NCBI RefSeq assembly: GCF_024741795.1
Contig: NZ_CP102950.1
Coordinates: 3,596,001 to 3,660,000 of the forward strand
Direction of reading: 5' to 3'
DNA: 64,000 nucleotides
Source of the DNA: Arthrobacter sp. CJ23
GTDB taxonomy: Bacteria; Actinomycetota; Actinomycetes; Actinomycetales; Micrococcaceae
A program made the translations under genes and the position numbers. Below are positions 1 to 64,000 of this stretch, piece after piece. Each line of letters opens with the position of its first letter. Positions within the stretch are counted from its first letter, which is position 1. The notes beneath the pieces were generated by a model. That model was not told where the DNA came from. It did not search any database and saw only the letters and a program-made list of their open reading frames with translations.

Positions 1-1139
1 AGGCCAAGCAACCCAAAGCCTCGATAAATTGGGACTGGGCGCCCGCCTAGGATGCGGCCCGCTAGTCGACCGACCATAGTCGTTCGTCTAATCCTCTGAA
101 GCGGTTGGATTGTCATCAGAGCATCCATATTCGCCGGAGCAAGAATGAGGACACCGGCAGAAACCGCTTCCTCCACAATGTTGAGGCCACGCGCGGTGCG
201 GGCAATAACAACGGAGTTGCCCTCCGAATCGCTAAAAGACGGATAGCCTTTAGAGTCGGTTTCCCAGTAATCACCTACGGCTATGTCGGCGAATTCACCA
301 GTGCCGTCGACGCACACCTTGCAACGCCACTGAAGATCACGCCCAAGATGTTTGCCCCACGAGTCATCGTATGAAACCTGGCTGACTTCACCGGTTTCAT
401 CCTCAAATCTGAAATAGCCGGGCCATCCATTGCCTCGGTACCGGAGTGACTTGATACCGTCCGGATTGCCACCCATCTTCTCAATAAGGCGGTCAGTGGC
501 AAGCTGGCTCGGGGTACCTGCACAAAAGAACGAGAGCCGCACGGGTCCATCTTGTCCCTGAGCATCCCCGAACTGTGAGGCGGCATAGGCTTCACAAGGC
601 TTGCCCACGAAGACGCTTTTGCTGTTTTGGTGATCGTACTGGCTGGCGTTCGCAACAGGTGCATACCGTGAACCCGAGGCAGCCACGGCTTCTTCCCTAG
701 ACATAATACGGACCGGGACACTTCGCGAGGGTGCGTCGACTTGAGCGCCAACGCCGGTGACCTGCGTTGCTCGCCTGGACTCAAGCAACCAAACGCTCAG
801 TGCAGTTAGCACGCCTCCGCTGCTGGCGCTGAATCGAACTTCATCATCAGTGGCAAAGCCGGTCCAAACCCCGAAGTAGCTTCCAAAAACAGGATGCGAC
901 ATCGGAGCGCTCAATCGTCGTGCATCGACGCCGACTCCCGGGCAAATTCGTCGAAAGTCCGCGGTAAGTCGTCTGTCGTCGCTGGCCTGCGGCCCGGACG
1001 CAACAGTCGGCCTGAGAAAGCCCTCGTCTGTCAAGCCCATAGAGATCGACGAATCAATCAATGTGCAGGCGCCGCATCCGCTGCATCGACCGCTGCTAGC
1101 GACGCTTGATACCGCCCGCTCTAATCTTGAGGATCTCAC
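1..1139 (-). CDS. Coenzyme F420 hydrogenase/dehydrogenase beta-subunit-like protein (3' end outside window)
   Basis: The frame is open from a GTG at 1139 to the left edge (379 codons, C-terminus missing). My translation gives an N-terminal Cys cluster (CSGCGACTL, then FRRICPGVGV), a central VFVGKPCEAYAA, SFFCAGTPS and LRYRGNGWPGYF, then CKVCVDGTGEFADIAVGDYW. These are hallmarks of the FrhB/FdhB N- and C-terminal domains, an Fe-S/flavin fold. Homologues in polysaccharide clusters usually sit beside pyruvyl transferases, as here, and are thought to act in polymer modification rather than F420 metabolism; that role is inference. The GTG lies directly after the TAG of the pyruvyl transferase gene, so the two are probably translated together. 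Confidence 0.8.
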   Translation of the reverse strand, partial: MRSSRLERAVSSVASSGRCSGCGACTLIDSSISMGLTDEGFLRPTVASGPQASDDRRLTADFRRICPGVGVDARRLSAPMSHPVFGSYFGVWTGFATDDEVRFSASSGGVLTALSVWLLESRRATQVTGVGAQVDAPSRSVPVRIMSREEAVAASGSRYAPVANASQYDHQNSKSVFVGKPCEAYAASQFGDAQGQDGPVRLSFFCAGTPSQLATDRLIEKMGGNPDGIKSLRYRGNGWPGYFRFEDETGEVSQVSYDDSWGKHLGRDLQWRCKVCVDGTGEFADIAVGDYWETDSKGYPSFSDSEGNSVVIARTARGLNIVEEAVSAGVLILAPANMDALMTIQPLQRIRRTTMVGRLAGRILGGRPVPIYRGFGLLG

Positions 1140-2216
1140 CTACGTCCACCCCATCTGCAGGCCTTCGACAACTGCCCCAAGCTTTACCTCAGCTCGCTCG
1201 TTGAGTGCAGCAATCTGGCGGCTCGTGTCCTTAACGTCCATGTAATCGAGCGTCGCGGCGACAGGGTCTTTCGAAGTCGCCAAATCTACGACTTGGTTCC
1301 AGCCAAGATCGTCGAGGAGCGGCGCAAACTTCCGTGAATAGGCCCATGCGATCGCTGGCGTTCCGACAGAAAGACCATTCAAACAAGCGTGCATCCTTGA
1401 GCCGACAACCACCTCTGCCGAGGCAAGAATCTGTCGAACGTGCACGAGACCCCGAGGGATTATGTACGTTGCGTCGGAGCCGTAGAGCTCTTGCAAAGAC
1501 GGGAAGATTCGGCAGTCGTTGTCCGCCGACGGGCTGTCGAGCACATGAGCCAAGAAAGAAACAGAGCGTCCGTCGGCCAAAAGCTGATCGACCAATTTCT
1601 GAACGGACGTGCGGTAGCTAGACGAATCACCGTGCCTGCTCGAATCCCATAAGAGTCCCGAAACGTTGACCACGACCCCTTTTCGAGGCTCCTGCAATGG
1701 TCGATCCAACGCGAAGACAACGTCAGTGGCCGTCACGCTTACCGGGGCACCAATAGCGCTGGAGTACTCCGCGCTCTTAGAATCACGCGCGACTGACATA
1801 GCGCTCGAACGGAGCATAGACCGGCCCATCCACTTCGCGGCCCGAGAAGAGAACGGTCCGATCGTTTGAGGCCCTATGATCAGGGGCACTCCCGTCCTGC
1901 GACAAAGGAGGTGAACATGCCGCATGAGCGCGAGCCGTTTCAGCCCGTAAATATCGCTAAAGCTATCGCCTCCACCGATGTCCACGACGACGTCGTACCG
2001 CTTGATGAAGCTTGCCAATGGCCCACGGGCGCCGACCAATTCTTTGGCAAGATGGCGTCCAGAAAGCCCAACGCCGTCGTCGTTGGTTGCGTCGGCCAGG
2101 CTGTCCACGGTGATCCCAGGGAAGGCCCGTTTCAGCAGAACTTCCATTCCCTTGGCCAACACCCTAACACCGAGATTGGGCGATTCTTCATCTGCCCAAA
2201 GAACAAGTGCCTTCAC
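1140..2216 (-). CDS. Polysaccharide pyruvyl transferase family protein
   Basis: 358 residues, typical of the WcaK/CsaB-type family (PF04230), which transfers pyruvate from PEP to a sugar as a ketal. Visible motifs are VVVDIGGGDSFSD (about residues 76-88), LIIGPQTIGPF (about 112-122) and a C-terminal VVGSRMHACLNGLSVGTPAIA segment. The start is a GTG whose G is the last base of the upstream TAG (TAGTG). A GGAGG lies about 8 bases before it. It is part of the minus-strand exopolysaccharide operon, between the polymerase and the F420-hydrogenase-like gene. The acceptor sugar cannot be deduced. Confidence 0.88.
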   Translation of the reverse strand: MKALVLWADEESPNLGVRVLAKGMEVLLKRAFPGITVDSLADATNDDGVGLSGRHLAKELVGARGPLASFIKRYDVVVDIGGGDSFSDIYGLKRLALMRHVHLLCRRTGVPLIIGPQTIGPFSSRAAKWMGRSMLRSSAMSVARDSKSAEYSSAIGAPVSVTATDVVFALDRPLQEPRKGVVVNVSGLLWDSSRHGDSSSYRTSVQKLVDQLLADGRSVSFLAHVLDSPSADNDCRIFPSLQELYGSDATYIIPRGLVHVRQILASAEVVVGSRMHACLNGLSVGTPAIAWAYSRKFAPLLDDLGWNQVVDLATSKDPVAATLDYMDVKDTSRQIAALNERAEVKLGAVVEGLQMGWT

Positions 2217-3583
2217 TACTGTCGACCTCCGAGTGAGATTGTTGAATTAAGCTTATCGTCAAATTTCGGGTAATCAGTTTGGTCAGCCCTGCCGACGACC
2301 ATCGCGAGCGATAACCACGCGTACTGAAACCATAGAAAATTCGTAAATGCGGCGCAAATAGCGATCGCCACGAAAACGGCCAAACTTTCGGGACGCCGTT
2401 CCGTAAGTCTCCACAGTGCGAAGAACAACCCTAAGAACAGGGCAAGTCCGATAAACCCTGAGTCGTACACCAATGTGATCCAAAGCGAGCCGAGATACGC
2501 CGGACCCGTTCCGGTCGAATCAATGGCATGATACTGCGAGAAGGAATTAGCTCCTAGGCCAACCCACCAAGCATCCCAGCTGCTAAGGTCACCGAAGGCA
2601 AGTTCAAAATTGTCGATTCTGTATGCCCCGGTTCCGCTGTCGGATTCCAGGAGATTCTGCAACCGGTAGGTAATCTCTGTTCCAAGGACGCCGGCCGCCG
2701 CCAGCGTCGAAATCAGAAACGGTGCGGCCACGCCAACAATACCGATGACTCCGCCTAGTAGTACAGACCGAGCTGAACCGCGTCTGAGGACATTCAGTAG
2801 CCCAAGGGCCACCACAGCCACCGCAGCCAACCAAGCGGATCGAGTACCGGCAAATAGCACTCCCACCACAATCACTGCCGATGCGATCTTATCCAATCGA
2901 CACAAAGAGCTACGCCAGAAGTACAGGACGCCCAGCCACACAACCGCTTGACTCGCGAAGATATTGGGTTCAAAAGAAAACCCCTGTAAACGTCCACTAA
3001 CCGGGCTCACACCTAGCAAGGAGCCGGATCCGAGCGTCCGAGCGGCATAACTGATCAAACTCAGCAGCGTCACACAGGCGAAAATGTAGGTGCCTGCTCT
3101 AACTAACGTGAGCTTCGCATCACTAACAGTGGCGAAGGGAAGAAGCCACACGATACCTAGAGCGTATTGCAGAACTATCCATAGGCTGGCTGCTGGATTG
3201 GGGCTACCCAGAGAAACCACTGCAGCCCACAGAATAAACCCTGAAGCCAGGCATATGAGAGGAACGCGGGACTTCTGGACCGCAGCCGGAATTGACAGCC
3301 TCATGTGATAAATCAAAATCAAGAAGACAGCCGCAGTAAGATGCTCCGGTCGAACGGTAAGAAATCCAAGATTAATTGAGATCCCATTGACGGTTGCACC
3401 CAGGAAGACGACGACCCAGCTCGCTACCATACCCGAGCATGCCACAAGAAGAAGCCCAACAGCAAGAATCACCAAATAGATCTCGGACGATTCGGTCGCC
3501 TTGGTGGCAAAGAGCACAAGGGCGATAAAAATCCCAAGAAAACCTAGAATAAGCGTCCCGAATGACGGATTGTTTATCTTCAT
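2216..3583 (-). CDS. O-antigen ligase/polymerase-like membrane protein (Wzy type)
   Basis: 455 residues, almost entirely hydrophobic with about 10-12 predicted membrane segments. The longest soluble part is a loop in the C-terminal half (after VLGTEITYRLQNLLESDSG, containing WWVGLGANSFSQYH). This pattern fits the O-antigen ligase/Wzy family (PF04932), which joins lipid-linked repeat units outside the membrane. The start ATG overlaps the stop of the GT2 gene (ATGA) and the stop overlaps the pyruvyl transferase GTG, so the genes are coupled. Wzy proteins diverge too fast to assign the linkage. Confidence 0.8.
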   Translation of the reverse strand: MKINNPSFGTLILGFLGIFIALVLFATKATESSEIYLVILAVGLLLVACSGMVASWVVVFLGATVNGISINLGFLTVRPEHLTAAVFLILIYHMRLSIPAAVQKSRVPLICLASGFILWAAVVSLGSPNPAASLWIVLQYALGIVWLLPFATVSDAKLTLVRAGTYIFACVTLLSLISYAARTLGSGSLLGVSPVSGRLQGFSFEPNIFASQAVVWLGVLYFWRSSLCRLDKIASAVIVVGVLFAGTRSAWLAAVAVVALGLLNVLRRGSARSVLLGGVIGIVGVAAPFLISTLAAAGVLGTEITYRLQNLLESDSGTGAYRIDNFELAFGDLSSWDAWWVGLGANSFSQYHAIDSTGTGPAYLGSLWITLVYDSGFIGLALFLGLFFALWRLTERRPESLAVFVAIAICAAFTNFLWFQYAWLSLAMVVGRADQTDYPKFDDKLNSTISLGGRQ

Positions 3584-4518
3584 TTGGCGCGAAGAATTGC
3601 GGCACTGAAGGCCCTAAACCTACGTGACTCATGCCGCCAAGCAAGTTTGTCTTCTGAAGTGGCTCCCCTAAGCGCATAATATCCAGCCCTGGACATCAAC
3701 CCCAGAGCCACCACTAGCTTCCAAGCTACGCTGGAGGCTTTGCTTTGGCTTAAATCCTGATCATAGAAGTGCCAAAGGTTTACAATCCAGTCCGCCTTCA
3801 TTGATTTCGGCTCAGAGGTACCTGTCCCTGCTGCGTGACTAATCTGAATCCCAGGTAGCAGGCGTATCTTGTAGCCGGCCGACACGACCCGGTAGCAGAA
3901 CTCTATGTCCTCGGCATACATGAACCAACGCTCAGTTAGCCCCCCAACCGCAACCCATAGATCCTTGGGTATTGCTAGGCAGGCGCCCGTGGCCCAATCA
4001 ACGTCCCGCGCCGACCTCGCCTGACGCGGATAAAGATAATGTCCTTCAAGGACGCTGGGACCTGCCAGCCTGGCCAGTCCAGAGTAGTGCAAAATCATGC
4101 GGCCCAGGTGCGGCTGACGTCCCGCGGAAACTACGCTCAACCTTTGCTCGGGGTGAACGATCATCGGCGCTAGGACGGCCCCGGGATACACCCGGCTAGA
4201 CTCCAAGAGTTGCCCGAAGGCCTCAGTGGTCCCTACGGCATCTGGATTGAGTAGAACAATCGTCGATCCACTACTAGCTTCGGCCCCTCGGTTGACCGCC
4301 TTCGCAAACCCCTCATTGTTCTGGTTAATGATGAGTCTTGCGTTCGGGATCACGGCACTACAGATTGCTAAGGTCTCATCCGCTGAGCTATTATCCACGA
4401 TAATCACTTCGTGACCTTGCTGCACAAGATCGATTAGCGGCTCCAAGCAATCACGAATGACACGAGCACTATTGTAAGTGACTATAATAAACGAGCTGAA
4501 TTCAGTATCTGCTAACAT
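3580..4518 (-). CDS. Glycosyltransferase family 2 (rhamnosyltransferase-like)
   Basis: 312 residues. The GT-A fold signature is clear: FIIVTYNSARVIRDCLEPL at the N-terminus, VIIVDNSSADET, then NEGFAKAVNRGAEAS and LLNPDA as the metal/nucleotide site, and ATGACLAIPKDLW with YAEDIEFCYRV carrying the acidic catalytic region. Best resemblance is to WbbL-type rhamnosyltransferases; donor and acceptor are unknown. The ATG follows the TAG of the acyltransferase gene without a gap. Base composition is lower in GC than the paa genes, as across this cluster, which suggests acquisition from elsewhere. Confidence 0.88.
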   Translation of the reverse strand: MLADTEFSSFIIVTYNSARVIRDCLEPLIDLVQQGHEVIIVDNSSADETLAICSAVIPNARLIINQNNEGFAKAVNRGAEASSGSTIVLLNPDAVGTTEAFGQLLESSRVYPGAVLAPMIVHPEQRLSVVSAGRQPHLGRMILHYSGLARLAGPSVLEGHYLYPRQARSARDVDWATGACLAIPKDLWVAVGGLTERWFMYAEDIEFCYRVVSAGYKIRLLPGIQISHAAGTGTSEPKSMKADWIVNLWHFYDQDLSQSKASSVAWKLVVALGLMSRAGYYALRGATSEDKLAWRHESRRFRAFSAAILRAK

Positions 4519-5190
4519 CTATCGGACTCCAATTACTTTTGCTGGAACGCCGCCCACTATGGTTCGCGCAGGCACATCCTTCGTCACGACCGCTCCCGCA
4601 GCAACGATCGCCCCATCGCCAATTGAAACACCTGCGAGCACCACGGCGTGGGCCCCAATCCACACGTCATGGCCAATTTCAACGGGTTTTCGGATATGAC
4701 CCTGCAATCTTATTGGAGTCTTGGGATCCTCAAATTGATGATTCTCGGAGTAGATCGCCACAAAGGGGCCCAATAGAGCATCCCGACCAATGGTTACTCC
4801 TCCACCACCATGAATCACATTGAACGCTCCGACTGACGCTCCGTTACCAATTGATATACCTTCTCCCACACTGCGAATCACGGCGCTGCCTAGAAGCGAA
4901 GCGTTGCGGTCGATCGTGACCCGGTCACCAAGTGTCACGCCGCCCCGAGATACGGCGTTGATAGTGACACCGTCACCGATAGTGCATCCTTTGCCGAGAA
5001 CGAGAGATCTGCGACCCAAGATCTTGGCCCTGGGCCCCAGGAACACGTTGGCACGCAGCCAGACAAAGCCGCGTATTATCTGGATTCCCTTACCCACAGA
5101 AAATGAGGCAAGATCGCGAGTGGACAGATCAGGATCCAAACCGTCGCTATCTCGGAGCTGTCGATAGATCCTATCTAGGATGCGGCGCAC
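4519..5190 (-). CDS. Hexapeptide-repeat acyltransferase (LbH fold)
   Basis: 223 residues built of hexapeptide turns ([LIV]-G-x4), e.g. [23 protein letters not shown] and [10 protein letters not shown], ending with the WcaF/NodL-type block [19 protein letters not shown] and [15 protein letters not shown]. Such enzymes form trimers and O-acetylate sugars with acetyl-CoA; here it probably decorates the polysaccharide repeat unit (inference). The start is a GTG with GGAAGGACG upstream and overlaps the preceding GT4 gene by 16 bases. The candidate catalytic His is in SENHQFED. Confidence 0.85.
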
Positions 5191-6269
5191 CGCCCACGTC
5201 CTTCCATTCTCAGAGTACGTCTCATATTTCCGACGACAGCCGCCCAGTTGTACTTTGTCAAGGCGCGATCAATTCTCAGTCGAGACTCAACCGATTCTGA
5301 TGGCAGGTCAGAGTTAACCAATCGGTGCAATCCGCTGGAGATACTCCTTACGTCCTTCGGATCAAAATAGACATGAGCGAGGTCAATTTCTCGGAATACA
5401 TCGATGTCGCTCGCGGCTATTGGCAGATTAAAGCTTGCGGCCTCAAGAAGCGGTAAGCCGAACCCTTCGTCAAGACTTGGAAAAATGAAGCCTGCTGCAC
5501 CGCGGTAAAGATCGCGCAATTCGGAATCACTGACACCGCTGCGAAAGTGAATTGAATTTGACTTTCTCCCTATGGTCGCATTCTTGCCATTGGGCTCACC
5601 GACAATAACCATATCGAATGTGTCATCAACAGCGCTTGTGCTCTCAAATGCGTGAATTAGGGCCTGTATGTTTTTTCTTACATTGAGTCGACCAACGGCC
5701 AAAAGATATGGTTTGGCTTGAGTGGCCGGGATCGGTTCTTCTTCACTCCTGCTTGAGACCCATGAAGGAAGGCCAAGCCCGACTGCATGTGTTTTGTTGC
5801 GAGTCCGATAAAAGTATTTTTGGATTCTTCTCGACTCAGTTGCCGTAGAAGTGAGCACAAGATTTGCAGCCCCGACGGACAGCGTTGCTAGGCTAAGGTA
5901 AATGCGCTCTTTAGCGGTGAACCACGCAGGGTGCTGTCTAAATATTCCGTCATGAAGAAACGTAGCCTTGGTCGCACGATGCCGGAGTAGGGGTGTGAAG
6001 TTCTGAGTCACGACGGCATCAACATCGCTGGGTATGCGCATGGTTATTACGGCCAGCGCGTGAATGGGCGCGCGAGTGTCGAGTACTGAGATTTGGCTGT
6101 TCCTCACAAAGTCGAGGTCTTCAACCAGCGCTCGGTCGACCCTGCGAACTAACAGGAGAATTTCATCTTCTGGAAACTGTTGGCACCAAGCCTGGACTAT
6201 CTCACGTACGACCGTCCTCCCCGAAGGAGGGCCGTTGACCAGCCAATAGGCGTCGAAAAGCAACTTCAT
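5175..6269 (-). CDS. Glycosyltransferase family 4
   Basis: 364 residues from the chosen ATG at 6269 ([13 protein letters not shown]), preferred over an upstream in-frame start because similarity to the family begins there. A GGTGGAA lies upstream. The GT-B C-terminal domain is plain: [21 protein letters not shown], then [20 protein letters not shown], whose E-x7-E contacts the donor phosphates, followed by [16 protein letters not shown]. It is a retaining GT1/GT4 enzyme; donor and acceptor are not predictable. It lies in the minus-strand EPS operon, about 140 bases from the next gene upstream. Confidence 0.87.
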
Positions 6270-6411
6270 AGGTTCCACCAAATCGTTAGCAGGTTGAGGG
6301 CAAGCCGAGATCGATTTGCTCAGCATCGCGAAGAGAGCACTGCGCGCTCGTACGTCTACGGATCTGGATCAGTTCATTATTCGGTCTGGTCATCGGTTGT
6401 GCCGCGACGTA

Positions 6412-7581
6412 CTACTGGTTGCTTCCCATGCGTGTGTGTACATTTCCGCGCAAATCAGATTCTGCGGGAGGTAACTGCGCCAGGAGCGCCTGCTCGTAGC
6501 CGTCGCATACGCCAGCCCAGGAATACCTGGACTGAGCCCGTTCGACGATTGCAGTTACGTCTACGGAGTGCGCTCGCTGCATTGCCGCGTCCAGTTCGTC
6601 GGATATCTGCAACGAGTTTGGCTGTACAAAGGTCCCTGTATCTGCAAGAACCTCGCGGTTGTATACGGTGTCCCTGGCAACGATAGGGGCTCCGCATGCC
6701 ATCGCCTGGACGAGCGCTGGATTTGTCCCGCCTACACTGTGCCCGTGGAAATAGGCGCCTGCATGCTGCCACAGGGCGTGTAGCCTACGATCATCGCTAA
6801 TGTGGCCCAACCAATGAACGGCGGCATGGTCCGCTGAGAGTTTGGCAGCTCGTGCATCAAGTTCCCCACCGTATCCAGACGACCCAACGATAACAACCGG
6901 GTACTTTTGGGCCAGAACCTCGGCAGCTTCGAAGAACTCCTCCATCGTGTTCTCCGGCACAAAACGAGCGACAGCCAGAACGTAGCCTCTGTGAGACAGT
7001 CCCTCTTCCACGGGCAGGTCTTCAGGAATATCTCCACCGTATGGTACGAAACGAGACTGCCGGCCGAAATCATGCTCCCAGCGTGAAGCGATTGCCGTCG
7101 CATCCGCTATGAGTTCTGTAGCGTTCAGGGCGGTCAGCTTGGCACCCAGACGGAAAACAAGCTTCGCAAGGCGCCCCCATTTGGCACGCTCCCACTCGAT
7201 TCCATCCACGTTAACTACTGTCGGGATTCCTCTGAGCCTCAGCAGCGGAAGCCAGAACCCATTGGCAACGTTCATGACAAGCGCAACATCCGGTTTGGTT
7301 CGAAGGGCATGCAGTACTGCCGTAAAGCCAAAAGACAACGTGCTGAACGACGACGTCTCAAGACCGCGCGTTTCGACAGTCCTTATGCGCTTATCTCGTG
7401 TTGGATCTGCTGGCTTGGTGGCCCCGGGGCGACCGTAGACGGTGACTGACCAACCTTTCGCGGCCAAATATGGCGCCAACCTGCGTACCGCTGTCTCGAA
7501 CCCGCCATAGTAGCTCGGGTATCCACGCGTTCCAATAATTGCGACCGAGCGCCGGACGGACAATCCCGTATCTTGTTCCAT
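6412..7581 (-). CDS. DUF1972-type glycosyltransferase family 4
   Basis: 389 residues from ATG 7581; a TTG at 7596 is also in frame, but GTGGGG sits just before the ATG. The N-terminus SVAIIGTRGYPSYYGGFETA is the signature of the DUF1972 glycosyltransferase family, often annotated as rhamnosyl- or galactosyltransferases of capsule clusters. The C-terminal half has VLAVARFVPENTMEEF, HWLGHISDDRRLHALW and GHSVGGTNPALVQAMACGAP, the donor-binding region. It is the first gene of the minus-strand EPS operon, divergent from the initiating transferase. Confidence 0.87.
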   Translation of the reverse strand: MEQDTGLSVRRSVAIIGTRGYPSYYGGFETAVRRLAPYLAAKGWSVTVYGRPGATKPADPTRDKRIRTVETRGLETSSFSTLSFGFTAVLHALRTKPDVALVMNVANGFWLPLLRLRGIPTVVNVDGIEWERAKWGRLAKLVFRLGAKLTALNATELIADATAIASRWEHDFGRQSRFVPYGGDIPEDLPVEEGLSHRGYVLAVARFVPENTMEEFFEAAEVLAQKYPVVIVGSSGYGGELDARAAKLSADHAAVHWLGHISDDRRLHALWQHAGAYFHGHSVGGTNPALVQAMACGAPIVARDTVYNREVLADTGTFVQPNSLQISDELDAAMQRAHSVDVTAIVERAQSRYSWAGVCDGYEQALLAQLPPAESDLRGNVHTRMGSNQ

Positions 7582-7894
7582 TTTCCCCACTTTCAAATGG
7601 CTTCGTTCACGAGAACTGAATCAGGTGAGCCAGACCTACGCCGACAAGATCCCAGCAATCAGGTCCAATCATACGATTACGTCGAACCTCGTTCGACATG
7701 TGACGCACGACGCGGACGGGATTCGCCACACGAGCCTTCCTAGATCCTTCGCTAACCAGTCCATTCGAGATCGACTGTGAGACCGATGTTGCCAGACTCG
7801 GGTGACGGAAAATTGCGATGCTCCATCCCGACGCCCTGTATCCTTTCGACGGGGGCCTCCCGACGAACACAAATACAGGCATGGGGGACGATAA
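7582..7894. other. Divergent intergenic region between the two EPS operons
   Basis: About 310 bases separating the minus-strand glycosyltransferase start from the TTG start of the plus-strand sugar-phosphate transferase. It must hold both promoters. I see no confident -35/-10 pair, riboswitch or gene; short frames on either strand have no recognisable protein features. Confidence 0.5.
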
Positions 7895-9331
7895 TTGGGG
7901 ACCGGATCTGGTTGGCGGCCGCGAACATCGCGGCTTCTCAAGTTTGTTGATGCATTTGTCATCGTCTGGGCCGTGTCAGGAGCGTATGTCATCCGCTTTG
8001 GCCTTGAGCCGGACTTCCTACTAACGGGTCAAGAACCCAACTATTTTTGGCTTTCAGTTGCGCTGGCGGCCGCTTGGTGGATCATGCTGGGCGCATGGAA
8101 CAGCCGGCAGAGCCGAATCCTTGGGGCCGGACCCGATGAATATAAGCGAGTTGCCGCAGCGTCGCTGTGGCTCTTCGGACTCATAGCCATTTTCTCTTAC
8201 GTTTTCAGGTTCGAAACAGCCAGAGGCTACGTCGGTGTTGCGCTTCCTATTGGTCTCCTGGGTCTTCTTCTCGCCCGTTGGCTTCTGCGGCAGCATCTGA
8301 GCCTTGCCCGACAAAACGGAGGGAGCATGTCTAGGCTCCTACTTCTAGGTGGTCCCGGCGCCGTGGCACACCTCGCTGCATCGCTGCACGGTGCGAAGCA
8401 CGCGGGATACCTGCCAGTTGCCGCTTATACACCAGGCGAACTAGAGCTGCCGTCCGTGGAAGCAAACTCAGGATTGCCGATTTTAGGACACGGGACAGAA
8501 ACGCAGGACGTACTAAGGGCAATTGACCAGTGCCAGGCGGATGCCGTGGCTGTTTCCGCCGGTGTGCGGCTGCATCCACAAACGATCCGACACCTCGGTT
8601 GGGAACTAGCAGCACGAAACGTTGGTCTCATCATGGCCCCCGCATTGACCGATATTGCAGGCCCCCGGATCCACACCCAGCAAGTCGCGGGCCTGCCGTT
8701 GATTCACGTAACCACACCCACTCTGGAAGGTGGCCAGCGAGTCGCGAAGCGCCTGTTTGACGTCTTCGTCGCAGCCCTGCTAATTCTCTTCTCATCGCCG
8801 TTGATGTTGGCTATTGCCGCCCTGGTAAAGATCGACAGTAAAGGCCCTGTCCTGTTCAAACAAGGTCGCGTGGGAATGGAAGGCAAACACTTCCAGATGC
8901 TGAAGTTCCGTTCCATGGTTGTGGACGCAGAGGCCCGGCTCGCGGAGCTCGAACACCGCAATGAGGGGAAGGGCCTTCTTTTCAAGATCAAGGACGACCC
9001 TCGAGTTACTCGTATTGGCGGCGTCCTCCGGAAGTACAGCCTCGACGAGCTTCCTCAGCTTTTCAATATTCTGGTCGGATCGATGAGCCTCGTGGGCCCT
9101 CGCCCGCCCCTGCCCCGCGAGGTGGAGGCTTACGAACACGACGTCCGGCGCAGGCTGCTCGTCAAGCCGGGATTAACAGGGCTCTGGCAGGTAAGTGGCC
9201 GCTCCAACCTCTCGTGGCAGGACTCTGTTCGATTGGACCTCTACTACGTGGAAAACTGGTCTCTGGCCGGCGATCTCGTCATCATTCTCCGCACAGTCCG
9301 CGCCGTCTTCCACAGCAACGGCGCATATTAA
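7895..9331 (+). CDS. Exopolysaccharide polyprenyl glycosylphosphotransferase (WcaJ/WbaP type)
   Basis: 478 residues. The N-terminal third has about four membrane segments, followed by a nucleotide-binding-like domain (MSRLLLLGGPGAVAHLAASL) and the C-terminal bacterial sugar transferase domain: KRLFDVFVAALLILFSSPL, LKFRSMVVDAEARL, LPQLFNILVGSMSLVGPRPP and KPGLTGLWQVSGRS. It places the first sugar-1-phosphate on undecaprenyl phosphate, starting repeat-unit synthesis. The start is taken as TTG 7895, since an in-frame TAA sits immediately before it and GGGGGAC lies about 6 bases upstream. It is divergent from the other EPS genes. Confidence 0.9.
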   Translation: MGTGSGWRPRTSRLLKFVDAFVIVWAVSGAYVIRFGLEPDFLLTGQEPNYFWLSVALAAAWWIMLGAWNSRQSRILGAGPDEYKRVAAASLWLFGLIAIFSYVFRFETARGYVGVALPIGLLGLLLARWLLRQHLSLARQNGGSMSRLLLLGGPGAVAHLAASLHGAKHAGYLPVAAYTPGELELPSVEANSGLPILGHGTETQDVLRAIDQCQADAVAVSAGVRLHPQTIRHLGWELAARNVGLIMAPALTDIAGPRIHTQQVAGLPLIHVTTPTLEGGQRVAKRLFDVFVAALLILFSSPLMLAIAALVKIDSKGPVLFKQGRVGMEGKHFQMLKFRSMVVDAEARLAELEHRNEGKGLLFKIKDDPRVTRIGGVLRKYSLDELPQLFNILVGSMSLVGPRPPLPREVEAYEHDVRRRLLVKPGLTGLWQVSGRSNLSWQDSVRLDLYYVENWSLAGDLVIILRTVRAVFHSNGAY

Positions 9332-9377
9332 CCAGCCTCTTGAACGCGGAACAGCTCTGCGGAAGGAACTAATCAAC

Positions 9378-9527
9378 ATGCGTATCTCAGTGATCGACTG
9401 TGGCTACCTCGGCGCAGTCCACACAGCCTGGATGGCTAAGCCAAACGGTCTTGACGGCCGCAACGCTTTGGACGCCGCCGAGTGGCGCGCTGCTGGCTGG
9501 CATTACCGCGGACTGGGCCGTCCCTAA
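9378..9527 (+). pseudogene. Gutted UDP-glucose 6-dehydrogenase (ugd) remnant, in-frame internal deletion
   Basis: A 49-codon frame whose first part, MRISVIDCGYLGAVHTAWMA, matches the N-terminal Rossmann start of UDP-glucose dehydrogenase (normally MRISVIGCGYLGAVHA), and whose last part, GRNALDAAEWRAAGWHYRG, matches its extreme C-terminus. Roughly 400 internal codons are missing while the frame stays open. The first glycine of GxGYLG is Asp. A GGAAGGA ribosome site is retained. The product cannot be an enzyme. It is placed correctly for a lost UDP-glucuronate supply gene of the EPS cluster; galU is nearby. Confidence 0.85.
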
Positions 9528-9529
9528 CC

Positions 9530-11410
9530 ATGAGCGAAACGCGCCAACGAGAATCTGAACCCGGTACGGGCCTGAAGTCAGGCGCTCCGGGAACCCGTCG
9601 ACGGCGGCTCCTCGCCGCCGTGATCAGCGCAGCAGCCGTGCTGCTGCTCTGTGGCGGTGCCGCTGCCTGGCTCGGCGCGAAGGCATCCACCATCGAGGAC
9701 GAGCTAGCAGCCTCCATGCAGCTGATCCCGGAACTCAAAGACAGCGTCATCCACAACCGCGCGGACGAAGCGAGCGCAGCAGTCGCGGAGCTCAAGAGGC
9801 ACACCGCGGCAGCCCGCGAGGCCGCCTCCGATCCCCTGTGGTCCCTGGCCTCGGCCATCCCGTGGCTGGGGGCAAACTTCGCCGCCACCACGGAGATTGC
9901 CCGCTCGGCGGACGATGTTGCCACCCTGGGCGTAGCCCCCCTGGTCCAGAGCTACGGCTCCCTGGACTGGGACAAGCTCCTGCCCAGCAGCACAGGTGCG
10001 GATCTGGAGCCGCTGCGCAACGCCGCACCGTCCGTATCCTCCGCGGCCCACGCCGTAAGGGCATCAGCAGAACGGCTGGACGGAATCGACACCGGCAGCC
10101 TCCTGCCGCAGATCGCCGGCCCCCTGGCCGCGGCCCGGGAACAGCTCAGATCAGTGACAGCCACCCTGGACGCGGCCGCCAATGCCGCTCAGTTGGCCCC
10201 CGCCATGATGGGCGCGGACAAGCCCCGGCACTACCTCCTGCTCATCCAGAACAACTCCGAGGCCCGCGCTACCGGCGGCATTCCCGGCGCGTTGGCTATC
10301 CTCACCGCAGACAAGGGCAAGCTGAGCCTGTCCGAACAGAGCAGCGCCACCGAACTAGGCAGGTTTACGCCGCCCGTCCCGGTGGAGGCGGAACAGCAGC
10401 GGATCTACACGTCCCGTATGGGTACGTTCATGCAGGACGTCAATTTCACGCCGGACTTCCCCACCAGCGCGGCCACGGCCCTGGCCATGTGGGAAGAACG
10501 CAAGGGCCGGAAACTGGACGGGGCAGTATCGATCGACCCCGTGGCGCTGGGCTACATCCTGGACGCCACCGGACCCGTGACCCTGAAGGATCCGCACTTG
10601 AGTGAACTGACAGCGAACAAACTCCCCCAGCAGCTCACCGGCAAGAACGTGGTGCGGACCCTGCTCTCTGATGTCTACGCCCAGATCGAAAAACCCGCCC
10701 TCCAGGACGCCTACTTCGCGGCCGTGGCCCAGGAAATCTTCGGCGCCCTCTCCACTGGCAAGGCCGACGCACCGGCCCTGCTTGCCGGTGTGGGCAAGGG
10801 TGTGGAGGAACACCGGATCCTGCTGTGGTCCGGCACGGGCACCGAGCAATCCGTGCTGGCCAAGTACCCGTTGAGCGGCTCCATTTCCGGTCCCAGCGTG
10901 CCCGCCGCACAGTTCGGCGCGTACTTCAACGACGGCACCGGTGCCAAGATGGACTATCACGTCAAGCGCACCGTCCAGCTCATCAAGAAGTGCGTAGCCG
11001 ATGGCTACCGCCAAGTGACGGTCCGCGTCACCAGCACCAACACGGCCCCCGCCGACGCCGCGACCTCCCTTCCGGAGTACGTGACCGGCGGCGGAGCCTT
11101 CGGAGTGCCTGCAGGAACCGTCCGCACCAACGTTGTGGCCTACGGCCCGGCCCAAGCGCGTGTGGAAACCACCTTGCGCGACGGCGGCCAAGTTCCCTTC
11201 GGAGCCCAGCTGCACGGAGACCGACCTGTCGGAACCCTCACCGTGGAACTGGCGCCAGGGCAAAGCAGCACCGTGGACTTCAATTTCAGCCGAATTGTGC
11301 AGCACACCGAGCCCACGGTGGTGGCAACGCCCACCACCCAATCTGCCAATTCCATGATTCTGGCCACCCAAATTGAGACTTGCAGCGACGCTGTGCGACC
11401 AGCAGGTTAA
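9530..11410 (+). CDS. DUF4012 domain-containing membrane-anchored protein
   Basis: 626 residues from ATG 9530, two bases after the ugd remnant's stop. A basic N-terminus (GTRRRRLLAA) is followed by one membrane segment (AVISAAAVLLLCGGAAAWLG) and a long extracytoplasmic part with KPRHYLLLIQNNSEARATGG, the hallmark of DUF4012, then FTPDFPTSAATALAMW and SIDPVALGYILDATGPV. DUF4012 proteins occur in actinobacterial surface-polysaccharide loci. Their fold resembles LCP-like phosphotransferases, but the reaction is unproven. Its 3' end and downstream region are partly duplicated at 13970-14265. Confidence 0.8.
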   Translation: MSETRQRESEPGTGLKSGAPGTRRRRLLAAVISAAAVLLLCGGAAAWLGAKASTIEDELAASMQLIPELKDSVIHNRADEASAAVAELKRHTAAAREAASDPLWSLASAIPWLGANFAATTEIARSADDVATLGVAPLVQSYGSLDWDKLLPSSTGADLEPLRNAAPSVSSAAHAVRASAERLDGIDTGSLLPQIAGPLAAAREQLRSVTATLDAAANAAQLAPAMMGADKPRHYLLLIQNNSEARATGGIPGALAILTADKGKLSLSEQSSATELGRFTPPVPVEAEQQRIYTSRMGTFMQDVNFTPDFPTSAATALAMWEERKGRKLDGAVSIDPVALGYILDATGPVTLKDPHLSELTANKLPQQLTGKNVVRTLLSDVYAQIEKPALQDAYFAAVAQEIFGALSTGKADAPALLAGVGKGVEEHRILLWSGTGTEQSVLAKYPLSGSISGPSVPAAQFGAYFNDGTGAKMDYHVKRTVQLIKKCVADGYRQVTVRVTSTNTAPADAATSLPEYVTGGGAFGVPAGTVRTNVVAYGPAQARVETTLRDGGQVPFGAQLHGDRPVGTLTVELAPGQSSTVDFNFSRIVQHTEPTVVATPTTQSANSMILATQIETCSDAVRPAG

Positions 11411-11443
11411 ACCTTTGTAACTACTCTGGACTTACTTTGCTGG
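11403..11443 (+). promoter_or_regulatory. Conserved block upstream of the first LAxTG surface protein (copy 1)
   Basis: From CAGGTTAA through TTGTAACTACTCTGG to TTGCTGG, this block begins at the DUF4012 stop codon and is repeated almost unchanged at 14104-14144 before the paralogous surface gene. Sequence between the block and each start codon is much less similar, so the block may be a promoter or operator. No standard -35/-10 spacing is obvious. Confidence 0.45.
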
Positions 11444-11562
11444 ACGTCAGCTCGGCTGATATTGTCTTTTTTGGGTAGGTCTTAGTTCCGGCTCACGGGG
11501 TCTTGGTGAGTGGAACGTCCGATATTCACATCACATTTCACATCTGGGTCTCAGGGGGACAA

Positions 11563-12150
11563 ATGAAGAAATCTATTGCAGCGCTTGCGCTGGCAGGCAC
11601 CATAGCACTGGCCGGCTCCGCGCCGGCCCTGGCTGTCGATTACCCGGCAACCGCCGAGGGTACCGTTTCCAGCGCCACAACTCCGGCGGGTACATCCGTC
11701 ACCTTCTCCGGCACCGGCTTCACGCCCGGCGAAACCATTAACGTCACCGTGACCCTGACCGGCGGCCCGCAAGCCGCTGGCGCTGGTACCGGTAGCGTCG
11801 TCCGTGCAGTGGGAGGAGTGATACCACTGGCACCCATTGCACCGTCGGCTGTCGCCAACAGCGCCGGTGCATGGTCCACCACCGTCACCTTCGACGCCCC
11901 GGGCACCTACCTGCTCACCGCCGTCGGAGCCACCTCCGGCCGCAGCGTGACGGCCACGGTTGTTGTTACGGCCGGTGCCGGACTGGCTAACACCGGCGGC
12001 GGAACTCCGCTGGCCAACACGGGTGCCGGACTGGCCAACACCGGTGCCGACTCCAGCCTCATCCTCTGGGGCTTGGCAGGTGCAGGCGCTCTGGCCGCCG
12101 GCAGCGTCTCCGTTGTCATGGTTCGCCGCCGTGCCAAGGCAGGGGCATAA
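11563..12150 (+). CDS. Secreted surface protein with triple LANTG (LAxTG) sorting motif
   Basis: 195 residues. The start is ATG 11563 after CAGGGGGAC. The signal peptide MKKSIAALALAGTIALAG ends in APALA. The middle has an Ig-like segment (SVTFSGTGFTPGETINVTVT) resembling the first part of adhesin-like repeats. The C-terminus has three LANTG motifs within about 22 residues, then a hydrophobic stretch (ILWGLAGAGALAAGSVSVVM) and a VRRRAK tail. LAxTG is the pattern preferred by actinobacterial class E sortases (family knowledge); no class E sortase lies in this window. It probably sits on the wall with the polysaccharide. A paralogue is at 14266. Confidence 0.8.
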   Translation: MKKSIAALALAGTIALAGSAPALAVDYPATAEGTVSSATTPAGTSVTFSGTGFTPGETINVTVTLTGGPQAAGAGTGSVVRAVGGVIPLAPIAPSAVANSAGAWSTTVTFDAPGTYLLTAVGATSGRSVTATVVVTAGAGLANTGGGTPLANTGAGLANTGADSSLILWGLAGAGALAAGSVSVVMVRRRAKAGA

Positions 12151-12167
12151 CTGCAATTTTCCTTATC

Positions 12168-12218
12168 AAACAAGGAAGGGTTGTTTCTGGTTCGCCCGGA
12201 AACAACCCTTCCTTGTTT
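12168..12218. terminator. Perfect 20-bp inverted repeat, likely terminator
   Basis: Left arm 12168-12187 and right arm 12199-12218 are perfect complements (AAACAAGGAAGGGTTGTTTC) around an 11-base loop. It lies 18 bases after the surface-protein stop, with T-rich sequence at the arm end. A terminator between the surface gene and the VanZ unit is the simplest reading. Confidence 0.7.
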
Positions 12219-12234
12219 GCGCGTACGGTACTTT

Positions 12235-12426
12235 ATGAGCATGGGGAGACATTGGCGGCAGCGCAGGAGAATCAGCCCGGTAAGGATCCTGGGTGCATTT
12301 CCGCGCTTTCCGGCCGTGCGGGTATTTCCTTCCATTCCACGCCAGGCCTGGCCTGTGATCCTTCTGGTGCTGCTGGCGGCGGCCTCGTTCGCGGTTGCAG
12401 GGCTGGCCCTGCTGAAAACACAGTGA
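12235..12426 (+). CDS. Small basic single-pass membrane protein, coupled to vanZ-like gene
   Basis: A 63-codon frame with a strongly basic N-terminus (RHWRQRRRISPVR) and a C-terminal hydrophobic segment (WPVILLVLLAAASFAVAGLA). Its TGA overlaps the GTG start of the following VanZ-like gene (GTGA), a common arrangement for coupled genes here. I do not recognise the family. Support is the membrane pattern and the overlap; the ribosome site before ATG 12235 is weak. Confidence 0.45.
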   Translation: MSMGRHWRQRRRISPVRILGAFPRFPAVRVFPSIPRQAWPVILLVLLAAASFAVAGLALLKTQ

Positions 12427-12887
12427 AATTCCAGGCCGTCGCCTCCCGCCTGGGACTTTGGCCATGGCTTTTGTTGGGATATTTCGGATTCTTGGCATTG
12501 ATCGGATTCTGGCCCTCCCCCGTGGACAATCCCGTGGCCGGAACCCTGGACACAGTTCTAGGCTTCCTGCACGGGCACGGCTTCCCCGGATGGTTCAACT
12601 ACCCGTTCGTGGAAGCCTTCGCCAACGTGCTCCTTTTTGTGCCCTTGGGAGCGCTGCTGCACATGGCAATACCCCGCCTTCTGTGGTGGCAGCTCCTGGG
12701 ACTTGGCATGGCGGTGTCCGGAACGCTGGAGCTGGGTCAGATGCTCTTCCTGGCGGACCGGTTCCCCAGCTGGCTGGACGTCCTGATGAACACGCTGGGC
12801 ACCGCCGCTGGGCTTCTAATTGCCGCCCTGCTCCGAGTGTCCGCTCAGCGTCGGCTCAGCCGAGGAATTCCTTCATCCACGACTTGA
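12423..12887 (+). CDS. VanZ-like membrane protein
   Basis: 154 residues from GTG 12423. Four hydrophobic segments, with the VanZ-type pattern FVEAFANVLLFVPLGALLH, then SGTLELGQMLFLADRFPSWLDVLMNTLGTAAG. VanZ proteins are small integral membrane proteins named for teicoplanin resistance; most, like this one, sit outside resistance loci and have unknown function. The GTG overlaps the stop of the small membrane gene. The last 32 bases overlap the 3' end of galU on the other strand. Confidence 0.75.
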   Translation: MKFQAVASRLGLWPWLLLGYFGFLALIGFWPSPVDNPVAGTLDTVLGFLHGHGFPGWFNYPFVEAFANVLLFVPLGALLHMAIPRLLWWQLLGLGMAVSGTLELGQMLFLADRFPSWLDVLMNTLGTAAGLLIAALLRVSAQRRLSRGIPSSTT

Positions 12888-13746
12888 GGTCTTCGCCGAA
12901 TTCGGCGCGCTCAGAGGCGATGGTGATGACGGCCTTGAGGTAGCTGAGTTTGTCCCCGGTGTCGTAACGGCGGCCACGGAAGACGACCCCGTAGACGCCC
13001 GAGCCTTCGCCCTCCCCTGCCGCTAGGGTCTGGAGGGCATCGGTCAGCTGGATCTCGCCGCCCCGGCCTGGTTCGGTCCGTTCGAGAACCTCGAACACGG
13101 CCGGATGCAGAACGTAGCGGCCGATCACCGCGAGGTTGGAGGGAGCGTCTTCGACAGCGGGCTTCTCTACGAGGCTGTTGACGCGAACAAAGTCCTCGCC
13201 GTCCACTGCCGCCACGTCGGCACAACCGTAGGCGCTGATTTGCGAGGGATCCACCTCGATCAGGGCGATCACGGAACCGCCGGTCTTCGCCTGAACGGCC
13301 ATCATGGTAGACAGCACTTCATCGTTCTCGTCGATCAGGTCATCGCCCAGGAGCACAGCAAAGGGTTCCTGGCCCACATGCTGCTTGGCGCACAGCACCG
13401 CGTGGCCCAGGCCCTTTGGTTCACCCTGACGCACGTAGTGGATGGGGCCCAGACTGGAAGCCTGCTGCACGGCGTCCAGCCGCGCCTGGTCGCCCTTGAG
13501 TTCCAGGGTGCGCTCCAGCGCAGGGGCGCGGTCGAAGTGGTCCTCCAGGGAACGCTTGCTGCGCCCGGTGATCATCAGCAGGTCATCGAGCCCGGCTCTC
13601 ACGGCCTCCTCAACCACATACTGAATGGCCGGCTGGTCAACAACCGGCAACATTTCCTTCGGCATCGCTTTAGTGGCAGGCAAGAAGCGCGTGCCCAAAC
13701 CGGCGGCCGGAATAACTGCTTTACGAACTGATCTCCCCAATGACAT
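12856..13746 (-). CDS. galU: UTP-glucose-1-phosphate uridylyltransferase
   Basis: 296 residues, normal length. The nucleotidyltransferase signature AVIPAAGLGTRFLPATKAMP and KEMLPVVDQPAIQYVVEEA is at the N-terminus, with LLGDDLIDEN (metal site), VEKPAVEDAPSNLAVIGRYV and GRRYDTGDKLSYLKA further on. It makes UDP-glucose from UTP and glucose-1-phosphate for the cell envelope and EPS. It is convergent with and slightly overlaps the VanZ-like gene. With the ugd next door destroyed, UDP-glucose from this enzyme would not feed UDP-glucuronate through that gene. Confidence 0.93.
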   Translation of the reverse strand: MSLGRSVRKAVIPAAGLGTRFLPATKAMPKEMLPVVDQPAIQYVVEEAVRAGLDDLLMITGRSKRSLEDHFDRAPALERTLELKGDQARLDAVQQASSLGPIHYVRQGEPKGLGHAVLCAKQHVGQEPFAVLLGDDLIDENDEVLSTMMAVQAKTGGSVIALIEVDPSQISAYGCADVAAVDGEDFVRVNSLVEKPAVEDAPSNLAVIGRYVLHPAVFEVLERTEPGRGGEIQLTDALQTLAAGEGEGSGVYGVVFRGRRYDTGDKLSYLKAVITIASERAEFGEDLKSWMKEFLG

Positions 13747-13969
13747 AGGGAAAGTCTACAAAAGCGGGGCCTTGAATCAAGAATAGGAGAGGCAAGATTT
13801 CTTGGCGCTTCAGAACGTTCCTTGAAAACATGCACCCCCAGCCCTGTCAAGTCAACATAGAAAGGCTGCCCGTAAGCGGCGAGAAGAAGCCCGCCTGGCG
13901 CCTGGCTATGGGCAGGGGACCGAGCTGCAGGCACGGTCTCGGTGACGCTTAGCCGCGGACCAAAGCACG
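13747..13969. other. Intergenic stretch upstream of galU
   Basis: About 220 bases between galU and the DUF4012 relic. It must carry the galU promoter. No gene, repeat or RNA is recognisable. Confidence 0.4.
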
Positions 13970-14112
13970 GCCGCCGACTCCGTTTTCGGCCGCATCGTGC
14001 AGCACACGGAAAGTAAACTTCTTGTCACACAAAGCTGTTGATTCTGTCACAAACATCAATCAGCGGCAGCGAAATACTAAGCTGTGAGTCGATCAGGTGG
14101 ACCGCAGGTTAA
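13970..14112 (+). pseudogene. Relic of a DUF4012 gene 3' end (duplicated module)
   Basis: One frame reads VFGRIVQHTESKLL, matching FNFSRIVQHTEPTVV near the C-terminus of the intact DUF4012 protein, then hits a TGA. The final bases (CGCAGGTTAA) again match the end of the intact gene including its TAA. Together with the following conserved block and paralogous gene, this marks a duplicated segment of which only the last part of the DUF4012 frame survives. Confidence 0.6.
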
Positions 14113-14144
14113 CCACTTGTAACTACTCTGGGATTACGTTGCCG
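14104..14144 (+). promoter_or_regulatory. Conserved block upstream of second surface protein (copy 2)
   Basis: Copy of the 11403-11443 block: GCAGGTTAA, then TTGTAACTACTCTGG and TTGCCGG. It lies about 120 bases before the start codon, at a comparable distance to copy 1. Confidence 0.45.
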
Positions 14145-14265
14145 GGAGCGGATTGTGAATGATACGGTCGGCACCGGCTAGACAAATGGGATTTCAGCAA
14201 GTTTCGCATGGGGAGCTGAACCCCCGCCATCACGGGAAATCGCAATTCGTCTCAGGGGGGACAAA

Positions 14266-14841
14266 ATGAAGAAGTCTATTGCAGCGCTCGCACTTGCAGG
14301 AATAATCGCACTGACTGGCACCGCTCCGGCCGTGGCAGACACCTACCCGGCGCCGGGCAATGAGCAGGGCACCGTTTCCGACGGAAACATAGCCCGCGGC
14401 GAATCCATCACTTTCTCCGGCAGCGGCTACATCGCCGGCGAAACCATCAACATTTCCTTCGAACGGACCGGCGGCCAGAAGGATCCCGGTGGGGATCGGC
14501 CCGCTCCGTCCAGCTTCAGCGTCATCGCTGACGGCACCAACGCCTTTTCCACCAGCATTACCTTCATGGACGGCGGCAAGTACCTCATCAGCGCCGTCGG
14601 CGCCACGTCCGGCAACATTCGCTGGGCAGCCGTGGTTGTGAACAATGGCAACGGCAAGGGTGATTCCAGTCTCGCTGCTGTTTCCAGTGTTACCGCCGCG
14701 GGCACCTCAGCCGGCCAGGCCAACGCCTTTGCCGAGTCCGGCCTGGTTCTGTGGTCGCTGGTCGGCGCAGCTGGACTGGCCGCCGGCGCAGCATCCGTAG
14801 CGGTGGTTCGCCGCCGCGCCAAGGCTGAATCCAAGGCCTAA
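14266..14841 (+). CDS. Secreted surface protein, paralogue lacking a sorting motif
   Basis: 191 residues; ATG 14266 after CAGGGGGGAC. The signal peptide (MKKSIAALALAGIIALTG, APAVAD) and Ig-like part (SITFSGSGYIAGETINISF; KYLISAVGATSG) closely follow the 11563 protein. The C-terminus keeps the hydrophobic anchor and VRRRAK tail, but the LANTG repeats are replaced by an Ala/Ser-rich stretch ending NAFAESG, with no LPxTG/LAxTG-like pentapeptide. It may therefore stay in the membrane rather than be sortase-linked. Convergent with paaG. Confidence 0.75.
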   Translation: MKKSIAALALAGIIALTGTAPAVADTYPAPGNEQGTVSDGNIARGESITFSGSGYIAGETINISFERTGGQKDPGGDRPAPSSFSVIADGTNAFSTSITFMDGGKYLISAVGATSGNIRWAAVVVNNGNGKGDSSLAAVSSVTAAGTSAGQANAFAESGLVLWSLVGAAGLAAGAASVAVVRRRAKAESKA

Positions 14842-14866
14842 GCTCCAGGCAAATAACACGTCTAGA

Positions 14867-14913
14867 CAAAGGGCAGGTGCTTCTCCGGGAAACCGGAAAG
14901 CACCTGCCCTTTG
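14867..14913. terminator. Bidirectional stem-loop terminator
   Basis: Arms 14867-14882 and 14898-14913 are perfect 16-base complements (CAAAGGGCAGGTGCTT). The hairpin sits between the convergent surface-protein and paaG genes, ending 3 bases before the paaG stop, and can serve both. Confidence 0.7.
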
Positions 14914-14916
14914 GAG

Positions 14917-15696
14917 TTAACCCTTGAAAACAGGCGCCCGCTTCTCCTGGAAGGCACGGAAGCCTTCGGCGTAGTCCTCGGTCTTGCACAGCCGGGCCTG
15001 CTCCGTGTTTTCCTCGGCCATGGAGGCCCAGAGGCCCAGCCGCTGATCGCGGATGTGGGCCACGAGCTCTTTCGAAGCGTTGAACGCGCCGGTCGCTCCA
15101 ACAGCAACCCGTTCAACAATGGCGCGGGTCTCGGACAGAAGAGAGTCAGCGGGCATCGCCCGGCTGAACATGCCCTGGGCCACGGCCTCGGTTCCGCTCA
15201 TGAGTTCCGCGGTGTAGATCAGGTCCAGGGTGCGGTGCATGCCCAAGCGCTCGGCAAAGTACCAGTGCCCGCCGGAATCCAAGGTGGCGCCCAGCTTGGC
15301 AAAGGGCGAACCGAACTTGGCATTCTCCGTCACGTACACCACGTCCGTGGCCAGCAAGAGCCCCAGCCCGACACCCAGGCACGCCCCCTGCGCGGCCGCG
15401 AACGTCGGCGCCGGGAAGGCAGCCATCTTCTTCAGCAGCGGCTCCACGAGCCCGCCCAGATAAGCCTGCGCGTCGTCGGTCTCCGGCGTCACGCCCGCAA
15501 TGTCGCGGCCCGCGCAGAAGGCGCGGCCCTCTCCGCGGAGCAGCAGCGCCCGCACCTCCCCGCGGCCGGCGGCGGCAGCGGCGTCGTCGTACGCTGTTTC
15601 CAGCTCGGCAAGCGCCGCCTCGTCAAGCGAGTTCAGCTTTTCCGGGGCGTTCAGGACGATTTCGGCAATGCCGCCGGCGATGGTCAGCTCGATCAT
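14917..15696 (-). CDS. paaG: Ring 1,2-epoxyphenylacetyl-CoA isomerase (crotonase family)
   Basis: 259 residues from ATG 15696, preceded by AGGAGC. Crotonase fold: oxyanion-hole segments AFCAGRDIAG and QGACLGVGLGLLLATD, then GATLDSGGHWYF, where the Asp corresponds to the catalytic residue used by PaaG-type isomerases instead of a hydratase Glu. PaaG converts the ring epoxide to oxepin-CoA. The C-terminus EGFRAFQEKRAPVFKG is typical of CoA-isomerases. It is the last gene of the paaABCDE-G operon. Confidence 0.85.
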   Translation of the reverse strand: MIELTIAGGIAEIVLNAPEKLNSLDEAALAELETAYDDAAAAAGRGEVRALLLRGEGRAFCAGRDIAGVTPETDDAQAYLGGLVEPLLKKMAAFPAPTFAAAQGACLGVGLGLLLATDVVYVTENAKFGSPFAKLGATLDSGGHWYFAERLGMHRTLDLIYTAELMSGTEAVAQGMFSRAMPADSLLSETRAIVERVAVGATGAFNASKELVAHIRDQRLGLWASMAEENTEQARLCKTEDYAEGFRAFQEKRAPVFKG

Positions 15697-15727
15697 GCGT
15701 GCTCCTGGTGTGCGGTGGGTGGGGTGC

Positions 15728-16933
15728 TTAGACGTCGAAGTCGACGGTGACGGCTTCGCTGGTGGGGTGGGCCTGGCAGGTGAGCACATAACCCTTGTCC
15801 AGCTCATCCTGCTCCAGTGCGTAGTTCTCGTCCATCGTCACGGATCCGGTGACCAGCTTGGCGCGGCAGGTGCCGCACACGCCGCCGGCGCAGGCGAAGG
15901 GCACATCCGGGCGCACGCGCAGGGCCGCGTTCAGGATGGATTCGCGGGCGTGCGTGGGGCTGGCGACATCGCCCGTGAGGCCGTCCAGCTTGAAGGTGAT
16001 CTTGAACGTGTCCTGGGATTCGTCCTCCACCACGGGGCGGCCGGCGTTGCCCTCGGGGCGGTCCGGGCGGCCGGTGGTGAACAGCTCGAAGCGCACGTGC
16101 TCGGGCTCCACGCCGCGGGCGGCCAGGGTGTCCCGGCAGAGCTGGACGAGCTCGAACGGCCCGCAGAGGAACCACTCGTCCACGTCTTCGGCGTGGATGG
16201 CACTGCCGAGCAGGGCCTGCAGCTTTTCGGCGTCGATGCGGCCGGTCATGAGCGGCGCGATGCGCTGTTCCCGGGACAGCACGTGGTGCAGTGCCAGGCG
16301 CGACGGGTACTTGTCCTTCAGGTCCGCGAGTTCCTCGAGGAACATGACGTCCATGGCGGCCTTGTTGGCATAGATGAGGTCGAAGCGGGTGTCCGGATTG
16401 GCGGCCAGCAGGGTGCGGGCGATGGCGATTACCGGGGTGATGCCGGAGCCGGCGGCGATGGCCACGAAGCTGCCGGCGTCCGCGGCCAGCTCCTCCGGGT
16501 GGTTCATGGAGTTCATGACGTTGTGCTGGACGGACGCGCCGTCCTTGCCGTGGCGGGAGATGAACGCACCCTGCGGGCTCATGACGTCCAGCGTGTCGCC
16601 GGCCGTGAGTTCCGCGTTGGCCCACGTGGAGAAAAGTCCGCCCAGGTCCTTCTTGATGGCCACCCGGATCTCGCTGCTGCCGTCCTCGAAGCCGCGCGGC
16701 TCTGCGCAGATGGAGTAGCTGCGGCGGATCTCGTGCGGCTCGCCGTCCTCGTCCGGCAGCGTGGTGCGCAGGGCAACGTACTGGCCGGGCAGGTAGTCGT
16801 ACTGGCCGGCGAGTTCCGCGGGGACGCCGAAGGTGACCTCGATGGCGTCGTCCGTGAGGCGGCGGACTTCCGCGACGGTCAGCTTGTGGAAGGACGCACG
16901 ACGGCGGCTGGCCGTCTGGGTTTCGGTGGTCAT
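15728..16933 (-). CDS. paaE: Phenylacetyl-CoA epoxidase reductase subunit
   Basis: 401 residues from ATG 16933, with AGGAAACAGG upstream. An FNR-like FAD domain (RRSYSICAEP; GSGITPVIAIARTLLA for NAD(P)H) is followed by a C-terminal plant-type [2Fe-2S] ferredoxin domain, CAGGVCGTCRAKLVTGSV and LTCQAHP, with all four Cys. It passes NADPH electrons to the PaaA di-iron centre. Start chosen from the ribosome site and the conserved FHKLTVAEVRRLTDDAIEV beginning. Confidence 0.93.
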   Translation of the reverse strand: MTTETQTASRRRASFHKLTVAEVRRLTDDAIEVTFGVPAELAGQYDYLPGQYVALRTTLPDEDGEPHEIRRSYSICAEPRGFEDGSSEIRVAIKKDLGGLFSTWANAELTAGDTLDVMSPQGAFISRHGKDGASVQHNVMNSMNHPEELAADAGSFVAIAAGSGITPVIAIARTLLAANPDTRFDLIYANKAAMDVMFLEELADLKDKYPSRLALHHVLSREQRIAPLMTGRIDAEKLQALLGSAIHAEDVDEWFLCGPFELVQLCRDTLAARGVEPEHVRFELFTTGRPDRPEGNAGRPVVEDESQDTFKITFKLDGLTGDVASPTHARESILNAALRVRPDVPFACAGGVCGTCRAKLVTGSVTMDENYALEQDELDKGYVLTCQAHPTSEAVTVDFDV

Positions 16934-16949
16934 CTGGCTACCTGTTTCC

Positions 16950-17507
16950 TTAGAGCACTTTGAAGTAGTCGAACGGTTCCTTGCAGTCCTGGCAGACGAA
17001 CAGCGCCTTGCAGGAGGTGGAACCAAAGCGGGTGAGTTCCTTGGTGTTGAGCGAGGAACACTGCGGGCATTTCACGGCCAGGCTCAGGCGTACGGGGCCC
17101 GAGTGCCCGCCGGCTTTTGAGCTTCCCGTGGGCGGGGCGATGCCGTACTCCTGCAGCTTGGCCTTGCCGGACTCGGTCATCCAGTCAGTGGTCCACGCCG
17201 GGGCGAGGACGAGCTCCACGTGGACGCTGGGGTAGCCCTCCTTCTGGAAGACAGTCTTGAGGTCGTCACGGATGGCGTCCATTGCGGGGCAACCCGAGTA
17301 CGTCGGCGTAATGGTGACCTGGACAGCGGGGACGATACCGCCGTCGTCGAACAGTTGGACACCACGAAGGATGCCCAAGTCCTCAATGGTGAGGACCGGA
17401 ATCTCCGGATCGCAGACCGTTGCGGCGATGGCCCAGGCCTTCTGCTCGGCCGTGGTCGCCCTGGTTTGCACGGGAGTCTCTTGAACGAACATGTCCACGC
17501 TGCTCAC
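16950..17507 (-). CDS. paaD: Phenylacetyl-CoA epoxidase maturation protein PaaD
   Basis: 185 residues. The N-terminal MIP18/DUF59-type domain has CDPEIPVLTIEDLGILRGV and TPTYSGCPAMDAI. The C-terminal zinc-ribbon-like part has two CxxC pairs, KCPQCSS and VCQDCKEPFDYF. PaaD is thought to help assemble the Fe centres of the epoxidase. The ATG overlaps the paaC stop (ATGA); paaE follows after 16 bases. Confidence 0.9.
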   Translation of the reverse strand: MSSVDMFVQETPVQTRATTAEQKAWAIAATVCDPEIPVLTIEDLGILRGVQLFDDGGIVPAVQVTITPTYSGCPAMDAIRDDLKTVFQKEGYPSVHVELVLAPAWTTDWMTESGKAKLQEYGIAPPTGSSKAGGHSGPVRLSLAVKCPQCSSLNTKELTRFGSTSCKALFVCQDCKEPFDYFKVL

Positions 17508-18442
17508 CAGCTTGCGCCGGGGTGTTCGCGGGCCAGGACCTGCATCTCGGCGAGGATGTAGCCGAGGAACTCGGAGTGCTTGCCACGGCGGCCGCCGCCC
17601 AGGGCCTGCGGAACGTTCGGGATCTCCAGGCCGGCCTCGACCAGGACCTCGCCGGTGAGGCGGTCGAAGTCCGCGCGCAGGCTGGAAGGCTCCACTGCCG
17701 CGCCGCTTGCGGCCAGGCGGGCGGTGAGCTCATCGTCCTCGAAGAGCTCGTCCACGTACGGCCAGACCAAGTGGAAGCCCTGGATCATGCGGGCCCGGGA
17801 TTCCTCGGTGCCGCCGGCCAGGCGCAGCACCCACTGGGCGCTGTGGTCGCGGTGGTAGTCCACTTCCTTGACGGCCTTGGCCGAAATGGCCGCGATGGTG
17901 GCATCGGTGGACTCCGTGAGCCGGCGGTACAGCTCGAACTGGTAGTAGCTCACCACGAACTGGCGGGCAATGGTGACCGCAAAGTCGCCGTTGGGCTGCT
18001 CGAAAAGGTGCGCGGAACGGAACTCCGGCTCGCGGCGGAAGTAGGCCAGATCGTCCTCGGACTTCCCCCAGGCCGCACCCGCGTACGTGAGGAAGGACCG
18101 GGCGTGGCCCAGCTGGTCCAGGGCGATGTTGCCCAGGGCCACGTCCTCCTCAAGCTCCGGGGCACGGGAAATCCAGTGGCCCAGGCGCTGGGCCAGGATC
18201 AGCGCGTCGTCGCCGATGCGCAGCGCGAGCTCGGCCGCATCTTGGCTGGGACTGACCTGGCCGCGGCGGATTTCGAGGGCGATGTCCTCGGGACGGAGGG
18301 CGTTGCCCGGCGTGATGCGGGTGGCGCTTGCGGAACCGTCTCCCGAGGCGCCGGCGCCGCTGACGCCCACGGAGATATCGCCGTGGCCGTCGATGGCGAA
18401 CTCGGCCTTGCTATCGGTGGCGGGGGTTTCGGGTGCGCTCAC
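17504..18442 (-). CDS. paaC: Phenylacetyl-CoA epoxidase structural subunit PaaC
   Basis: 312 residues from GTG 18442, which overlaps the paaB stop (GTGA); upstream in-frame sequence is paaB in another frame. A ferritin-like helical protein: LALRIGDDALILAQRLGHWI, LGNIALDQLGHARSFLTYAG, KEVDYHRDHSAQWVLRL. It pairs with PaaA but lacks a full metal site. About 45 residues at the N-terminus form a Gly/Ala-rich extension (DISVGVSGAGASGDGSAS) before the conserved core. Confidence 0.92.
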   Translation of the reverse strand: MSAPETPATDSKAEFAIDGHGDISVGVSGAGASGDGSASATRITPGNALRPEDIALEIRRGQVSPSQDAAELALRIGDDALILAQRLGHWISRAPELEEDVALGNIALDQLGHARSFLTYAGAAWGKSEDDLAYFRREPEFRSAHLFEQPNGDFAVTIARQFVVSYYQFELYRRLTESTDATIAAISAKAVKEVDYHRDHSAQWVLRLAGGTEESRARMIQGFHLVWPYVDELFEDDELTARLAASGAAVEPSSLRADFDRLTGEVLVEAGLEIPNVPQALGGGRRGKHSEFLGYILAEMQVLAREHPGASW

Positions 18443-18750
18443 AGGTGCTTCACGCCTTCGCTCTTGGTGTAGTACGTGGCGTGGCGGTAGTCCTTGCCCT
18501 GCGGGGACTCGAAGAAGGAGCCCTTGGAATCGGGGTCGCTGGAGGAGATCGCCTCGGCCGGGACAACCCAAATGGAGACGCCTTCGTTGCGGCGCGTGTA
18601 GAGGTCACGGGCGTTGCGCAGGGCCATCGCGGCATCCGGGGCGTGCAGGGAGCCGGCGTGCACGTGGGACAGGCCGCGGCTGGAGCGGACGAAGACTTCC
18701 CAGAGGGACCAGGGGGTTTCTTCGTGCCGGGGTGCTTCGGGCGTGTTCAT
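18439..18750 (-). CDS. paaB: Phenylacetyl-CoA epoxidase small subunit PaaB
   Basis: 103 residues from ATG 18750, preceded by AAGGAAGTCGC. Family motifs: [40 protein letters not shown] and [12 protein letters not shown]. PaaB bridges PaaAC heterodimers in the epoxidase. The ATG overlaps the paaA stop and the stop overlaps the paaC GTG, so stoichiometric translation is likely. Confidence 0.93.
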
Positions 18751-19739
18751 GCGACTTCCTTCTGTGCTTGCTTGCGGGCGTACTCGGCGGCGGCTTCGCG
18801 GACCCAGGCACCGTTTTCGTGTGCCTCGCGGCGGCGCTCGAGGCGCTGCGAGTTGCAGGGGCCGCGGCCGGCCAGGACTTCCTTGAACTCGTTCCAGTCC
18901 AGGGGGCCGTGTTCCCACTTCTTGGTTTCTTCGTTGAAACGGATGTCCTTGTCCGGAAGGGTGAGGCCCAGGACGCGGACCTGTTCCACCATCATTCCGA
19001 CGAAGCGGCTGCGCAGTTCGTCGTTGCTGAAGCGCTTGATGTTCCAGGCCATGGACTGCTTGGAGTTGGGTGAATCGTCATCCGGCGGACCGAACATCAT
19101 CAGCGACGGCGCGTACCAGCGGTTCACGGCCTCCTGGGCCATCTGCTTCTGCGCAGGCGTGCCGTTGGAGAGCTCGAGCAGGATTTCGAAACCCTGGCGC
19201 TGGTGGAACGATTCTTCCTTGCAGACGCGCACCATCGCGCGGCCGTAGGGGCCGTAGGAGGCCCGGCAGAGCGGCACCTGGTTGCAGATGGCGGCGCCGT
19301 CAACCAGCCAGCCGATGGCGCCCATGTCCGCCCAGGAAATCGCGGGGTAGTTGAAGATGGACGAGTACCGCGCCTTGCCGGCGATGAGGTCATCCATCAT
19401 CTTGTCCCGGCTCTGGCCAAGGGTCTCGGCCGCCGAGTACAGGTAGAGCCCGTGGCCGGCCTCGTCCTGGACCTTCGCCATGAGGATGGACTTGCGCTTC
19501 AGGCTGGGGGCGCGGGTGATCCAGTTCGCCTCCGGCTGCATGCCGATGATTTCCGAGTGCGCGTGCTGGGAGATCTGGCGCAGAAGCGTCTTGCGGTAGG
19601 CCTCCGGCATCCAGTCGCGCGGTTCGATGCGCGAGTCCTCCGAAATGATGCGGTCAAAGTACGCCTGACCGGCCGCCTCCCGCTCTTGCCCTTCCGGGGA
19701 CAGCTCAGCGGGCACAGACTGCAGATTCTGCGATGCCAT
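18747..19739 (-). CDS. paaA: Phenylacetyl-CoA epoxidase catalytic subunit PaaA
   Basis: 330 residues from ATG 19739, with AGGAG upstream. The di-iron ligand regions are present: [15 protein letters not shown] and [17 protein letters not shown]; other conserved parts are [14 protein letters not shown] and [19 protein letters not shown]. With PaaBCE it epoxidises phenylacetyl-CoA using O2. It is the first gene of the operon, and a TTACCGACCGTTCGTTC operator sits 17 bases upstream of the start, so repression would block initiation. Confidence 0.95.
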
Positions 19740-19755
19740 GGTTGCTCCTAATAAA

Positions 19756-19772
19756 TTACCGACCGTTCGTTC
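19756..19772 (-). promoter_or_regulatory. PaaR-type operator upstream of paaA
   Basis: TTACCGACCGTTCGTTC lies between paaA and the divergent phosphatase gene. The same 17 bases occur at 58954 before paaJ, with variants at 36185 (paaZ) and 27667 (paaI). Assignment to the TetR regulator at 29593 is inference from this distribution. Confidence 0.75.
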
Positions 19773-19928
19773 AGAATATGCGGAGGGTGCGATTTCCGTC
19801 AAGCGTCCGGCTCCCGTTTTGCGTCTCGCTCTGCGGCTCCGTCTTATTGACAAGGTTGTGTGCGGTGGCCCGTGTTAACTTGGGGTAGCAGCCGCCCCGC
19901 CCCAGCCAACGCAAGAAAAGAGCCCTAC

Positions 19929-20525
19929 TTGGAATCGCCTCAGCCCTTCCGGATCCTCACCGTCTGCACCGGGAACATCTGCCGCTCCCCCGTGGCCGAA
20001 CGCCTGCTGCAAGCAGGGCTCGACCAGGTGCGGCCCGGTGCCTTTGAGGTCCGCAGTGCCGGAACACGCGCCATGGTGGGCGAGCCGATCCAGCCGCCGT
20101 CGGCCACAATCATCCAGGCCTTCAACGGCAGCCCTGACCACTTTGCGGCCCGGCAGCTGACCCCGAAAATACTGCGGGAAACAGACCTGGTCCTGGCCAT
20201 GACCGCCGCGCACCGAGGCGAGGTCCTCCAACTGGATGCCTCCCTGCTCAAGCGCACGTTCACCGTCCGCGAATTTGCGCGGATGCTGGCCGTGCTGGAG
20301 GAGAAAGGCGTGGAGCCGGCGGGGGACGATCTCGCCGGATTCTGGCGCGCGCTCCCGGCCCGCGCCGCCTCCGTACGCCACCTCGCACTCGCCCAGGACG
20401 CCGCTGACAACGACGTCATTGACCCCTACCGGCGCGGCGACGAAGCCTACGCCCAGATGGAGGACGAGCTGGCCCCGGCCCTTCTGGGCATCCTGCGTTT
20501 CGCCAGGATCAGCGCCGGCTCCTGA
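19929..20525 (+). CDS. Low-molecular-weight protein-tyrosine phosphatase
   Basis: 198 residues from TTG 19929 (upstream GAAAAGAG); an earlier in-frame start at 19860 is possible but would overlap the paaA promoter region. The P-loop VCTGNICRSPVAERLLQAG (CX5R) is at the N-terminus and the general-acid loop DPYRRGDEAY near the C-terminus. Between them is an unusual segment (about 50 residues, ARMLAVLEEKGVEPAGDDL) not in the shortest family members. In actinobacteria such enzymes often act on polysaccharide-synthesis tyrosine kinases; no kinase is visible here. Confidence 0.85.
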   Translation: MESPQPFRILTVCTGNICRSPVAERLLQAGLDQVRPGAFEVRSAGTRAMVGEPIQPPSATIIQAFNGSPDHFAARQLTPKILRETDLVLAMTAAHRGEVLQLDASLLKRTFTVREFARMLAVLEEKGVEPAGDDLAGFWRALPARAASVRHLALAQDAADNDVIDPYRRGDEAYAQMEDELAPALLGILRFARISAGS

Positions 20526-20537
20526 GGCCCGGCACCG

Positions 20538-20604
20538 CCCCAACTAGCTCGCAGTTGTGGTTGTTTTGAGCGCTCAGAACAACCACAACTGCGAGTCAGT
20601 TGGG
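20538..20604. repeat. Palindromic intergenic repeat R1
   Basis: A near-perfect hairpin centred on GAGCGCTC (about 20571) with outer arms starting CCCAACTAGC. Related palindromes are at 60174 (R2), 61230 (R3) and, split by an IS element, at 32341/34004 (R4). The outer arms are alike between copies while the inner stem varies but stays self-complementary. Confidence 0.8.
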
Positions 20605-20689
20605 CTTGAATTCCCAGGCGCAAAATCCGTTGCCATATTGAGTCCTTGGCGCGCGTGTATCCGGGGCGGGCCGGTGGTACGTTCCGTGC

Positions 20690-21808
20690 ATGGAACCTCA
20701 GTCTGATCCGGGCGGAGCCACCACGGAGCCTCCGCCACCGGCCGGCAAGTCCGGCGAACGGCTACGGCGCCTGCGGGTGGGCGCGGTACTGGCCATGGTG
20801 CTGGCGTTCGGCATCGTCCTTGCGGGGATCCTCGTCAACGTCAACCGGACCGCGGCGCCCAGCAGTCCGCCCTCGGGCTCCAGCGCCCAGGCGAGCACCA
20901 CACAGACCGCCACCCCCAGTGCCTCGGAAACGCCGCCGCCGGCACCGCCTGCACCGGCCATCCCGCCGCCCCTGGTCCTGCCGGGGCTCCCCTCCGCGCC
21001 CATGAACGTCCTGCTGATCGGCAGTGACATGCGCGGCGACGGCAAGGCCGCGGCTGAATACACCGCAGCCACCGGCCAGCCCTCGGACCACCGCTCGGAC
21101 GTGCTGATGCTCATCCATATTCCGGCCGACCACCAGCGGGTCTACGGGATTTCCATCATGCGGGACCTGTGGGTGGACATTCCCGGGTACGGCACCTCCA
21201 AGATCAACGCTTCCCTGGAAGTGGGCGGCGTGGCCCTGGTGGCGCAGACCGTGGGCTCGCTGCTGAACACGCACATCGACCACACAGTCCTGGTGGACTT
21301 CAACAGCTTCAAGACACTGACGGATTTCCTCGGCGGGGTGGACGTGAACGTCACGGTGCCGTTCACGTCCACGCACGACACCCAGCACTATTTCCCGGCC
21401 GGCGTGAACAAGCTCGATGGGCAGGCAGCCCTTGAGTTCGTGCGCGAGCGGTACGCCTTCATCGACGGCGACTACCAGCGCGTCCGCAACCAGCAGACGT
21501 ACGTCCGGGCGCTCATGTCCGCGATGGCAAGCTCCGGCATCCTGAACGACCCCGCCCGCACCCTTGGCTTCATCACCACCGTGGCTCCGTACATGCTGGT
21601 GGACCAGGGCTTCGATGTCCTGAACCTGGCGGGACTGGCCTACGGGCTGCGCGGCGTGGATCCCGGCACCGCCGTGTTCTTCACGCTCCCGACGGCGGGC
21701 ACCGGCATGACGTCCACGGGAGCCTCGGTGGTGTTCCCCGACTACGCCGGGATCGCCGGCGTTTCGGCCGCCCTGGCGGAAGGGAGAATGGCCGCCTACG
21801 GCCCGTAG
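20690..21808 (+). CDS. LytR-CpsA-Psr (LCP) family protein
   Basis: 372 residues: a cytoplasmic Pro-rich N-terminus, one membrane segment (VGAVLAMVLAFGIVLAGILV), an extracytoplasmic Ala/Pro/Ser-rich linker and the LCP domain with NVLLIGSDMRGD, HRSDVLMLIHIPAD, YGISIMRDLWVDIPGYG, KINASLEVGG and ALEFVRERYAFIDGDYQRVRNQQ. The Arg/Asp residues of the phosphate site are present. LCP enzymes transfer undecaprenyl-linked polymers to peptidoglycan, so it may attach the polysaccharide made by the left-end cluster (inference). Confidence 0.9.
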   Translation: MEPQSDPGGATTEPPPPAGKSGERLRRLRVGAVLAMVLAFGIVLAGILVNVNRTAAPSSPPSGSSAQASTTQTATPSASETPPPAPPAPAIPPPLVLPGLPSAPMNVLLIGSDMRGDGKAAAEYTAATGQPSDHRSDVLMLIHIPADHQRVYGISIMRDLWVDIPGYGTSKINASLEVGGVALVAQTVGSLLNTHIDHTVLVDFNSFKTLTDFLGGVDVNVTVPFTSTHDTQHYFPAGVNKLDGQAALEFVRERYAFIDGDYQRVRNQQTYVRALMSAMASSGILNDPARTLGFITTVAPYMLVDQGFDVLNLAGLAYGLRGVDPGTAVFFTLPTAGTGMTSTGASVVFPDYAGIAGVSAALAEGRMAAYGP

Positions 21809-21886
21809 TCCCCCCGTTCCGGGCGCCCACCGCGCTGTGAGCGAAATCGTTGGCTGCCTGCCAGCGGCGGTCCCTAGACTTGCCCC

Positions 21887-24076
21887 ATGAGCCAGTCCCC
21901 CGCACAGCCGCCCGTCGCCAAGCGCGTCCCCACCTCCCGTGAACACCACGGCGATGTCTTTGTGGACAACTACGAGTGGCTTCGGGAGAAGGAGTCCGCG
22001 GAAGTCGTGGAGCACCTGAAGGCCGAGAACGCCTACCAGGAAGCCGTCACGGCGCACCAGGAACCCCTGCGCGAGGCCATGTTCCAGGAGATCAAGGGAC
22101 GCACGCAGGAAACGGACCTGTCCGTGCCCAACCGCAAGGACGGCTGGTGGTACTACTCGCGCTCGGTGGAAGGCAAGGAGTACAGCATCCAGTGCCGGGT
22201 CCGGGCCGTCGATTCCGGCGATCCCGTGGCCGACTGGACTCCCCCGGTGGTGGAGGCCGGCGTCGCGATCCCCGGTGAGGAAGTCCTGCTGGACGGCAAC
22301 GTGGAGGCCGAGGGCCAGCCCTTCTTCTCCGTGGGCGGCGCCGCGGTGACCATCGACGGAAACCTGTATGCCTACGCGGTGGACAACTCCGGCGAGGAAC
22401 GCTTCACCATGCGGATCAAGGACCTGCGCACGGGCGGGCTGCTGCCGGACGTCATCGAGGACATCTTCTACGGCGTCGCGTTCTCCCCGGACGGCACCCG
22501 CATCTTCTACACCGTGGTGGACGATTCCTGGCGCCCGTACCAGGTGAAGTCGCACGTCCTGGGCACGCCCGTCACCGAGGATGAGGTGCTTTACCAGGAG
22601 GATGACGTCGCCATGTGGCTGGGCTTCGAGCTCTCCGCGGACCGCCGCCACCTCGTGGTGGGCATCGGCTGCTCCGAGTTCAGCGAAACGCGCCTGCTGC
22701 GCTTTGATGACTACCGCGGCGGCCTGAGCACCGTGATCTCCCGCGACGAGCACGTGCTCTACGAGGCAGAGCCGTTCCTCCTCGATGGCCGCGAGACCCT
22801 GCTCATCACGCACAACAAGGACGCCGTCAACTCGATGGTGAGCCTGGTGGACCCGGCCGAGCTGGCCAAGCCGCTTGCCGAGCAGCACTGGCGCACCGTC
22901 GTCGAGCATTCCGACGCGGTCCGCGTCAACGGCGCGGGCGTCACCTCAACGCACCTGCTGCTCTCCGTCCGCGAGGACACCATCGAGCGCGTCCAGGTGC
23001 TGCCGCTCGCCGGGCTGGGGACGCCCGAGCAGGGCGCCGCCGTGGAGCCGGCCTTCGACGAGGAGCTCTACACGGCAGGGGTCTCGGGCTCGGACTACGA
23101 GGCGCCCGTGATCCGCATGGGGTACACCTCCTACTTCACGCCGTCGCGCGTGTACGATTTCGTCCTGCCGACCGCGGAACAGCCTGCCGGCGAGCTGCTG
23201 CTCCGCAAGGAAAGCCCCGTCCTGGGCGGCTACTCCGCCGCCGACTATGTGGCCACCCGCGAGTGGGCCGTCGCCGCCGACGGCACGCGCGTGCCCCTGT
23301 CCGTGCTGCGCCATGCCTCGGTGCCGCAGGACTCCACCGCCGCCGGCCTGGTGTACGGCTACGGCTCCTACGAAGTGAGCATGGACCCGGGCTTTGGCGT
23401 GGCCCGGCTGTCCCTGCTGGACCGGGGCATCGTCATGGTGATCGCGCACATCCGCGGCGGCGGCGAACTCGGCCGGAAGTGGTACGAGGACGGCAAGAAG
23501 CTCAGCAAGATGAACACCTTCACGGACTTCGTGGCCGCCACCGACTGGCTGGCGCAGTCCGGCTGGGCGGCGCCGGGCCGGATCGCTGCCATGGGTGGAT
23601 CCGCCGGCGGGCTCCTCATGGGTGCCATCGCCAACCTGGCCCCGGAGAAGTATGCCGCCGTGGTGGCGCAGGTGCCGTTCGTGGATGCGCTGAACACCAT
23701 CCTGGATCCCGAGCTGCCGCTGTCCGCCCTCGAGTGGGAGGAATGGGGCAACCCCATCACGGATCCGGAGGTCTACAAGTACATGAAGGCCTACACGCCG
23801 TACGAGAACATCCGGGCCGTGGACTACCCGCGGATTGCGGCCGTGACCTCGTTCAACGACACCCGCGTGCTCTACGTGGAACCCGCCAAGTGGGTGCAGG
23901 AACTGCGGTCCGTGACCACCGGTCCGGAACCGATCGTGATGAAGATCGAGATGGACGGCGGCCACGGCGGAGCCTCCGGCCGGTACGTGCAGTGGCGGGA
24001 ACGCGCCTGGGACTACGCCTTCGTGGCCGATGCCCTGGGTGCGGTGGAGCTGCTGCCGGGTGCGGGCCTGAAGTAG
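21887..24076 (+). CDS. Prolyl oligopeptidase family (S9A, protease II type) peptidase
   Basis: 729 residues, normal length. The N-terminal beta-propeller (about 70-410, e.g. YAYAVDNSGEERFTMRIKDL) caps an alpha/beta-hydrolase. The catalytic Ser is in GGSAGGLLMG (about residue 572), the Asp in SFNDTRVLYVEPAKW, and the His in GGHGGASGRY. PTSREHHGDVFVDNYEWLRE is the usual N-terminal family signature. No signal peptide, so it is cytoplasmic, cleaving short peptides after basic or Pro residues according to subtype. Apparently monocistronic. Confidence 0.93.
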   Translation: MSQSPAQPPVAKRVPTSREHHGDVFVDNYEWLREKESAEVVEHLKAENAYQEAVTAHQEPLREAMFQEIKGRTQETDLSVPNRKDGWWYYSRSVEGKEYSIQCRVRAVDSGDPVADWTPPVVEAGVAIPGEEVLLDGNVEAEGQPFFSVGGAAVTIDGNLYAYAVDNSGEERFTMRIKDLRTGGLLPDVIEDIFYGVAFSPDGTRIFYTVVDDSWRPYQVKSHVLGTPVTEDEVLYQEDDVAMWLGFELSADRRHLVVGIGCSEFSETRLLRFDDYRGGLSTVISRDEHVLYEAEPFLLDGRETLLITHNKDAVNSMVSLVDPAELAKPLAEQHWRTVVEHSDAVRVNGAGVTSTHLLLSVREDTIERVQVLPLAGLGTPEQGAAVEPAFDEELYTAGVSGSDYEAPVIRMGYTSYFTPSRVYDFVLPTAEQPAGELLLRKESPVLGGYSAADYVATREWAVAADGTRVPLSVLRHASVPQDSTAAGLVYGYGSYEVSMDPGFGVARLSLLDRGIVMVIAHIRGGGELGRKWYEDGKKLSKMNTFTDFVAATDWLAQSGWAAPGRIAAMGGSAGGLLMGAIANLAPEKYAAVVAQVPFVDALNTILDPELPLSALEWEEWGNPITDPEVYKYMKAYTPYENIRAVDYPRIAAVTSFNDTRVLYVEPAKWVQELRSVTTGPEPIVMKIEMDGGHGGASGRYVQWRERAWDYAFVADALGAVELLPGAGLK

Positions 24077-24129
24077 GCCACCGGGGGGGCGCTACTACGT
24101 CGAGGGGTTCGGGGGCCCAGCAGCGGCGT

Positions 24130-25356
24130 CTACGTGGACTGGCTTTGTCCCCGACGGGCCCTAAGCTCGGGGACGATCAGCTCAGGCATGGCGCGCAACA
24201 TGAATTTATCGAAGTGAGGTACCGTGAAGGCCGCGTAGCCGTGGTCGGGCGTGTAAAGCAACCCCATGCCGATGAGTTCCGCGCGGGTTGGCCCCAACTG
24301 CGTAGAGTTCCTTCCCATCGCTTGCGCGACGTCGGCAGCCTTCTGTGGTTCCGGTCCCAGCCCCGCCATAGCTCGAAGGTAGGCGCTCTGCAAGGGTGTG
24401 GTCCGATCGAGGCGAACTCGAAAGAAAGAACCATCGAGCTTGCTTTCATAGACGTCGCGGGCATCCTGCACATCTTCCAGGGTGATGGTGTTATTTGAGG
24501 CAATGGGCCACACAGCGTATCCGAGTTCCTGAATGAAATAGGGATAACCCCCTGTGATCCGAACGGCCATCTGGAGGGCATCGGGACGGAATTCGACGCC
24601 CTCGGCTTTGGCTGGCTCCGCCAATGCACGTCCTGCGTCATCTCCCTCAAGATTGCCGATGCGAGGAAACTTGAATAGTCGCTCTGCGTACGACTTGGCA
24701 TCGCCGACCAGCTCCGCGATTTGCGGCAGGCCAGCCCCAATCATGGTTACGGGGAGCTTCCGCTGGACGAGTTTGTGCACAGCTTGGATCAGGGCCTCCA
24801 ATTGCCGTACCTGGAGGAACTGAATCTCGTCGATGAGCAGCACGATGCCCACTTCCTTACTCTGGGCCGCCTCCCCCAGCGAAACCAGAACATCCGTAAG
24901 GTCCAGTCCGAGATCCGCATGATCCGCAAACCCCGCCGCTGCCTCAATGTCCCACCCAAGCTGCACGCTGCCCGCGGGATCAACTGACATGTTGAAGGAC
25001 GTGAGCACTGAAGCCGCTCGCTTCATTGCCTCAGTCCACCGCGCCCGCGGAGATAGCCGCAGCAATGCAGATTTCAGCTGCGAAACGAGGGTTCGGCGGA
25101 ACTGTTGGTCGTCGTTCTTGCTTGCCTCAAGCTCAACGACAATCCATTCTTGGTCCTGCGCTATGTCGCGAAATTCTCCCAGCAAGACCGTCTTACCGAC
25201 TCCCCGCAGCCCCGTGATGATCATCGATTGCTCTGTCCGCCGTCTTGCCAGTCGCTGAAGCAGCACACGAAAAGAATCAAGCTGCTCATCACGTCCGACG
25301 ATGACCTCAGGGGCTGCCCCCGCATTCGGGGTGTAAGGGTTCGATGCTGCGTCCAT
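24130..25356 (-). CDS. AAA-type ATP-binding protein (ORC1/STAND-like)
   Basis: 408 residues. Walker A is GLRGVGKT (49-56), Walker B is VLLIDEIQF (about 171-179), and a sensor-like GAGLPQIAELVG follows. The C-terminal third looks like a winged-helix domain (AAVAQAMGR-type, ADVAQAMGRNSTQLGPTRAELIG). Such solo ATPases are widespread and mostly uncharacterised; some belong to mobile or defence modules. It stands alone between unrelated genes, with less GC-biased codon choice than its neighbours and an AT-rich palindrome at its promoter, which suggests transfer and autoregulation (inference). Confidence 0.8.
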   Translation of the reverse strand: MDAASNPYTPNAGAAPEVIVGRDEQLDSFRVLLQRLARRRTEQSMIITGLRGVGKTVLLGEFRDIAQDQEWIVVELEASKNDDQQFRRTLVSQLKSALLRLSPRARWTEAMKRAASVLTSFNMSVDPAGSVQLGWDIEAAAGFADHADLGLDLTDVLVSLGEAAQSKEVGIVLLIDEIQFLQVRQLEALIQAVHKLVQRKLPVTMIGAGLPQIAELVGDAKSYAERLFKFPRIGNLEGDDAGRALAEPAKAEGVEFRPDALQMAVRITGGYPYFIQELGYAVWPIASNNTITLEDVQDARDVYESKLDGSFFRVRLDRTTPLQSAYLRAMAGLGPEPQKAADVAQAMGRNSTQLGPTRAELIGMGLLYTPDHGYAAFTVPHFDKFMLRAMPELIVPELRARRGQSQST

Positions 25357-25373
25357 GGAGACATCTTAGCTAG

Positions 25374-25412
25374 TTTAGGTAGCTTTATCTATGGTAGATA
25401 AAACTACCTAAA
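25374..25412. promoter_or_regulatory. AT-rich 39-bp palindrome upstream of the AAA ATPase
   Basis: TTTAGGTAG (25374-25382) pairs with CTACCTAAA (25404-25412), and TTTATCTA (25384-25391) with TAGATAAA (25395-25402), around TGG. One opposed pair is mismatched. It ends 18 bases before the ATPase start. Operator or hairpin; the binding protein is unknown. Confidence 0.65.
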
Positions 25413-25538
25413 CTCCATAATTCCCAACCCTCAGATGCGATCCCATTGACAGCCATTTGGGCCGTCACTAGCCTTTTAGTGCATTCATTTGAATAACCCG
25501 GCGCCGGCCCATCCCAACAGGATTCGCGGCCGTGCGCC

Positions 25539-25673
25539 ATGCAGTTCCGCGTCTGGGGCCCGTTCCGCATCTGGGTAGTGCCCCGTTCCGCGCCGGGCGT
25601 GCAGGCCCGGCGCCTGCACATCCCCATACCGCCACTCCGGCTGACGGCCGGCCCGGCGGTGCAGGCGGCCTAG
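25539..25673 (+). CDS. Possible 44-residue peptide upstream of the subtilase
   Basis: A frame reading MQFRVWGPFRIWVV... ends TAG at 25671-25673, inside the ribosome site (GGAGC) of the peptidase gene. It is Arg- and Pro-rich with no recognised family and weak start signals, so it may be chance. The rest of 25413-25682 shows no other gene. Confidence 0.25.
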   Translation: MQFRVWGPFRIWVVPRSAPGVQARRLHIPIPPLRLTAGPAVQAA

Positions 25674-25682
25674 GAGCACCCC

Positions 25683-26912
25683 ATGCCCGCAACAGTCAAG
25701 CAGAATATCCTCATCCTCCGTGCGCCTGCCCTGCGGGCCACCCGTGACCCTTTTGACGGCCTGGGCGCCAGGGGCCTCGGCGATCCCAACGGCGCCCAAG
25801 CGGAACGGGCCGTTGCCCTCAGGGCAGAGACGGCGGAAAACCCCAACAGTGCCGCGATCGACGCCCTGCACCGGGACCCCACCGTCCTCGGCTACGCGCC
25901 GCTCATGCCCATCAAACTCATCGAACCGCTCGCGGCCCCCGAGCCGGCCGCAGCCGCGGCCGTCACCTGGGGCGTCAAGGCCGTGGGCGCGGACACCTCC
26001 CCCTTCACCGGAGCCGGTGTCACAGTGTCCGTCCTGGACACAGGAATCGACGCCGACCATCCGGCGTTCGCCGGCGTCAACCTGGTCACCAAGGACTTCA
26101 CGGGCGCAGGAAGCGCCGAGGACGACAACGGCCACGGCACGCACTGCGCGGGCACCATCTTCGGCCGCGACCTGGCAGGCCAGCGCATCGGCGTGGCCCG
26201 CGGCGTCCAGAAGGCACTCATCGGCAAGGTCCTGGGCGGACCCGACGGCGGCCGCAGCGACACCCTCGCCACGGCCATGCTGTGGGCGGCGGACAACGGG
26301 GCCAACGTCATCTCCATGTCCCTGGGCATGGACTTCCCCGGACTGGTGGACGAGCTGGTCAAGGTCCACGGACTGCCCATCCCTGCCGCCACGTCCATCG
26401 CCCTGGACGGCTACCGGGCCAACATCCGGCTGTTTGAGCAGCTGGCCAACCTGCTCAACGCCCGCGCCTCGGTGGCCCAGACCACCATGGTGGTGGCGGC
26501 AGCCGGCAACGAAAGCGAGCGCGCCAGCAATCCGGCCTACGAGATCAACGTGGCCCCGCCCGCCGCGGCCTACGGCATCACGTCCGTTGCAGCCCTCGCG
26601 GAAGGCGCCAACGGCCACACCGTGGCGCCATTCTCCAACACCATGGCCACCGTTGCCGGCCCCGGCGTCGCCGTCACCAGCGCGTGGCTCAACGGCGGCA
26701 CCAAGACCATCAGCGGCACCAGCATGGCGACTCCGCACGTGGCCGGCGTGACCGCGCTCTGGGCCGAACGGCTCCTGGCGCAGGGCCCCCTGAGCCCCAC
26801 CCTGCTGCAGTCCAAACTGATCGGCTCCGGGACATTCAAGCCGCTCAAGGCGGGGACGGATCCCGTGGACGTCGGCGCCGGCCTGGTCCAGGCGCCCACC
26901 GCGGCGAACTGA
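25683..26912 (+). CDS. Subtilisin-family (S8) serine peptidase without signal peptide
   Basis: 409 residues. Catalytic triad motifs: VTVSVLDTGIDADHP (Asp about 119), DDNGHGTHCAGTIFG (His about 152) and GTSMATPHVAGVTALW (Ser about 347), with the oxyanion Asn in VVAAAGNESE. The N-terminal about 90 residues (MPATVKQNILILRAP...) resemble an inhibitor-like propeptide but carry no signal sequence, so the enzyme is probably cytoplasmic or exported by an unknown route. ATG chosen after GGAGC. Confidence 0.9.
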   Translation: MPATVKQNILILRAPALRATRDPFDGLGARGLGDPNGAQAERAVALRAETAENPNSAAIDALHRDPTVLGYAPLMPIKLIEPLAAPEPAAAAAVTWGVKAVGADTSPFTGAGVTVSVLDTGIDADHPAFAGVNLVTKDFTGAGSAEDDNGHGTHCAGTIFGRDLAGQRIGVARGVQKALIGKVLGGPDGGRSDTLATAMLWAADNGANVISMSLGMDFPGLVDELVKVHGLPIPAATSIALDGYRANIRLFEQLANLLNARASVAQTTMVVAAAGNESERASNPAYEINVAPPAAAYGITSVAALAEGANGHTVAPFSNTMATVAGPGVAVTSAWLNGGTKTISGTSMATPHVAGVTALWAERLLAQGPLSPTLLQSKLIGSGTFKPLKAGTDPVDVGAGLVQAPTAAN

Positions 26913-26964
26913 TACCGGCGGCGCCCCCGGCGACGGACTACTGGGCGGCGCCCCCGGCGACGGG

Positions 26965-27531
26965 CTACGCCGTCGGGGACTGCCGGGCGCGCCATTCCGA
27001 GTCGAGGATGGCGTAGATGGCCTCGGAGGCCCACTGGCCCTTGTAGTGCCAGTTGTCCACCAGCGTGGCCTCCAGCCGCATGCCCAGGCGCCGGCAGATG
27101 GCTGCCGAGGCCGTGTTGAGGAGGTCCAGCTTCGCGTCGATCCGGTGGAAGCCCAGTTCCTCGAAGGCCAGGCGCATCACGGCCTCCGCGGCCTCGGTGG
27201 CGATGCCTTGCCCGCGGCCCTCGGGGGCCAGGATCCAGCCCAGTTCGGCCTGCCCGGCTCCCGGCAGCCACTTCAGCACCAGCTCGCCCACCATCCCCGG
27301 CTGCTCGCGGCGTTCGATGGCCAGGCACAGCCAGTCGCCTTCCTTGGTGAACTCGGAATTCGCGTAGCGGCCCAGGGCCGCCATGGACTGCGTCAGGGTC
27401 AGCTCGGGGCGCAGCAGGAACCGGGCCGTCTCGGGCAGCGACTGGTAGGCGTGGAAGGCCTCGAGGTCGCCGGCCTCGAAGCGCCGCAGGACCAGCCGTT
27501 CGGTGGTGATGGGGAGTTCAATATCGGGCAT
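26965..27531 (-). CDS. GNAT N-acetyltransferase (RimJ/RimL type)
   Basis: 188 residues from ATG 27531 (MPDIELPITTERLVLRRFE, the usual RimJ-like beginning). The acetyl-CoA loop is LGWILAPEGRGQGIATEAAE, followed by GFHRIDAKLDLLNTASAAIC and RRLGMRLEATLVDNWHYKGQ. Substrate unknown. Divergent from paaI; the region between holds palindrome 27554-27617 and an operator. Confidence 0.85.
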   Translation of the reverse strand: MPDIELPITTERLVLRRFEAGDLEAFHAYQSLPETARFLLRPELTLTQSMAALGRYANSEFTKEGDWLCLAIERREQPGMVGELVLKWLPGAGQAELGWILAPEGRGQGIATEAAEAVMRLAFEELGFHRIDAKLDLLNTASAAICRRLGMRLEATLVDNWHYKGQWASEAIYAILDSEWRARQSPTA

Positions 27532-27553
27532 GGGATCGAGGCTACTCCCTAGT

Positions 27554-27617
27554 CCATCCATTGCTCCGTACCTGCCCTTTTCGGGCCCCACAACGGCAGT
27601 TACGGAGCAACCGATGG
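27554..27617. repeat. Palindrome in the GNAT/paaI divergent region (R5)
   Basis: CCATCCATTGCTCCGTA on the left pairs with TACGGAGCAACCGATGG on the right around CTGCC/GGCAG. It lacks the CCCAA outer ends of R1-R4, so I keep it separate. It lies between divergent genes, so it is not a simple terminator. Confidence 0.6.
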
Positions 27618-27666
27618 ATCTCGCCAGAACTCCCGCTCTTGACAGTTCAAGCGATCTGGGATTACC

Positions 27667-27683
27667 TAATGAACATTCGGTAA
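27667..27683 (-). promoter_or_regulatory. PaaR-type operator upstream of paaI
   Basis: Read on the minus strand it is TTACCGAATGTTCATTA, matching the paaA/paaJ sites at TTACCGA and GTTC. On the plus strand TTACC (27662) and GGTAA (27679) form an inverted repeat. It ends 23 bases before the paaI start, partly ahead of GGAGG. Confidence 0.6.
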
Positions 27684-27705
27684 ATAAAGCTGGAGGCAAT
27701 GACGC

Positions 27706-28167
27706 ATGGTTGAAGCAACCCTCTCCGGTGCAACGCACCACATCCTGGCGAACGACTACGCCTCCGAATGGATGGGCATCGAGGTCCTCAAGCTGGACCA
27801 CGGCCACGCCACCATCCGCATGTCCCTCCGGCAGGAGATGCTCAACGGCTTCGGCATGGCACACGGCGGAATGATCTTCGCCTTCGCCGACTCCGCCTTC
27901 GCCCTCGCCTGCAACCCGGCCAACCCCACACCGGCTGAAGCGCACAAGATCACTGTCGCGTCCGGCGTCGACATCAACTTCCTCAAGCCCGCCTACAAGG
28001 GCCAGGTGATCACCGCCGTCGCGAACCGCCGCGCCCACACCGGCCGCAGCGGGCTCTACGACATCCAGATCTACGCCGCGGACGCCGGCGCCACCACCGA
28101 TCCGGCGGCGCCAGGCGAACTCATCGCCGAGTTCCGCGGCCGCAGCCGCACCATCTCCAAGAAGTAG
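27706..28167 (+). CDS. paaI: Hydroxyphenylacetyl-CoA thioesterase PaaI
   Basis: 153 residues, hot-dog fold. Core motif NGFGMAHGGMIFAFADSAFA carries the conserved His-Gly-Gly and the catalytic Asp of the family; DINFLKPAYKGQVITAVA follows. PaaI hydrolyses dead-end CoA esters, freeing CoA when the pathway stalls. Ribosome site GGAGG, 9 bases before ATG. First gene of paaI-paaK, 8 bases apart, under a PaaR-type operator. Confidence 0.9.
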   Translation: MVEATLSGATHHILANDYASEWMGIEVLKLDHGHATIRMSLRQEMLNGFGMAHGGMIFAFADSAFALACNPANPTPAEAHKITVASGVDINFLKPAYKGQVITAVANRRAHTGRSGLYDIQIYAADAGATTDPAAPGELIAEFRGRSRTISKK

Positions 28168-28175
28168 GAATCCCC

Positions 28176-29513
28176 ATGACCCAGAACACCGCCGCCGCAG
28201 TGTCCGCCCAGGACGCCCCCGTGCTGGACCGCGAAGAAACCATGTCCCGCGACGAGCTCGAGGCGCTGCAGCTCAGCCGCCTCCAGCACACCGTGGCCTA
28301 CGCCTACGACCGCGTGCCGCTCTACAAGCGCAAGTTCGACGACGCCGGCGTCCACCCCTCGGACCTCCGCGAACTGAGCGATCTCGGCAAGTTCCCCTAC
28401 ACCACCAAGGAAGACCTCCGCCTGGAGTACCCCTTCGGCATGTTCGCGGTGCCGCAGAACGAGGTGGCCCGCATCCACGCCAGCTCCGGCACCACCGGAC
28501 GGCCCACCGTGGTGGGCTACACCAAGAACGACCTCGCCAACTGGGCCACCCTGGTGGCCCGATGCCTGCGCGCCTCGGGCGTCCGCCCCGGCATGAAGGT
28601 CCACAACGCCTACGGCTACGGCCTGTTCACCGGCGGCCTGGGCGCCCACGCAGGCGCCGAGGCGCTTGGCTGCACCGTGATCCCGATGTCCGGCGGCCAG
28701 ACCGAGCGCCAGATCCAGCTCATCCAGGACTTCGAGCCGGACGCCATCCTGGCCACGCCCAGCTACCTGCTGACCATCACCGACGCCATGGCGCACATGG
28801 GCATCGACCCGGCCTCCACCTCGCTCAAGTACGCCGTGCTGGGCGCCGAGCCGTGGACCGAGGAAATGCGCCACGAACTCGAGACCACCATGAACATCAA
28901 GGCCTCCGACATCTACGGCCTGTCCGAGGTCATGGGCCCCGGCGTGGCCGGCGAAGCGGTGGAAACGCAGGACGGCTGCCACATCTGGGAGGACCACTTC
29001 CGCCCCGAGATCATCGATCCGTTCGACCACTCCACGGTGCTGGCCGACGGCGAACCGGGCGAGCTGGTCTTCACTTCGCTGACCAAGGAAGCGCTGCCGA
29101 TCATCCGGTACCGCACCAAGGACCTCACGCGCCTGCTGCCCGGCACCGCCCGCCCGGCGCACCGCCGCATCGGCCGCATCACGGGCCGCAGCGACGACAT
29201 GATCATCCTGCGCGGTGTGAACATCTTCCCCTCGCAGATCGAGGAAATCGCCCTGCGCATCCCGGAGCTGAGCCCGCACTTCCAGCTCGAAATCACCCGC
29301 CCCGAGGGCAAGCGCATGGATTCCCTCACGGTGAAGATCGAACGCCGCGAGAACGTTTCGGGCGAGGCAAGCTCGACGGCGGCCCTCGCCCTGCGCGAGC
29401 AGATCAAGATCCACGTGGGGTCCTCCTGCGTGGTGGACGTGGTGGAGCCGGGCTCGCTCGAGCGGTCCAACGGCAAGCTGCGCCGCATCTACGACCTGCG
29501 CCCCAAGGGCTGA
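28176..29513 (+). CDS. paaK: Phenylacetate-CoA ligase
   Basis: 445 residues, normal length. Adenylate-forming enzyme: ATP loop HASSGTTGRPTVVGYTKND, AYGYGLFTGGLGAHAGAE, SDIYGLSEVMGPGVAGE, RTKDLTRLLPG, and GRSDDMIILRGVNIFPSQIE near the hinge. The catalytic Lys is in ERSNGKLRRI at the C-terminus. It makes phenylacetyl-CoA, the first step of the route whose next enzymes are at 14.9-19.7 kb. Confidence 0.95.
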   Translation: MTQNTAAAVSAQDAPVLDREETMSRDELEALQLSRLQHTVAYAYDRVPLYKRKFDDAGVHPSDLRELSDLGKFPYTTKEDLRLEYPFGMFAVPQNEVARIHASSGTTGRPTVVGYTKNDLANWATLVARCLRASGVRPGMKVHNAYGYGLFTGGLGAHAGAEALGCTVIPMSGGQTERQIQLIQDFEPDAILATPSYLLTITDAMAHMGIDPASTSLKYAVLGAEPWTEEMRHELETTMNIKASDIYGLSEVMGPGVAGEAVETQDGCHIWEDHFRPEIIDPFDHSTVLADGEPGELVFTSLTKEALPIIRYRTKDLTRLLPGTARPAHRRIGRITGRSDDMIILRGVNIFPSQIEEIALRIPELSPHFQLEITRPEGKRMDSLTVKIERRENVSGEASSTAALALREQIKIHVGSSCVVDVVEPGSLERSNGKLRRIYDLRPKG

Positions 29514-29592
29514 GCGTTGAGGACGCCGCCTGTCCTTGACATGCGGCGTCGCTGAACGGCTGCCCGCCAAGAGATCGTGAGAAAATGCCAGC

Positions 29593-30195
29593 ATGCCTAC
29601 TGAGACAACCACCAAGCGGGGCCGCCCCGGCTACGACCAGCAGTCGGTGCTGCGGATCGCCGTCGACGTCTTCAACCGCCACGGCTACGACGCCACGTCC
29701 ATGGGCATCCTGGCCGAGAACCTCGGGATCTCCAAGTCGGCCATCTACCACCACGTCCCGTCCAAGGGCGAGCTGCTGAAGCTCGCACTGGACCACGCCC
29801 TGGGCGGCCTGGAAGGCATCCTGGAGGAACCCGCGGCCATGTCCGGGCCGGCCGATGCGCGCCTGGAGTTCGTGCTGCGGCAGACCATCGCCGTGCTGGT
29901 GGAGAGGCTCCCGTTCGTGACCCTGCTGCTGCGGCTGCGCGGCAACACCGAGATCGAGCGCGACGCCCTTGAACGGCGGCGCGCCTTCGACCACAAGGTG
30001 GCGGCCCTGATTTCGGCGGCCCGCGACGACGGCTCGCTGCGCCAGGACATCGATCCGCGCACCGTCACCCGGCTGCTGTTCGGCACCATCAACTCAATTG
30101 TCGAGTGGTACAAGCCAGGCGGCTCCCTCTCCCCCGAGAAGCTCGCCGACGACGTCATCACCATGGCGTTCGACGGCCTGCACGCCGCGGCCTGA
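29593..30195 (+). CDS. paaR: TetR-family transcriptional regulator of the paa genes
   Basis: 200 residues. The TetR helix-turn-helix is at 18-60 (LRIAVDVFNRHGYDATSMGI; LGISKSAIYHHVPSKGELL). The ligand domain is of the TetR_C_33 type (VERLPFVTLLLRLRGNTEIE). Location after paaIK and four matching operators before paa loci suggest it represses them and is released by phenylacetyl-CoA, as known for PaaR proteins; the pairing itself is inference. The last 20 bases of the gene are repeated about 1 kb downstream. Confidence 0.85.
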   Translation: MPTETTTKRGRPGYDQQSVLRIAVDVFNRHGYDATSMGILAENLGISKSAIYHHVPSKGELLKLALDHALGGLEGILEEPAAMSGPADARLEFVLRQTIAVLVERLPFVTLLLRLRGNTEIERDALERRRAFDHKVAALISAARDDGSLRQDIDPRTVTRLLFGTINSIVEWYKPGGSLSPEKLADDVITMAFDGLHAAA

Positions 30196-30208
30196 AACTC
30201 CAGGCTAG
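30174..30208 (+). repeat. 35-bp direct repeat, copy 1 (paaR 3' end)
   Basis: Covers the last codons and stop of paaR and runs to GGCTAG. An identical 35 bases are at 31164-31198, ending at the stop codon of the SRPBCC gene. The 990-base spacing encloses the DinB gene and a PASTA fragment. Confidence 0.9.
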
Positions 30209-30272
30209 GTCCCGTTTCGTCAAGTTCGGCGCGCCTGCGCTGCAGCACGACGCCCGTGGCTAGGTTGGACGG

Positions 30273-30773
30273 ATGGAAAATGACACTCGGACAGAACCAC
30301 CGGAGACAGCCGGAGAGCGGGAGACGCTGACCGGCTTCCTGGACTACTTCCGGGCCACCGTGGTGATGAAGGCCGGTGGACTCAGCGACGCCGACGGCGT
30401 CAGGCGGCTCGTGCCCTCGCTGACAACGGTGTCGGGGCTGGTGCAGCACCTGACCGACATTGAGCGGTTCTGGTTCCAGGACCGCATCGACGGGCAGCAA
30501 GGTGTGCCCACCCGGTGGTCCGCTGAGGATCCCGGCGGCGCGTTCCGTGTGAGCGAAGAGGACAGCCTGTCGGAGATTATCGAGGACTATGAGGCCGCCT
30601 GCCGCCAGTCGCGCGAAGTGCTGCGGCGGTATGAGATGGAGGAGCGCTGCCGCGGCGGCGACGGCGGACAGAGCGTGAGGTGGGTCCTGGTGCACATGAT
30701 CGAGGAAACCGGCAGGCACTGCGGCCATTTGGATATTCTGCGCGAGCTGCTGGACGGATCCATCGGCGACTAG
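30273..30773 (+). CDS. DinB/DUF664 family protein
   Basis: 166 residues. Family features are TGFLDYFRATVVMKAGGLSD, LVQHLTDIERFWFQDRI and the C-terminal VRWVLVHMIEETGRHCGHLD, whose His residues with the first conserved His form the DinB metal site. These four-helix proteins bind metals and are often thiol-dependent transferases; the substrate is unknown. It lies inside the segment bounded by the 35-bp direct repeats, so it may have arrived with it. Confidence 0.8.
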   Translation: MENDTRTEPPETAGERETLTGFLDYFRATVVMKAGGLSDADGVRRLVPSLTTVSGLVQHLTDIERFWFQDRIDGQQGVPTRWSAEDPGGAFRVSEEDSLSEIIEDYEAACRQSREVLRRYEMEERCRGGDGGQSVRWVLVHMIEETGRHCGHLDILRELLDGSIGD

Positions 30774-30830
30774 GCTGGAAATTCAGGAGTTCGTCCCCAC
30801 AGTCCCAAGATTAAGTATCGGTGGCGTTCC

Positions 30831-31094
30831 TCAGCCGGCATCAGACAATTTCCGCGGCGGCCGGAGGGGCCAATTCGACAACTTCGGGCGCCTGCGGGCG
30901 GCTAGATTTCCTGGCCACCTAAGGGCATCCGAGATGGCCGCCAGCGGGCAGAATGACATGGCCGCTAACACCGGACCGGGCCCGTCAGGGTCCCCGGCTG
31001 CGAGACCAAACCCAAGGTTCGCCGCCATCTCTTGTGCAATATGCACAGGCTGCCCAACAAGATCGGGAACCTTCAGCGTCTGACGTTCAACCAC
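30831..31094 (-). pseudogene. Degenerate PASTA-domain protein
   Basis: Starts with GTG 31094 behind a good AAAGGAG. Residues 7-38 (LKVPDLVGQPVHIAQEMAAN and LGFGLAAGDPDGPG) are a PASTA-domain N-terminal half; after that the sequence (PVLAAMSFCPLAAISDALRW...) no longer follows the fold. The gene is probably truncated or scrambled. It lies on the opposite strand to DinB within the 35-bp-repeat segment. The rest of 30774-31163 holds nothing recognisable. Confidence 0.5.
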
Positions 31095-31163
31095 CGCTGC
31101 ATCTCCTTTGAGCCTGAACAGCTAGAACGGTGAAACCAAACTTTCTTCCCAACAGAAGACCGC

Positions 31164-31198
31164 CGGCCTGCACGCCGCGGCCTGAAACTCCAGGCTAG
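31164..31198 (+). repeat. 35-bp direct repeat, copy 2
   Basis: Identical to 30174-30208. Here it directly abuts the SRPBCC gene, whose stop (CTA at 31195-31197 on the plus strand) is inside the repeat. That suggests paaR and the SRPBCC gene were once direct convergent neighbours. Confidence 0.9.
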
Positions 31199-31704
31199 TG
31201 GCCGGCTGACGCTTGGCGGTCCACCTCGTTGAGCACGGCTTCAAGGGAGCGGCGCATGTACATTTTCCACAGCGGACCGAGCCCGACGCGGACCAGGAGC
31301 CGGCGGTATTTTCGCGGATGCACCGCATAGCCCCAGCGGACGGTTGTTCCCGAAAGTTCGGCGCCTAGTGAGTCGCCGTCGGGGACCATCAGCCATTCCG
31401 TCCGGACCTGCGCCGCCAGCCAACCGAGCAGCCCGGTGATTTCGGTGATGTCGTAGACGATGCTGCGCGGCGGCTCAACGAGGGTGAGCGTCTCCAAGGC
31501 AGATGAGCCATCCGACAGCCTGGGCCGCCTGCTGGCGCCGGGGTGGTCCCACGTGCCGCGTTCATCCTCCTTGCCGCGGACCGACGGCAGCGGACCAAAC
31601 CCGGGAAACAGGATGCCCAGATCGATCCCGAGGATCGTGCGGAAGTTTTGTTCCGCACCCTGATGGCTGTGCCGCGCGACTCCCAGATGAACGGGATTGC
31701 CCAT
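31195..31704 (-). CDS. SRPBCC-family (START/polyketide-cyclase fold) protein
   Basis: 169 residues from ATG 31704, with GAGGGGG six bases upstream. Features fit a polyketide-cyclase-like protein: GTWDHPGASRRPRLSDGSSA, LTLVEPPRSIVYDITEI, RTEWLMVPDGDS and the C-terminal helix LWKMYMRRSLEAVLNEVDRQ. It binds an unknown hydrophobic ligand. The neighbouring VOC gene is 84 bases upstream on the same strand. Confidence 0.7.
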   Translation of the reverse strand: MGNPVHLGVARHSHQGAEQNFRTILGIDLGILFPGFGPLPSVRGKEDERGTWDHPGASRRPRLSDGSSALETLTLVEPPRSIVYDITEITGLLGWLAAQVRTEWLMVPDGDSLGAELSGTTVRWGYAVHPRKYRRLLVRVGLGPLWKMYMRRSLEAVLNEVDRQASAGH

Positions 31705-31788
31705 GCTTGCCCCCCTCATGATGGCCGCCGCGGCCGGCACTACCGGAACATGCGCCCGGGTGCGGCCTCGGCGGTCGGCTCGATTCCT

Positions 31789-32196
31789 TTACAGCTGGTA
31801 CTCGGCCTGCATGCCCAGCGTTTCGTGGATGCAGAGGACGTTGTTCTCCGTGTCCATGAACCAGGCGCACTTTTCGGCGTCCGTGGTGCAGATGTGGTTC
31901 TCGGTCTTGAGGTCAGGCTCGTCGTAGTCCTGGAAGGTGATGCCCTTGGCTTCCATCTCCGCGACTAGCCGTTCGATGTCCTCGACTTCAAAACTCAGGG
32001 CGGTGTGACCGGAGTGCTTACCGTCCGTGATGGGCAACAACTGCAGCATGGGACCGCCGTCGTTGCCGAACAAATCATTTCCATCCCAAGTCATGCCGCG
32101 GTGGGGTAAGCCGAGTTTTTCCGCATAGAACATGCGGGCGCGGCTCATGTCATCGACGGGCAGGACAGTAGTGGCGTGGTTGAGGGCTAGGTTCAT
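31789..32196 (-). CDS. VOC (glyoxalase/dioxygenase superfamily) protein
   Basis: 135 residues; strong ribosome site AGGAGG 7 bases before ATG. Two beta-alpha-beta-beta-beta modules: ATTVLPVDDMSRARMFYAEK with LGLPHRGM, and HTALSFEVEDIERLVAEMEA with FMDTENNVLCIHE. The final Glu and a central His are plausible metal ligands. Substrate unknown. Confidence 0.83.
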   Translation of the reverse strand: MNLALNHATTVLPVDDMSRARMFYAEKLGLPHRGMTWDGNDLFGNDGGPMLQLLPITDGKHSGHTALSFEVEDIERLVAEMEAKGITFQDYDEPDLKTENHICTTDAEKCAWFMDTENNVLCIHETLGMQAEYQL

Positions 32197-32340
32197 GTGG
32201 CCACCTCCTACCTACGAAATTTTACGCCGGGCACGGTCCGAAAGATCCTGCCGTAGGGACGGTCCCCGCTACGCCTCCCTGTTCCTCGACACCATCAGAT
32301 CCCGGGCTCACACTCTTCGGGAATCGAGCGCCCGCTAAAA

Positions 32341-32400
32341 CCCCCAAGTAGGTAGCAGCAGGTGTCGTTTTGACGGTTGAAAACGACACCTGCTGCTAGT
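32341..32400. repeat. Palindromic repeat R4 (interrupted by an IS110 element)
   Basis: CCCAAGTAGG leads into a stem AGCAGCAGGTGTCGTTTT / AAAACGACACCTGCTGCT. The outer right arm is missing here but appears as CTAGTTGGG at 34004-34012, beyond the IS element. Rejoined, the right arm ends CTGCTAGTTGGG, complementary to the CCCAACTAGC consensus of R1. Confidence 0.75.
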
Positions 32401-32489
32401 CCGAAAATGAGGTGATGTGCGTTCGTTGGCGCGCGTGTTTGGGCATCCGGGGGCGAAAGGCAGCCCTCGGTGGACGGGGAATGTTGGAG

Positions 32490-33770
32490 TCAGGCGGCAG
32501 GGGTCAGGGTGACGGTGTAGCCGAGGGCCTCGAGTTGCCGGATGTGGCTGTGCTTCCTGGTTTCGGGGTTGGTGTGGCGGGTGAAGTGGTCGGCGCCGAG
32601 ATCCTGGAACCGTGTGTCCGGGCCCTGCAGGAGGTGCCAGACGATGACGAGGATGGAACGTCCGATGGCGACAATGGCGCGTTTCTTGCCCCGCCGCCGG
32701 ACGAGCCTTCGGTAGCGTTCGCCCAGGAAGGTATTGGTCTTGCCGGCTCCGAAGGCGGCCTCGCCAAGGGCCCGGGCGAGATAGCGGTTGCCGTGCCCGG
32801 TCGAGCCGTTTCCTTTGGTCTTGCCTGCGGAGGAGTTGATGCCCGGGGAGAACTTTGCCCAGGAACACAGGTGCCCCGCGGTCGGGAACCGGGACATGTC
32901 GACCCCGATTTCGGCCAGAACTACGGCGGCGGCGATGGGGCCGATGCCCGGGATCTCATCCAGGCGTTTGGCCGCCGCGGCGAAAGGGGCCAGCTGGACC
33001 TCGATCTGTTCATCGAGCGCGGCGATATCGGTGTCGATGCCGTCAATCCTTGCCAGCATCCGGGCGAGCAGGAAGCCGTGGTGGTCATCGAAGCGGCCGG
33101 TGAACGCCTCCTCCAGTTCGCTGATCTTCCTGCGCATGCTGGAGCGTGCCAGCTGCGCGAGCACGCCCGGGTTGCGTTCTCCGGCGATGAGCGCTGCCAT
33201 CATTTCCCGGCCGGACACCCCGAAGGTGTCCGAGGCCACCGAGGAGAGTTTGATGCAGGCGTCCTCGAGGAGTTTCTCGACCCGGTTCTTCTCCGCGGTC
33301 CGGGTCCCGACCAGGTCAATCCGGTACCGGGTCAGGTCCCGGAGCCTGCGGATCGGGGCGGGCGGGACGAAGCTGGGCCGGAGCATCTGCCGTTCGGCGA
33401 CCTTGCACAGCCACACCGCATCCAGCACATCGGTTTTGGGACGTCCCGGCAGATGCTTCACGTCGCGGGCGTTGACCAGCCACGGTTCGAGCCCGTGCGC
33501 CTCGAGGAGGTAGAACACCGGCTTCCAGTAGTCGCTGGTCGCCTCCATCACCACCCGCTCGATGCGCAGGTCCACGAGATGGTTGGCCAGGTCCGCCAAC
33601 GAACGGGTCATGGTCGAATGCGTGGACACCTCCTGCAACCGTTTCTTTCGGTTCCCCTCCGCGGGGACCCGCACGCAACACACGAGTTCGGCCTTGCCAA
33701 TGTCGATCCCGGCGACCCTGGCAATGATCTGTTCCTCATCCTGGGTTTCAGCCAGCATGATCCTGCTCAT
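32490..33770 (-). CDS. IS110-family transposase (DEDD recombinase)
   Basis: 426 residues. The N-terminal DEDD RuvC-like domain has RVAGIDIGKAELVCCV, ERVVMEATSDYWKPV and GRPKTDVLDAVWLCKVAERQ. The C-terminal Tnp_20 domain has LDEIPGIGPIAAAVVLAEIG, then LCSWAKFSPGINSSAGKTKG, which carries the reactive Ser. Full-length and apparently intact, so the copy could be active. IS110 recombinases use a bridge RNA made from the element's own non-coding end. Confidence 0.92.
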   Translation of the reverse strand: MSRIMLAETQDEEQIIARVAGIDIGKAELVCCVRVPAEGNRKKRLQEVSTHSTMTRSLADLANHLVDLRIERVVMEATSDYWKPVFYLLEAHGLEPWLVNARDVKHLPGRPKTDVLDAVWLCKVAERQMLRPSFVPPAPIRRLRDLTRYRIDLVGTRTAEKNRVEKLLEDACIKLSSVASDTFGVSGREMMAALIAGERNPGVLAQLARSSMRRKISELEEAFTGRFDDHHGFLLARMLARIDGIDTDIAALDEQIEVQLAPFAAAAKRLDEIPGIGPIAAAVVLAEIGVDMSRFPTAGHLCSWAKFSPGINSSAGKTKGNGSTGHGNRYLARALGEAAFGAGKTNTFLGERYRRLVRRRGKKRAIVAIGRSILVIVWHLLQGPDTRFQDLGADHFTRHTNPETRKHSHIRQLEALGYTVTLTPAA

Positions 33771-34003
33771 CTCCTCACGGCGCGGCCCTTCTGAATATCG
33801 AAGTGGCCGCCCGTGGGGATCACCAGGGACAACGGGAATCTAGTCCTCGTTCTCGATGAAAGGAACAATGAAGGGCCCACAACGTGACCCCCAACGCCCG
33901 GCTACTTAGCGGCCTCAACGAACCATAGAAGCACGGCGTTGGCAGGCGGCCACAAGCACATTTTCAGCCCGGAACGGGCGTCCCGCAAGGGACACAAAGG
34001 CTA
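33771..34003 (-). ncRNA. Candidate bridge-RNA region of the IS110 element
   Basis: The 233 bases upstream of the transposase fill the place where IS110-group elements (as opposed to IS1111) encode their bridge RNA. No fold was computed. If real, one internal loop should match the bases around CT in the R4 palindrome arm (target) and another the element ends (donor). Confidence 0.35.
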
Positions 34004-34012
34004 CTAGTTGGG

Positions 34013-36112
34013 TTACTTTTCCACGAGGGTGAGCACGTCGTAGCTGGCCACGATTTCGTCGTTCTGGTTCGTCAGCACGGCGTCCCAGGCCACCTCGCCG
34101 TATTCGTCGGTCTCACGCGGCGTGATCTTCTTGGCGGTGAGCGTGACCCGGATGGAGTCGCCGGCCGCCACGGGGGTGATGAAGCGCAGGCTCTCCAGGC
34201 CGTAGTTGGCCAGGACGGGGCCCGGGGCCGGCTCCACGAACAGTCCGGCAGCCCAGCTCAGGAGCAGGTAGCCGTGGGCCACGATGCCGGGGAAGAACGG
34301 GTTGGCCGCCGCGGCTTCCTGGTTGGTGTGGGCGTAGAAGGTGTCGCCGGTGGAGTTGGCGAACGCGGTGATGTCCTCCAGGGTGACCTGGCGCAGCTCC
34401 GAGCGGACGGCGTCGCCGATGTGCAGGGTCGCCAGGGACTTGCGGAACGGGTGCTCCCCCTCGGTTTCCACCGTGAAGTTGCGGTCGGCGCCGGTGTGCC
34501 AGACGCCGGTCACGGCCGTGAGCATGTTCGGCGAGCCCTGGATGGCGGTGCGCTGCATGTGGTGCATGACCGAGCGGATGCCGCCCAGCTCTTCGCCGCC
34601 GCCGGCGCGGCCGGGGCCGCCGTGGACCAGGTGCGGAACCGGTGAACCGTGGCCGGTGGAGCTGCGGGCGTCCTCGCGGTTGAGCATGTGGACGCGGCCG
34701 TGGTGCGCGGCGATGCCGGTCACCAGTTCGCGGGCCACGGAGGGATCGTTGGTGCACACGGAGGCCACCAGGGAGCCGGCGCCGCGGGCCGCGAGGCGGA
34801 TGGCGTCGGCCAGGCCCGTGTAGCCGATGACGGACGACACGGGGCCGAAGGCCTCGAGCGAGTGGACTTCCTCGGCTTCGGCGTCGGCCCAGCTGAGCAG
34901 CACGGGGGACATGAAGGCGCCGTCCTCCACCACGCCAACGGTGCCGCCGACGGATGTGACCGACGGCGAATCGAGCGTTCCGTACGCGAGCTCGCCGCCG
35001 GCGTCGAGCATGGTCTGGACAGCGGCACGGACATCGGCCAGCTGCTCGAGCGAGGCGAGGGCACCCATGGTGACGCCCTCGGCGCGCGGGTCCCCGAGCA
35101 CCACGCGTTCGTTGATGCGGGCTCCGATGGCGGCGGAGACCTCGGCGGTGAGTTCCTGCGGCACGATGATGCGGCGGATGGAGGTGCACTTCTGGCCGGC
35201 CTTGACGGTCATCTCGGTGACGACGGCCTTGACGAAGGCGTCGAACTCCGGGGTGCCGGGAACGGCGTCCGGGCCGAGGATGGCGGCGTTGAGGGAGTCG
35301 GTTTCCGAGGTGAAGCGGACCCCGCCCTCGATGACGTTGCGGTGCGACTTGAGCGAGTTGGCGGTGGAGGCCGAGCCGGTGAAGGCCATGAGGTCGCGGT
35401 AGTCGAGTTCGTCCAACAGGGTCCGCGCGGAACCGGAGATCAGCTGCAGCGAGCCGGCGGGCAGGATGTTGGATTCCACCATGGCCTTGACGGCGGCCGC
35501 GGCCACATAGCCCGTGGGGGTGGCCGGCTTGACGATGGTGGGGACGCCGGCCAGGAAGGCGGGGGCGAATTTCTCCAGCATGCCCCAGACCGGGAAGTTG
35601 AAGGCGTTGATCTGCACGGCGACGCCCGGGATGCACGTGTAGATGTGCTCGCCCACGAAGGAGCCGTCCTTGGACAGGACCTCCATGGGGCCGTCCACCA
35701 CCACCTGCGAGTTCGGCAGTTCGCGGCGGCCCTTGGAGCCGAAGGTGAAGAGGACGCCGATGCCGCCGTCGATGTCGATCATGGAGTCGATCTTGGTGGC
35801 GCCCGTCTTGGCGGAGGAGGCGTAGAGCTCCTCGCGGCGGCCGTTGAGGTACTGCGCGAGTTCCTTGAGCTTGAGGGCGCGCTGGTGGAAGGTCAGCTTG
35901 CCGAGTTCGGCCTGCCCGGTGGTGCGCCCGTGGTTCACGACGGCGGCCAGGTCCAGGCCGTCCGTGCTGACCGTGGCGAGCAGCTCGCCGGTGCTGGCGT
36001 CGCGGACCGGGACACCGGCCGATTCGGCGGCGGGGGTCCACCAGGCATCCTGGATGTAGCTGGGGACGGTGGCAACGGCTGTGGTTTCCGGAGCGACTGC
36101 GGTACTGGTCAT
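34013..36112 (-). CDS. paaZ: Bifunctional oxepin-CoA hydrolase / 3-oxo-5,6-dehydrosuberyl-CoA semialdehyde dehydrogenase
   Basis: 699 residues, normal length. The N-terminal aldehyde dehydrogenase (about 1-530) has NAFNFPVWGMLEKFAPAFLA, FTSETDSLNAAILGPDAV and MTVKAGQKCTSIRRI with the nucleophilic Cys. The C-terminal MaoC-type hydratase (about 540-699) has NSTGDTFYAHTNQEA, where Asp and His six residues apart form the dyad, and FFPGIVAHGYLLLSWAAGLF. It opens oxepin-CoA and oxidises the aldehyde. A PaaR-type operator lies 73 bases upstream. Confidence 0.95.
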   Translation of the reverse strand: MTSTAVAPETTAVATVPSYIQDAWWTPAAESAGVPVRDASTGELLATVSTDGLDLAAVVNHGRTTGQAELGKLTFHQRALKLKELAQYLNGRREELYASSAKTGATKIDSMIDIDGGIGVLFTFGSKGRRELPNSQVVVDGPMEVLSKDGSFVGEHIYTCIPGVAVQINAFNFPVWGMLEKFAPAFLAGVPTIVKPATPTGYVAAAAVKAMVESNILPAGSLQLISGSARTLLDELDYRDLMAFTGSASTANSLKSHRNVIEGGVRFTSETDSLNAAILGPDAVPGTPEFDAFVKAVVTEMTVKAGQKCTSIRRIIVPQELTAEVSAAIGARINERVVLGDPRAEGVTMGALASLEQLADVRAAVQTMLDAGGELAYGTLDSPSVTSVGGTVGVVEDGAFMSPVLLSWADAEAEEVHSLEAFGPVSSVIGYTGLADAIRLAARGAGSLVASVCTNDPSVARELVTGIAAHHGRVHMLNREDARSSTGHGSPVPHLVHGGPGRAGGGEELGGIRSVMHHMQRTAIQGSPNMLTAVTGVWHTGADRNFTVETEGEHPFRKSLATLHIGDAVRSELRQVTLEDITAFANSTGDTFYAHTNQEAAAANPFFPGIVAHGYLLLSWAAGLFVEPAPGPVLANYGLESLRFITPVAAGDSIRVTLTAKKITPRETDEYGEVAWDAVLTNQNDEIVASYDVLTLVEK

Positions 36113-36184
36113 CGTCGACGGGTCCTTCCAAGACGGTGGCGATCAAGGCGTGGCTGACCGGCGCGGCATCAGGAGGGCATTACT

Positions 36185-36201
36185 GACCGGCCGTTCGGTA
36201 A
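36185..36201 (-). promoter_or_regulatory. PaaR-type operator upstream of paaZ
   Basis: On the minus strand TTACCGAACGGCCGGTC, itself nearly palindromic (GACCGGCCGTTCGGTAA on plus). Shares TTACCGA with the other three sites. It is 73 bases ahead of the paaZ ATG. Confidence 0.7.
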
Positions 36202-36286
36202 TATATACAGGGTACATGAAGACGCCCCGGTGCACAGCAGAAATTTCGCCGCCCTTCGCCCGGTCCCGGCAAGGCGCTGCCGCCCC

Positions 36287-37015
36287 TCAATGCGCGGTGC
36301 CGCCGCCCAGCTTCGCCCGGAGCGCCGCCAGCTGACCGGCGGACAGGCCGTTGGCCCGCAGGAACGCGGCGGTATCCAGGGAGTGCCGGAACGCCAGGAC
36401 GATGGCGCGGCGCGACTCCAGCAGGGCCTCCAGCGCGGCTTCGTCCAGATAGGGATCGTGGGCATGCGGGGCTGGGTGGTCACGGTGGCGGTCATTGATG
36501 CCGCGGGCACCGAGCTCATAGCCGCACACCACGTCCTCGTCCGTGGCGCCCGCCAGGTCCTGCAGCATCACCGCGATGATCCCGCTGCGGTCCCGCCCCG
36601 CCGAACAGTGCACCACCACCTTGCCCCGGGCGTCCGCGATCGCCGCGAACACGGCCGCCAACTTCTCCGGGAACAGCCGCACGTAGTCGGCATAGTGCGC
36701 GGGATCCTTGAGGTAGGGGCCCACGAGCGCCGTGAACTCCCCGTTGGCAGGGTCTTCCGTGGGGCAGTGCACGACGTCGATGCCGGCCATTGCCTGTTCG
36801 CCCACCTCGGGGTCCGTCGCACGGCGCTGCCCCTCCGCAAAGCTCCGCAGATCGATCACGGCGCGGACGCCGTCGTCGTACATCTGCCGCCACCCGGCCT
36901 CGGTGAGCCATTCCCGGCGGCCCATCCGGTACACGCCGCCGGCGATCCGCCAGGCGTTCACTGCGCCGTCCCAGTGGACTCCCCCGTGCAGCAGTCGAGC
37001 AGTCTTGCCATCCAT
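36287..37015 (-). CDS. Tyrosine-protein phosphatase (PtpB/DSP-like)
   Basis: 242 residues. Signature P-loop VVVHCSAGRDRSGIIAVML (CX5R), preceded by VIDLRSFAEG and followed by the LDEAALEALLESRRA helix, as in the Y_phosphatase3 family (PF13350). No signal peptide, so cytoplasmic or released without one. The target is unknown. It is the second phosphatase of the window but unrelated in fold to the 19929 enzyme. Divergent from the LacI regulator. Confidence 0.87.
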   Translation of the reverse strand: MDGKTARLLHGGVHWDGAVNAWRIAGGVYRMGRREWLTEAGWRQMYDDGVRAVIDLRSFAEGQRRATDPEVGEQAMAGIDVVHCPTEDPANGEFTALVGPYLKDPAHYADYVRLFPEKLAAVFAAIADARGKVVVHCSAGRDRSGIIAVMLQDLAGATDEDVVCGYELGARGINDRHRDHPAPHAHDPYLDEAALEALLESRRAIVLAFRHSLDTAAFLRANGLSAGQLAALRAKLGGGTAH

Positions 37016-37138
37016 AGGAGCCAGCTAAGCACATGCAGGAGGGATGCCGGAGTGGGCTTCGCCAGAAGCCGGTCGGCAGGGCGCGAGAGGGGTGCGAGGG
37101 GTCTTGCGCTCCCAAGTGACTCATGTCATAATTTTTCT

Positions 37139-37163
37139 CGATACGCATCGACGATACGTATCG
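37139..37163. promoter_or_regulatory. Double LacI-type operator upstream of the regulator gene
   Basis: CGATACGCATCG (37139-37150) and the perfect palindrome CGATACGTATCG (37152-37163), start-to-start 13 bases. The same pair occurs at 38313-38337 before the transporter operon. Two tandem half-overlapping sites imply cooperative binding and autoregulation. Confidence 0.8.
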
Positions 37164-37241
37164 ACGATCACCGCACTATCAACACTCAGGGCATAATTGC
37201 CAGGAGACCGCGAACACCCCGTAACGGCAGGAGGCAGGGAC

Positions 37242-38264
37242 ATGCCCACTAGCAAGGACGTGGCCCAGGCCGCCGGAGTTGCCCAAAGCACGGTTTCCTA
37301 CGTCCTGAGCGGCAAGCGGCCCATTTCCGAGAAAACGCGGAAAAAGGTTGAGGCTGCCATCGAGCAACTCACTTACCAACCGAACGCAGGCGCCCGGGCC
37401 CTGGCGGGGCGCAGGACGCATGTGATCGGCTTGGTCATTCCGTTCATTCCGGAACTGGAAATGGCATCCTTGATGGAATTCGTCTCCGTGATCGCATCAA
37501 CGGCAAGGCAGTTCGATCACGACATCCTGCTGGTGACCGACGACGAGGGCGCCGCAGGGCTCCGTCGCGTGGTTGGTCAACAGATCTGTGATGGTTTGAT
37601 CCTCATGCAAGTGGAAGACGAGGATGAACGGCTCCCTGTTGCCCGGACACTCAACGTCCCGGTGCTGCTGATCGGCATACCCCGAGATCCATCCGGCCTG
37701 GTCTGCATCGACGCGGACTTCGAAATGGCAGGTGAACAATGCGTTCGCGACCTGGCCGCAGCCGGTCACGACGTCATTTCGATCATCGAATGGCAGCCAG
37801 CCGTGGTGAACCGACATGTGAACTTCGTTGACCGATTCACGCGCGGAGCCGATGCCGCCGCCGAATCGCTGGGAGTGGCCGTACTGCACCTGCCCGGCGG
37901 CGCGGACGTTGCCGTCATCGCAGACTCCGTAGACAAGGCCCTGGCCGCCACCCATGGCGTACCGGCCTTCATCGCACCGGACCGCACCATCCAAGACATC
38001 CTGAGACGAGCCCTGGCCACCCGCGGCCTGACCGCCGGCAAGGATGTCTCAATCATCGGCAGTGCCTCGCCGATGCTTGCCGAGCTCCAGCCCGTTCCAC
38101 TGTCCACGATCGATTTGCGGCCGAAGGAAGTATCCATGCGGGCAGTGAAGATCATTTGCGACCTCCTCGAAGCCGGTACCCCGGGACCACACGAATCCCT
38201 GGAACTGGTACCCACGGTCATCACGCACCGTGCCAGCACGCTCCGTCCACCCCACGGCGCTTAA
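37242..38264 (+). CDS. LacI-family transcriptional regulator
   Basis: 340 residues from ATG 37242 after GGAGG. N-terminal LacI helix-turn-helix: SKDVAQAAGVAQSTVSYVLS, GKRPISEKTRKKVEAAIEQL. The rest is the periplasmic-binding-like ligand domain (THVIGLVIPFIPELE; LVPTVITHRAS at the end). Identical operator pairs before its own gene and before the next operon indicate that it represses both. The effector is probably the sugar imported by that operon. Confidence 0.93.
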   Translation: MPTSKDVAQAAGVAQSTVSYVLSGKRPISEKTRKKVEAAIEQLTYQPNAGARALAGRRTHVIGLVIPFIPELEMASLMEFVSVIASTARQFDHDILLVTDDEGAAGLRRVVGQQICDGLILMQVEDEDERLPVARTLNVPVLLIGIPRDPSGLVCIDADFEMAGEQCVRDLAAAGHDVISIIEWQPAVVNRHVNFVDRFTRGADAAAESLGVAVLHLPGGADVAVIADSVDKALAATHGVPAFIAPDRTIQDILRRALATRGLTAGKDVSIIGSASPMLAELQPVPLSTIDLRPKEVSMRAVKIICDLLEAGTPGPHESLELVPTVITHRASTLRPPHGA

Positions 38265-38312
38265 TCCTTTCCCAACGTTCCACCCCGCCTGAAAATCCGT
38301 TTCCGAATTTAT

Positions 38313-38337
38313 CGATACGCATCGTCGATACGCATCG
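38313..38337. promoter_or_regulatory. Double LacI-type operator upstream of the sugar operon
   Basis: Two copies of CGATACGCATCG at 38313-38324 and 38326-38337, the same 13-base register as upstream of the regulator. It lies 36 bases before the solute-binding protein start, where it could block transcription. Confidence 0.85.
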
Positions 38338-38373
38338 ATTGTCTCTTCGATTCCCATAACAAAGGAACAGACA

Positions 38374-39612
38374 ATGAAGTCAGCACTCAGGACTACCCGT
38401 CCGCTCGCCCTGGCCGTTGCCGCGCTCGTCGGCCTGCCGCTGTTCGTATCCGGCTGCGGGTCCTCCCCCGCAGCGTCCTCATCCGAGGCCGTCACCGAGA
38501 TCTCCGTGATGGACTACTACAACAACGAACCGGACAAGTCGTTCATCGGCGATGCGCTCACAAAGTGCGGCACCAAGGCCGGCGTCACCATCAAGCGCGA
38601 AACCGTGCCGGGCAAATCGCTCATCTCCAAGGTGCTCCAGCAGTCCTCGTCCAAGACGCTGCCGGACGTGCTGATGCTGGATAACCCGGACCTGCAGCAG
38701 ATCGCCGCCACAGGTGCGCTGGCTCCGCTGGCCGACTTCAAGATCAGCACGGACGGCTTCGCTCCAGGTGTCCTGAGCGCCGGCACCTACAAGGACAAGG
38801 TGTACGGCTTGGCACCCACGGTCAACACGATCGCGCTCTTCTACAACAAGGACATCCTTGCCAAGGCCGGCGTCACGCCGCCCACCACCTGGGATGAGCT
38901 GAAGGCAGCCGCCGCCAAGCTGACCGCCGGCGACCAGTATGGCCTTGCCTTCAACGCCAACCCCACCTACGAAGGTACGTGGCAGTTCCTCCCCGTGATG
39001 TGGTCCAACGGTGGTGACGAGAAGAAGATCGACACCAAGGAAACTGAGCAAGCCCTTCAGCTCTGGACGGACTTGGTCAAGGACGGATCGGTCTCGTCAT
39101 CGGCCCTCAACTGGACCCAGGCAGATGTGAAGGACCAGTTCATGGCAGGCAAGGCCGCCATGATGGTCAACGGTCCGTGGCAGATCCCGTCCCTCGACAA
39201 GCAGCCGACGCTCCAGTACGGCGTGGTGAAGATCCCGGTCCAGGAAGCCGGCCAGACCTCCGTGGCCCCGCTGGGCGGCGAAGTGTGGACCGTGCCGCAA
39301 ACGGGCAACAAGGCACGCCAGGCCAAAGCAGCTGAAGTGGTTGCTTGCCTGAACAGCGATGAAAACCAGCTCGCCATGGCCAAGGTCCGCAACACGATTC
39401 CTTCCAAGACAACACTGGCGGGGACGTTCGCCTCGGAGAACCCCAAGCTTGCAACGTTCACCGAGCTCATCAAGACCGCCCGGGCACGTACCGGACAGCT
39501 CGGCGAGGGATGGCCGGCGCAAGCCACCAAGATCTACACGGCCATCCAGACAGCACTGACTGGCAAAGCTTCGCCGGCTGACGCCCTGAAGCAAGCACAG
39601 GCCAGCAAGTAG
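38374..39612 (+). CDS. Sugar ABC transporter solute-binding lipoprotein
   Basis: 412 residues; ribosome site AAAGGAAC. Lipoprotein signal with lipobox LFVSGCGSS. A family 1 extracellular binding protein: EISVMDYYNNEPD, DVLMLDNPDLQQIAATGAL, YGLAPTVNTIALFYNKDIL and WQFLPVMWSNGGDEKK. Contains the usual MAGKAAMMVNGPWQI segment. First gene of the operon under the LacI-type operator. Ligand unknown; the ThuA/Gfo genes downstream point to a disaccharide or glycoside. Confidence 0.92.
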   Translation: MKSALRTTRPLALAVAALVGLPLFVSGCGSSPAASSSEAVTEISVMDYYNNEPDKSFIGDALTKCGTKAGVTIKRETVPGKSLISKVLQQSSSKTLPDVLMLDNPDLQQIAATGALAPLADFKISTDGFAPGVLSAGTYKDKVYGLAPTVNTIALFYNKDILAKAGVTPPTTWDELKAAAAKLTAGDQYGLAFNANPTYEGTWQFLPVMWSNGGDEKKIDTKETEQALQLWTDLVKDGSVSSSALNWTQADVKDQFMAGKAAMMVNGPWQIPSLDKQPTLQYGVVKIPVQEAGQTSVAPLGGEVWTVPQTGNKARQAKAAEVVACLNSDENQLAMAKVRNTIPSKTTLAGTFASENPKLATFTELIKTARARTGQLGEGWPAQATKIYTAIQTALTGKASPADALKQAQASK

Positions 39613-39618
39613 CCTGCC

Positions 39619-40602
39619 ATGTCACTGACAACCGATTTGTCGCGCTCCACCACCCGGCCCGGGACTAACAAGTCCCGGGCGGGCACCGGCGCAACGCAAG
39701 CACCCCGGCGACGGACCCGCCAACGCCGCGAGCGCATCTTCCAGTGGCTGTTCTTGGTCCCTGCCGTGGTCTACATGGCTCTGTTCTTCGGCTACCCCGT
39801 GGTGAAGAACGTCGTCATGAGTTTCCAGGACTACACGACCGCCACGTTCTTCACCGGAGAAGCCCCCTGGGTGGGGTTCGCCAACTACGTGACTGTACTG
39901 TCGTCGTCGTTGTTTTCAACGTCCTTGCTCAACACGGTCCTGTTCACCGCGGGGTCCATCCTGGGCCAGTTCGTGATCGGGCTGGCGCTGGCCATTTTCT
40001 TCCAGCGCAAGTTCCCGCTCAACGGGATCCTCCGCTCGCTGCTCCTGCTCCCGTGGCTCCTGCCGCTCATCGTTTCGAGTGCCGTGTGGCGGTGGATCCT
40101 GGACAAGGACAGCGGCGCACTCAACCGCTTCCTGGGTGACCTGGGCCTCATCCACACGGGCATTCCGTGGCTGACCAGCACCTCGCTGGCGCTGATCGCG
40201 GTGGTGGGCGTGAACATCTGGATCGGCATCCCGTTCAACCTGACCATCCTCTACGGCGGCCTGCAGGAGATTCCGGATGAGCTCTACGAGGCCGGGTCAC
40301 TCGATGGCGCCACAGGCTGGAAGGCGTTCCGCCACATCACGTGGCCCATGCTCCGACCCGTGGTGAGCGTGGTCCTGGTGCTCGGCGTCGTGTACACGCT
40401 CAAGGTGCTGGACATCATCCTGGGCCTGACCAACGGCGGCCCCGCCAATTCAACCCAGACCATCGCCACCCAGTCCTATGACCTGTCCTTCCACGAGTTC
40501 AAGTTCGGCGAGGGCGCGGCGCTGGGCAACGTGCTGGTGATCATTTCCCTGGTCTTCGCGGTCCTGTACCTGCGGGCCAGCCGACGCGCAGTGGATGAGT
40601 GA
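39619..40602 (+). CDS. Sugar ABC transporter permease (MalF type)
   Basis: 327 residues, six membrane segments beginning IFQWLFLVPAVVYMALFFGY. The ATPase-contact EAA loop is ELYEAGSLDGATGWKAFRHI. It follows the binding protein by 6 bases. No ATP-binding subunit is encoded in the operon, so a shared MsiK/UgpC-type ATPase elsewhere is expected. Confidence 0.92.
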   Translation: MSLTTDLSRSTTRPGTNKSRAGTGATQAPRRRTRQRRERIFQWLFLVPAVVYMALFFGYPVVKNVVMSFQDYTTATFFTGEAPWVGFANYVTVLSSSLFSTSLLNTVLFTAGSILGQFVIGLALAIFFQRKFPLNGILRSLLLLPWLLPLIVSSAVWRWILDKDSGALNRFLGDLGLIHTGIPWLTSTSLALIAVVGVNIWIGIPFNLTILYGGLQEIPDELYEAGSLDGATGWKAFRHITWPMLRPVVSVVLVLGVVYTLKVLDIILGLTNGGPANSTQTIATQSYDLSFHEFKFGEGAALGNVLVIISLVFAVLYLRASRRAVDE

Positions 40603-40609
40603 GGAACGC

Positions 40610-41470
40610 ATGGCAACACAACTGACAGCCCCCACTCGCCGCCGCAACACATCAACGGCCGTGACAAATCGCAGGAACTGGGGCTACACGGCACTGGCCA
40701 TCTTCTTCCTGGCCATCATGCTCTTCCCGGTCTACTGGATGGTCAACGCTTCCCTGCAGCCCAACGGCACCACCTTGGAGACGTCCTGGATCCCGCTGAA
40801 GCCCGACTTCACGGGCTACGCCACGGCGATCAGCGAACAGGGCGGGAACCTCGGCACGAGCCTGATCATCTCGCTGGGAAGCGTGGTGTTGAGCCTGGCC
40901 ATTGCGGCCCCGGCGGCGTACGCCTTGGCCTATTTCAAGGTCCGCGGTGCGGGGGTGGTTCTCTTTGCCATCCTCATCAGCCAGATGATCCCGGGCATCG
41001 TGGTGGCCAACGCCCTGTACACCGCATACAACGATCTCGGCCTGCTCAACTCCATCCCCGGCCTGATCCTTGCGGATTCGGCACACGGCATCCCGTTCGC
41101 CATCCTGATCATCCGCGCCTTCATGAACGGCATGCCGTCCTCGGTGATCGAGGCCGCCCGCGTGGATGGGGCAGGACACGTCCGGGCGTTCTGGTCGATC
41201 GTGATTCCGTTGAGCCGGAATTCCCTGATCACCGCAGGGCTGTTCACGTTCCTGTTCGCCTGGAGCGACTTCCTGTTCGCTTTGACCCTGACCACCACCG
41301 AGGCCGTGCGACCCGTGACCCTGGGCATCTTCCAGTACATCGGAGCCTACGTGAATGACTGGAGTTCAGTGATGGCGACCGCGGTACTCGCCTCCATTCC
41401 GGCCATCGTCCTGCTGGTCGCAGCCCAGAAATACATCGCCGCAGGTACCACCGGCGGCGCGGTCAAGTAG
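40610..41470 (+). CDS. Sugar ABC transporter permease (MalG type)
   Basis: 286 residues from ATG 40610 with GAGGAACGC before it; an ATG at 40595 would overlap the previous gene. Six membrane segments; the EAA loop is [20 protein letters not shown] followed by IPLSRNSLI. Pairs with the MalF-type permease to form the channel. Confidence 0.92.
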
Positions 41471-41501
41471 ACCGCTTTCGACAACCTACAAGGAGAAAAC
41501 C

Positions 41502-42275
41502 ATGACTGACAGCAAGCCCATCCGCGTCACCGTCTGGAGCGAAAACCGCCACGAAAAGCGCGACGAACTGGTCGCCCGCCTCTACCCCGAAGGGATGCAC
41601 GGAGCCGTCAAGGCGGGCATCGAGGAGAACCTGGGCTCCGCCGTCGAGGTCCGTACCGCAACCCTGGACGAACCGGAACACGGCCTCACCGAGGAAGTCC
41701 TCGCCAATACGGATGTCCTCACCTGGTGGGGACACATGTCCCACGCCGACGTGGACGACGCGATTGTGGAGCGGGTCCACCGCCATGTCCTGGCGGGCAT
41801 GGGACTGATCGTGCTGCACTCCGGGCACTGGTCCAAGATCTTCACCAAGCTCATGGGCGCCACCTGCACCCTGCGCTGGCGCTCCGAACAGGACCGCGAA
41901 CTCGTCTGGACGGTCGACCCCACCCACCCGATCGCCAAGGGCGTCCCGCACCCCATCGTGATCCCCCAGCAGGAAATGTACGGCGAATTCTTCGACATCC
42001 CCACGCCCGAGGAACTCGTGTTCATCAGCTCCTTCAGCGGCGGCGAAGTCTTCCGCTCCGGCTGCACGTTCCGCCGCGGCCACGGCAAGATCTTCTTCTT
42101 CAGCCCCGGCGACCAGGACTACCCGGTCTACCACCACAAGGACATCCGGCGCGTGATCGCCAACGCCGTGGAATGGGCCGTCACCGACCGCCCCGAGCGC
42201 GCCGTCCCGGAACTGCTCCGCTACGAGACCAACGACTTCTTCAACGGCAAGAGCTACCAGGGAGCCAACGCGTGA
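41502..42275 (+). CDS. ThuA domain-containing protein
   Basis: 257 residues; ribosome site AAGGAG. ThuA family: [20 protein letters not shown] at the N-terminus, [39 protein letters not shown], and [24 protein letters not shown] end ([17 protein letters not shown]). A glutamine-amidotransferase-like fold. In Sinorhizobium ThuA acts with the Gfo/Idh-type ThuB in oxidising trehalose-type sugars to 3-keto forms. The same gene pair here suggests a 3-keto-sugar route (inference). Confidence 0.88.
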
Positions 42276-43399
42276 ACACCCCCTTCGCCACCATTCCCGA
42301 CGACGGCACTCCCCTGCGCGTCCTCGTGGTCGGCGCCGGGGGCATGGGCCGGGCCTGGCTTCGGACCGTGGAAGCGTCACCGTTGGTGGAACTCGCCGGC
42401 ATCGTCGACCTGGACCTGGACGCCGCTGCCGAGGCTGCGGCCTCGCTGGGTCGTCCCGACCTCCCGGTAGGTGCCGGTACAGCCGCGTTGGCGTCCGACG
42501 TCGGAGCCCAGGCGGTCATCAACGTCACCGTCCCCGCCGCTCACCACCCCGTCACCACCGAGGCGTTGGCGGCCGGGCTCCCGGTCCTGGGTGAGAAGCC
42601 GGTGGCGTCCACCGTGGCGCAGGGCCTGTCCTTGGCTGCCGCCGCGGAACTGCACGGCCAGCTCTTCATGGTCAGCCAGTCCCGCCGCTACAACCGGCAA
42701 CTGTTTGACGCCAAGCAGTTGTCCTCGTCCTTGGGCCCGGTTGGCATCGTATCGGCCGAGTTTTTCAAAGCACCGCACTTTGGCGGTTTCCGGGACGCCA
42801 TGGACCACCCCTTGCTGCTGGACATGGCCATCCACCAGTTCGACATGGCACGCTTCCTGCTCGACGCCGATCCGGTTTCCGTGTTCTGCGAGGAGTACAA
42901 CCCTTCGTGGAGCTGGTACCGCGGGGACGCCGGCTCCACCGCCATCTTCGAGATGACCGGCGGCGCGCGCTTCGTGTTCACCGGCAGCTGGTGCAGCCCG
43001 GGCCAGGAAACCTCGTGGAATGCTTCCTGGCGGATCAGCGGCGAACACGGCACAGTCCTCTGGGACGGGGACAACGAGCCCGTCTCGTCCCTTGCCGCTA
43101 CTGCGGGACCGGGGGAGGATCCGGGTCAGGAGATCGCCGGGTCTCTCCGTGACTTCGTTTCCGCTGTCCGCACCGGAAGCACTCCCATGGGCCGGGTTCA
43201 CCAAAACATCATGAGCCTGGCCATGGTGGAAGCGGCCATCCACAGCGCCTCTTCCGGCACCCGGGTGTCCGTGGATGCGTTGCTTGAGGACTCCTACCAA
43301 CAGGCACTCCTCGCCGAGCGCGACCCGGCAGTCCGGGACGTCCTCACGTCCTGGACATCGGTTCGCGATGCTCTGGCCAGCGAGAGCATCCGGCTGTGA
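42272..43399 (+). CDS. Gfo/Idh/MocA family oxidoreductase (first)
   Basis: 375 residues from GTG 42272, overlapping the ThuA stop (GTGA), with GGGAG upstream. NAD(P)-binding [40 protein letters not shown] includes the family EKP motif; [19 protein letters not shown] carries the catalytic Asp/His. A cytoplasmic sugar dehydrogenase, probably acting on the imported sugar together with the next enzyme. Confidence 0.9.
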
Positions 43400-44658
43400 C
43401 ACGAAGACTGCGCGTCGGCATGGTGGGCTACTCCTTCATGGGAGCCGCCCACTCCCATGCCTGGCGAACCGCGCCGAGGTTCTTCGAGCTACCGCTGGCC
43501 CCGGAGCTGACGGCACTTGCGGGACGGAACCCCGAAAGAGCACAGGCCGCCGCCGCCAAATACGGTTGGGACTCGGTAGAGACGGACTGGCGCCGGCTCA
43601 TTGAACGGGACGACATCGACCTCATCGACATCTGCTCCCCCGGCAACACCCACGCCGAGATCGCGATTGCTGCGCTTGAGGCCGGGAAGCACGTCCTCTG
43701 CGAAAAGCCGTTGGCCAACACCGTGGAGGAAGCCGAGCTCATGACAGCAGTTGCTGACTCGGCGGCGGCACGGGGCGTCTACTCGATGTGCGGGTTCACC
43801 TACAGACGCACGCCTGCCCTGGCGCTTGCCAAGCGGATGGTCGACGACGGGCGGCTGGGCCAGCTCCGGCACGTCCGGGCGCAATACCTCCAGGACTGGC
43901 TGAGTGATGCCGACGCTCCCCTGACCTGGCGGCTGGAAAAGGCCAAGTCCGGCTCGGGGGCACTGGGCGACATCGGCGCGCACAGCATCGATGCCGCACA
44001 ATGGATCACAGGCTCCAGCATCACCGGGGTTTCGGCCCTGACGGAAACCTTCGTGACGGAACGGCCCATCGGCGGGGACTTCGTGGGCCTTGGCGGACAC
44101 GGCGGGGCCGACGGTCCACGCGCTCCGGTCACCGTTGACGACGCCGCGATCTTCACCGCAAGGTTCGGTAGCCGGCCCGCAGGGTTCGGTGGCCGGCCCG
44201 CGGGCGACGGCGGACAGCCGGCCCCCGCAGCTGGCGGCAGCAACGCCGTCGAACATTCCGAGGTACCGGGCCCGATCGGCGTGTTCGAGGCGACGCGGTT
44301 TGCACTGGGACGCAAGAACGCGATGCGGCTCGAGCTGAACGGGACGCTGGGGTCTCTGGCCTTCGACTTTGAGGACATGAACGTCTTGTCCTACTACGAC
44401 GCGGCCGAAGAACCCGATGCCGGCTTCCGGCGCATCATGGTCACGGAGCCGTCCCACCCGTATGTCGGGAACTGGTGGCCCACCGGACACGGCCTCGGCT
44501 ACGAGCACGGCTTCACGCATCAGGTGGTGGACCTCGTGACCGCCATCGCTGAGGGTCGCCAAGCTGAGCCGTCGTTCGCCGACGCACTTCAGGTCCAACG
44601 CGTGCTCGCGGCGGTCGAAGCAAGCGCCTCGGCCGCAAGCAGGTGGGAAACCGTATGA
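43396..44658 (+). CDS. Gfo/Idh/MocA family oxidoreductase (second), with low-complexity insert
   Basis: 420 residues from a GTG overlapping the previous stop. NAD-binding VGMVGYSFMGAAHSHAW, family Lys motif LCEKPLANTVEEAELM, and GALGDIGAHSIDAAQWITGS for the catalytic Asp/His. At about residues 256-285 a Gly/Pro/Ala-rich insert (GSRPAGFGGRPAGDGGQPAP) replaces what is normally a short turn before VFEATRFALGRKNAMRLELN; it is encoded by a 21-base tandem repeat. Last intact gene of the operon. Confidence 0.9.
   Translation: MTRRLRVGMVGYSFMGAAHSHAWRTAPRFFELPLAPELTALAGRNPERAQAAAAKYGWDSVETDWRRLIERDDIDLIDICSPGNTHAEIAIAALEAGKHVLCEKPLANTVEEAELMTAVADSAAARGVYSMCGFTYRRTPALALAKRMVDDGRLGQLRHVRAQYLQDWLSDADAPLTWRLEKAKSGSGALGDIGAHSIDAAQWITGSSITGVSALTETFVTERPIGGDFVGLGGHGGADGPRAPVTVDDAAIFTARFGSRPAGFGGRPAGDGGQPAPAAGGSNAVEHSEVPGPIGVFEATRFALGRKNAMRLELNGTLGSLAFDFEDMNVLSYYDAAEEPDAGFRRIMVTEPSHPYVGNWWPTGHGLGYEHGFTHQVVDLVTAIAEGRQAEPSFADALQVQRVLAAVEASASAASRWETV
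44163..44226 (+). repeat. Imperfect 21-bp tandem repeat inside the second oxidoreductase
   Basis: About three units built on GGTTCGGTGGCCGGCCCGC. The units encode GSRPAGF-, GGRPAGD- and GGQPAPA-like heptads, so the frame is preserved whatever the copy number. Confidence 0.65.
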
Positions 44659-45375
44659 CCCAAGGGCGGGGTCTCCGGATCGGCTGTGAGCCCCCGCCCG
44701 GCCGACCCTTTGTTGAAGGCGGCGCAACAGCACCACGAGCGTGAACACTCTGAGGTCATCATCGACGCGCTTCGACAAGACCGGGCTCGTGAAGTCCGCG
44801 ATCGTCCGGCGACCGAGACGACGACCGCATGAAACGCACCCAGATCGGCGAACCCGGTCGCGACAACTACTCCATGACAAGGCTTGGAAGATGACTGCAC
44901 GTAGAAGGCTTGCAACCCACAGGAACACCCGCTCGAAGTGCAGGCTCTCCTGCACCCGAACACCTGAGCGATTCTGAGCCGACATGCTCTGTTTCGAGTC
45001 CTCTGGATTTGTGGTGGCTGCCCCTGGGTCAGTGCCGACCGTGCTCACGGATGCCAGCAACTTTGAGGCATGGGATTCCAGCACAGCGTATCGATCTGGT
45101 GAGATGGTGAACGGTTCCTCGGTTGTTCTCGCAGCCAGCAAGGGACATTGGCACCGCAGCTTTGCAGTGCTCATCCTGCCCGAGGCATCCGCCGAGCTCG
45201 GCGCCCTCACCGTCGCCGAGCTCGGCGCCCTGGAAAACCTCGGCAACGGCCGCCACCTCTTCAGCGGCTCCGTGGTGATCAACCGCTCCGGCTCCTTCGG
45301 CTACACCGTCCGTGTCTTCCCGAAGCACCCGGCCCTGGCATCCAAAGCCGAACTCGGGCTAATCGCGAACGTCTA
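44659..45375. other. Junction region of gene fragments
   Basis: About 700 bases with no intact gene. At 44700-44828 a frame reads ...DPLLKAAQQHHEREHSEVII and ends in an ATGA overlap with a 21-codon frame (MKRTQIGEPGRDN...), which looks like the joint of two truncated operonic genes of unknown family. From 44984 the sequence is the chimeric fragment listed separately. The region marks the boundary between the sugar operon and the pilus locus. Confidence 0.4.
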
Positions 45376-45376
45376 A
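44984..45376 (+). pseudogene. Chimeric fragment ending in a glycogen-phosphorylase-like C-terminus
   Basis: A 130-codon frame. Its last part, NGRHLFSGSVVINRSG and SFGYTVRVFPKHPALASKAE followed by LGLIANV, matches the extreme C-terminus of alpha-glucan (glycogen) phosphorylases of the DUF3417 type. The upstream part (FEAWDSSTAYRSGEMVNGS) is unrelated and faintly resembles a carbohydrate-binding module. Not a functional enzyme. Its TAA overlaps the ATG of the sigma-pilin gene (TAATG), so translation of that gene may depend on this relic. Confidence 0.5.
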
Positions 45377-47934
45377 TGGGGCAGGCTTCAGAGGGCGGAT
45401 CGAATGGTGGGGACGCGTCGTTGGCCGTCGGGTCGCACAGCGACCCTCAAATCATGGCCCTGGTGCGCGGCGGAGACTCGTCCGTCTTCGATGTGCTCTT
45501 CCGGCGACATGTGGCAGCGGCCCAGTTTGTTGCCCGCGCCCAGACGGACAATATCAGTGACGCCGACGACGTCGTAGCCGAGGCGTTCGCCTCCATTTTC
45601 CAGGCCCTCACTGAGGGCAAGGGACCTGACCAGTTCTTCCGCTCCTATCTCCTGACTGCCGTGCGGCGAATCGCTTACGACCGGAACCGGAAGGCCAGAC
45701 GTACCCAGGCTGTGGGCGATGTCGAGGTCTTGGACACCGTTGCCGTCGACGCAGACAGTGTTCTTGAGGCCTTTGAGTCCAGCACCATGGCAAAGGCGTT
45801 CAAGTCCCTTCCGGAACGCTGGCAGGCCGTTCTCTGGCACATGGACATCGAAGGCCTGAAACCTGCCGCGGCCGCACCCTTCATCGGACTGACGCCGAAC
45901 GGGGTGTCCTCGCTGGTGATCCGGGCACGCGAGGGCCTCCGGCAGGCCTACTTGCAGAACCACATCAGCTTGTCGGATGACGATTCCTGTTTCGAGTATT
46001 CGAGCCAGCTCGGAAAATACGCCCGCGACGGCCTGAAACGCACATCGCACGAAAAGGTCAAAGCCCATCTGGAGGAGTGCCCGAAGTGCACGGCCTTGTT
46101 CGTGGAACTGAACGATGTCCAGGGAGGCATGAGGGCGGCTGTCTTCCCGCTGGTGGCCGGGGTGGTGTTCACACCTGCTGTTACCACCGGTTTCCTCCCC
46201 GGAGCGGGACTTTCGGGGACCTTCCTCCCTGCCGGGACAGAACCGGCCGACGCCGGGTTGCGCTCGGTCAGTGGCTTCTGGAAGATTGCCGTGGGCGCGT
46301 TGATCCTGGGAGGCTTCATAGTTGCGGGCGTCCTCACGTGGCTTGGACAGACCGATCCGGCGCCAATCGCTGGAGCCGATGTTCCTAGCAGTGCACCGTC
46401 AGCCCAACCGTCCGTGCTGGAACGTGCCCCGACGGCACCCCCGTCAAATCCGCCGACGCCGGACCCGCCTGCCATTGCGGTGCCGCAATCCCCGGCGCCC
46501 GCGCCAAGCGCTGCCGCAGCGGTTCCTGTGCCGCAGGAGACGGCCAGGGTGGCTGAATCCGGAACCGGCATCACGAAACCCGTTCCGCGGTCGGGTTCGT
46601 TGACTATCCATAAGTATGAGAAGCCGGTCATGCCGACGAGCCTGCCCAACAACGGAACGGCACTGACGCCGACTCGGCTAGCGGCTCTGACGCCCATGGC
46701 CGGAGTCACGTTCACGGTTCAGAAGGTCAACAACATTGACCTGGCGACCAACGCGGGCTGGACTGCCGCGGCCGCCTTGACGCCGGCCCAGGCTGCCACG
46801 CAGGCAGCCACCCCCGGCTCGGCCACCACCACCGACGCGACCGGAACGGCCACCCTCGCGGACCTTCCCCTGGGCCTGTACCTGGTGACGGAGACCGGCT
46901 ACCCCGCCGGCGTCACTCCCGCCACCCCGTTCCTGGTGACCCTGCCCATGACGGACCCCACCGGCGGGAACAGCTGGTTGTACGACGTGAACGTCTATCC
47001 CAAGAACGCCGTGACTACAGCCACGAAGACCGTCAATGATGCGTCGGTCGTCAAGCTCGGCGACAAGGTGCAGTGGAACATCACATCCGACATCCCGAAC
47101 GTCAACCCGATCGATGGGTACCGGATTGTCGACAAGCTCGACCCGAAGCTGACGTACACCAACCCGACCGTGGCGCTGTCCAACAACGCCGCGCTGACGC
47201 TGAACACGGACTACACCATCGTCTTCGACACGGCCACGAACACCCTCACGGTCGACTTCACCGCCTCCGGCCGGGCCATCCTGGCCACGGACCCCACCGC
47301 CAAAGTCCAGGTCACGGTGAACACCACCGTCAACACGGACGGCCACATCTCGAACACGGCTCTGGTCTACCCGAACGCGGCCAGCTTCAACATCACCCCC
47401 GGCCAGCCCAACGGCCCCGTGGTCACACCCCCGGTAAGCACCACCAAATGGGGCGACATCGTCCTGCACAAGCAGGACTCCCAGAGCTCCGCAGCCCTCG
47501 CGGGCGCCACGTTCTCGGTGTACGCGACCCAGGCCGATGCCTTGGCCGGCACCAACGCGATCAGCGTCGGAGGTGCCAGTTCCTGGACCACCGACGCCAG
47601 CGGCAAGCTGCTGATCTCGGGACTGCGTTACTCCAACTGGGCCAACGGGGCTGCAGTGAGCCCGGGCCAGCCCGGCTACCAGTCGTACTGGCTGGTCGAG
47701 ACCAAGGCCCCGGCCGGGTACGCGCTCCTCGCCCAGCCGGTCGAAACCACGGTCACCAGCAACGACCCCTCCGCTGTGACGGTGACGATCGACAACATCA
47801 AGCAGAACGCCGAATTCCAGCTGCCGCTCACCGGCATGCGAACCTGGGCCCTGCCCGCCGGCGGGATCCTCGTGCTGGCAGGCGCAGGCCTGTTCATGGT
47901 CACCGGCCGCCGGCAGCCCACCGAAGCACAATAG
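45376..47934 (+). CDS. ECF sigma factor - zinc anti-sigma - membrane - pilin fusion protein
   Basis: One uninterrupted frame of 852 codons. Residues 25-105 hold sigma region 2 (DPQIMALVRGGDSSVFDVLF; FFRSYLLTAVRRIAYDRNRK) and 138-192 region 4 (AFKSLPERWQAVLWHMDIEG; GLTPNGVSSLVIRAREGLRQ). A ZAS-type HLEECPKC follows (His231, Cys235, Cys238). A weak hydrophobic stretch is at 252-273 and a membrane segment at 303-323. A Pro/Ala/Ser linker (327-390) leads to a full SpaA/SpaH-type pilin (407-852) with YPK at 541-543, E-box YWLVETKAPAGY at 771-782 and LPLTG at 816-820 plus hydrophobic tail and GRR. Cytoplasmic sigma with extracellular pilin is expected if only one segment spans the membrane. ATG overlaps the preceding relic's stop; no clear ribosome site. 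Role as pilus-assembly sensor is inference. Confidence 0.85.
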   Translation: MGQASEGGSNGGDASLAVGSHSDPQIMALVRGGDSSVFDVLFRRHVAAAQFVARAQTDNISDADDVVAEAFASIFQALTEGKGPDQFFRSYLLTAVRRIAYDRNRKARRTQAVGDVEVLDTVAVDADSVLEAFESSTMAKAFKSLPERWQAVLWHMDIEGLKPAAAAPFIGLTPNGVSSLVIRAREGLRQAYLQNHISLSDDDSCFEYSSQLGKYARDGLKRTSHEKVKAHLEECPKCTALFVELNDVQGGMRAAVFPLVAGVVFTPAVTTGFLPGAGLSGTFLPAGTEPADAGLRSVSGFWKIAVGALILGGFIVAGVLTWLGQTDPAPIAGADVPSSAPSAQPSVLERAPTAPPSNPPTPDPPAIAVPQSPAPAPSAAAAVPVPQETARVAESGTGITKPVPRSGSLTIHKYEKPVMPTSLPNNGTALTPTRLAALTPMAGVTFTVQKVNNIDLATNAGWTAAAALTPAQAATQAATPGSATTTDATGTATLADLPLGLYLVTETGYPAGVTPATPFLVTLPMTDPTGGNSWLYDVNVYPKNAVTTATKTVNDASVVKLGDKVQWNITSDIPNVNPIDGYRIVDKLDPKLTYTNPTVALSNNAALTLNTDYTIVFDTATNTLTVDFTASGRAILATDPTAKVQVTVNTTVNTDGHISNTALVYPNAASFNITPGQPNGPVVTPPVSTTKWGDIVLHKQDSQSSAALAGATFSVYATQADALAGTNAISVGGASSWTTDASGKLLISGLRYSNWANGAAVSPGQPGYQSYWLVETKAPAGYALLAQPVETTVTSNDPSAVTVTIDNIKQNAEFQLPLTGMRTWALPAGGILVLAGAGLFMVTGRRQPTEAQ

Positions 47935-48320
47935 GCGGCTCCGGCACCCGGAACGTGACCCAGCCGAGGGCGGGCTCCCCGGAACCATCTGGCTTATTAG
48001 GCCTATTTTGAGTCCAGCACCGTTCTTGAGGCCTTTGAGTCCAGCACCGTGGCGAGGGCGTTCAAGTCTCTTCCGGGGCGCCGGCAGGCCGTTCTCTGGC
48101 ATGTGGACATCGAAGGCCTGAAGCCTGCCGCGGCCCCACAGTCTGCAGCGGAGGATCGTCACCAAAACGATTCCCACGACTTCCATCAGGCACATCCAGT
48201 CCCCGATCAAACTCCGTAAAAAGTAATCCCGTTTTTCGCGTCACGAATCGCCGGAAACGCGTACTTGATGGCTGGAAACCCCCTCCGTGCACGCTCCTGA
48301 AAGTGAAGCAAGAAAATCCC
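47935..48320. other. Intergenic region with duplicated sigma fragment
   Basis: 386 bases between the fusion gene and the tip-adhesin gene. It contains a 114-bp copy of sigma region 4 coding sequence (listed next); the remainder, about 185 bases ahead of the adhesin, presumably holds its promoter. No other gene is seen. Confidence 0.6.
48022..48135 (+). pseudogene. Duplicated 114-bp fragment of the sigma factor coding region
   Basis: Aligns without gaps to 45760-45873 of the fusion gene (codons for VLEAFESSTMAKAFKSLPER onward through the start of region 4), with about 12 mismatches. Flanking sequence is unrelated. It is a relic of a second sigma copy or of a recombination event at this locus. 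Confidence 0.8.
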
Positions 48321-51300
48321 ATGAAGCAGTCCCTTCCAGCCAAGCTGCTGGCGATTCTCCTCACTGCCACGATCGTCTCGTTGCTTGTCACGTTCCAGGC
48401 CGCAGTAAGCGCCCCTGCTGCGAATGCGGGCGGATCGGGCGGGAGTGTCACCTCGGCCGATGGGCGGATTACGGCGACGAAGACCGCCAGCACCTACAGC
48501 CTTCCGCTCGGCGGCGGGCAAGTCACCTACACCTACACGGTCACGAACAATACGACGGCGCCTGAATACTTCGTGAGCGCGACGGACGACAAGTGCGGTA
48601 CGCCGTCGAGCAGCCAGCTGAGCTATGACTTTATTCGGGCCAGGTACTACATCCTCGGCGGCGCCACCGTCACCTTCACGTGCGCGCAGACGGTCACGGT
48701 CACCACGACCAACACGGCGACCTTCACCTTCAACACCGACTGCAGCTGGTGGGCTGGCTGCGCGGGTGCCCAGTCTCAGGCCGCGGCCAAGGCGACGGTC
48801 GACGTCGCGACCCCTTCTAACTACACGTGCGATGCGATCTGGTACGGATCCGTCGCTGCGGGCGCCACCCCGGGCAGCATCGGAACCGTGCTCCCCACCC
48901 TGCAGAATGTAGCGACCCTAGCACCGCCGGGCCAGACCGGGTCGTACGCGAACACCTCTGCCATCGCCATGAACCCGAAAAACCCCGGGTACGTCTACTA
49001 CACCGCCCGATCCGGCAACACGTTCTTGTCGAATCTCTACCGGGTGAACCTGACCACGGGCGTCCAAGAGCAGGTGGCCTCGGGCATCTCCGCGTTCCAG
49101 ACCAATCGGCTGGGCTTTGATGCGTCCGGCACCCTGTGGACCTTCGCCAACGACGGTAACTTCTACTCGTGGACCCCTACGGGCGGCGGGATCTCGCCCG
49201 CTAAGACTGCGACGTTCCCTGACGGGAACGGTGGCACGATCAATCCCCCAACGCTGACATCGGGTGACATCGCCTTCGATGGCCTCGGCAATATGTGGGC
49301 GCTCGTCTCCACCGGTTCAGGCGGCAGCATCACCACCCCCACAACCTACCTCTACACAATCTCGGCCGCACAGCTGACCACGGCCACCCCGCAGGCGACC
49401 CTCGTCGGCGTCATGACTTCCCCCGGCGGGAACACGTTCTACAACGGCCTGGCCTTCGACACGAACGGCACCCTCTACGCGACGACGAACGACGGAACCA
49501 ACTCGAGCCTATACACCGTCAACAAGGACACAGGCACGACGACCCTGGTCACCACGTTCAGCAGCGCGACCCACGGCAACGCCGCCGACCTGACCTCCTG
49601 CGCCCTGCCCAAGCCGCAGCTTGTCGCGAGCAAGACCGTCTCGCCGCCCGGTCCCGTGACCGTGGGCACCACCTTGACCTACACGGTCGCCGTTAAGAAC
49701 ATCGGCAGCCTCTCCGCTACAGGTGCCACCTTCCAGGACTCGATGCCCGTTGGGTCGGCTTACGTGCCTGGCTCGACGAAGCTCAACGGCACTGCCGTGG
49801 CGGATTCGAGCGGTGCGATGCCGTACACCACCGCCCAACCGGTCAACGGCGGCACCACGAGCTTCAAGGGCGTCATCCCCGCCGGCGACACCGCAACCAT
49901 CACCTTCCAGGTGGTGGTCAACCCCTCAGCACTGGCCACCGGCGAGGTGCGCAACCAAGGCACAGTCGTCTTCGTCGGCTCGCCCCCGATCCTTACCGAT
50001 GATCCAACTAAGCCGGGCGGCACAGACCCGACGGTGACCCCGATTGCCACCCCCAACCTGGTGGCCTCCAAGAGTGTGGATCCGGCTGCCGGGACCTTGG
50101 TCAAGTCGGGCCAGGTCCTCACGTACACGCTGACCTTCGACAATACGACCGGTACGGCGCCGGCTGCCGTGAGTTACACCGACTGGCTTGGGGAAGCTTT
50201 GGATGCTTCGACCTTTGTGGCCGGCTCTATCACCACGACCACCACGGGCGGGACTCCGTTGCTTGGGACTCCTCTGGTAGTCACGAACAATTCGGGAGCG
50301 GTACCACCAAGCCTGAGCATCACTGGCACGGTGGCCGCAGGCGCGAAAAGCGTCGTGACTTACCAGGTGAAAGTCAACAACCCCGGCAGTCTTGGCAACG
50401 CCTCGGTCGAGAACTACCTGACGCCCTCGACCACCACAACACCGCCAACCACCTGCCCTGCCGGCAGCACCACCTGCACGGTCAACCCCGTGGGCGTGTG
50501 GACGCTGGGCAAGACCGCGTCCCCGGCGTCCGGAACCTCCATCAACCCCGCCGATCCAAGCGCGAGCAGGGTGATCACCTACTCCGTGACCGCCACCAAC
50601 TCCACCGCCAACCCCATCACCGGTGTTATCCTCACCGATGACCTGAGCCAGGTACTGAACAACGCCACGTTCACCGCCGGATCGGCGAAACTGACCATCA
50701 ATGGCGGCACACCCACCGCAGTTCCGGATCCCGGTGCCGACCTCAAGCTGGTCACCCCCTCATTCGTTCTCCCGGGCAACGGCACGGCCGTTTTGACCTA
50801 CACGGTGACTGTCAACTCCAATGCGTGGCTCGTCACCCTCAAGAACGGGGCCACCGGCAACGGGCTCATCCCCCCGGTCCGATGTGCCACGGGCAGCACG
50901 GCACCGCTTGACCCGGCGTGCTTCACCACGAACCCCACCACGGGCCACCTGTTCCTGCAAAAAGCAGGGCCAGGTCCAACCCAGGGTTCCACTGTCCCGC
51001 TGACCGGCTCGACCTTTGAGATCCACAACGATGCTGCCGGGCAAATGGGCACCACCGTGGTCGGGGTGAGCAGTGACGTGTCCGGATCCCCCGGACTGGT
51101 CGAGGTCAGAAACCTGCTTCCAGGAACGTACTGGCTGCTCGAGACCAAGGCCCCGAACGGCTACTCGCTCCTAGCGACTCCAGTGAAGTTCACCGTTGCG
51201 GCCAACGGCAGCATCACGTTGGACACGGCCACCGCCGGCACCTCAGTGACAGCAAACGGCCTGACCATCACCGTCCTGGACATGGCGGCCGTCAAGCTGC

Positions 51301-51434
51301 CGGCCGCCGGCGGACCAGGCAACGCCGGCCTCCTCGGAGGCGCCCTTCTCGGGATCCTCCTCCTCCTCATGACTTCGCTCGCCCTCATCGTGACCAGGCG
51401 AACGGACAAAACCCCACATACCCAAACTCCGTAG
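48321..51434 (+). CDS. Large sortase-anchored surface protein, probable pilus tip adhesin
   Basis: 1037 residues from ATG 48321 (a GTG at 48303 is also in frame). Signal peptide MKQSLPAKLLAILLTATIVS... to ANAGG. A DUF11-like domain (about 45-165), then a beta-propeller-like DUF6923-type region (NLYRVNLTTGVQEQVASGI; YNGLAFDTNGTLYATTNDG), three DUF11-type repeats (LVASKTVSPPGPVTVGTTLT; LVASKSVDPAAGTLVKSGQV; WTLGKTASPASGTSINPADP) and a SpaA domain with E-box YWLLETKAPNGY. The sorting signal is non-canonical: LPAAG, then a hydrophobic stretch and TRRTDK. Size, repeats and place ahead of pilin and sortase suggest a tip or minor pilin. Confidence 0.82.
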   Translation: MKQSLPAKLLAILLTATIVSLLVTFQAAVSAPAANAGGSGGSVTSADGRITATKTASTYSLPLGGGQVTYTYTVTNNTTAPEYFVSATDDKCGTPSSSQLSYDFIRARYYILGGATVTFTCAQTVTVTTTNTATFTFNTDCSWWAGCAGAQSQAAAKATVDVATPSNYTCDAIWYGSVAAGATPGSIGTVLPTLQNVATLAPPGQTGSYANTSAIAMNPKNPGYVYYTARSGNTFLSNLYRVNLTTGVQEQVASGISAFQTNRLGFDASGTLWTFANDGNFYSWTPTGGGISPAKTATFPDGNGGTINPPTLTSGDIAFDGLGNMWALVSTGSGGSITTPTTYLYTISAAQLTTATPQATLVGVMTSPGGNTFYNGLAFDTNGTLYATTNDGTNSSLYTVNKDTGTTTLVTTFSSATHGNAADLTSCALPKPQLVASKTVSPPGPVTVGTTLTYTVAVKNIGSLSATGATFQDSMPVGSAYVPGSTKLNGTAVADSSGAMPYTTAQPVNGGTTSFKGVIPAGDTATITFQVVVNPSALATGEVRNQGTVVFVGSPPILTDDPTKPGGTDPTVTPIATPNLVASKSVDPAAGTLVKSGQVLTYTLTFDNTTGTAPAAVSYTDWLGEALDASTFVAGSITTTTTGGTPLLGTPLVVTNNSGAVPPSLSITGTVAAGAKSVVTYQVKVNNPGSLGNASVENYLTPSTTTTPPTTCPAGSTTCTVNPVGVWTLGKTASPASGTSINPADPSASRVITYSVTATNSTANPITGVILTDDLSQVLNNATFTAGSAKLTINGGTPTAVPDPGADLKLVTPSFVLPGNGTAVLTYTVTVNSNAWLVTLKNGATGNGLIPPVRCATGSTAPLDPACFTTNPTTGHLFLQKAGPGPTQGSTVPLTGSTFEIHNDAAGQMGTTVVGVSSDVSGSPGLVEVRNLLPGTYWLLETKAPNGYSLLATPVKFTVAANGSITLDTATAGTSVTANGLTITVLDMAAVKLPAAGGPGNAGLLGGALLGILLLLMTSLALIVTRRTDKTPHTQTP

Positions 51435-51477
51435 CGCAGCTCCGCGCACACCAATGGGGAAACAAGAAAGGAAAACG

Positions 51478-52947
51478 ATGAAATCATCGAAGGTGAGGCG
51501 CAGAATAGTAGCTTCCCTGGCCGCAATTGCCTCAGCAGCAATGCTTGCCCTCGGGGCAGGGGGCGCGCACGCGGCGAACACCGCGAACATCGATCCGTCC
51601 CAAACCGGTTCGCTGACCATCCACAAGTACCAGACGCCGGCCACGCCGACCAACCTGCCCAACAACGGAACAGCACTGACCCCGGCCCAGCTGGCGGGCC
51701 TGACGCCCATGGCCGGAGTCACGTTCACGGTTCAGAAGGTCAACAACATTGACCTGACAACCAACGCGGGCTGGACCGCCGCGGCCGCCCTGACACCGGC
51801 CCAGGCCGCCGCGCAGGCAGCCACTCCGGGCTCCACGGTCATCACCGACGCGGCCGGAACAGCCACCCTGGGGAACCTTCCCCTGGGCCTGTACCTCGTG
51901 ACGGAGACCGGCTACCCGGCCGGCGTCACTCCCGCATCCCCGTTCCTCGTCACGCTACCCATGACGGACCCCGTGAACGAGAGCAACTGGATCTACAACG
52001 TCAACGCCTACCCCAAGAACGCCGTGACCGGGGCCACGAAGACCGTCACGGACGCCCCGGCCATCAAGCTCGGCGACAACGTTCAGTGGACCATCACCGG
52101 CGACATCCCCAATGTCAACCCGATCGATGGATACCGGATCGTGGACCAGCTCGACCCGAAGCTGACGTACACGAACTCGACGGTGGCGCTCTCCAACGGC
52201 GCCACACTGACCCTGAACACGGACTACACCATCGTGTTCGACGCGGCCACGAACACCCTCACGGTCGACTTCACCGCCAGCGGCCGGGCCATCCTGGCTG
52301 CCGACCCGACAGCCAAGGTCCTGGTGACGGTGAACACCACCGTGAACACGGTCGGCCAGATCGCGAACACGGCCTTCGTCTACTCGAACGCGGCCAGCTT
52401 CACCATCACCCCGGGCCAGCCCGGCGGACCGGTCGTCACACCCCCGGTGATTACCAAATGGGGCGACATCGTCCTGCACAAGCAGGACTCCCAGAGCTCC
52501 GCGGCCCTCGCGGGCGCCACGTTCTCGGTGTACCCGACCCAGGTCGATGCCTTGGCCGGCACCAACGCCATCACCATCGCCGGTGTCAGCTCCTGGACCA
52601 CCGATGCCACCGGCAACCTCGTGATCTCCGGACTGCGCTACTCCAACTGGGCCAACGGAGCAGCTGTAAGCCCGGGCCAGCCCGGCTACCAGTCCTACTG
52701 GCTGGTGGAGACCAAGGCTCCGGCCGGCTACGAGCTGCTCGCCCAGCCGGTTGAAACGACGGTCACCAGCGCTGATCCGTCGGTCGTCACGGTGACGATC
52801 GACAACGTCCCGCACAACGCCGGATTCCAGTTGCCGCTCACCGGTGGCGTGGGAACCTGGGCCCTGACCGCCGGCGGCGTCCTCGTCTTGGCAGGCGCCG
52901 GTCTCTTCATGGTCACCGGCCGACGGAGCCGCAACGAGGCAAAGTAG
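51478..52947 (+). CDS. Major pilin (SpaH/EbpB family), LPLTG-anchored
   Basis: 489 residues from ATG 51478 with GAAAGGA upstream. Signal peptide KVRRRIVASLAAIASAAMLA to GAHAA. The mature part has three Ig-like/SpaA domains with YPK (178-180), whose Lys should form the intermolecular isopeptide bond, E-box YWLVETKAPAGY and LPLTG (452-456) followed by a hydrophobic stretch and GRRSRNEAK. From GSLTIHKY to the end it is very similar to the pilin half of the fusion gene, differing mainly near both ends. Probably the shaft subunit. Confidence 0.92.
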   Translation: MKSSKVRRRIVASLAAIASAAMLALGAGGAHAANTANIDPSQTGSLTIHKYQTPATPTNLPNNGTALTPAQLAGLTPMAGVTFTVQKVNNIDLTTNAGWTAAAALTPAQAAAQAATPGSTVITDAAGTATLGNLPLGLYLVTETGYPAGVTPASPFLVTLPMTDPVNESNWIYNVNAYPKNAVTGATKTVTDAPAIKLGDNVQWTITGDIPNVNPIDGYRIVDQLDPKLTYTNSTVALSNGATLTLNTDYTIVFDAATNTLTVDFTASGRAILAADPTAKVLVTVNTTVNTVGQIANTAFVYSNAASFTITPGQPGGPVVTPPVITKWGDIVLHKQDSQSSAALAGATFSVYPTQVDALAGTNAITIAGVSSWTTDATGNLVISGLRYSNWANGAAVSPGQPGYQSYWLVETKAPAGYELLAQPVETTVTSADPSVVTVTIDNVPHNAGFQLPLTGGVGTWALTAGGVLVLAGAGLFMVTGRRSRNEAK

Positions 52948-52981
52948 CCGTCCCTCGGTGACCTGCACCCCTTGATGCAGG

Positions 52982-53017
52982 GTATGGGGCATCCACCACT
53001 TGGTGGATGCCCCATAC
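52982..53017 (+). terminator. Perfect 16-bp hairpin between pilin and sortase genes
   Basis: GTATGGGGCATCCACC (52982-52997) pairs exactly with 53002-53017 around ACTT. There is no T-run after it, so it may attenuate rather than stop transcription, or protect the pilin mRNA, giving much pilin and little sortase. A smaller hairpin (CCTGCA/TGCAGG) lies directly before it. Confidence 0.65.
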
Positions 53018-53047
53018 AGCTCCCGTCCATCACAGCAAGAGGCCCCA

Positions 53048-54004
53048 ATGACCCAGACCCTCGAAGAACTCATGGAGGGTTCCGAACCCGGCCCGGGCTC
53101 CCCTCGGCGCCGCAGAACCGGCAGAACGGCGACCGGACGCAAGGGCATCCGATTCGGTCTTGCTGACCGGAGGCTCGTAACGATGATGGTGATCGCAGCC
53201 GTCGGGCTGGGCCTGGTCCTCTACCCACAGGCAGCGGACTGGTTCAGTTCGATCTCCCACAACACCCAGCTTTCCGGCTACGCGCAGGAAGTGGAACAGC
53301 TGGAACCCTCGGCCCGGACGAAAGTGCTGGACCGGGCACGCGAATACAACTCCCGCATCCCGCCAGGTCAGCTGCGGGACCCCTACTCCGCCGCTGCCCC
53401 CACCCCGGCCATGAACGGGCCGCTGGAGGACTACCAAAGCCAATTGAACGTGGCCAACGACGAGGTGATCGGCAGATTCCGCTACCCCTCGCTGAACATC
53501 GATCTACCCATCTTCCACGGAACCAGCGACGACGTCCTGGCCAAAGGAGTCGGCCACCTCTACGGCTCCTCCCTTCCCGTCGGCGGCCCCGGTACACACA
53601 GCGTCCTGACATCCCACTCGGGAATCCCGAACGCGGAACTCTTCAACCCCCTCCACAACGCGAAAACGGGTGACATCTTCTCCACCGAAGTCATGGACCA
53701 CACCTTCCTGTACCAGGTGAACAAGATCGAGGTGGTCAAACCGGACGACATTTCCTCCCTCAAGATCACCGCAGCCGAGGACTCCATCACACTGGTCACG
53801 TGCACCCCCATCGGAGTGAACTCGCACCGGCTCCTCGTCCACGCCTCGCGGATCGCGGATCTTCCCAAAGACGCCCCGGAGCAGAAAACCCTGGCAGGAC
53901 GCCAAACCAACACCGGATTCCCGTTCTGGGCCGTCTACTTCATCGGAGGCCTGCTGGCCTTCTACCTGGCATCCATACTCCGGAACCGCCGACCCAAGCG
54001 ATGA
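53048..54004 (+). CDS. Class C (pilus-polymerising) sortase
   Basis: 318 residues from ATG 53048 with AAGAGG upstream. N-terminal membrane segment (MMVIAAVGLGLVLYPQAADW), a lid-like LRDPYSAAAP, then catalytic His in GTHSVLTSHSG, Cys in ITLVTCTPIGVN and Arg in NSHRLLVHASRI. A second membrane segment near the C-terminus (FWAVYFIGGLLAFYLASIL) is typical of class C. It should polymerise the 51478 pilin through YPK and LPLTG and could also act on the fusion protein's pilin. Confidence 0.93.
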   Translation: MTQTLEELMEGSEPGPGSPRRRRTGRTATGRKGIRFGLADRRLVTMMVIAAVGLGLVLYPQAADWFSSISHNTQLSGYAQEVEQLEPSARTKVLDRAREYNSRIPPGQLRDPYSAAAPTPAMNGPLEDYQSQLNVANDEVIGRFRYPSLNIDLPIFHGTSDDVLAKGVGHLYGSSLPVGGPGTHSVLTSHSGIPNAELFNPLHNAKTGDIFSTEVMDHTFLYQVNKIEVVKPDDISSLKITAAEDSITLVTCTPIGVNSHRLLVHASRIADLPKDAPEQKTLAGRQTNTGFPFWAVYFIGGLLAFYLASILRNRRPKR

Positions 54005-54068
54005 TCCAAACGCTTCGGGCGCGCAAAGGCCTGAGACGCACCTACCTGCAGACAAGGAAGCAACCACA

Positions 54069-54305
54069 ATGGCTACACAATTCAATCTCTACGTTGACGC
54101 GGATGCCAGCCTGAGATTCCAACTCGTCACCGGAAACGGAGACGTGCTGCTCACCTCCGATGCTTTTGCGGACGAGGATGCGGCAATCGCAGCGATCTGG
54201 TCAGTGCGCGAGGCCGCGGCGAAAGGGCGCATCGTTGATCTCACCAGTTCAGGACCCGAAACCACACCGCCGGCTAACCTCGGCATTGAGCCAGTCGATC
54301 TCTGA
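54069..54305 (+). CDS. DUF1508 (YegP-like) small protein
   Basis: 78 residues; ribosome site AAGGAAGC. FNLYVDADASLRFQLVTGNG and DVLLTSDAFADEDAAIAAIW follow the DUF1508 pattern (F-x-LY-x-D...RF-L...NG-V). Family members are uncharacterised small proteins. It lies 64 bases after the sortase on the same strand; a functional link to the pilus is not evident. Confidence 0.6.
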   Translation: MATQFNLYVDADASLRFQLVTGNGDVLLTSDAFADEDAAIAAIWSVREAAAKGRIVDLTSSGPETTPPANLGIEPVDL

Positions 54306-54421
54306 TTCAGCGGATGCGGAGGCGTCCGTTCTCCATGGATCGCATGCCAGACCGTGCCTCATACAGTCGTATGCCCCCATGCGGTCTACGGCAGGAGAGC
54401 CGCTGGCAGAGGGTGTGAGCC

Positions 54422-55018
54422 CTACGCGCCGTGCTTGGCCAGCCTGAATTCGAGTCCGTTGCGGACGGCGGGCCACTCGTGCTCCAGGATGGAGAAGACC
54501 ACGGTGTCGCGGAGGGCGCCGTCTGCGCTGCGCGAGTGGTTCCGCAGGACGCCGTCCTGCTTGGCCCCGAGCCGGGCGATGGCTTCCCTCGACTGCTGGT
54601 TCAGCCAGTGCGTGCGGAACTCCACGGCGGGGCACCCGAGGGTTTCGAAGGCGTGGCGCAGGAGCAGCAGCTTGGAATCGGGGTTGCTGCCGCTGCCGTG
54701 GGCCGAGGCCGCGTTCCAGGTGGATCCGATCTCCACGCGGGGAGTGGCGGCGTCGATGTTCATGTAGGTGGTCATGCCGATGAGCTTGCCGGTGGCGTTG
54801 AGGCGGGTGGCGAAAGGCAGCATGGACCCCTGGTCCTGCAGGGCCAGGCGCCGCCCGATCTCCGCCGCCATGCCGTCCGGTTCCGGAACGGAGGTGTACC
54901 AGAGTTTCCAGAGTTCGCCGTCGCGGACGGCCTCCACCAGTCCGTCGTGGTGGTCATGGCTGAGGGGCTCCAGGGTCACGTACCGGCCGCTCAGGGTAAT
55001 GGGTTCAAATGAGGTCAC
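54422..55018 (-). CDS. GNAT N-acetyltransferase (RimL type)
   Basis: 198 residues from GTG 55018. SFEPITLSGRYVTLEPLSHD beginning, LIGMTTYMNIDAATPRVEIG, STWNAASAHGSGSNPDSKLL, LRHAFETLGCPAVEFRTHWL and NQQSREAIARLGAKQDGVLR are typical of RimL-like acetyltransferases, though the acetyl-CoA loop (AHGSGSNPDSK) is divergent. Substrate unknown. Divergent from the SGNH hydrolase. Confidence 0.82.
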   Translation of the reverse strand: MTSFEPITLSGRYVTLEPLSHDHHDGLVEAVRDGELWKLWYTSVPEPDGMAAEIGRRLALQDQGSMLPFATRLNATGKLIGMTTYMNIDAATPRVEIGSTWNAASAHGSGSNPDSKLLLLRHAFETLGCPAVEFRTHWLNQQSREAIARLGAKQDGVLRNHSRSADGALRDTVVFSILEHEWPAVRNGLEFRLAKHGA

Positions 55019-55131
55019 CGTGCCAGCCTAGTGGTGGCCCCGACAGACAAAGTACCGGCCGCCGGTGACGCCCGGGTACTTTCGGGCGTAGCCTGCGAAT
55101 GACCGTATCCGTGCGACTAAGGGGAAGTCCC

Positions 55132-55965
55132 GTGAAAGTCTTCAATGCCCGACGCCGGCCGCTTGCTTTGGCTGCCGCCCTCGCCTCCGTCACCCTCGCG
55201 TTGTCCTTGTCCGGCGCTCCGGCACAGGCCGCCCCGGCTCCGCAGCCGGCCGCCAAGCAGGCCGCCGTCTACGTTGCGCTCGGCGATTCCTACGCTGCCG
55301 GCACCGGCGGCGGCGCCACCGTCCAGAGCCCGTACCTTCCGTTCCAGTGCCTGCAGACCGCCAAGGCCTACCCGGCCCTGCTGGGCGGCACCAACCTCGG
55401 CTGCTTCGGGGCCACCACCGCCGACGTTCGGTTCATCGCCTCAAGCTTCGCTCCGCTGCTGGCCCCGGCCACCGAAGTGACCATCACCGCCGGCGGAAAC
55501 GATGCCGGAGTCGGCAATGTCACCGCCGTCTGCGTTCCCGATCCTGCCGGCCTGGCCTGCGCAGCCGCCGTTGCCGCCGCGCAGGCCGCCTTGCCGGCCG
55601 TGCCGGGGAATGTGGCCGCCATGGTGGCCCATGTCAGGCCCCTGGCGCCGAATGCCGACATCGTGCTGACCGGCTATCCGCGGCTGTTCACCATCACCAG
55701 CGCCATGCCGCCCGCGCAGCGGGCGCTGGCCACCACGCTGAACGGCATGGCCGACCAGCTCAACGCCGCCGTCAAGGCCGGGGCTGATGCCGCCGGCGTG
55801 CCTTTCGTGGATGTGACCAACCGATTCAAGGGCCACGGGGTCGGTTCCGACACGCCGTGGATCAACTTCGACGGCACCCCCTTCAACCCGGACAATTTCC
55901 ACCCGAATGCGGCCGGATACACCAACGGCTACCGGCCGGCAGTGGACACCGCCGTCAAGAGGTGA
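55132..55965 (+). CDS. Secreted SGNH/GDSL hydrolase
   Basis: 277 residues from GTG 55132, preceded by AAGGGGAAG; an ATG at 55099 is in frame but has no ribosome site. Signal peptide RPLALAAALASVTLALSLSG to AQAAPA. Block I is YVALGDSYAAGTG with the nucleophilic Ser, block III GGNDAGVGN, block V DNFHPNAAGYTNGYR with Asp and His. Several Cys may form disulfides (FQCLQTA, LGCFGAT, AVCVPD). An esterase or lipase-like enzyme acting outside the cell. Confidence 0.9.
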   Translation: MKVFNARRRPLALAAALASVTLALSLSGAPAQAAPAPQPAAKQAAVYVALGDSYAAGTGGGATVQSPYLPFQCLQTAKAYPALLGGTNLGCFGATTADVRFIASSFAPLLAPATEVTITAGGNDAGVGNVTAVCVPDPAGLACAAAVAAAQAALPAVPGNVAAMVAHVRPLAPNADIVLTGYPRLFTITSAMPPAQRALATTLNGMADQLNAAVKAGADAAGVPFVDVTNRFKGHGVGSDTPWINFDGTPFNPDNFHPNAAGYTNGYRPAVDTAVKR

Positions 55966-56004
55966 GCGGGCACGTGCTCCGGGGATGACCCGGGAGCAGG
56001 AACG

Positions 56005-56868
56005 TCAGTCGTTCCAGTCGAAGAAGCCCTTGCCGCTCTTGCGTCCAAGCTCTCCGCGGGCCACTTTGTCGCGCAGGATCTGCGGCGGGGCGAAGCGCTC
56101 ACCCAGCGTGGAGTGCAGGTATTCGGCAATGCCCAGGCGCACGTCCAGGCCAACGATGTCCGTGGTTTTCAGCGGGCCGGTGGGGTGCTTGTAGCCAAGC
56201 ACCATCGCGGCATCGATGTCCTCGGCAGAGGCGACGCCTTCCTCCACCATGCGCATCGCCTCCAGTGCGATGGCCACGCCCAGGCGGGAGGACGCGAACC
56301 CCGGAGCGTCGTTCACCACGACGGCGGTCTTGCCGAGTGCCTCGGTCCAGTCCCTGGCGGCTGCTGCGAGTTCGGGCGAGGTCTCCTTGGCCAGGACCAC
56401 CTCGATGAGGGTGGAGGCAGGCACCGGGTTGAAGAAGTGCAGGCCCACAAAGTTGCCAGGGCGGCGGAGGGTGCTCGCCAGCGCCGTGACGGAAAGTGAG
56501 GAGGTGTTGGAGGCCAGGAAGGCGTCTGCGGAAAGGTGCTCTTCCACGGCCTTCAGGGCCGAGACCTTCAGCTCGTAGTCCTCCGGCACGGCTTCCACCA
56601 CCAGCCCGCAGTGGATGAAGGATTCGTAGTCGGTGGAGGTGCTGAAGCGGGACAGCGCCTCCTCGGCTGTTTCGTTCAGGGTGCCGCGGGCCGCGGACTT
56701 GGCCACGGCCTCGGCCACGCGGTCCTGGGCGCCGGCGGCGGATGTGTGGTCCCGTTCCACCACCACCACCGTGGCGCCCTTGATGAGGAAGGCGTGGGCG
56801 ATGCCTGCGCCCATGCGGCCGCCGCCGAGGACTCCGACAACGTGCGGGATGGCGGGAACAGCTGTCAT
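56005..56868 (-). CDS. paaH: 3-hydroxyacyl-CoA dehydrogenase (paa pathway)
   Basis: 287 residues. NAD-binding VVGVLGGGRMGAGIAHAFLI, ASNTSSLSVTALASTLRRPG, NFVGLHFFNPVPASTLIEVV with the catalytic His, and DAPGFASSRLGVAIALEAMR. The C-terminal domain ends KSGKGFFDWND. It is one domain pair of normal length for 3-hydroxybutyryl-CoA dehydrogenases. Its context with paaF and paaJ assigns oxidation of 3-hydroxyadipyl-CoA. The ATG overlaps the paaF stop. Confidence 0.9.
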   Translation of the reverse strand: MTAVPAIPHVVGVLGGGRMGAGIAHAFLIKGATVVVVERDHTSAAGAQDRVAEAVAKSAARGTLNETAEEALSRFSTSTDYESFIHCGLVVEAVPEDYELKVSALKAVEEHLSADAFLASNTSSLSVTALASTLRRPGNFVGLHFFNPVPASTLIEVVLAKETSPELAAAARDWTEALGKTAVVVNDAPGFASSRLGVAIALEAMRMVEEGVASAEDIDAAMVLGYKHPTGPLKTTDIVGLDVRLGIAEYLHSTLGERFAPPQILRDKVARGELGRKSGKGFFDWND

Positions 56869-57686
56869 TTCTCGGTCCTGTCTGCGGTGGTGCCTGTGGT
56901 GGATGCGGTGGAACCGGCGTCGGGCCTTTTGTCTGTGTTCTTCCGGTCCAGGAACGCCTGCATGCGGTCGAACTTCGCCTGCGATTCGAAGAGGATGCCC
57001 TGGGCGAGGGTATCGATCAGCGGATGGGCCTCGGCCGGGGCGTGGAAGACGGACTTGGTGATGCGGACGGCCAGGGGATCCTGCCGGGAGATGCGGTCCG
57101 CCAGATTGTGGGCGGCCTCCATCAGCAGCGGGGCCTCGTGGATTTCGGTGATCAGGTTAACCCGCAGGGCGTCCTCGGCACGGAGAACCAGGCCCGCCAG
57201 GAGGATCTCCTTGGCCACCGGCTCGCCCACGAGCTCCTTGAGCCGCCAGGAGGCACCCGCTGCGGCCAGGATGCCCAGGCCGGTTTCGGGGTTGCCGATG
57301 CGTACGCTCGGCGTCCCGATGCGGAAGTCAGCGGCGTAGGCGAGCTCCGCGCCGCCGCCCAGGCAGTAGCCGTCCAGCGCCGCGATGACGGGCATGGGCA
57401 GCTTGGCGATCCGCACGAAGATGGTGGAGTTGATGCCCTGCAAGGCGTCATCGCGGCGGCGTTCGCGCAGCTGGCCGATGTCCGCGCCGGAGGCAAACAC
57501 GCCATCCGTACCGGCGATGATGAGGATCTTCGGTTCGCGTTCAAGGTAGGCGCAGACGGCGTGGAGTTCGTCCACCATCTGCTGGTCAATCGCGTTGCGG
57601 ACCTCGGGCCGGTTGAGCAGGACCGTGAGGCGGTCTTCGCGTTCCTCGATGAGGAGCGTGCCGAAGTCTTCCGGGTTCAGTGCCAT
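56865..57686 (-). CDS. paaF: Enoyl-CoA hydratase (paa pathway)
   Basis: 273 residues from ATG 57686, which overlaps the paaJ stop (TGATG). Crotonase fold: LNRPEVRNAIDQQMVDELHA, GVFASGADIGQL and LDGYCLGGGAELAYAADFRI for the oxyanion hole, and GNPETGLGILAAAGASWRL carrying the hydratase-type Glu. A Thr/Ser-rich tail of about 20 residues (DAGSTASTTGTTADRTEK) extends beyond the usual end. Acts on 2,3-dehydroadipyl-CoA (inference from context). Confidence 0.85.
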   Translation of the reverse strand: MALNPEDFGTLLIEEREDRLTVLLNRPEVRNAIDQQMVDELHAVCAYLEREPKILIIAGTDGVFASGADIGQLRERRRDDALQGINSTIFVRIAKLPMPVIAALDGYCLGGGAELAYAADFRIGTPSVRIGNPETGLGILAAAGASWRLKELVGEPVAKEILLAGLVLRAEDALRVNLITEIHEAPLLMEAAHNLADRISRQDPLAVRITKSVFHAPAEAHPLIDTLAQGILFESQAKFDRMQAFLDRKNTDKRPDAGSTASTTGTTADRTEK

Positions 57687-58909
57687 CAGACGCCTTCCAG
57701 CAGCATTGCGGTGCCCTGCCCGACGCCGATGCACATCGTGGCGAGGCCGATCTTGCGTTCCGTTCCGGCGAGCTCCCGCTCCATGCGGCCCAGGAGGGTG
57801 ATGGCGATACGCGAGCCGCTGGAACCCAGCGGGTGCCCCAGGGAGATCGCACCGCCGTCGAGGTTGACGATCTCCGGGTCCAGCCCCAGGCGGCGCATGC
57901 TCGCGAGCGACTGGGTGGCGAAGGCTTCGTTGAGTTCCACCGCGGAGATGTCGTCCACGGAGAGCCCGGTGCGGGCCAGGACCTTCTGCGTTGCCGGCAC
58001 CGGGCCGATGCCCATGATCTCGGGCTCGCAGCCGGCTGAAGCGCCGTCGATGATGCGGGCCCGCGGCGTGAGGCCGAACTTCTGGATGGCCGCTTCCGAG
58101 GCCACGATGATGGCGGAGGCGCCGTCGTTGAGCGTGGAGGAGTTGCCGGCCGTGACGATGGATCCGCCGGCCACCACGGGGCGGAGTCCGGAAAGGACGT
58201 CCATGGTGGTGCCCTCGCGCGGGCCTTCGTCGGTGTCCACCACGGTTTCGCCCTTGCGGGTCTTGACGGTGACGGGGACGATTTCGTCCTTGAAGCGGCC
58301 GCCTGCGATGGCGGCCAGGGCGCGCTCGTGGGAGCGGACGGCGAAGGCGTCGGCGTCCTCGCGGCTGATGCCGTCCACGCGGCCCACTTCCTCGGCGGTT
58401 TCCGGCATGGAGTACGTCATCTTGCCGCCACGGGACAGCTCGCCCTTGGTGAAGAGCGGGTTGGCGAAGCGCCAGCCGATGGAGGTATCGAAGATCTGGC
58501 CGGGTTTGGCGAAGGCCGTGGCGGGCTTCTCCTGGACCCAGGGGGCGCGGCTCATGGATTCGACGCCGCCGGCCACCACGATGTCCGCGGCGCCGGACTT
58601 GATCATCTGGCTGGCCATGATGATGGCGCTCAGCCCGGAGGCGCAGAGGCGGTTGACGGTGATGCCAGGGATGTGGAGCGGGAGGCCTGCCAGGATGGTG
58701 GCCATGCGGGCCACGTTGCGGTTTTCCTCGCCGGCGCCGTTCGCGTTCCCGAGGATGACCTCGTCTATGGCATCCGGGTCCACGCCGGCCCGGGCCACGG
58801 CCTCGCGGACCACCAGTGCAGCAAGGTCATCGGGGCGGACGGAGGAAAGTGCGCCGCCGTACCGGCCTACGGGTGTGCGGGCACCGCCAACAAGAAAAGC
58901 CTCAACCAT
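57686..58909 (-). CDS. paaJ: Thiolase (3-oxoadipyl-CoA / 3-oxo-5,6-dehydrosuberyl-CoA)
   Basis: 407 residues. ARTPVGRYGGALSSVRPDDL, the acylated Cys in VNRLCASGLSAIIMASQMIK, NEAFATQSLASMRRLGLDPE, GGAISLGHPLGSSGSRIAIT with the active His, and LATMCIGVGQGTAMLLEGV with the second Cys. Full length. It carries out both thiolytic steps that release acetyl-CoA and succinyl-CoA. First gene of paaJ-paaF-paaH; a PaaR-type operator is 45 bases upstream. Confidence 0.93.
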   Translation of the reverse strand: MVEAFLVGGARTPVGRYGGALSSVRPDDLAALVVREAVARAGVDPDAIDEVILGNANGAGEENRNVARMATILAGLPLHIPGITVNRLCASGLSAIIMASQMIKSGAADIVVAGGVESMSRAPWVQEKPATAFAKPGQIFDTSIGWRFANPLFTKGELSRGGKMTYSMPETAEEVGRVDGISREDADAFAVRSHERALAAIAGGRFKDEIVPVTVKTRKGETVVDTDEGPREGTTMDVLSGLRPVVAGGSIVTAGNSSTLNDGASAIIVASEAAIQKFGLTPRARIIDGASAGCEPEIMGIGPVPATQKVLARTGLSVDDISAVELNEAFATQSLASMRRLGLDPEIVNLDGGAISLGHPLGSSGSRIAITLLGRMERELAGTERKIGLATMCIGVGQGTAMLLEGV

Positions 58910-58953
58910 GAGAACATCCTTCGCGAAGGGAAAAGGGCCGGCGCGGGAATAAA

Positions 58954-58970
58954 TTACCGACCGTTCGTTC
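58954..58970 (-). promoter_or_regulatory. PaaR-type operator upstream of paaJ
   Basis: TTACCGACCGTTCGTTC, identical over 17 bases (and two more to the left) to the site before paaA, although the two loci are 39 kb apart. Confidence 0.75.
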
Positions 58971-59028
58971 TATAAAGATTACACGCTGCCGCCAAGCGGT
59001 CAACAGATGAAGCCCCCTTCGCCACCGG

Positions 59029-59685
59029 CTACACCACGCGGATTCCCAGGTGCCCGGCCAGCAGGGGCGCCAGCAGGCCGAGCTGGTAGTCGTCGATCAC
59101 CACGCCCGCCAGGCCGTCGAGTCCGTTGATCGCCCGGAAGTCGGTGCCGCGGAGGTCCACGTCCTTGAGCTTGGCGCCGGTGACGTCCAGCGTCCCGATG
59201 GTGCAGTTCTTCAACGCCACGCGGTTGGCGGTGCAGGCGCCGAGATCGAGCTCGTTGATGATGCAGTCGGAGATCAGCACGTCCACCAGCTTGGAACCGC
59301 GCAGGTTCACATAGTCCAGCTTGCCGCCGTCGATCCTCACCGAGCGCCAGCTGCCCTCGTACAGTTCGGCGGAACCCCAGCGCGGATTGCCGATCTCCAC
59401 CTCCTGCCACGAGGTCCGGGCCGCCATGAGGACCGGCGCATAGGGTTCGGCCAGGACGCAGTCCCGGAACGTGGCCCCGCGCAGCTGGGTTTCGTTGAAG
59501 GAGACGCCCGCGAATTCGCATTCGATGAAGTCGGTGCCGCTCAGCTCCAGGCCGTCGGCCGAGGCACGGCGGTACCGGACGCCGTCGTACCGTTCGCCGC
59601 GCTGGAAGTCCGGGGCGTCGTCGTCCCGCAGCCCGTCCAGGCGGACGGGGGAAAGGCGCGGGGCGGCGACCTTCGCTGCCGTCAC
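59029..59685 (-). CDS. Pentapeptide-repeat protein
   Basis: 218 residues from GTG 59685, which overlaps the SRPBCC stop (GTGA). The body is a string of pentapeptide-like A(D/N)LXX turns: GTDFIECEFAGVSFNETQLR, GATFRDCVLAEPY, KLDYVNLRGSKLVDVLISDC, NRVALKNCTIGTLDVTGAKL and KDVDLRGTDFRAINGL. It would form a right-handed quadrilateral helix. Function unknown; some family members mimic DNA and bind gyrase. Translationally coupled to the SRPBCC gene. Confidence 0.85.
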   Translation of the reverse strand: MTAAKVAAPRLSPVRLDGLRDDDAPDFQRGERYDGVRYRRASADGLELSGTDFIECEFAGVSFNETQLRGATFRDCVLAEPYAPVLMAARTSWQEVEIGNPRWGSAELYEGSWRSVRIDGGKLDYVNLRGSKLVDVLISDCIINELDLGACTANRVALKNCTIGTLDVTGAKLKDVDLRGTDFRAINGLDGLAGVVIDDYQLGLLAPLLAGHLGIRVV

Positions 59686-60143
59686 TGGAGCGACTCGGCC
59701 TTCGCGGCGATCTCCGCCAGGTCCTTGGCAAGCGCCTTGCGCGTCATGCTCATGCCGAGCTTCCCGAAAAGGGCCATGGAGATCTTGCTCAGGAGGGTGG
59801 GTTTGAGGATCTCGGCGCCGAAGGACAGCGTCAGCTGCGTGCCGCCGTCGTGCTCTTCCAAGGTGAAGCGGGTGGTGTAGTCGGCGCCGCCCTGCAAGGC
59901 CTTGACCGTGGTGCTGCGCGGCGGATCCGTCTGCGACACCCACATTTCCACGGTTTCCTGCCGGCCCATCATGGTGCGGGTCTCCTTCCAGCGGGTGCCC
60001 TCGCCGTAGGGGCCGTCGCTGAGCATCTGGATGGCGTCAATGCCGGAAAGGGTGGCTGCGGAGCCGGGAATGTCCGAGATGACGGCCCAGACCTTGTCCG
60101 GGGCTGCGTTGACGTGCTGGCTGAGGCTGGTGCTGTGGTCCAT
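59682..60143 (-). CDS. SRPBCC-family protein
   Basis: 153 residues. STSLSQHVNAAPDKVWAVIS, DIPGSAATLSGIDAIQMLSD, GEGTRWKETRTMMGRQETVE and FTLEEHDGGTQLTLSFGAEI follow the polyketide-cyclase/START pattern. Ligand unknown. Its 3' end overlaps the pentapeptide-repeat gene. Its start is 30 bases from palindrome R2. Confidence 0.83.
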   Translation of the reverse strand: MDHSTSLSQHVNAAPDKVWAVISDIPGSAATLSGIDAIQMLSDGPYGEGTRWKETRTMMGRQETVEMWVSQTDPPRSTTVKALQGGADYTTRFTLEEHDGGTQLTLSFGAEILKPTLLSKISMALFGKLGMSMTRKALAKDLAEIAAKAESLQ

Positions 60144-60173
60144 GGACTGAGCCTAGCCCCGGCCCCGGACAGT

Positions 60174-60239
60174 CCCAAGTGGCTGGCATTAGTGGTTGTT
60201 TTGGGCCCTCAGAACAACCACTAATGCCAGCCAGATGGG
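60174..60239. repeat. Palindromic intergenic repeat R2
   Basis: Outer CCCAAGTGGCTGGCATTAG arm pairs with CTAATGCCAGCCAGATGGG around a stem GTGGTTGTTTT / AACAACCAC. It lies between divergent genes, so it is not a terminator. R3 at 61230 has nearly the same stem. Confidence 0.8.
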
Positions 60240-60302
60240 TGCGCATGCGCAAAGCCTGTGGATAACCGTCCGCACGCCATGAACGTTTGCCAGCATAGGG
60301 GA

Positions 60303-61238
60303 ATGCGCATCCCGGAACAGTTGCCCGCTCCCCTTGCGTCGGCGCCTTTCACCTGGCAGGAAGCGCTCGACGCCGGTGTCTCCCGGCAGCGGTGGAGGCA
60401 CCGAGCGCTTGACTCACCGAGCAGAGGAATCCGCGCTCCGAATACGGACCAGACATTGGAGCTTTCCGCCGCGGTCCGGCCCTACACCGTGGTCACACCT
60501 TTTTCGGCGGCCTCCCACGCCACGGCCTTCGTTCTCTGGGACTTTCCAGGCTTCCTGCCCGGCAGCCACGAAGCCGCCATTCACATCTCCCGCCCTGACA
60601 CCATGGCGATCCCGCGAAGGAAGGGGGTGGTGGGGCATGCAGGTCAATTCTTCGACGACGAAATTACCAACCTCGCCGGTTTGCTCATCACCAGCAGGGC
60701 ACGGACCTGGCTCGACTGCGCGCGCAAGATGACCACCAACGAAATTACGGTGGTGGCGGACCATCTGCTGCGGATACCAAGGCCCGAGTTTGAAGGGCGC
60801 AGCGAGCCATTCTGCACGCGCGAAGACCTCGAAGGCATGCTGGACCGCCACAAGGGAACACCGGGCATCCGCAAGGCGCGGCTGGCCCTGGAACAGGCGC
60901 GGATCGGGGCGGATTCAGCCCCCGAAACCCGCCTCAGGCTGGCACTTGAGTGGGCTGGGCTGCCCGAAGCGGAAGTCAACAAGCCCACTGAGCTGAGTTT
61001 CGGCGTCGTACGTCAACCGGATCTTTCCTATCCCGAGCACCGCGTGGCCGTCGAATACGAGGGCGAGGGGCACTCCGATCCGGCACAGATAGTACGGGAC
61101 ATCGCCCGCGAGGAAGACTTCAGCCGCGCTGGGTGGATCCCAGTCAGGATCTCCAAACGACACATGACGAACGACGCAAGGTCCGCTGTCGCAAAGGTCC
61201 GGACCGCGCTGACTGACCGCGGGTGGACACCCAAGTGA
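60303..61238 (+). CDS. DUF559-like protein with PD-(D/E)xK-type C-terminus
   Basis: 311 residues from ATG 60303 (GGGGA just before; ATG 60279 is also in frame). The N-terminal part (FTWQEALDAGVSRQRWRHRA, RTWLDCARKMTTNEITVVAD) resembles the AbiEi-like/DUF559 hypothetical proteins common in actinobacteria. The C-terminus has ETRLRLALEWAGLPEAEVNK, then QPDLSYPEHRVAVEYEGEGH, a Vsr/DUF559-like PD-ExE nuclease core, and FSRAGWIPVRISKRHM. Function unknown. It sits exactly between palindromes R2 and R3, and its stop is inside R3. Confidence 0.65.
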   Translation: MRIPEQLPAPLASAPFTWQEALDAGVSRQRWRHRALDSPSRGIRAPNTDQTLELSAAVRPYTVVTPFSAASHATAFVLWDFPGFLPGSHEAAIHISRPDTMAIPRRKGVVGHAGQFFDDEITNLAGLLITSRARTWLDCARKMTTNEITVVADHLLRIPRPEFEGRSEPFCTREDLEGMLDRHKGTPGIRKARLALEQARIGADSAPETRLRLALEWAGLPEAEVNKPTELSFGVVRQPDLSYPEHRVAVEYEGEGHSDPAQIVRDIAREEDFSRAGWIPVRISKRHMTNDARSAVAKVRTALTDRGWTPK

Positions 61239-61295
61239 CTGGCATTAGTGGTTGTTTAGAGCCCCCAAAACAACCACTAATGCGGGCTAGTTGGG
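61230..61295. repeat. Palindromic intergenic repeat R3
   Basis: CCCAAGTGACTGGCATTAG ... CTAATGCGGGCTAGTTGGG. The inner stem is the same as R2 with a few changes. Its first 9 bases are the end of the DUF559-like gene including the stop. It separates that gene from the convergent permease gene. Confidence 0.8.
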
Positions 61296-61389
61296 GGGGA
61301 TTAGAGCACGACGGCAGGTGCCTCCCCCAGATGGAAGCACCCACCGTCGGCATGGCCCAGCGTACTAAGAGATGGGCAAAGTCGGAAGG

Positions 61390-62850
61390 CTAACTGAACA
61401 GCTCATTCTTCGGCTCGTTGTTCTTGACCTTCTGCCAGCCAAGCCACAGGACCACGGCAAAGAACGGGATCGTGGCCAGGGTCCACAGGCCCAGGAGGTA
61501 CACCTCGCCGGTCTTGCTGGTCATGGTGTCGAAGCCGATCAGCACAGTGATCGCCAGCAGCGCCACCAGGCCCAGCCAGCTGGTCCACGGAGAACCGGGC
61601 ATCGGCAGGCTGGAGACGTTGCCGCGCTTCTTGCGCAGCGCGATCTGGCTGGCGAAGATGGTGCCCCAGGTGAAGATGACCCCGATGGACGCCGTGTTCA
61701 GTGCGAGGTCGAAGGCGTGGGAGCCACCCAGCCAGATGTTCAGCAGGATGCCCACCAGGTACACGCCGCCGATCGCCAGGATGGCCGCGTACGGGACGTG
61801 GCGCGTGGACATCTTGGTCAGCCACTGCGGCGCGTGGCCGTTGTTGGCCATGGTGCGGAAGATGCGGCCGATCGAGTACAGGCCGGAGTTGCAGGAGGAC
61901 AGGGCGGCGGTGATGACGATCATGTTCATGACATCGCCCATCCAGCCCAGGCCCATCTGGCCGAAGACCGTAACGAACGGCGAGGTGCCGGCCACGTACC
62001 GGTCCGAGGGAAGCAGCATGGCGAGGAGCATGACGGAACCGACGTAGAACACCACGATGCGGACCACGACGGCGCGGATCGCCTTGGGAACTTCGCGTTC
62101 CGGGTTCTGCATCTCGCCGGCGGTGATGCCGACGAGTTCAATGGCGTTGTAGGCGAAGATCACGGCGTTGAGGACCAGGATCATCACCAGGCCGCCCTTG
62201 GGGAACATGCCGCCGTCGCCGCTGAACAGGTTGTTCACGGAGGCGTGGCCTGCGCCCACCTGCGCGTTGGTGGCCACCATGAAGGTGCCCACGGCCAGGA
62301 AGATCACAATCGCGGCGACCTTGAGGCAGGAGGCCCAGAATTCGAACTCGCCGAAGGCCTTGACGCTGAACAGGTTCACGGCCACCAGCAGCACCAGCGC
62401 TGCGATGGCGGACAGTTCAACGGGGACGTTCGGGAAGAAGAACTGGAAGTACAGGCCGATCGCGATGAGTTCGGCAATGCCGGTCATGGCCCAGTTGATG
62501 AAGTACATCCAGCCGGAGAGGAAGGCGCCCTTCTTGCCGAACATTTCGCCGGCGTAGCTGACGAAGGAGCCTGACGTCTGGCGGTACATGATGAGTTCGC
62601 CGAGGGCCCGCATCAGCAGGTAGGCGATGACGCCGGCGATGGCGTAGGAGAAGATCAGGGCCGGGCCCGTGGAGGCGAGGCGGCCGCCCGCGCCCATGAA
62701 CAGGCCGACGCCGATGGCGCCGCCCATGGCGATCATGGTGACGTGGCGGCGGCTGAGGGTCTTCTGGTAGCCCTCGGCGCTGAGGGTCGAGCCGACGGCG
62801 TTGGATACTGCCGTGGGGCTCTGGAGTTCTGTGGGGGTACTTTGCGGCAC
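61390..62850 (-). CDS. Amino acid permease (GABA/asparagine permease type, APC family)
   Basis: 486 residues from GTG 62850 with AAGGAAC upstream. APC family: YQKTLSRRHVTMIAMGGAIG, VGLFMGAGGRLASTGPALIF, RALGELIMYRQTSGSFVSYA and 12 membrane segments. NAIELVGITAGEMQNPEREV is the conserved loop after TM6. Closest type is GabP/AnsP amino-acid:proton symporters; substrate uncertain. Upstream 62851-63006 shows no gene. Confidence 0.9.
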   Translation of the reverse strand: MPQSTPTELQSPTAVSNAVGSTLSAEGYQKTLSRRHVTMIAMGGAIGVGLFMGAGGRLASTGPALIFSYAIAGVIAYLLMRALGELIMYRQTSGSFVSYAGEMFGKKGAFLSGWMYFINWAMTGIAELIAIGLYFQFFFPNVPVELSAIAALVLLVAVNLFSVKAFGEFEFWASCLKVAAIVIFLAVGTFMVATNAQVGAGHASVNNLFSGDGGMFPKGGLVMILVLNAVIFAYNAIELVGITAGEMQNPEREVPKAIRAVVVRIVVFYVGSVMLLAMLLPSDRYVAGTSPFVTVFGQMGLGWMGDVMNMIVITAALSSCNSGLYSIGRIFRTMANNGHAPQWLTKMSTRHVPYAAILAIGGVYLVGILLNIWLGGSHAFDLALNTASIGVIFTWGTIFASQIALRKKRGNVSSLPMPGSPWTSWLGLVALLAITVLIGFDTMTSKTGEVYLLGLWTLATIPFFAVVLWLGWQKVKNNEPKNELFS

Positions 62851-63006
62851 AGCTGTTCCTTGTGGGTCGGGGTCTTGCTGTAAGGGGGTCGCGCCAATGC
62901 CGGAACACAGGCAGTTTTGCACACTTAATTCGAGGTTTTCCCGCTTGGGAGCCTGACTGTGAGCCAAAGACCGCGAAACGTCGAAGGTTCGCGCAACCCG
63001 TTTATC

Positions 63007-63933
63007 TTACTGGATCCGCGGGGCAACCCGTGACGCAGGCAACAAAGAACGCCCGGGACCGAGATAGGCCGAAGAACCATCCGCGCCCGTGACGTGGTCG
63101 GCCAGGACGGCGGCTTGCTCCCACAAGGGCGCCACCAGGCCGTAAGCCTCGCCCCGGTACTGCGCACAGTCGCCCACTGCATAGATGTCTTCTTCGTCCA
63201 TGACGCGCAGCTGATCGTCCACCACGATGGCCCGCTCCACCTCCAGCGCACTGACGACGGCGACATCGACGTTGGGCCTGACGCCCGCCGCCACTACCAC
63301 CATGTCGCAGTCGAGGGCGGCCTGGCTGCCCAGCCGGATGCCCGTGATCCGGTCCTTGCCCAGGATCGCGGCGGGACCCCCGCCGGAGCGCACCAGGGCC
63401 ACGTCCATTCCGCGGCTTCGCAGCCCCCGGGCCGCCTCCACGCCGGGCAATCCGCCGCCGATCACCACGGCCCGCCGGTGGTGCTCCTCCCGGGCGAACT
63501 GGACCATCCTTCGGGTATCGTCCATGGTCCGGAAGGTGAAGACGCCGTGCCGCAAGGATCCGCTGGGCGTGTGGATACCGTCCATGGGCGGCAGGTATGA
63601 ACGGCTTCCCGTCGCGATGATCAGGACGTCGTAGGGCACCACGCGGCCGTCACCAGTGAAGACGTGCTTGCTGTACTTGTCCACCCGGTCCACACGGACC
63701 CCGGCATGCAGGGTGATGTTGTTTTCCCAGTACCAGGGCAGGGCGTTGAGGACGATGTCCGCCTCGCTTTCCTTGCCGGAGAGCACGCGGCCGAGCAACG
63801 TCCGGTTGTAGTTCCCGTATGGCTCGTCACCGAACATGGTGATCTCAAACTGGGCGGCACCGCCACGGGCCAGGATGTCTTCCACAGTCCGTGCGCCGGC
63901 CATTCCGTTGCCGATCACCACCAGCCGCCGCAT
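63007..63933 (-). CDS. NirB-like FAD/NAD(P)-dependent oxidoreductase, internally shortened
   Basis: 308 residues. FAD motif LVVIGNGMAGARTVEDILAR, EITMFGDEPYGNYNRTLLGR, VLIIATGSRSYLPPMDG, the NAD motif AVVIGGGLPGVEAARGLRSR and DEEDIYAVGDCAQYRGEAYG are those of the N-terminal half of assimilatory nitrite reductase NirB. After GMDVALV about 55-60 residues normally present are missing, the text jumping to RSGGGPAAILGKDRIT, and the C-terminus ends early (LLPASRVAPRIQ). It may be a non-functional remnant or a specialised reductase. TGATG overlap with the upstream gene. Confidence 0.65.
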   Translation of the reverse strand: MRRLVVIGNGMAGARTVEDILARGGAAQFEITMFGDEPYGNYNRTLLGRVLSGKESEADIVLNALPWYWENNITLHAGVRVDRVDKYSKHVFTGDGRVVPYDVLIIATGSRSYLPPMDGIHTPSGSLRHGVFTFRTMDDTRRMVQFAREEHHRRAVVIGGGLPGVEAARGLRSRGMDVALVRSGGGPAAILGKDRITGIRLGSQAALDCDMVVVAAGVRPNVDVAVVSALEVERAIVVDDQLRVMDEEDIYAVGDCAQYRGEAYGLVAPLWEQAAVLADHVTGADGSSAYLGPGRSLLPASRVAPRIQ

Positions 63934-64000
63934 CAGTGCTCCACCATGCCCAGATCCACCACCACGGCTCCCCGCACACCCGCGGCCGCGACCATGAACA
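63933..64000 (-). CDS. C-terminal end of an unidentified gene (rest outside window)
   Basis: The minus-strand frame ending at TGA 63935-63933 reads FMVAAAGVRGAVVVDLGMVE then H. Its stop overlaps the ATG of the NirB-like gene, so it is an operon partner. Too short to identify. Confidence 0.5.
   Translation of the reverse strand, partial: FMVAAAGVRGAVVVDLGMVEH

What the first reader, a model, noticed from the sequence alone, without database searches (positions are those of the whole stretch)
45376..47934. ECF sigma factor, anti-sigma motif, membrane segment and complete sortase-type pilin in one protein
Seen: one 852-codon frame carries sigma regions 2 and 4, an HxxxCxxC zinc anti-sigma motif, a membrane segment at 303-323, a Pro-rich linker and a pilin with YPK, E-box and LPLTG. 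Known: ECF proteins with fused ZAS and membrane regions exist, and class C sortases use YPK and LPxTG. Inference: the pilin domain may be displayed outside and be captured by the sortase (gene at 53048), and capture or pulling may free the sigma domain to drive pilus genes, making a built-in assembly or adhesion sensor. I know of no described example but could not search. Caveat: if the weak hydrophobic stretch at 252-273 also spans the membrane, the pilin would face inward.
Basis: partly seen in the sequence, partly recalled or inferred. Interest (0 to 1): 0.92.

Follow-up and report, generated by a model that had tools for sequence, protein, structure and literature searches.

The report
Sigma factor fused to pilus subunit
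In some Arthrobacter soil bacteria, a gene-switching protein (a sigma factor) is built in one piece with a copy of the pilus subunit whose genes it probably switches on, so the cell may sense its own pili with a single protein.

Summary
One intact 852-aa frame (45376-47934) encodes an ECF sigma factor, zinc anti-sigma domain, membrane helix, Pro-rich linker and full SpaH/EbpB-type pilin. It is no artefact: 15 other protein clusters and 8 of 150 genus genomes (overlapping sets) carry it. In all 9 fused loci examined, surface gene, separate pilin and sortase follow. Both halves are under purifying selection. New here: a promoter-like motif, CGWCACGA-N15-YACT, lies between fusion and operon in 9 of 9 loci. 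It occurs once in the 4.63-Mb genome, at 48239-48265, and its count follows the sigma family across 150 genomes. The adjacent pilus operon is thus the likely target. I favour a tethered pilin stub reporting pilus or pilin status. Topology is likely but not certain. Tethered ECF factors are known (ECF52/53); a pilin sensor is a new variant.

The parts
45376..47934 (+). Fused gene: ECF sigma - zinc anti-sigma (ZAS) - membrane helix - Pro-rich linker - complete SpaH/EbpB-type pilin with sorting signal, 852 aa
45490..45948 (+). ECF sigma domain (residues 39-191, TIGR02937)
   Evidence: omega 0.095 for residues 20-196
45988..46089 (+). zf-HC2 / ZAS anti-sigma domain (residues 205-238)
   Evidence: HLEECPKC motif
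46285..46347 (+). Membrane helix (residues 304-324)
46351..46587 (+). Pro-rich linker (residues 326-404)
   Evidence: omega 0.52
46591..47805 (+). Mature pilin body, three Pfam domains (residues 406-810); 46594-47937 is 85.9% identical to the separate pilin gene over 1348 aligned bases
46996..47007 (+). Pilin motif YPKN (residues 541-544); K543 is the predicted acceptor lysine
47821..47907 (+). Sorting signal: LPLTG (816-820) and hydrophobic tail (824-844); relaxed in the fused copies
48022..48139 (+). 118-bp remnant of the sigma region, 90.7% identical to 45760-45877, between the fused gene and the pilus operon
48239..48265 (+). Promoter-like motif CGTCACGA-N15-TACT, predicted target of the fused sigma; only exact match in the genome
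48303..51434 (+). Large surface protein with DUF7927, DUF11 and SpaA domains, probable pilus adhesin (ATG alternative at 48321)
51454..52947 (+). Separate SpaH/EbpB major pilin with its own N-terminal hydrophobic segment and LPLTGG
52982..53017 (+). Perfect 16-bp hairpin between pilin and sortase genes
53048..54004 (+). Class C (pilus) sortase

Best explanation
This is a one-protein, self-referential switch for a sortase-assembled pilus. The ECF sigma is held at the membrane and silenced in cis by its zinc anti-sigma domain (inferred from the architecture). When freed, most likely by regulated proteolysis as proposed for ECF52/53, it starts transcription at the motif 48239-48265 and drives the surface protein - pilin - class C sortase operon (supported by motif conservation, not by experiment). 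The ectodomain is a copy of the major pilin made by that operon. It reads pilus or pilin status outside the cell, most likely because its invariant YPK lysine (K543) can accept a pilin chain from the sortase, or because pilins dock on it. Its own LPxTG cleavage is not needed. Shown: architecture, conservation, one clade for 16 of 17 fused pilins, synteny, motif, selective decay of the sorting signal. Inferred: topology in vivo, release step, sign of the signal, lysine capture.
For: Fusion in 15 further clusters at 75-81% identity and in 8 of 150 genus genomes. 16 of 17 fused pilin rows form one clade, 99/97. Purifying selection on sigma (omega 0.095) and pilin domains (0.14-0.18; nine genomes), like the separate pilin (0.10-0.18; seven genomes). 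Fusion, surface gene, pilin and sortase are in the same order and strand in 9 of 9 fused loci. A strict motif lies between fusion and operon in 9 of 9. One exact motif in 4.63 Mb, at the operon. 36 genomes with a close sigma relative average 6.0 motifs against 0.48 in 114 others (control pattern 1.9 vs 1.4; p=7e-19). In the non-fused family the motif also precedes surface-protein genes. The fused and the separate pilin are the only two pilinD1 genes found in the genome. K543 and YPKN are invariant in 21 fused and 19 separate rows. Sorting signal relaxed only in the fused copy: nonsynonymous:synonymous variants 31:29 vs 4:31, p=7e-5; body 234:382 vs 160:298, p=0.31. Outward topology: two cysteines are invariant in the ectodomain of the non-fused relatives, as fits an oxidising outside.
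Against: No expression, protease or pilus data exist here. The hydrophobic stretch near 252-274 passes the usual Kyte-Doolittle limit; if it spans, the pilin would face inward. This made me lower the confidence from 0.55 to 0.5. The motif was found in these same loci, so only the own-genome and 150-genome counts are partly independent. The own-genome exact count (1) is below the control pattern's 4, so position rather than number is the evidence. In the window the sigma gene lacks the conserved box seen before its start in 21 of 21 other loci, so autoregulation may be gone in this strain. The sigma tree does not resolve whether the window's fusion is one with the rest. LPxTG is still intact in 7 of 9 genomes. 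The variant counts are not corrected for relatedness.
Confidence: 0.5

Rival explanations
1. One reading: sortase cleaves the fused protein at its own LPLTG, and this capture or pulling on it frees the sigma factor.
For: LPxTG and a hydrophobic, positively charged tail are still recognisable in 7 of 9 genomes (more rows); class C sortase next door.
Against: The signal is relaxed and broken in 2 of 9 genomes (LPFAG, LATTG), and one of the two glycines after LPxT is lost in all nine, while the separate pilin keeps LPLTGG in nine of nine.
Confidence: 0.12
2. Non-covalent pilin-pool sensor: free or unassembled pilin binds the pilin stub and sets the activity of the tethered sigma, as pilin does for the kinase PilS in type IV pili.
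For: The whole pilin body is conserved as in a real pilin, and the sorting signal is relaxed. PilS precedent: passages of PMC6058289.
Against: No reason is then seen for the invariant YPKN acceptor motif, except shared ancestry or folding.
Confidence: 0.2
3. Mainly structural: the fused protein is a membrane-anchored base pilin that ends pilus growth and holds the fibre; the sigma half is shed in maturation and signals little.
For: Only two pilinD1 genes were found in the genome, so no further base pilin of that kind; YPK kept and LPxTG decaying fits a chain terminator.
Against: The sigma half is the most constrained part (omega 0.095), and the motif implies a working sigma.
Confidence: 0.08
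4. The second hydrophobic stretch spans the membrane and the pilin half lies in the cytoplasm, where it only sequesters or regulates the sigma factor.
For: Kyte-Doolittle mean 1.82 near residues 256-274, and 1.66-2.08 in 13 other fused proteins.
Against: The stretch holds two prolines, scores poorly for insertion, and is shared with non-fused relatives whose ectodomain keeps two invariant cysteines; a cytoplasmic pilin would have no reason to keep YPKN and E-box residues.
Confidence: 0.07
5. Accident: a recombination product of sigma and pilin genes without function, or an assembly error.
For: A 118-bp sigma fragment lies just downstream, and the fused pilin is 86% identical to the neighbour at DNA level, so recombination probably made it.
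Against: Found in many species and metagenomes, mostly as one clade, under purifying selection.
Confidence: 0.03

Closest known systems
ECF52 / ECF53 sigma factors (SCO4117 of Streptomyces coelicolor)
   Same: ECF sigma, zinc-finger anti-sigma domain, one to two membrane helices, Pro-rich stretch and an outside sensor domain in one actinobacterial protein; regulated proteolysis proposed (passages of PMC5826349, PMC8999054, PMC10766802).
   Different: The sensor domains named in those passages are carbohydrate-binding or glycosyl hydrolase domains. Here it is a full sortase-type pilin, and the next genes are the matching pilus operon. ECF group number not tested.
SpaH/EbpB family LPXTG-anchored major pilin (NF033902; SpaA, SpaD, FimP structures)
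   Same: Three-domain pilin, YPK motif, E-box glutamates, LPxTG-type tail.
   Different: No N-terminal signal peptide; a sigma factor, anti-sigma domain and membrane helix take its place; sorting signal relaxed.
PilS-PilR pilin sensing (type IV pili, Pseudomonas aeruginosa)
   Same: A pilus system whose subunit level feeds back on its own transcription (passages of PMC6058289).
   Different: There a kinase senses separate pilin in the membrane; here the sensor carries a pilin copy and is itself the sigma factor.
RsgI anti-sigma factors of Clostridium thermocellum
   Same: Sensor outside, membrane helix cut by RseP, control of cellulosome genes (abstract start of PMC12203970 in the listing; rest recalled).
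   Different: Anti-sigma and sigma are separate proteins, and the sensors bind polysaccharides (recalled).

Membership tests
ECF sigma factors | Regions 2 and 4 of sigma-70 without the rest | tested here: met
   TIGR02937 at 39-191, 47.9 bits vs cut-off 42.9; Sigma70_r2 over cut-off
ECF52/ECF53-type tethered sigma | Sigma, zinc-finger anti-sigma, membrane helix and Pro-rich extension in one chain | tested here: met
   zf-HC2 only just above cut-off
ECF52/ECF53-type tethered sigma | Carbohydrate-binding or hydrolase sensor domain | tested here: not met
   Pfam finds pilin domains in the ectodomain
ECF52/ECF53-type tethered sigma | Membership by the ECF group models | not testable with these tools
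   No ECF-group HMM library was on hand
SpaH/EbpB major pilin (NF033902) | Full-length profile match over cut-off | tested here: met
   367.8 bits vs 95, profile positions 26-539 of 540
SpaH/EbpB major pilin (NF033902) | N-terminal signal peptide for export | tested here: not met
   No hydrophobic N-terminal segment; replaced by sigma-ZAS-membrane helix. No dedicated signal-peptide program was run.
SpaH/EbpB major pilin (NF033902) | YPK acceptor lysine | tested here: met
   21 of 21 fused rows, some of them the same organism
SpaH/EbpB major pilin (NF033902) | Intact LPxTG sorting signal | tested here: inconclusive
   Intact in the window and in 7 of 9 genomes in all, broken in 2 of 9
Sortase-assembled pilus locus | Class C sortase next to the pilin gene | tested here: met
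   Window: NF033745 241 bits vs 160. The other 8 fused loci: relatives of that sortase by tblastn, 79-87% identical; class not retested
Sortase-assembled pilus locus | Covalent polymer on the cell surface | not testable with these tools
   Needs microscopy or mass spectrometry

The most novel reading that the evidence does not exclude
The fused protein is a dead-end base pilin: the sortase transfers the finished pilus onto its lysine K543, covalently joining an extracellular fibre to a membrane-tethered sigma factor. Completion of the pilus, or pull on it after adhesion, exposes the protein to proteolysis and releases the sigma factor, so the fibre controls its own genes with no partner protein.
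Probability: 0.2. Interest if true: 0.93.

Novelty: new variant of a known kind. Interest (0 to 1): 0.76.

Why it matters
How Gram-positive cells sense the state of their sortase-built pili is, as far as I recall, largely open. Here one protein carries the switch and a copy of the thing it switches on, with a predicted promoter, so the question becomes directly testable by reporter and point-mutant assays. It also suggests that the sensor domain of tethered ECF factors can be replaced by recombination with the regulated gene itself. Automatic annotation hides the architecture: of nine fusions with an NCBI name, eight are named only as pilin and one only as sigma factor.

Tried and rejected
Assembly error or frameshift: rejected. 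Inverted topology through the stretch near 252-274: thought unlikely (prolines, insertion energy of my own simplified scale) but not excluded. Sequence homology of the non-fused ectodomain to the DUF7507 repeats of the neighbour genes: not found by HMMER or hhalign. At fold level the non-fused model's best Foldseek match by E-value is the DUF11/CLIPPER domain 9IFR (PMC12617251 passages), so 'the sensor mirrors the target' is only a fold-level hint outside the fused clade. Other close members of this sigma family in the own genome: none seen (four matches: the gene, its remnant, and two too weak to be listed; no tblastn hit in the eight other sigma loci fetched). Own-promoter test with the motif upstream of the sigma gene: shuffle p below 0.05 in 6 of 22 loci only; a shorter CACACT or AACACT box 6-8 nt before the start is seen by eye in 21 of 21 other loci, not in the window. 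The tree of the sigma part does not show one origin for all fusions. Rows dropped: six separate pilins without the start pattern; P0013 and P0017 (incomplete) left out of A3 and of the pilin tree. Two separate pilins were missed and added. Literature: searches listed no sigma-pilin fusion that I could recognise from titles and abstract starts; the library lacks most subscription papers.

Full report
OBSERVATION. The frame 45376-47934 encodes 852 residues without a stop. Pfam and NCBIfam place an ECF sigma (TIGR02937, 39-191), a zinc anti-sigma domain (zf-HC2, 205-238) and a complete SpaH/EbpB major pilin (NF033902, 1e-109) in it. A strong membrane helix lies at 304-324, and the only other one listed by my simplified insertion scale is the sorting tail at 824-844. 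The predicted model (mean pLDDT 63.7; low between domains) shows a helix at 301-324 and beta strands from 406 to 807; the best solved matches are FimP, SpaD and SpaA (by sequence).

NOT AN ARTEFACT. The genome is one 4.63-Mb contig, 100% complete. A protein search returned 2102 relatives among the 7988 candidates scored, of which the best 120 were listed; 15 clusters besides the window's own are the same fusion at 75-81% identity, two of them incomplete (P0013, P0017), from Arthrobacter where an organism is named. In 150 genomes of the genus, 129 have some match to the first 275 residues. Among the listed matches eight genomes have an open frame long enough for the fusion (876-943 aa), and all seven besides the window carry the pilin. 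A ninth fused locus is from A. alkaliphilus (L010).

ORIGIN. The mature pilin parts of the fused gene and of the separate pilin gene are 85.9% identical over 1348 aligned bases; the signal-peptide part is what differs. A pilin tree puts 16 of 17 fused rows in one clade (99/97), with the window's row unresolved beside it (six separate pilins were dropped because a start pattern did not match). The sigma tree groups 13 of 16 fused rows (100/99) and leaves the others unresolved, so one origin is likely but not shown. Non-fused orthologues with a beta-domain of about 120 residues instead of the pilin sit at the same place. In several of them and in fused loci the same two genes lie upstream (an acyltransferase-like and a GNAT-like one) and a short-chain-dehydrogenase-like gene downstream; these names are my reading of the sequences, no profile was run. 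In NtRootA1 the pilus operon lies divergently beside a non-fused sigma gene. A 118-bp piece of the sigma region lies between fusion and operon in the window, probably a scar of a rearrangement; it was not found in L009-L011.

SELECTION. In nine genomes the median pairwise dN/dS is 0.095 for sigma, 0.17 for the anti-sigma domain, 0.14-0.18 for the three pilin domains, 0.52 for the linker and 0.37 for the sorting signal; the separate pilin of seven of these genomes has 0.10-0.18 and 0.04. Counting variants in all nine, the pilin body is constrained alike in the fused and the separate gene (nonsynonymous:synonymous 234:382 vs 160:298, p=0.31), but the sorting signal is relaxed in the fused gene (31:29 vs 4:31, p=7e-5; not corrected for relatedness). 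Two genomes have a broken motif (LPFAG, LATTG), and all nine lost one of the two glycines that follow LPxT in the separate pilin. One further fused row, P0011, keeps both. YPKN and two E-box glutamates are invariant in 21 fused and 19 separate rows; some of the 21 are the same organism.

PROMOTER. Aligning intergenic DNA of fused loci showed a conserved block; a fuzzy search found it before the surface gene that follows the sigma gene in fused loci and in L012-L015 and L019. The strict form, CGWCACGA-N15-YACT, occurs 26 times in 1.615 Mb (window plus 80 loci): 24 in Arthrobacter and Paenarthrobacter loci and the window, 2 inside genes of other genera. It stands between fusion and operon in 9 of 9 fused loci, and before the following surface-type gene in 8 of 13 non-fused loci fetched; three more have a surface-type gene without a strict motif and two have none there. 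Surface type was judged from the ends of the proteins; Pfam was run on seven such genes and found DUF7507, DUF7933, DUF7927 or DUF11 in all seven. The own genome has one exact match, at 48239-48265; the control pattern has four, so place, not number, is the evidence. Across 150 genomes, the 36 with a close sigma relative (E below 1e-60, limit chosen after seeing the table) average 6.0 matches against 0.48 in the 114 others; two or more matches in 33 of 36 against 11 of 114; the control pattern averages 1.9 and 1.4. In three loci (L021, L023, L024) the motif lies just before the sigma gene itself. In 21 of 21 other loci a CACACT or AACACT box lies 6-8 nt before the sigma start, judged by eye; the window lacks it.

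MECHANISM. I infer: sigma tethered and silent, pilin half outside, release by proteolysis as proposed for ECF52/53 (passages of PMC8999054 and PMC5826349), transcription of the surface-pilin-sortase operon. The separate pilin and the fused copy are the only pilinD1 genes found in the genome, and this sortase is one of two. Because the acceptor lysine is kept while the sorting signal decays, the fused pilin is more likely an acceptor or a docking stub than a normal polymer subunit. Whether the signal is finished pili, free pilin or pull is open.

KNOWN. Tethered ECF factors with sensor domains are known; the passages seen name carbohydrate-binding or hydrolase domains. Of seven distant relatives scanned here, three carry DUF11 above cut-off and one below it. 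None of six literature searches listed a pilin as the sensor (listings and abstract starts).

Noticed in passing
window 44984-45376: A 130-aa frame ends at the start of the fused gene and replaces the upstream region seen in relatives; it has no Pfam match. It recalls the end of a glucan phosphorylase to me, untested. The conserved box before the sigma start is missing here.
   Followed up: partly
window 52982-53017: Perfect 16-bp RNA hairpin between pilin and sortase genes, z-score -5.2 for the surrounding 106 nt; perhaps an attenuator that lowers sortase expression.
   Followed up: partly
L013 9272-9910, L014 9186-9890, L019 340-888, L010 9425-9952 (minus strand): A small gene divergent from the sigma gene, in several loci with the motif close before its start; weak DUF7507 matches below cut-off. 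Unknown, perhaps in the same regulon.
   Followed up: partly
P0043 and other non-fused orthologues, last ~120 residues: The ectodomain is predicted with high confidence as a beta-rich domain; the model's best solved match is the DUF11/CLIPPER adhesin domain 9IFR, while the neighbour surface genes scanned consist of DUF7507/DUF11-type repeats. No sequence homology was found.
   Followed up: partly
L027 9042-13616, L031 10025-13918, L035 9968-15229, L064 10001-14674: Oerskovia, Cellulomonas and Cellulosimicrobium relatives are 1297-1753 aa, with huge ectodomains; DUF11 above cut-off in the first three and below it in L064.
   Followed up: no
L009 12698-12730, L010, L011 (first motif copy): In the fused relatives the distal motif copy overlaps a short palindrome (CCCACT...AGTGGG), absent from the single copy left in the window.
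   Followed up: no
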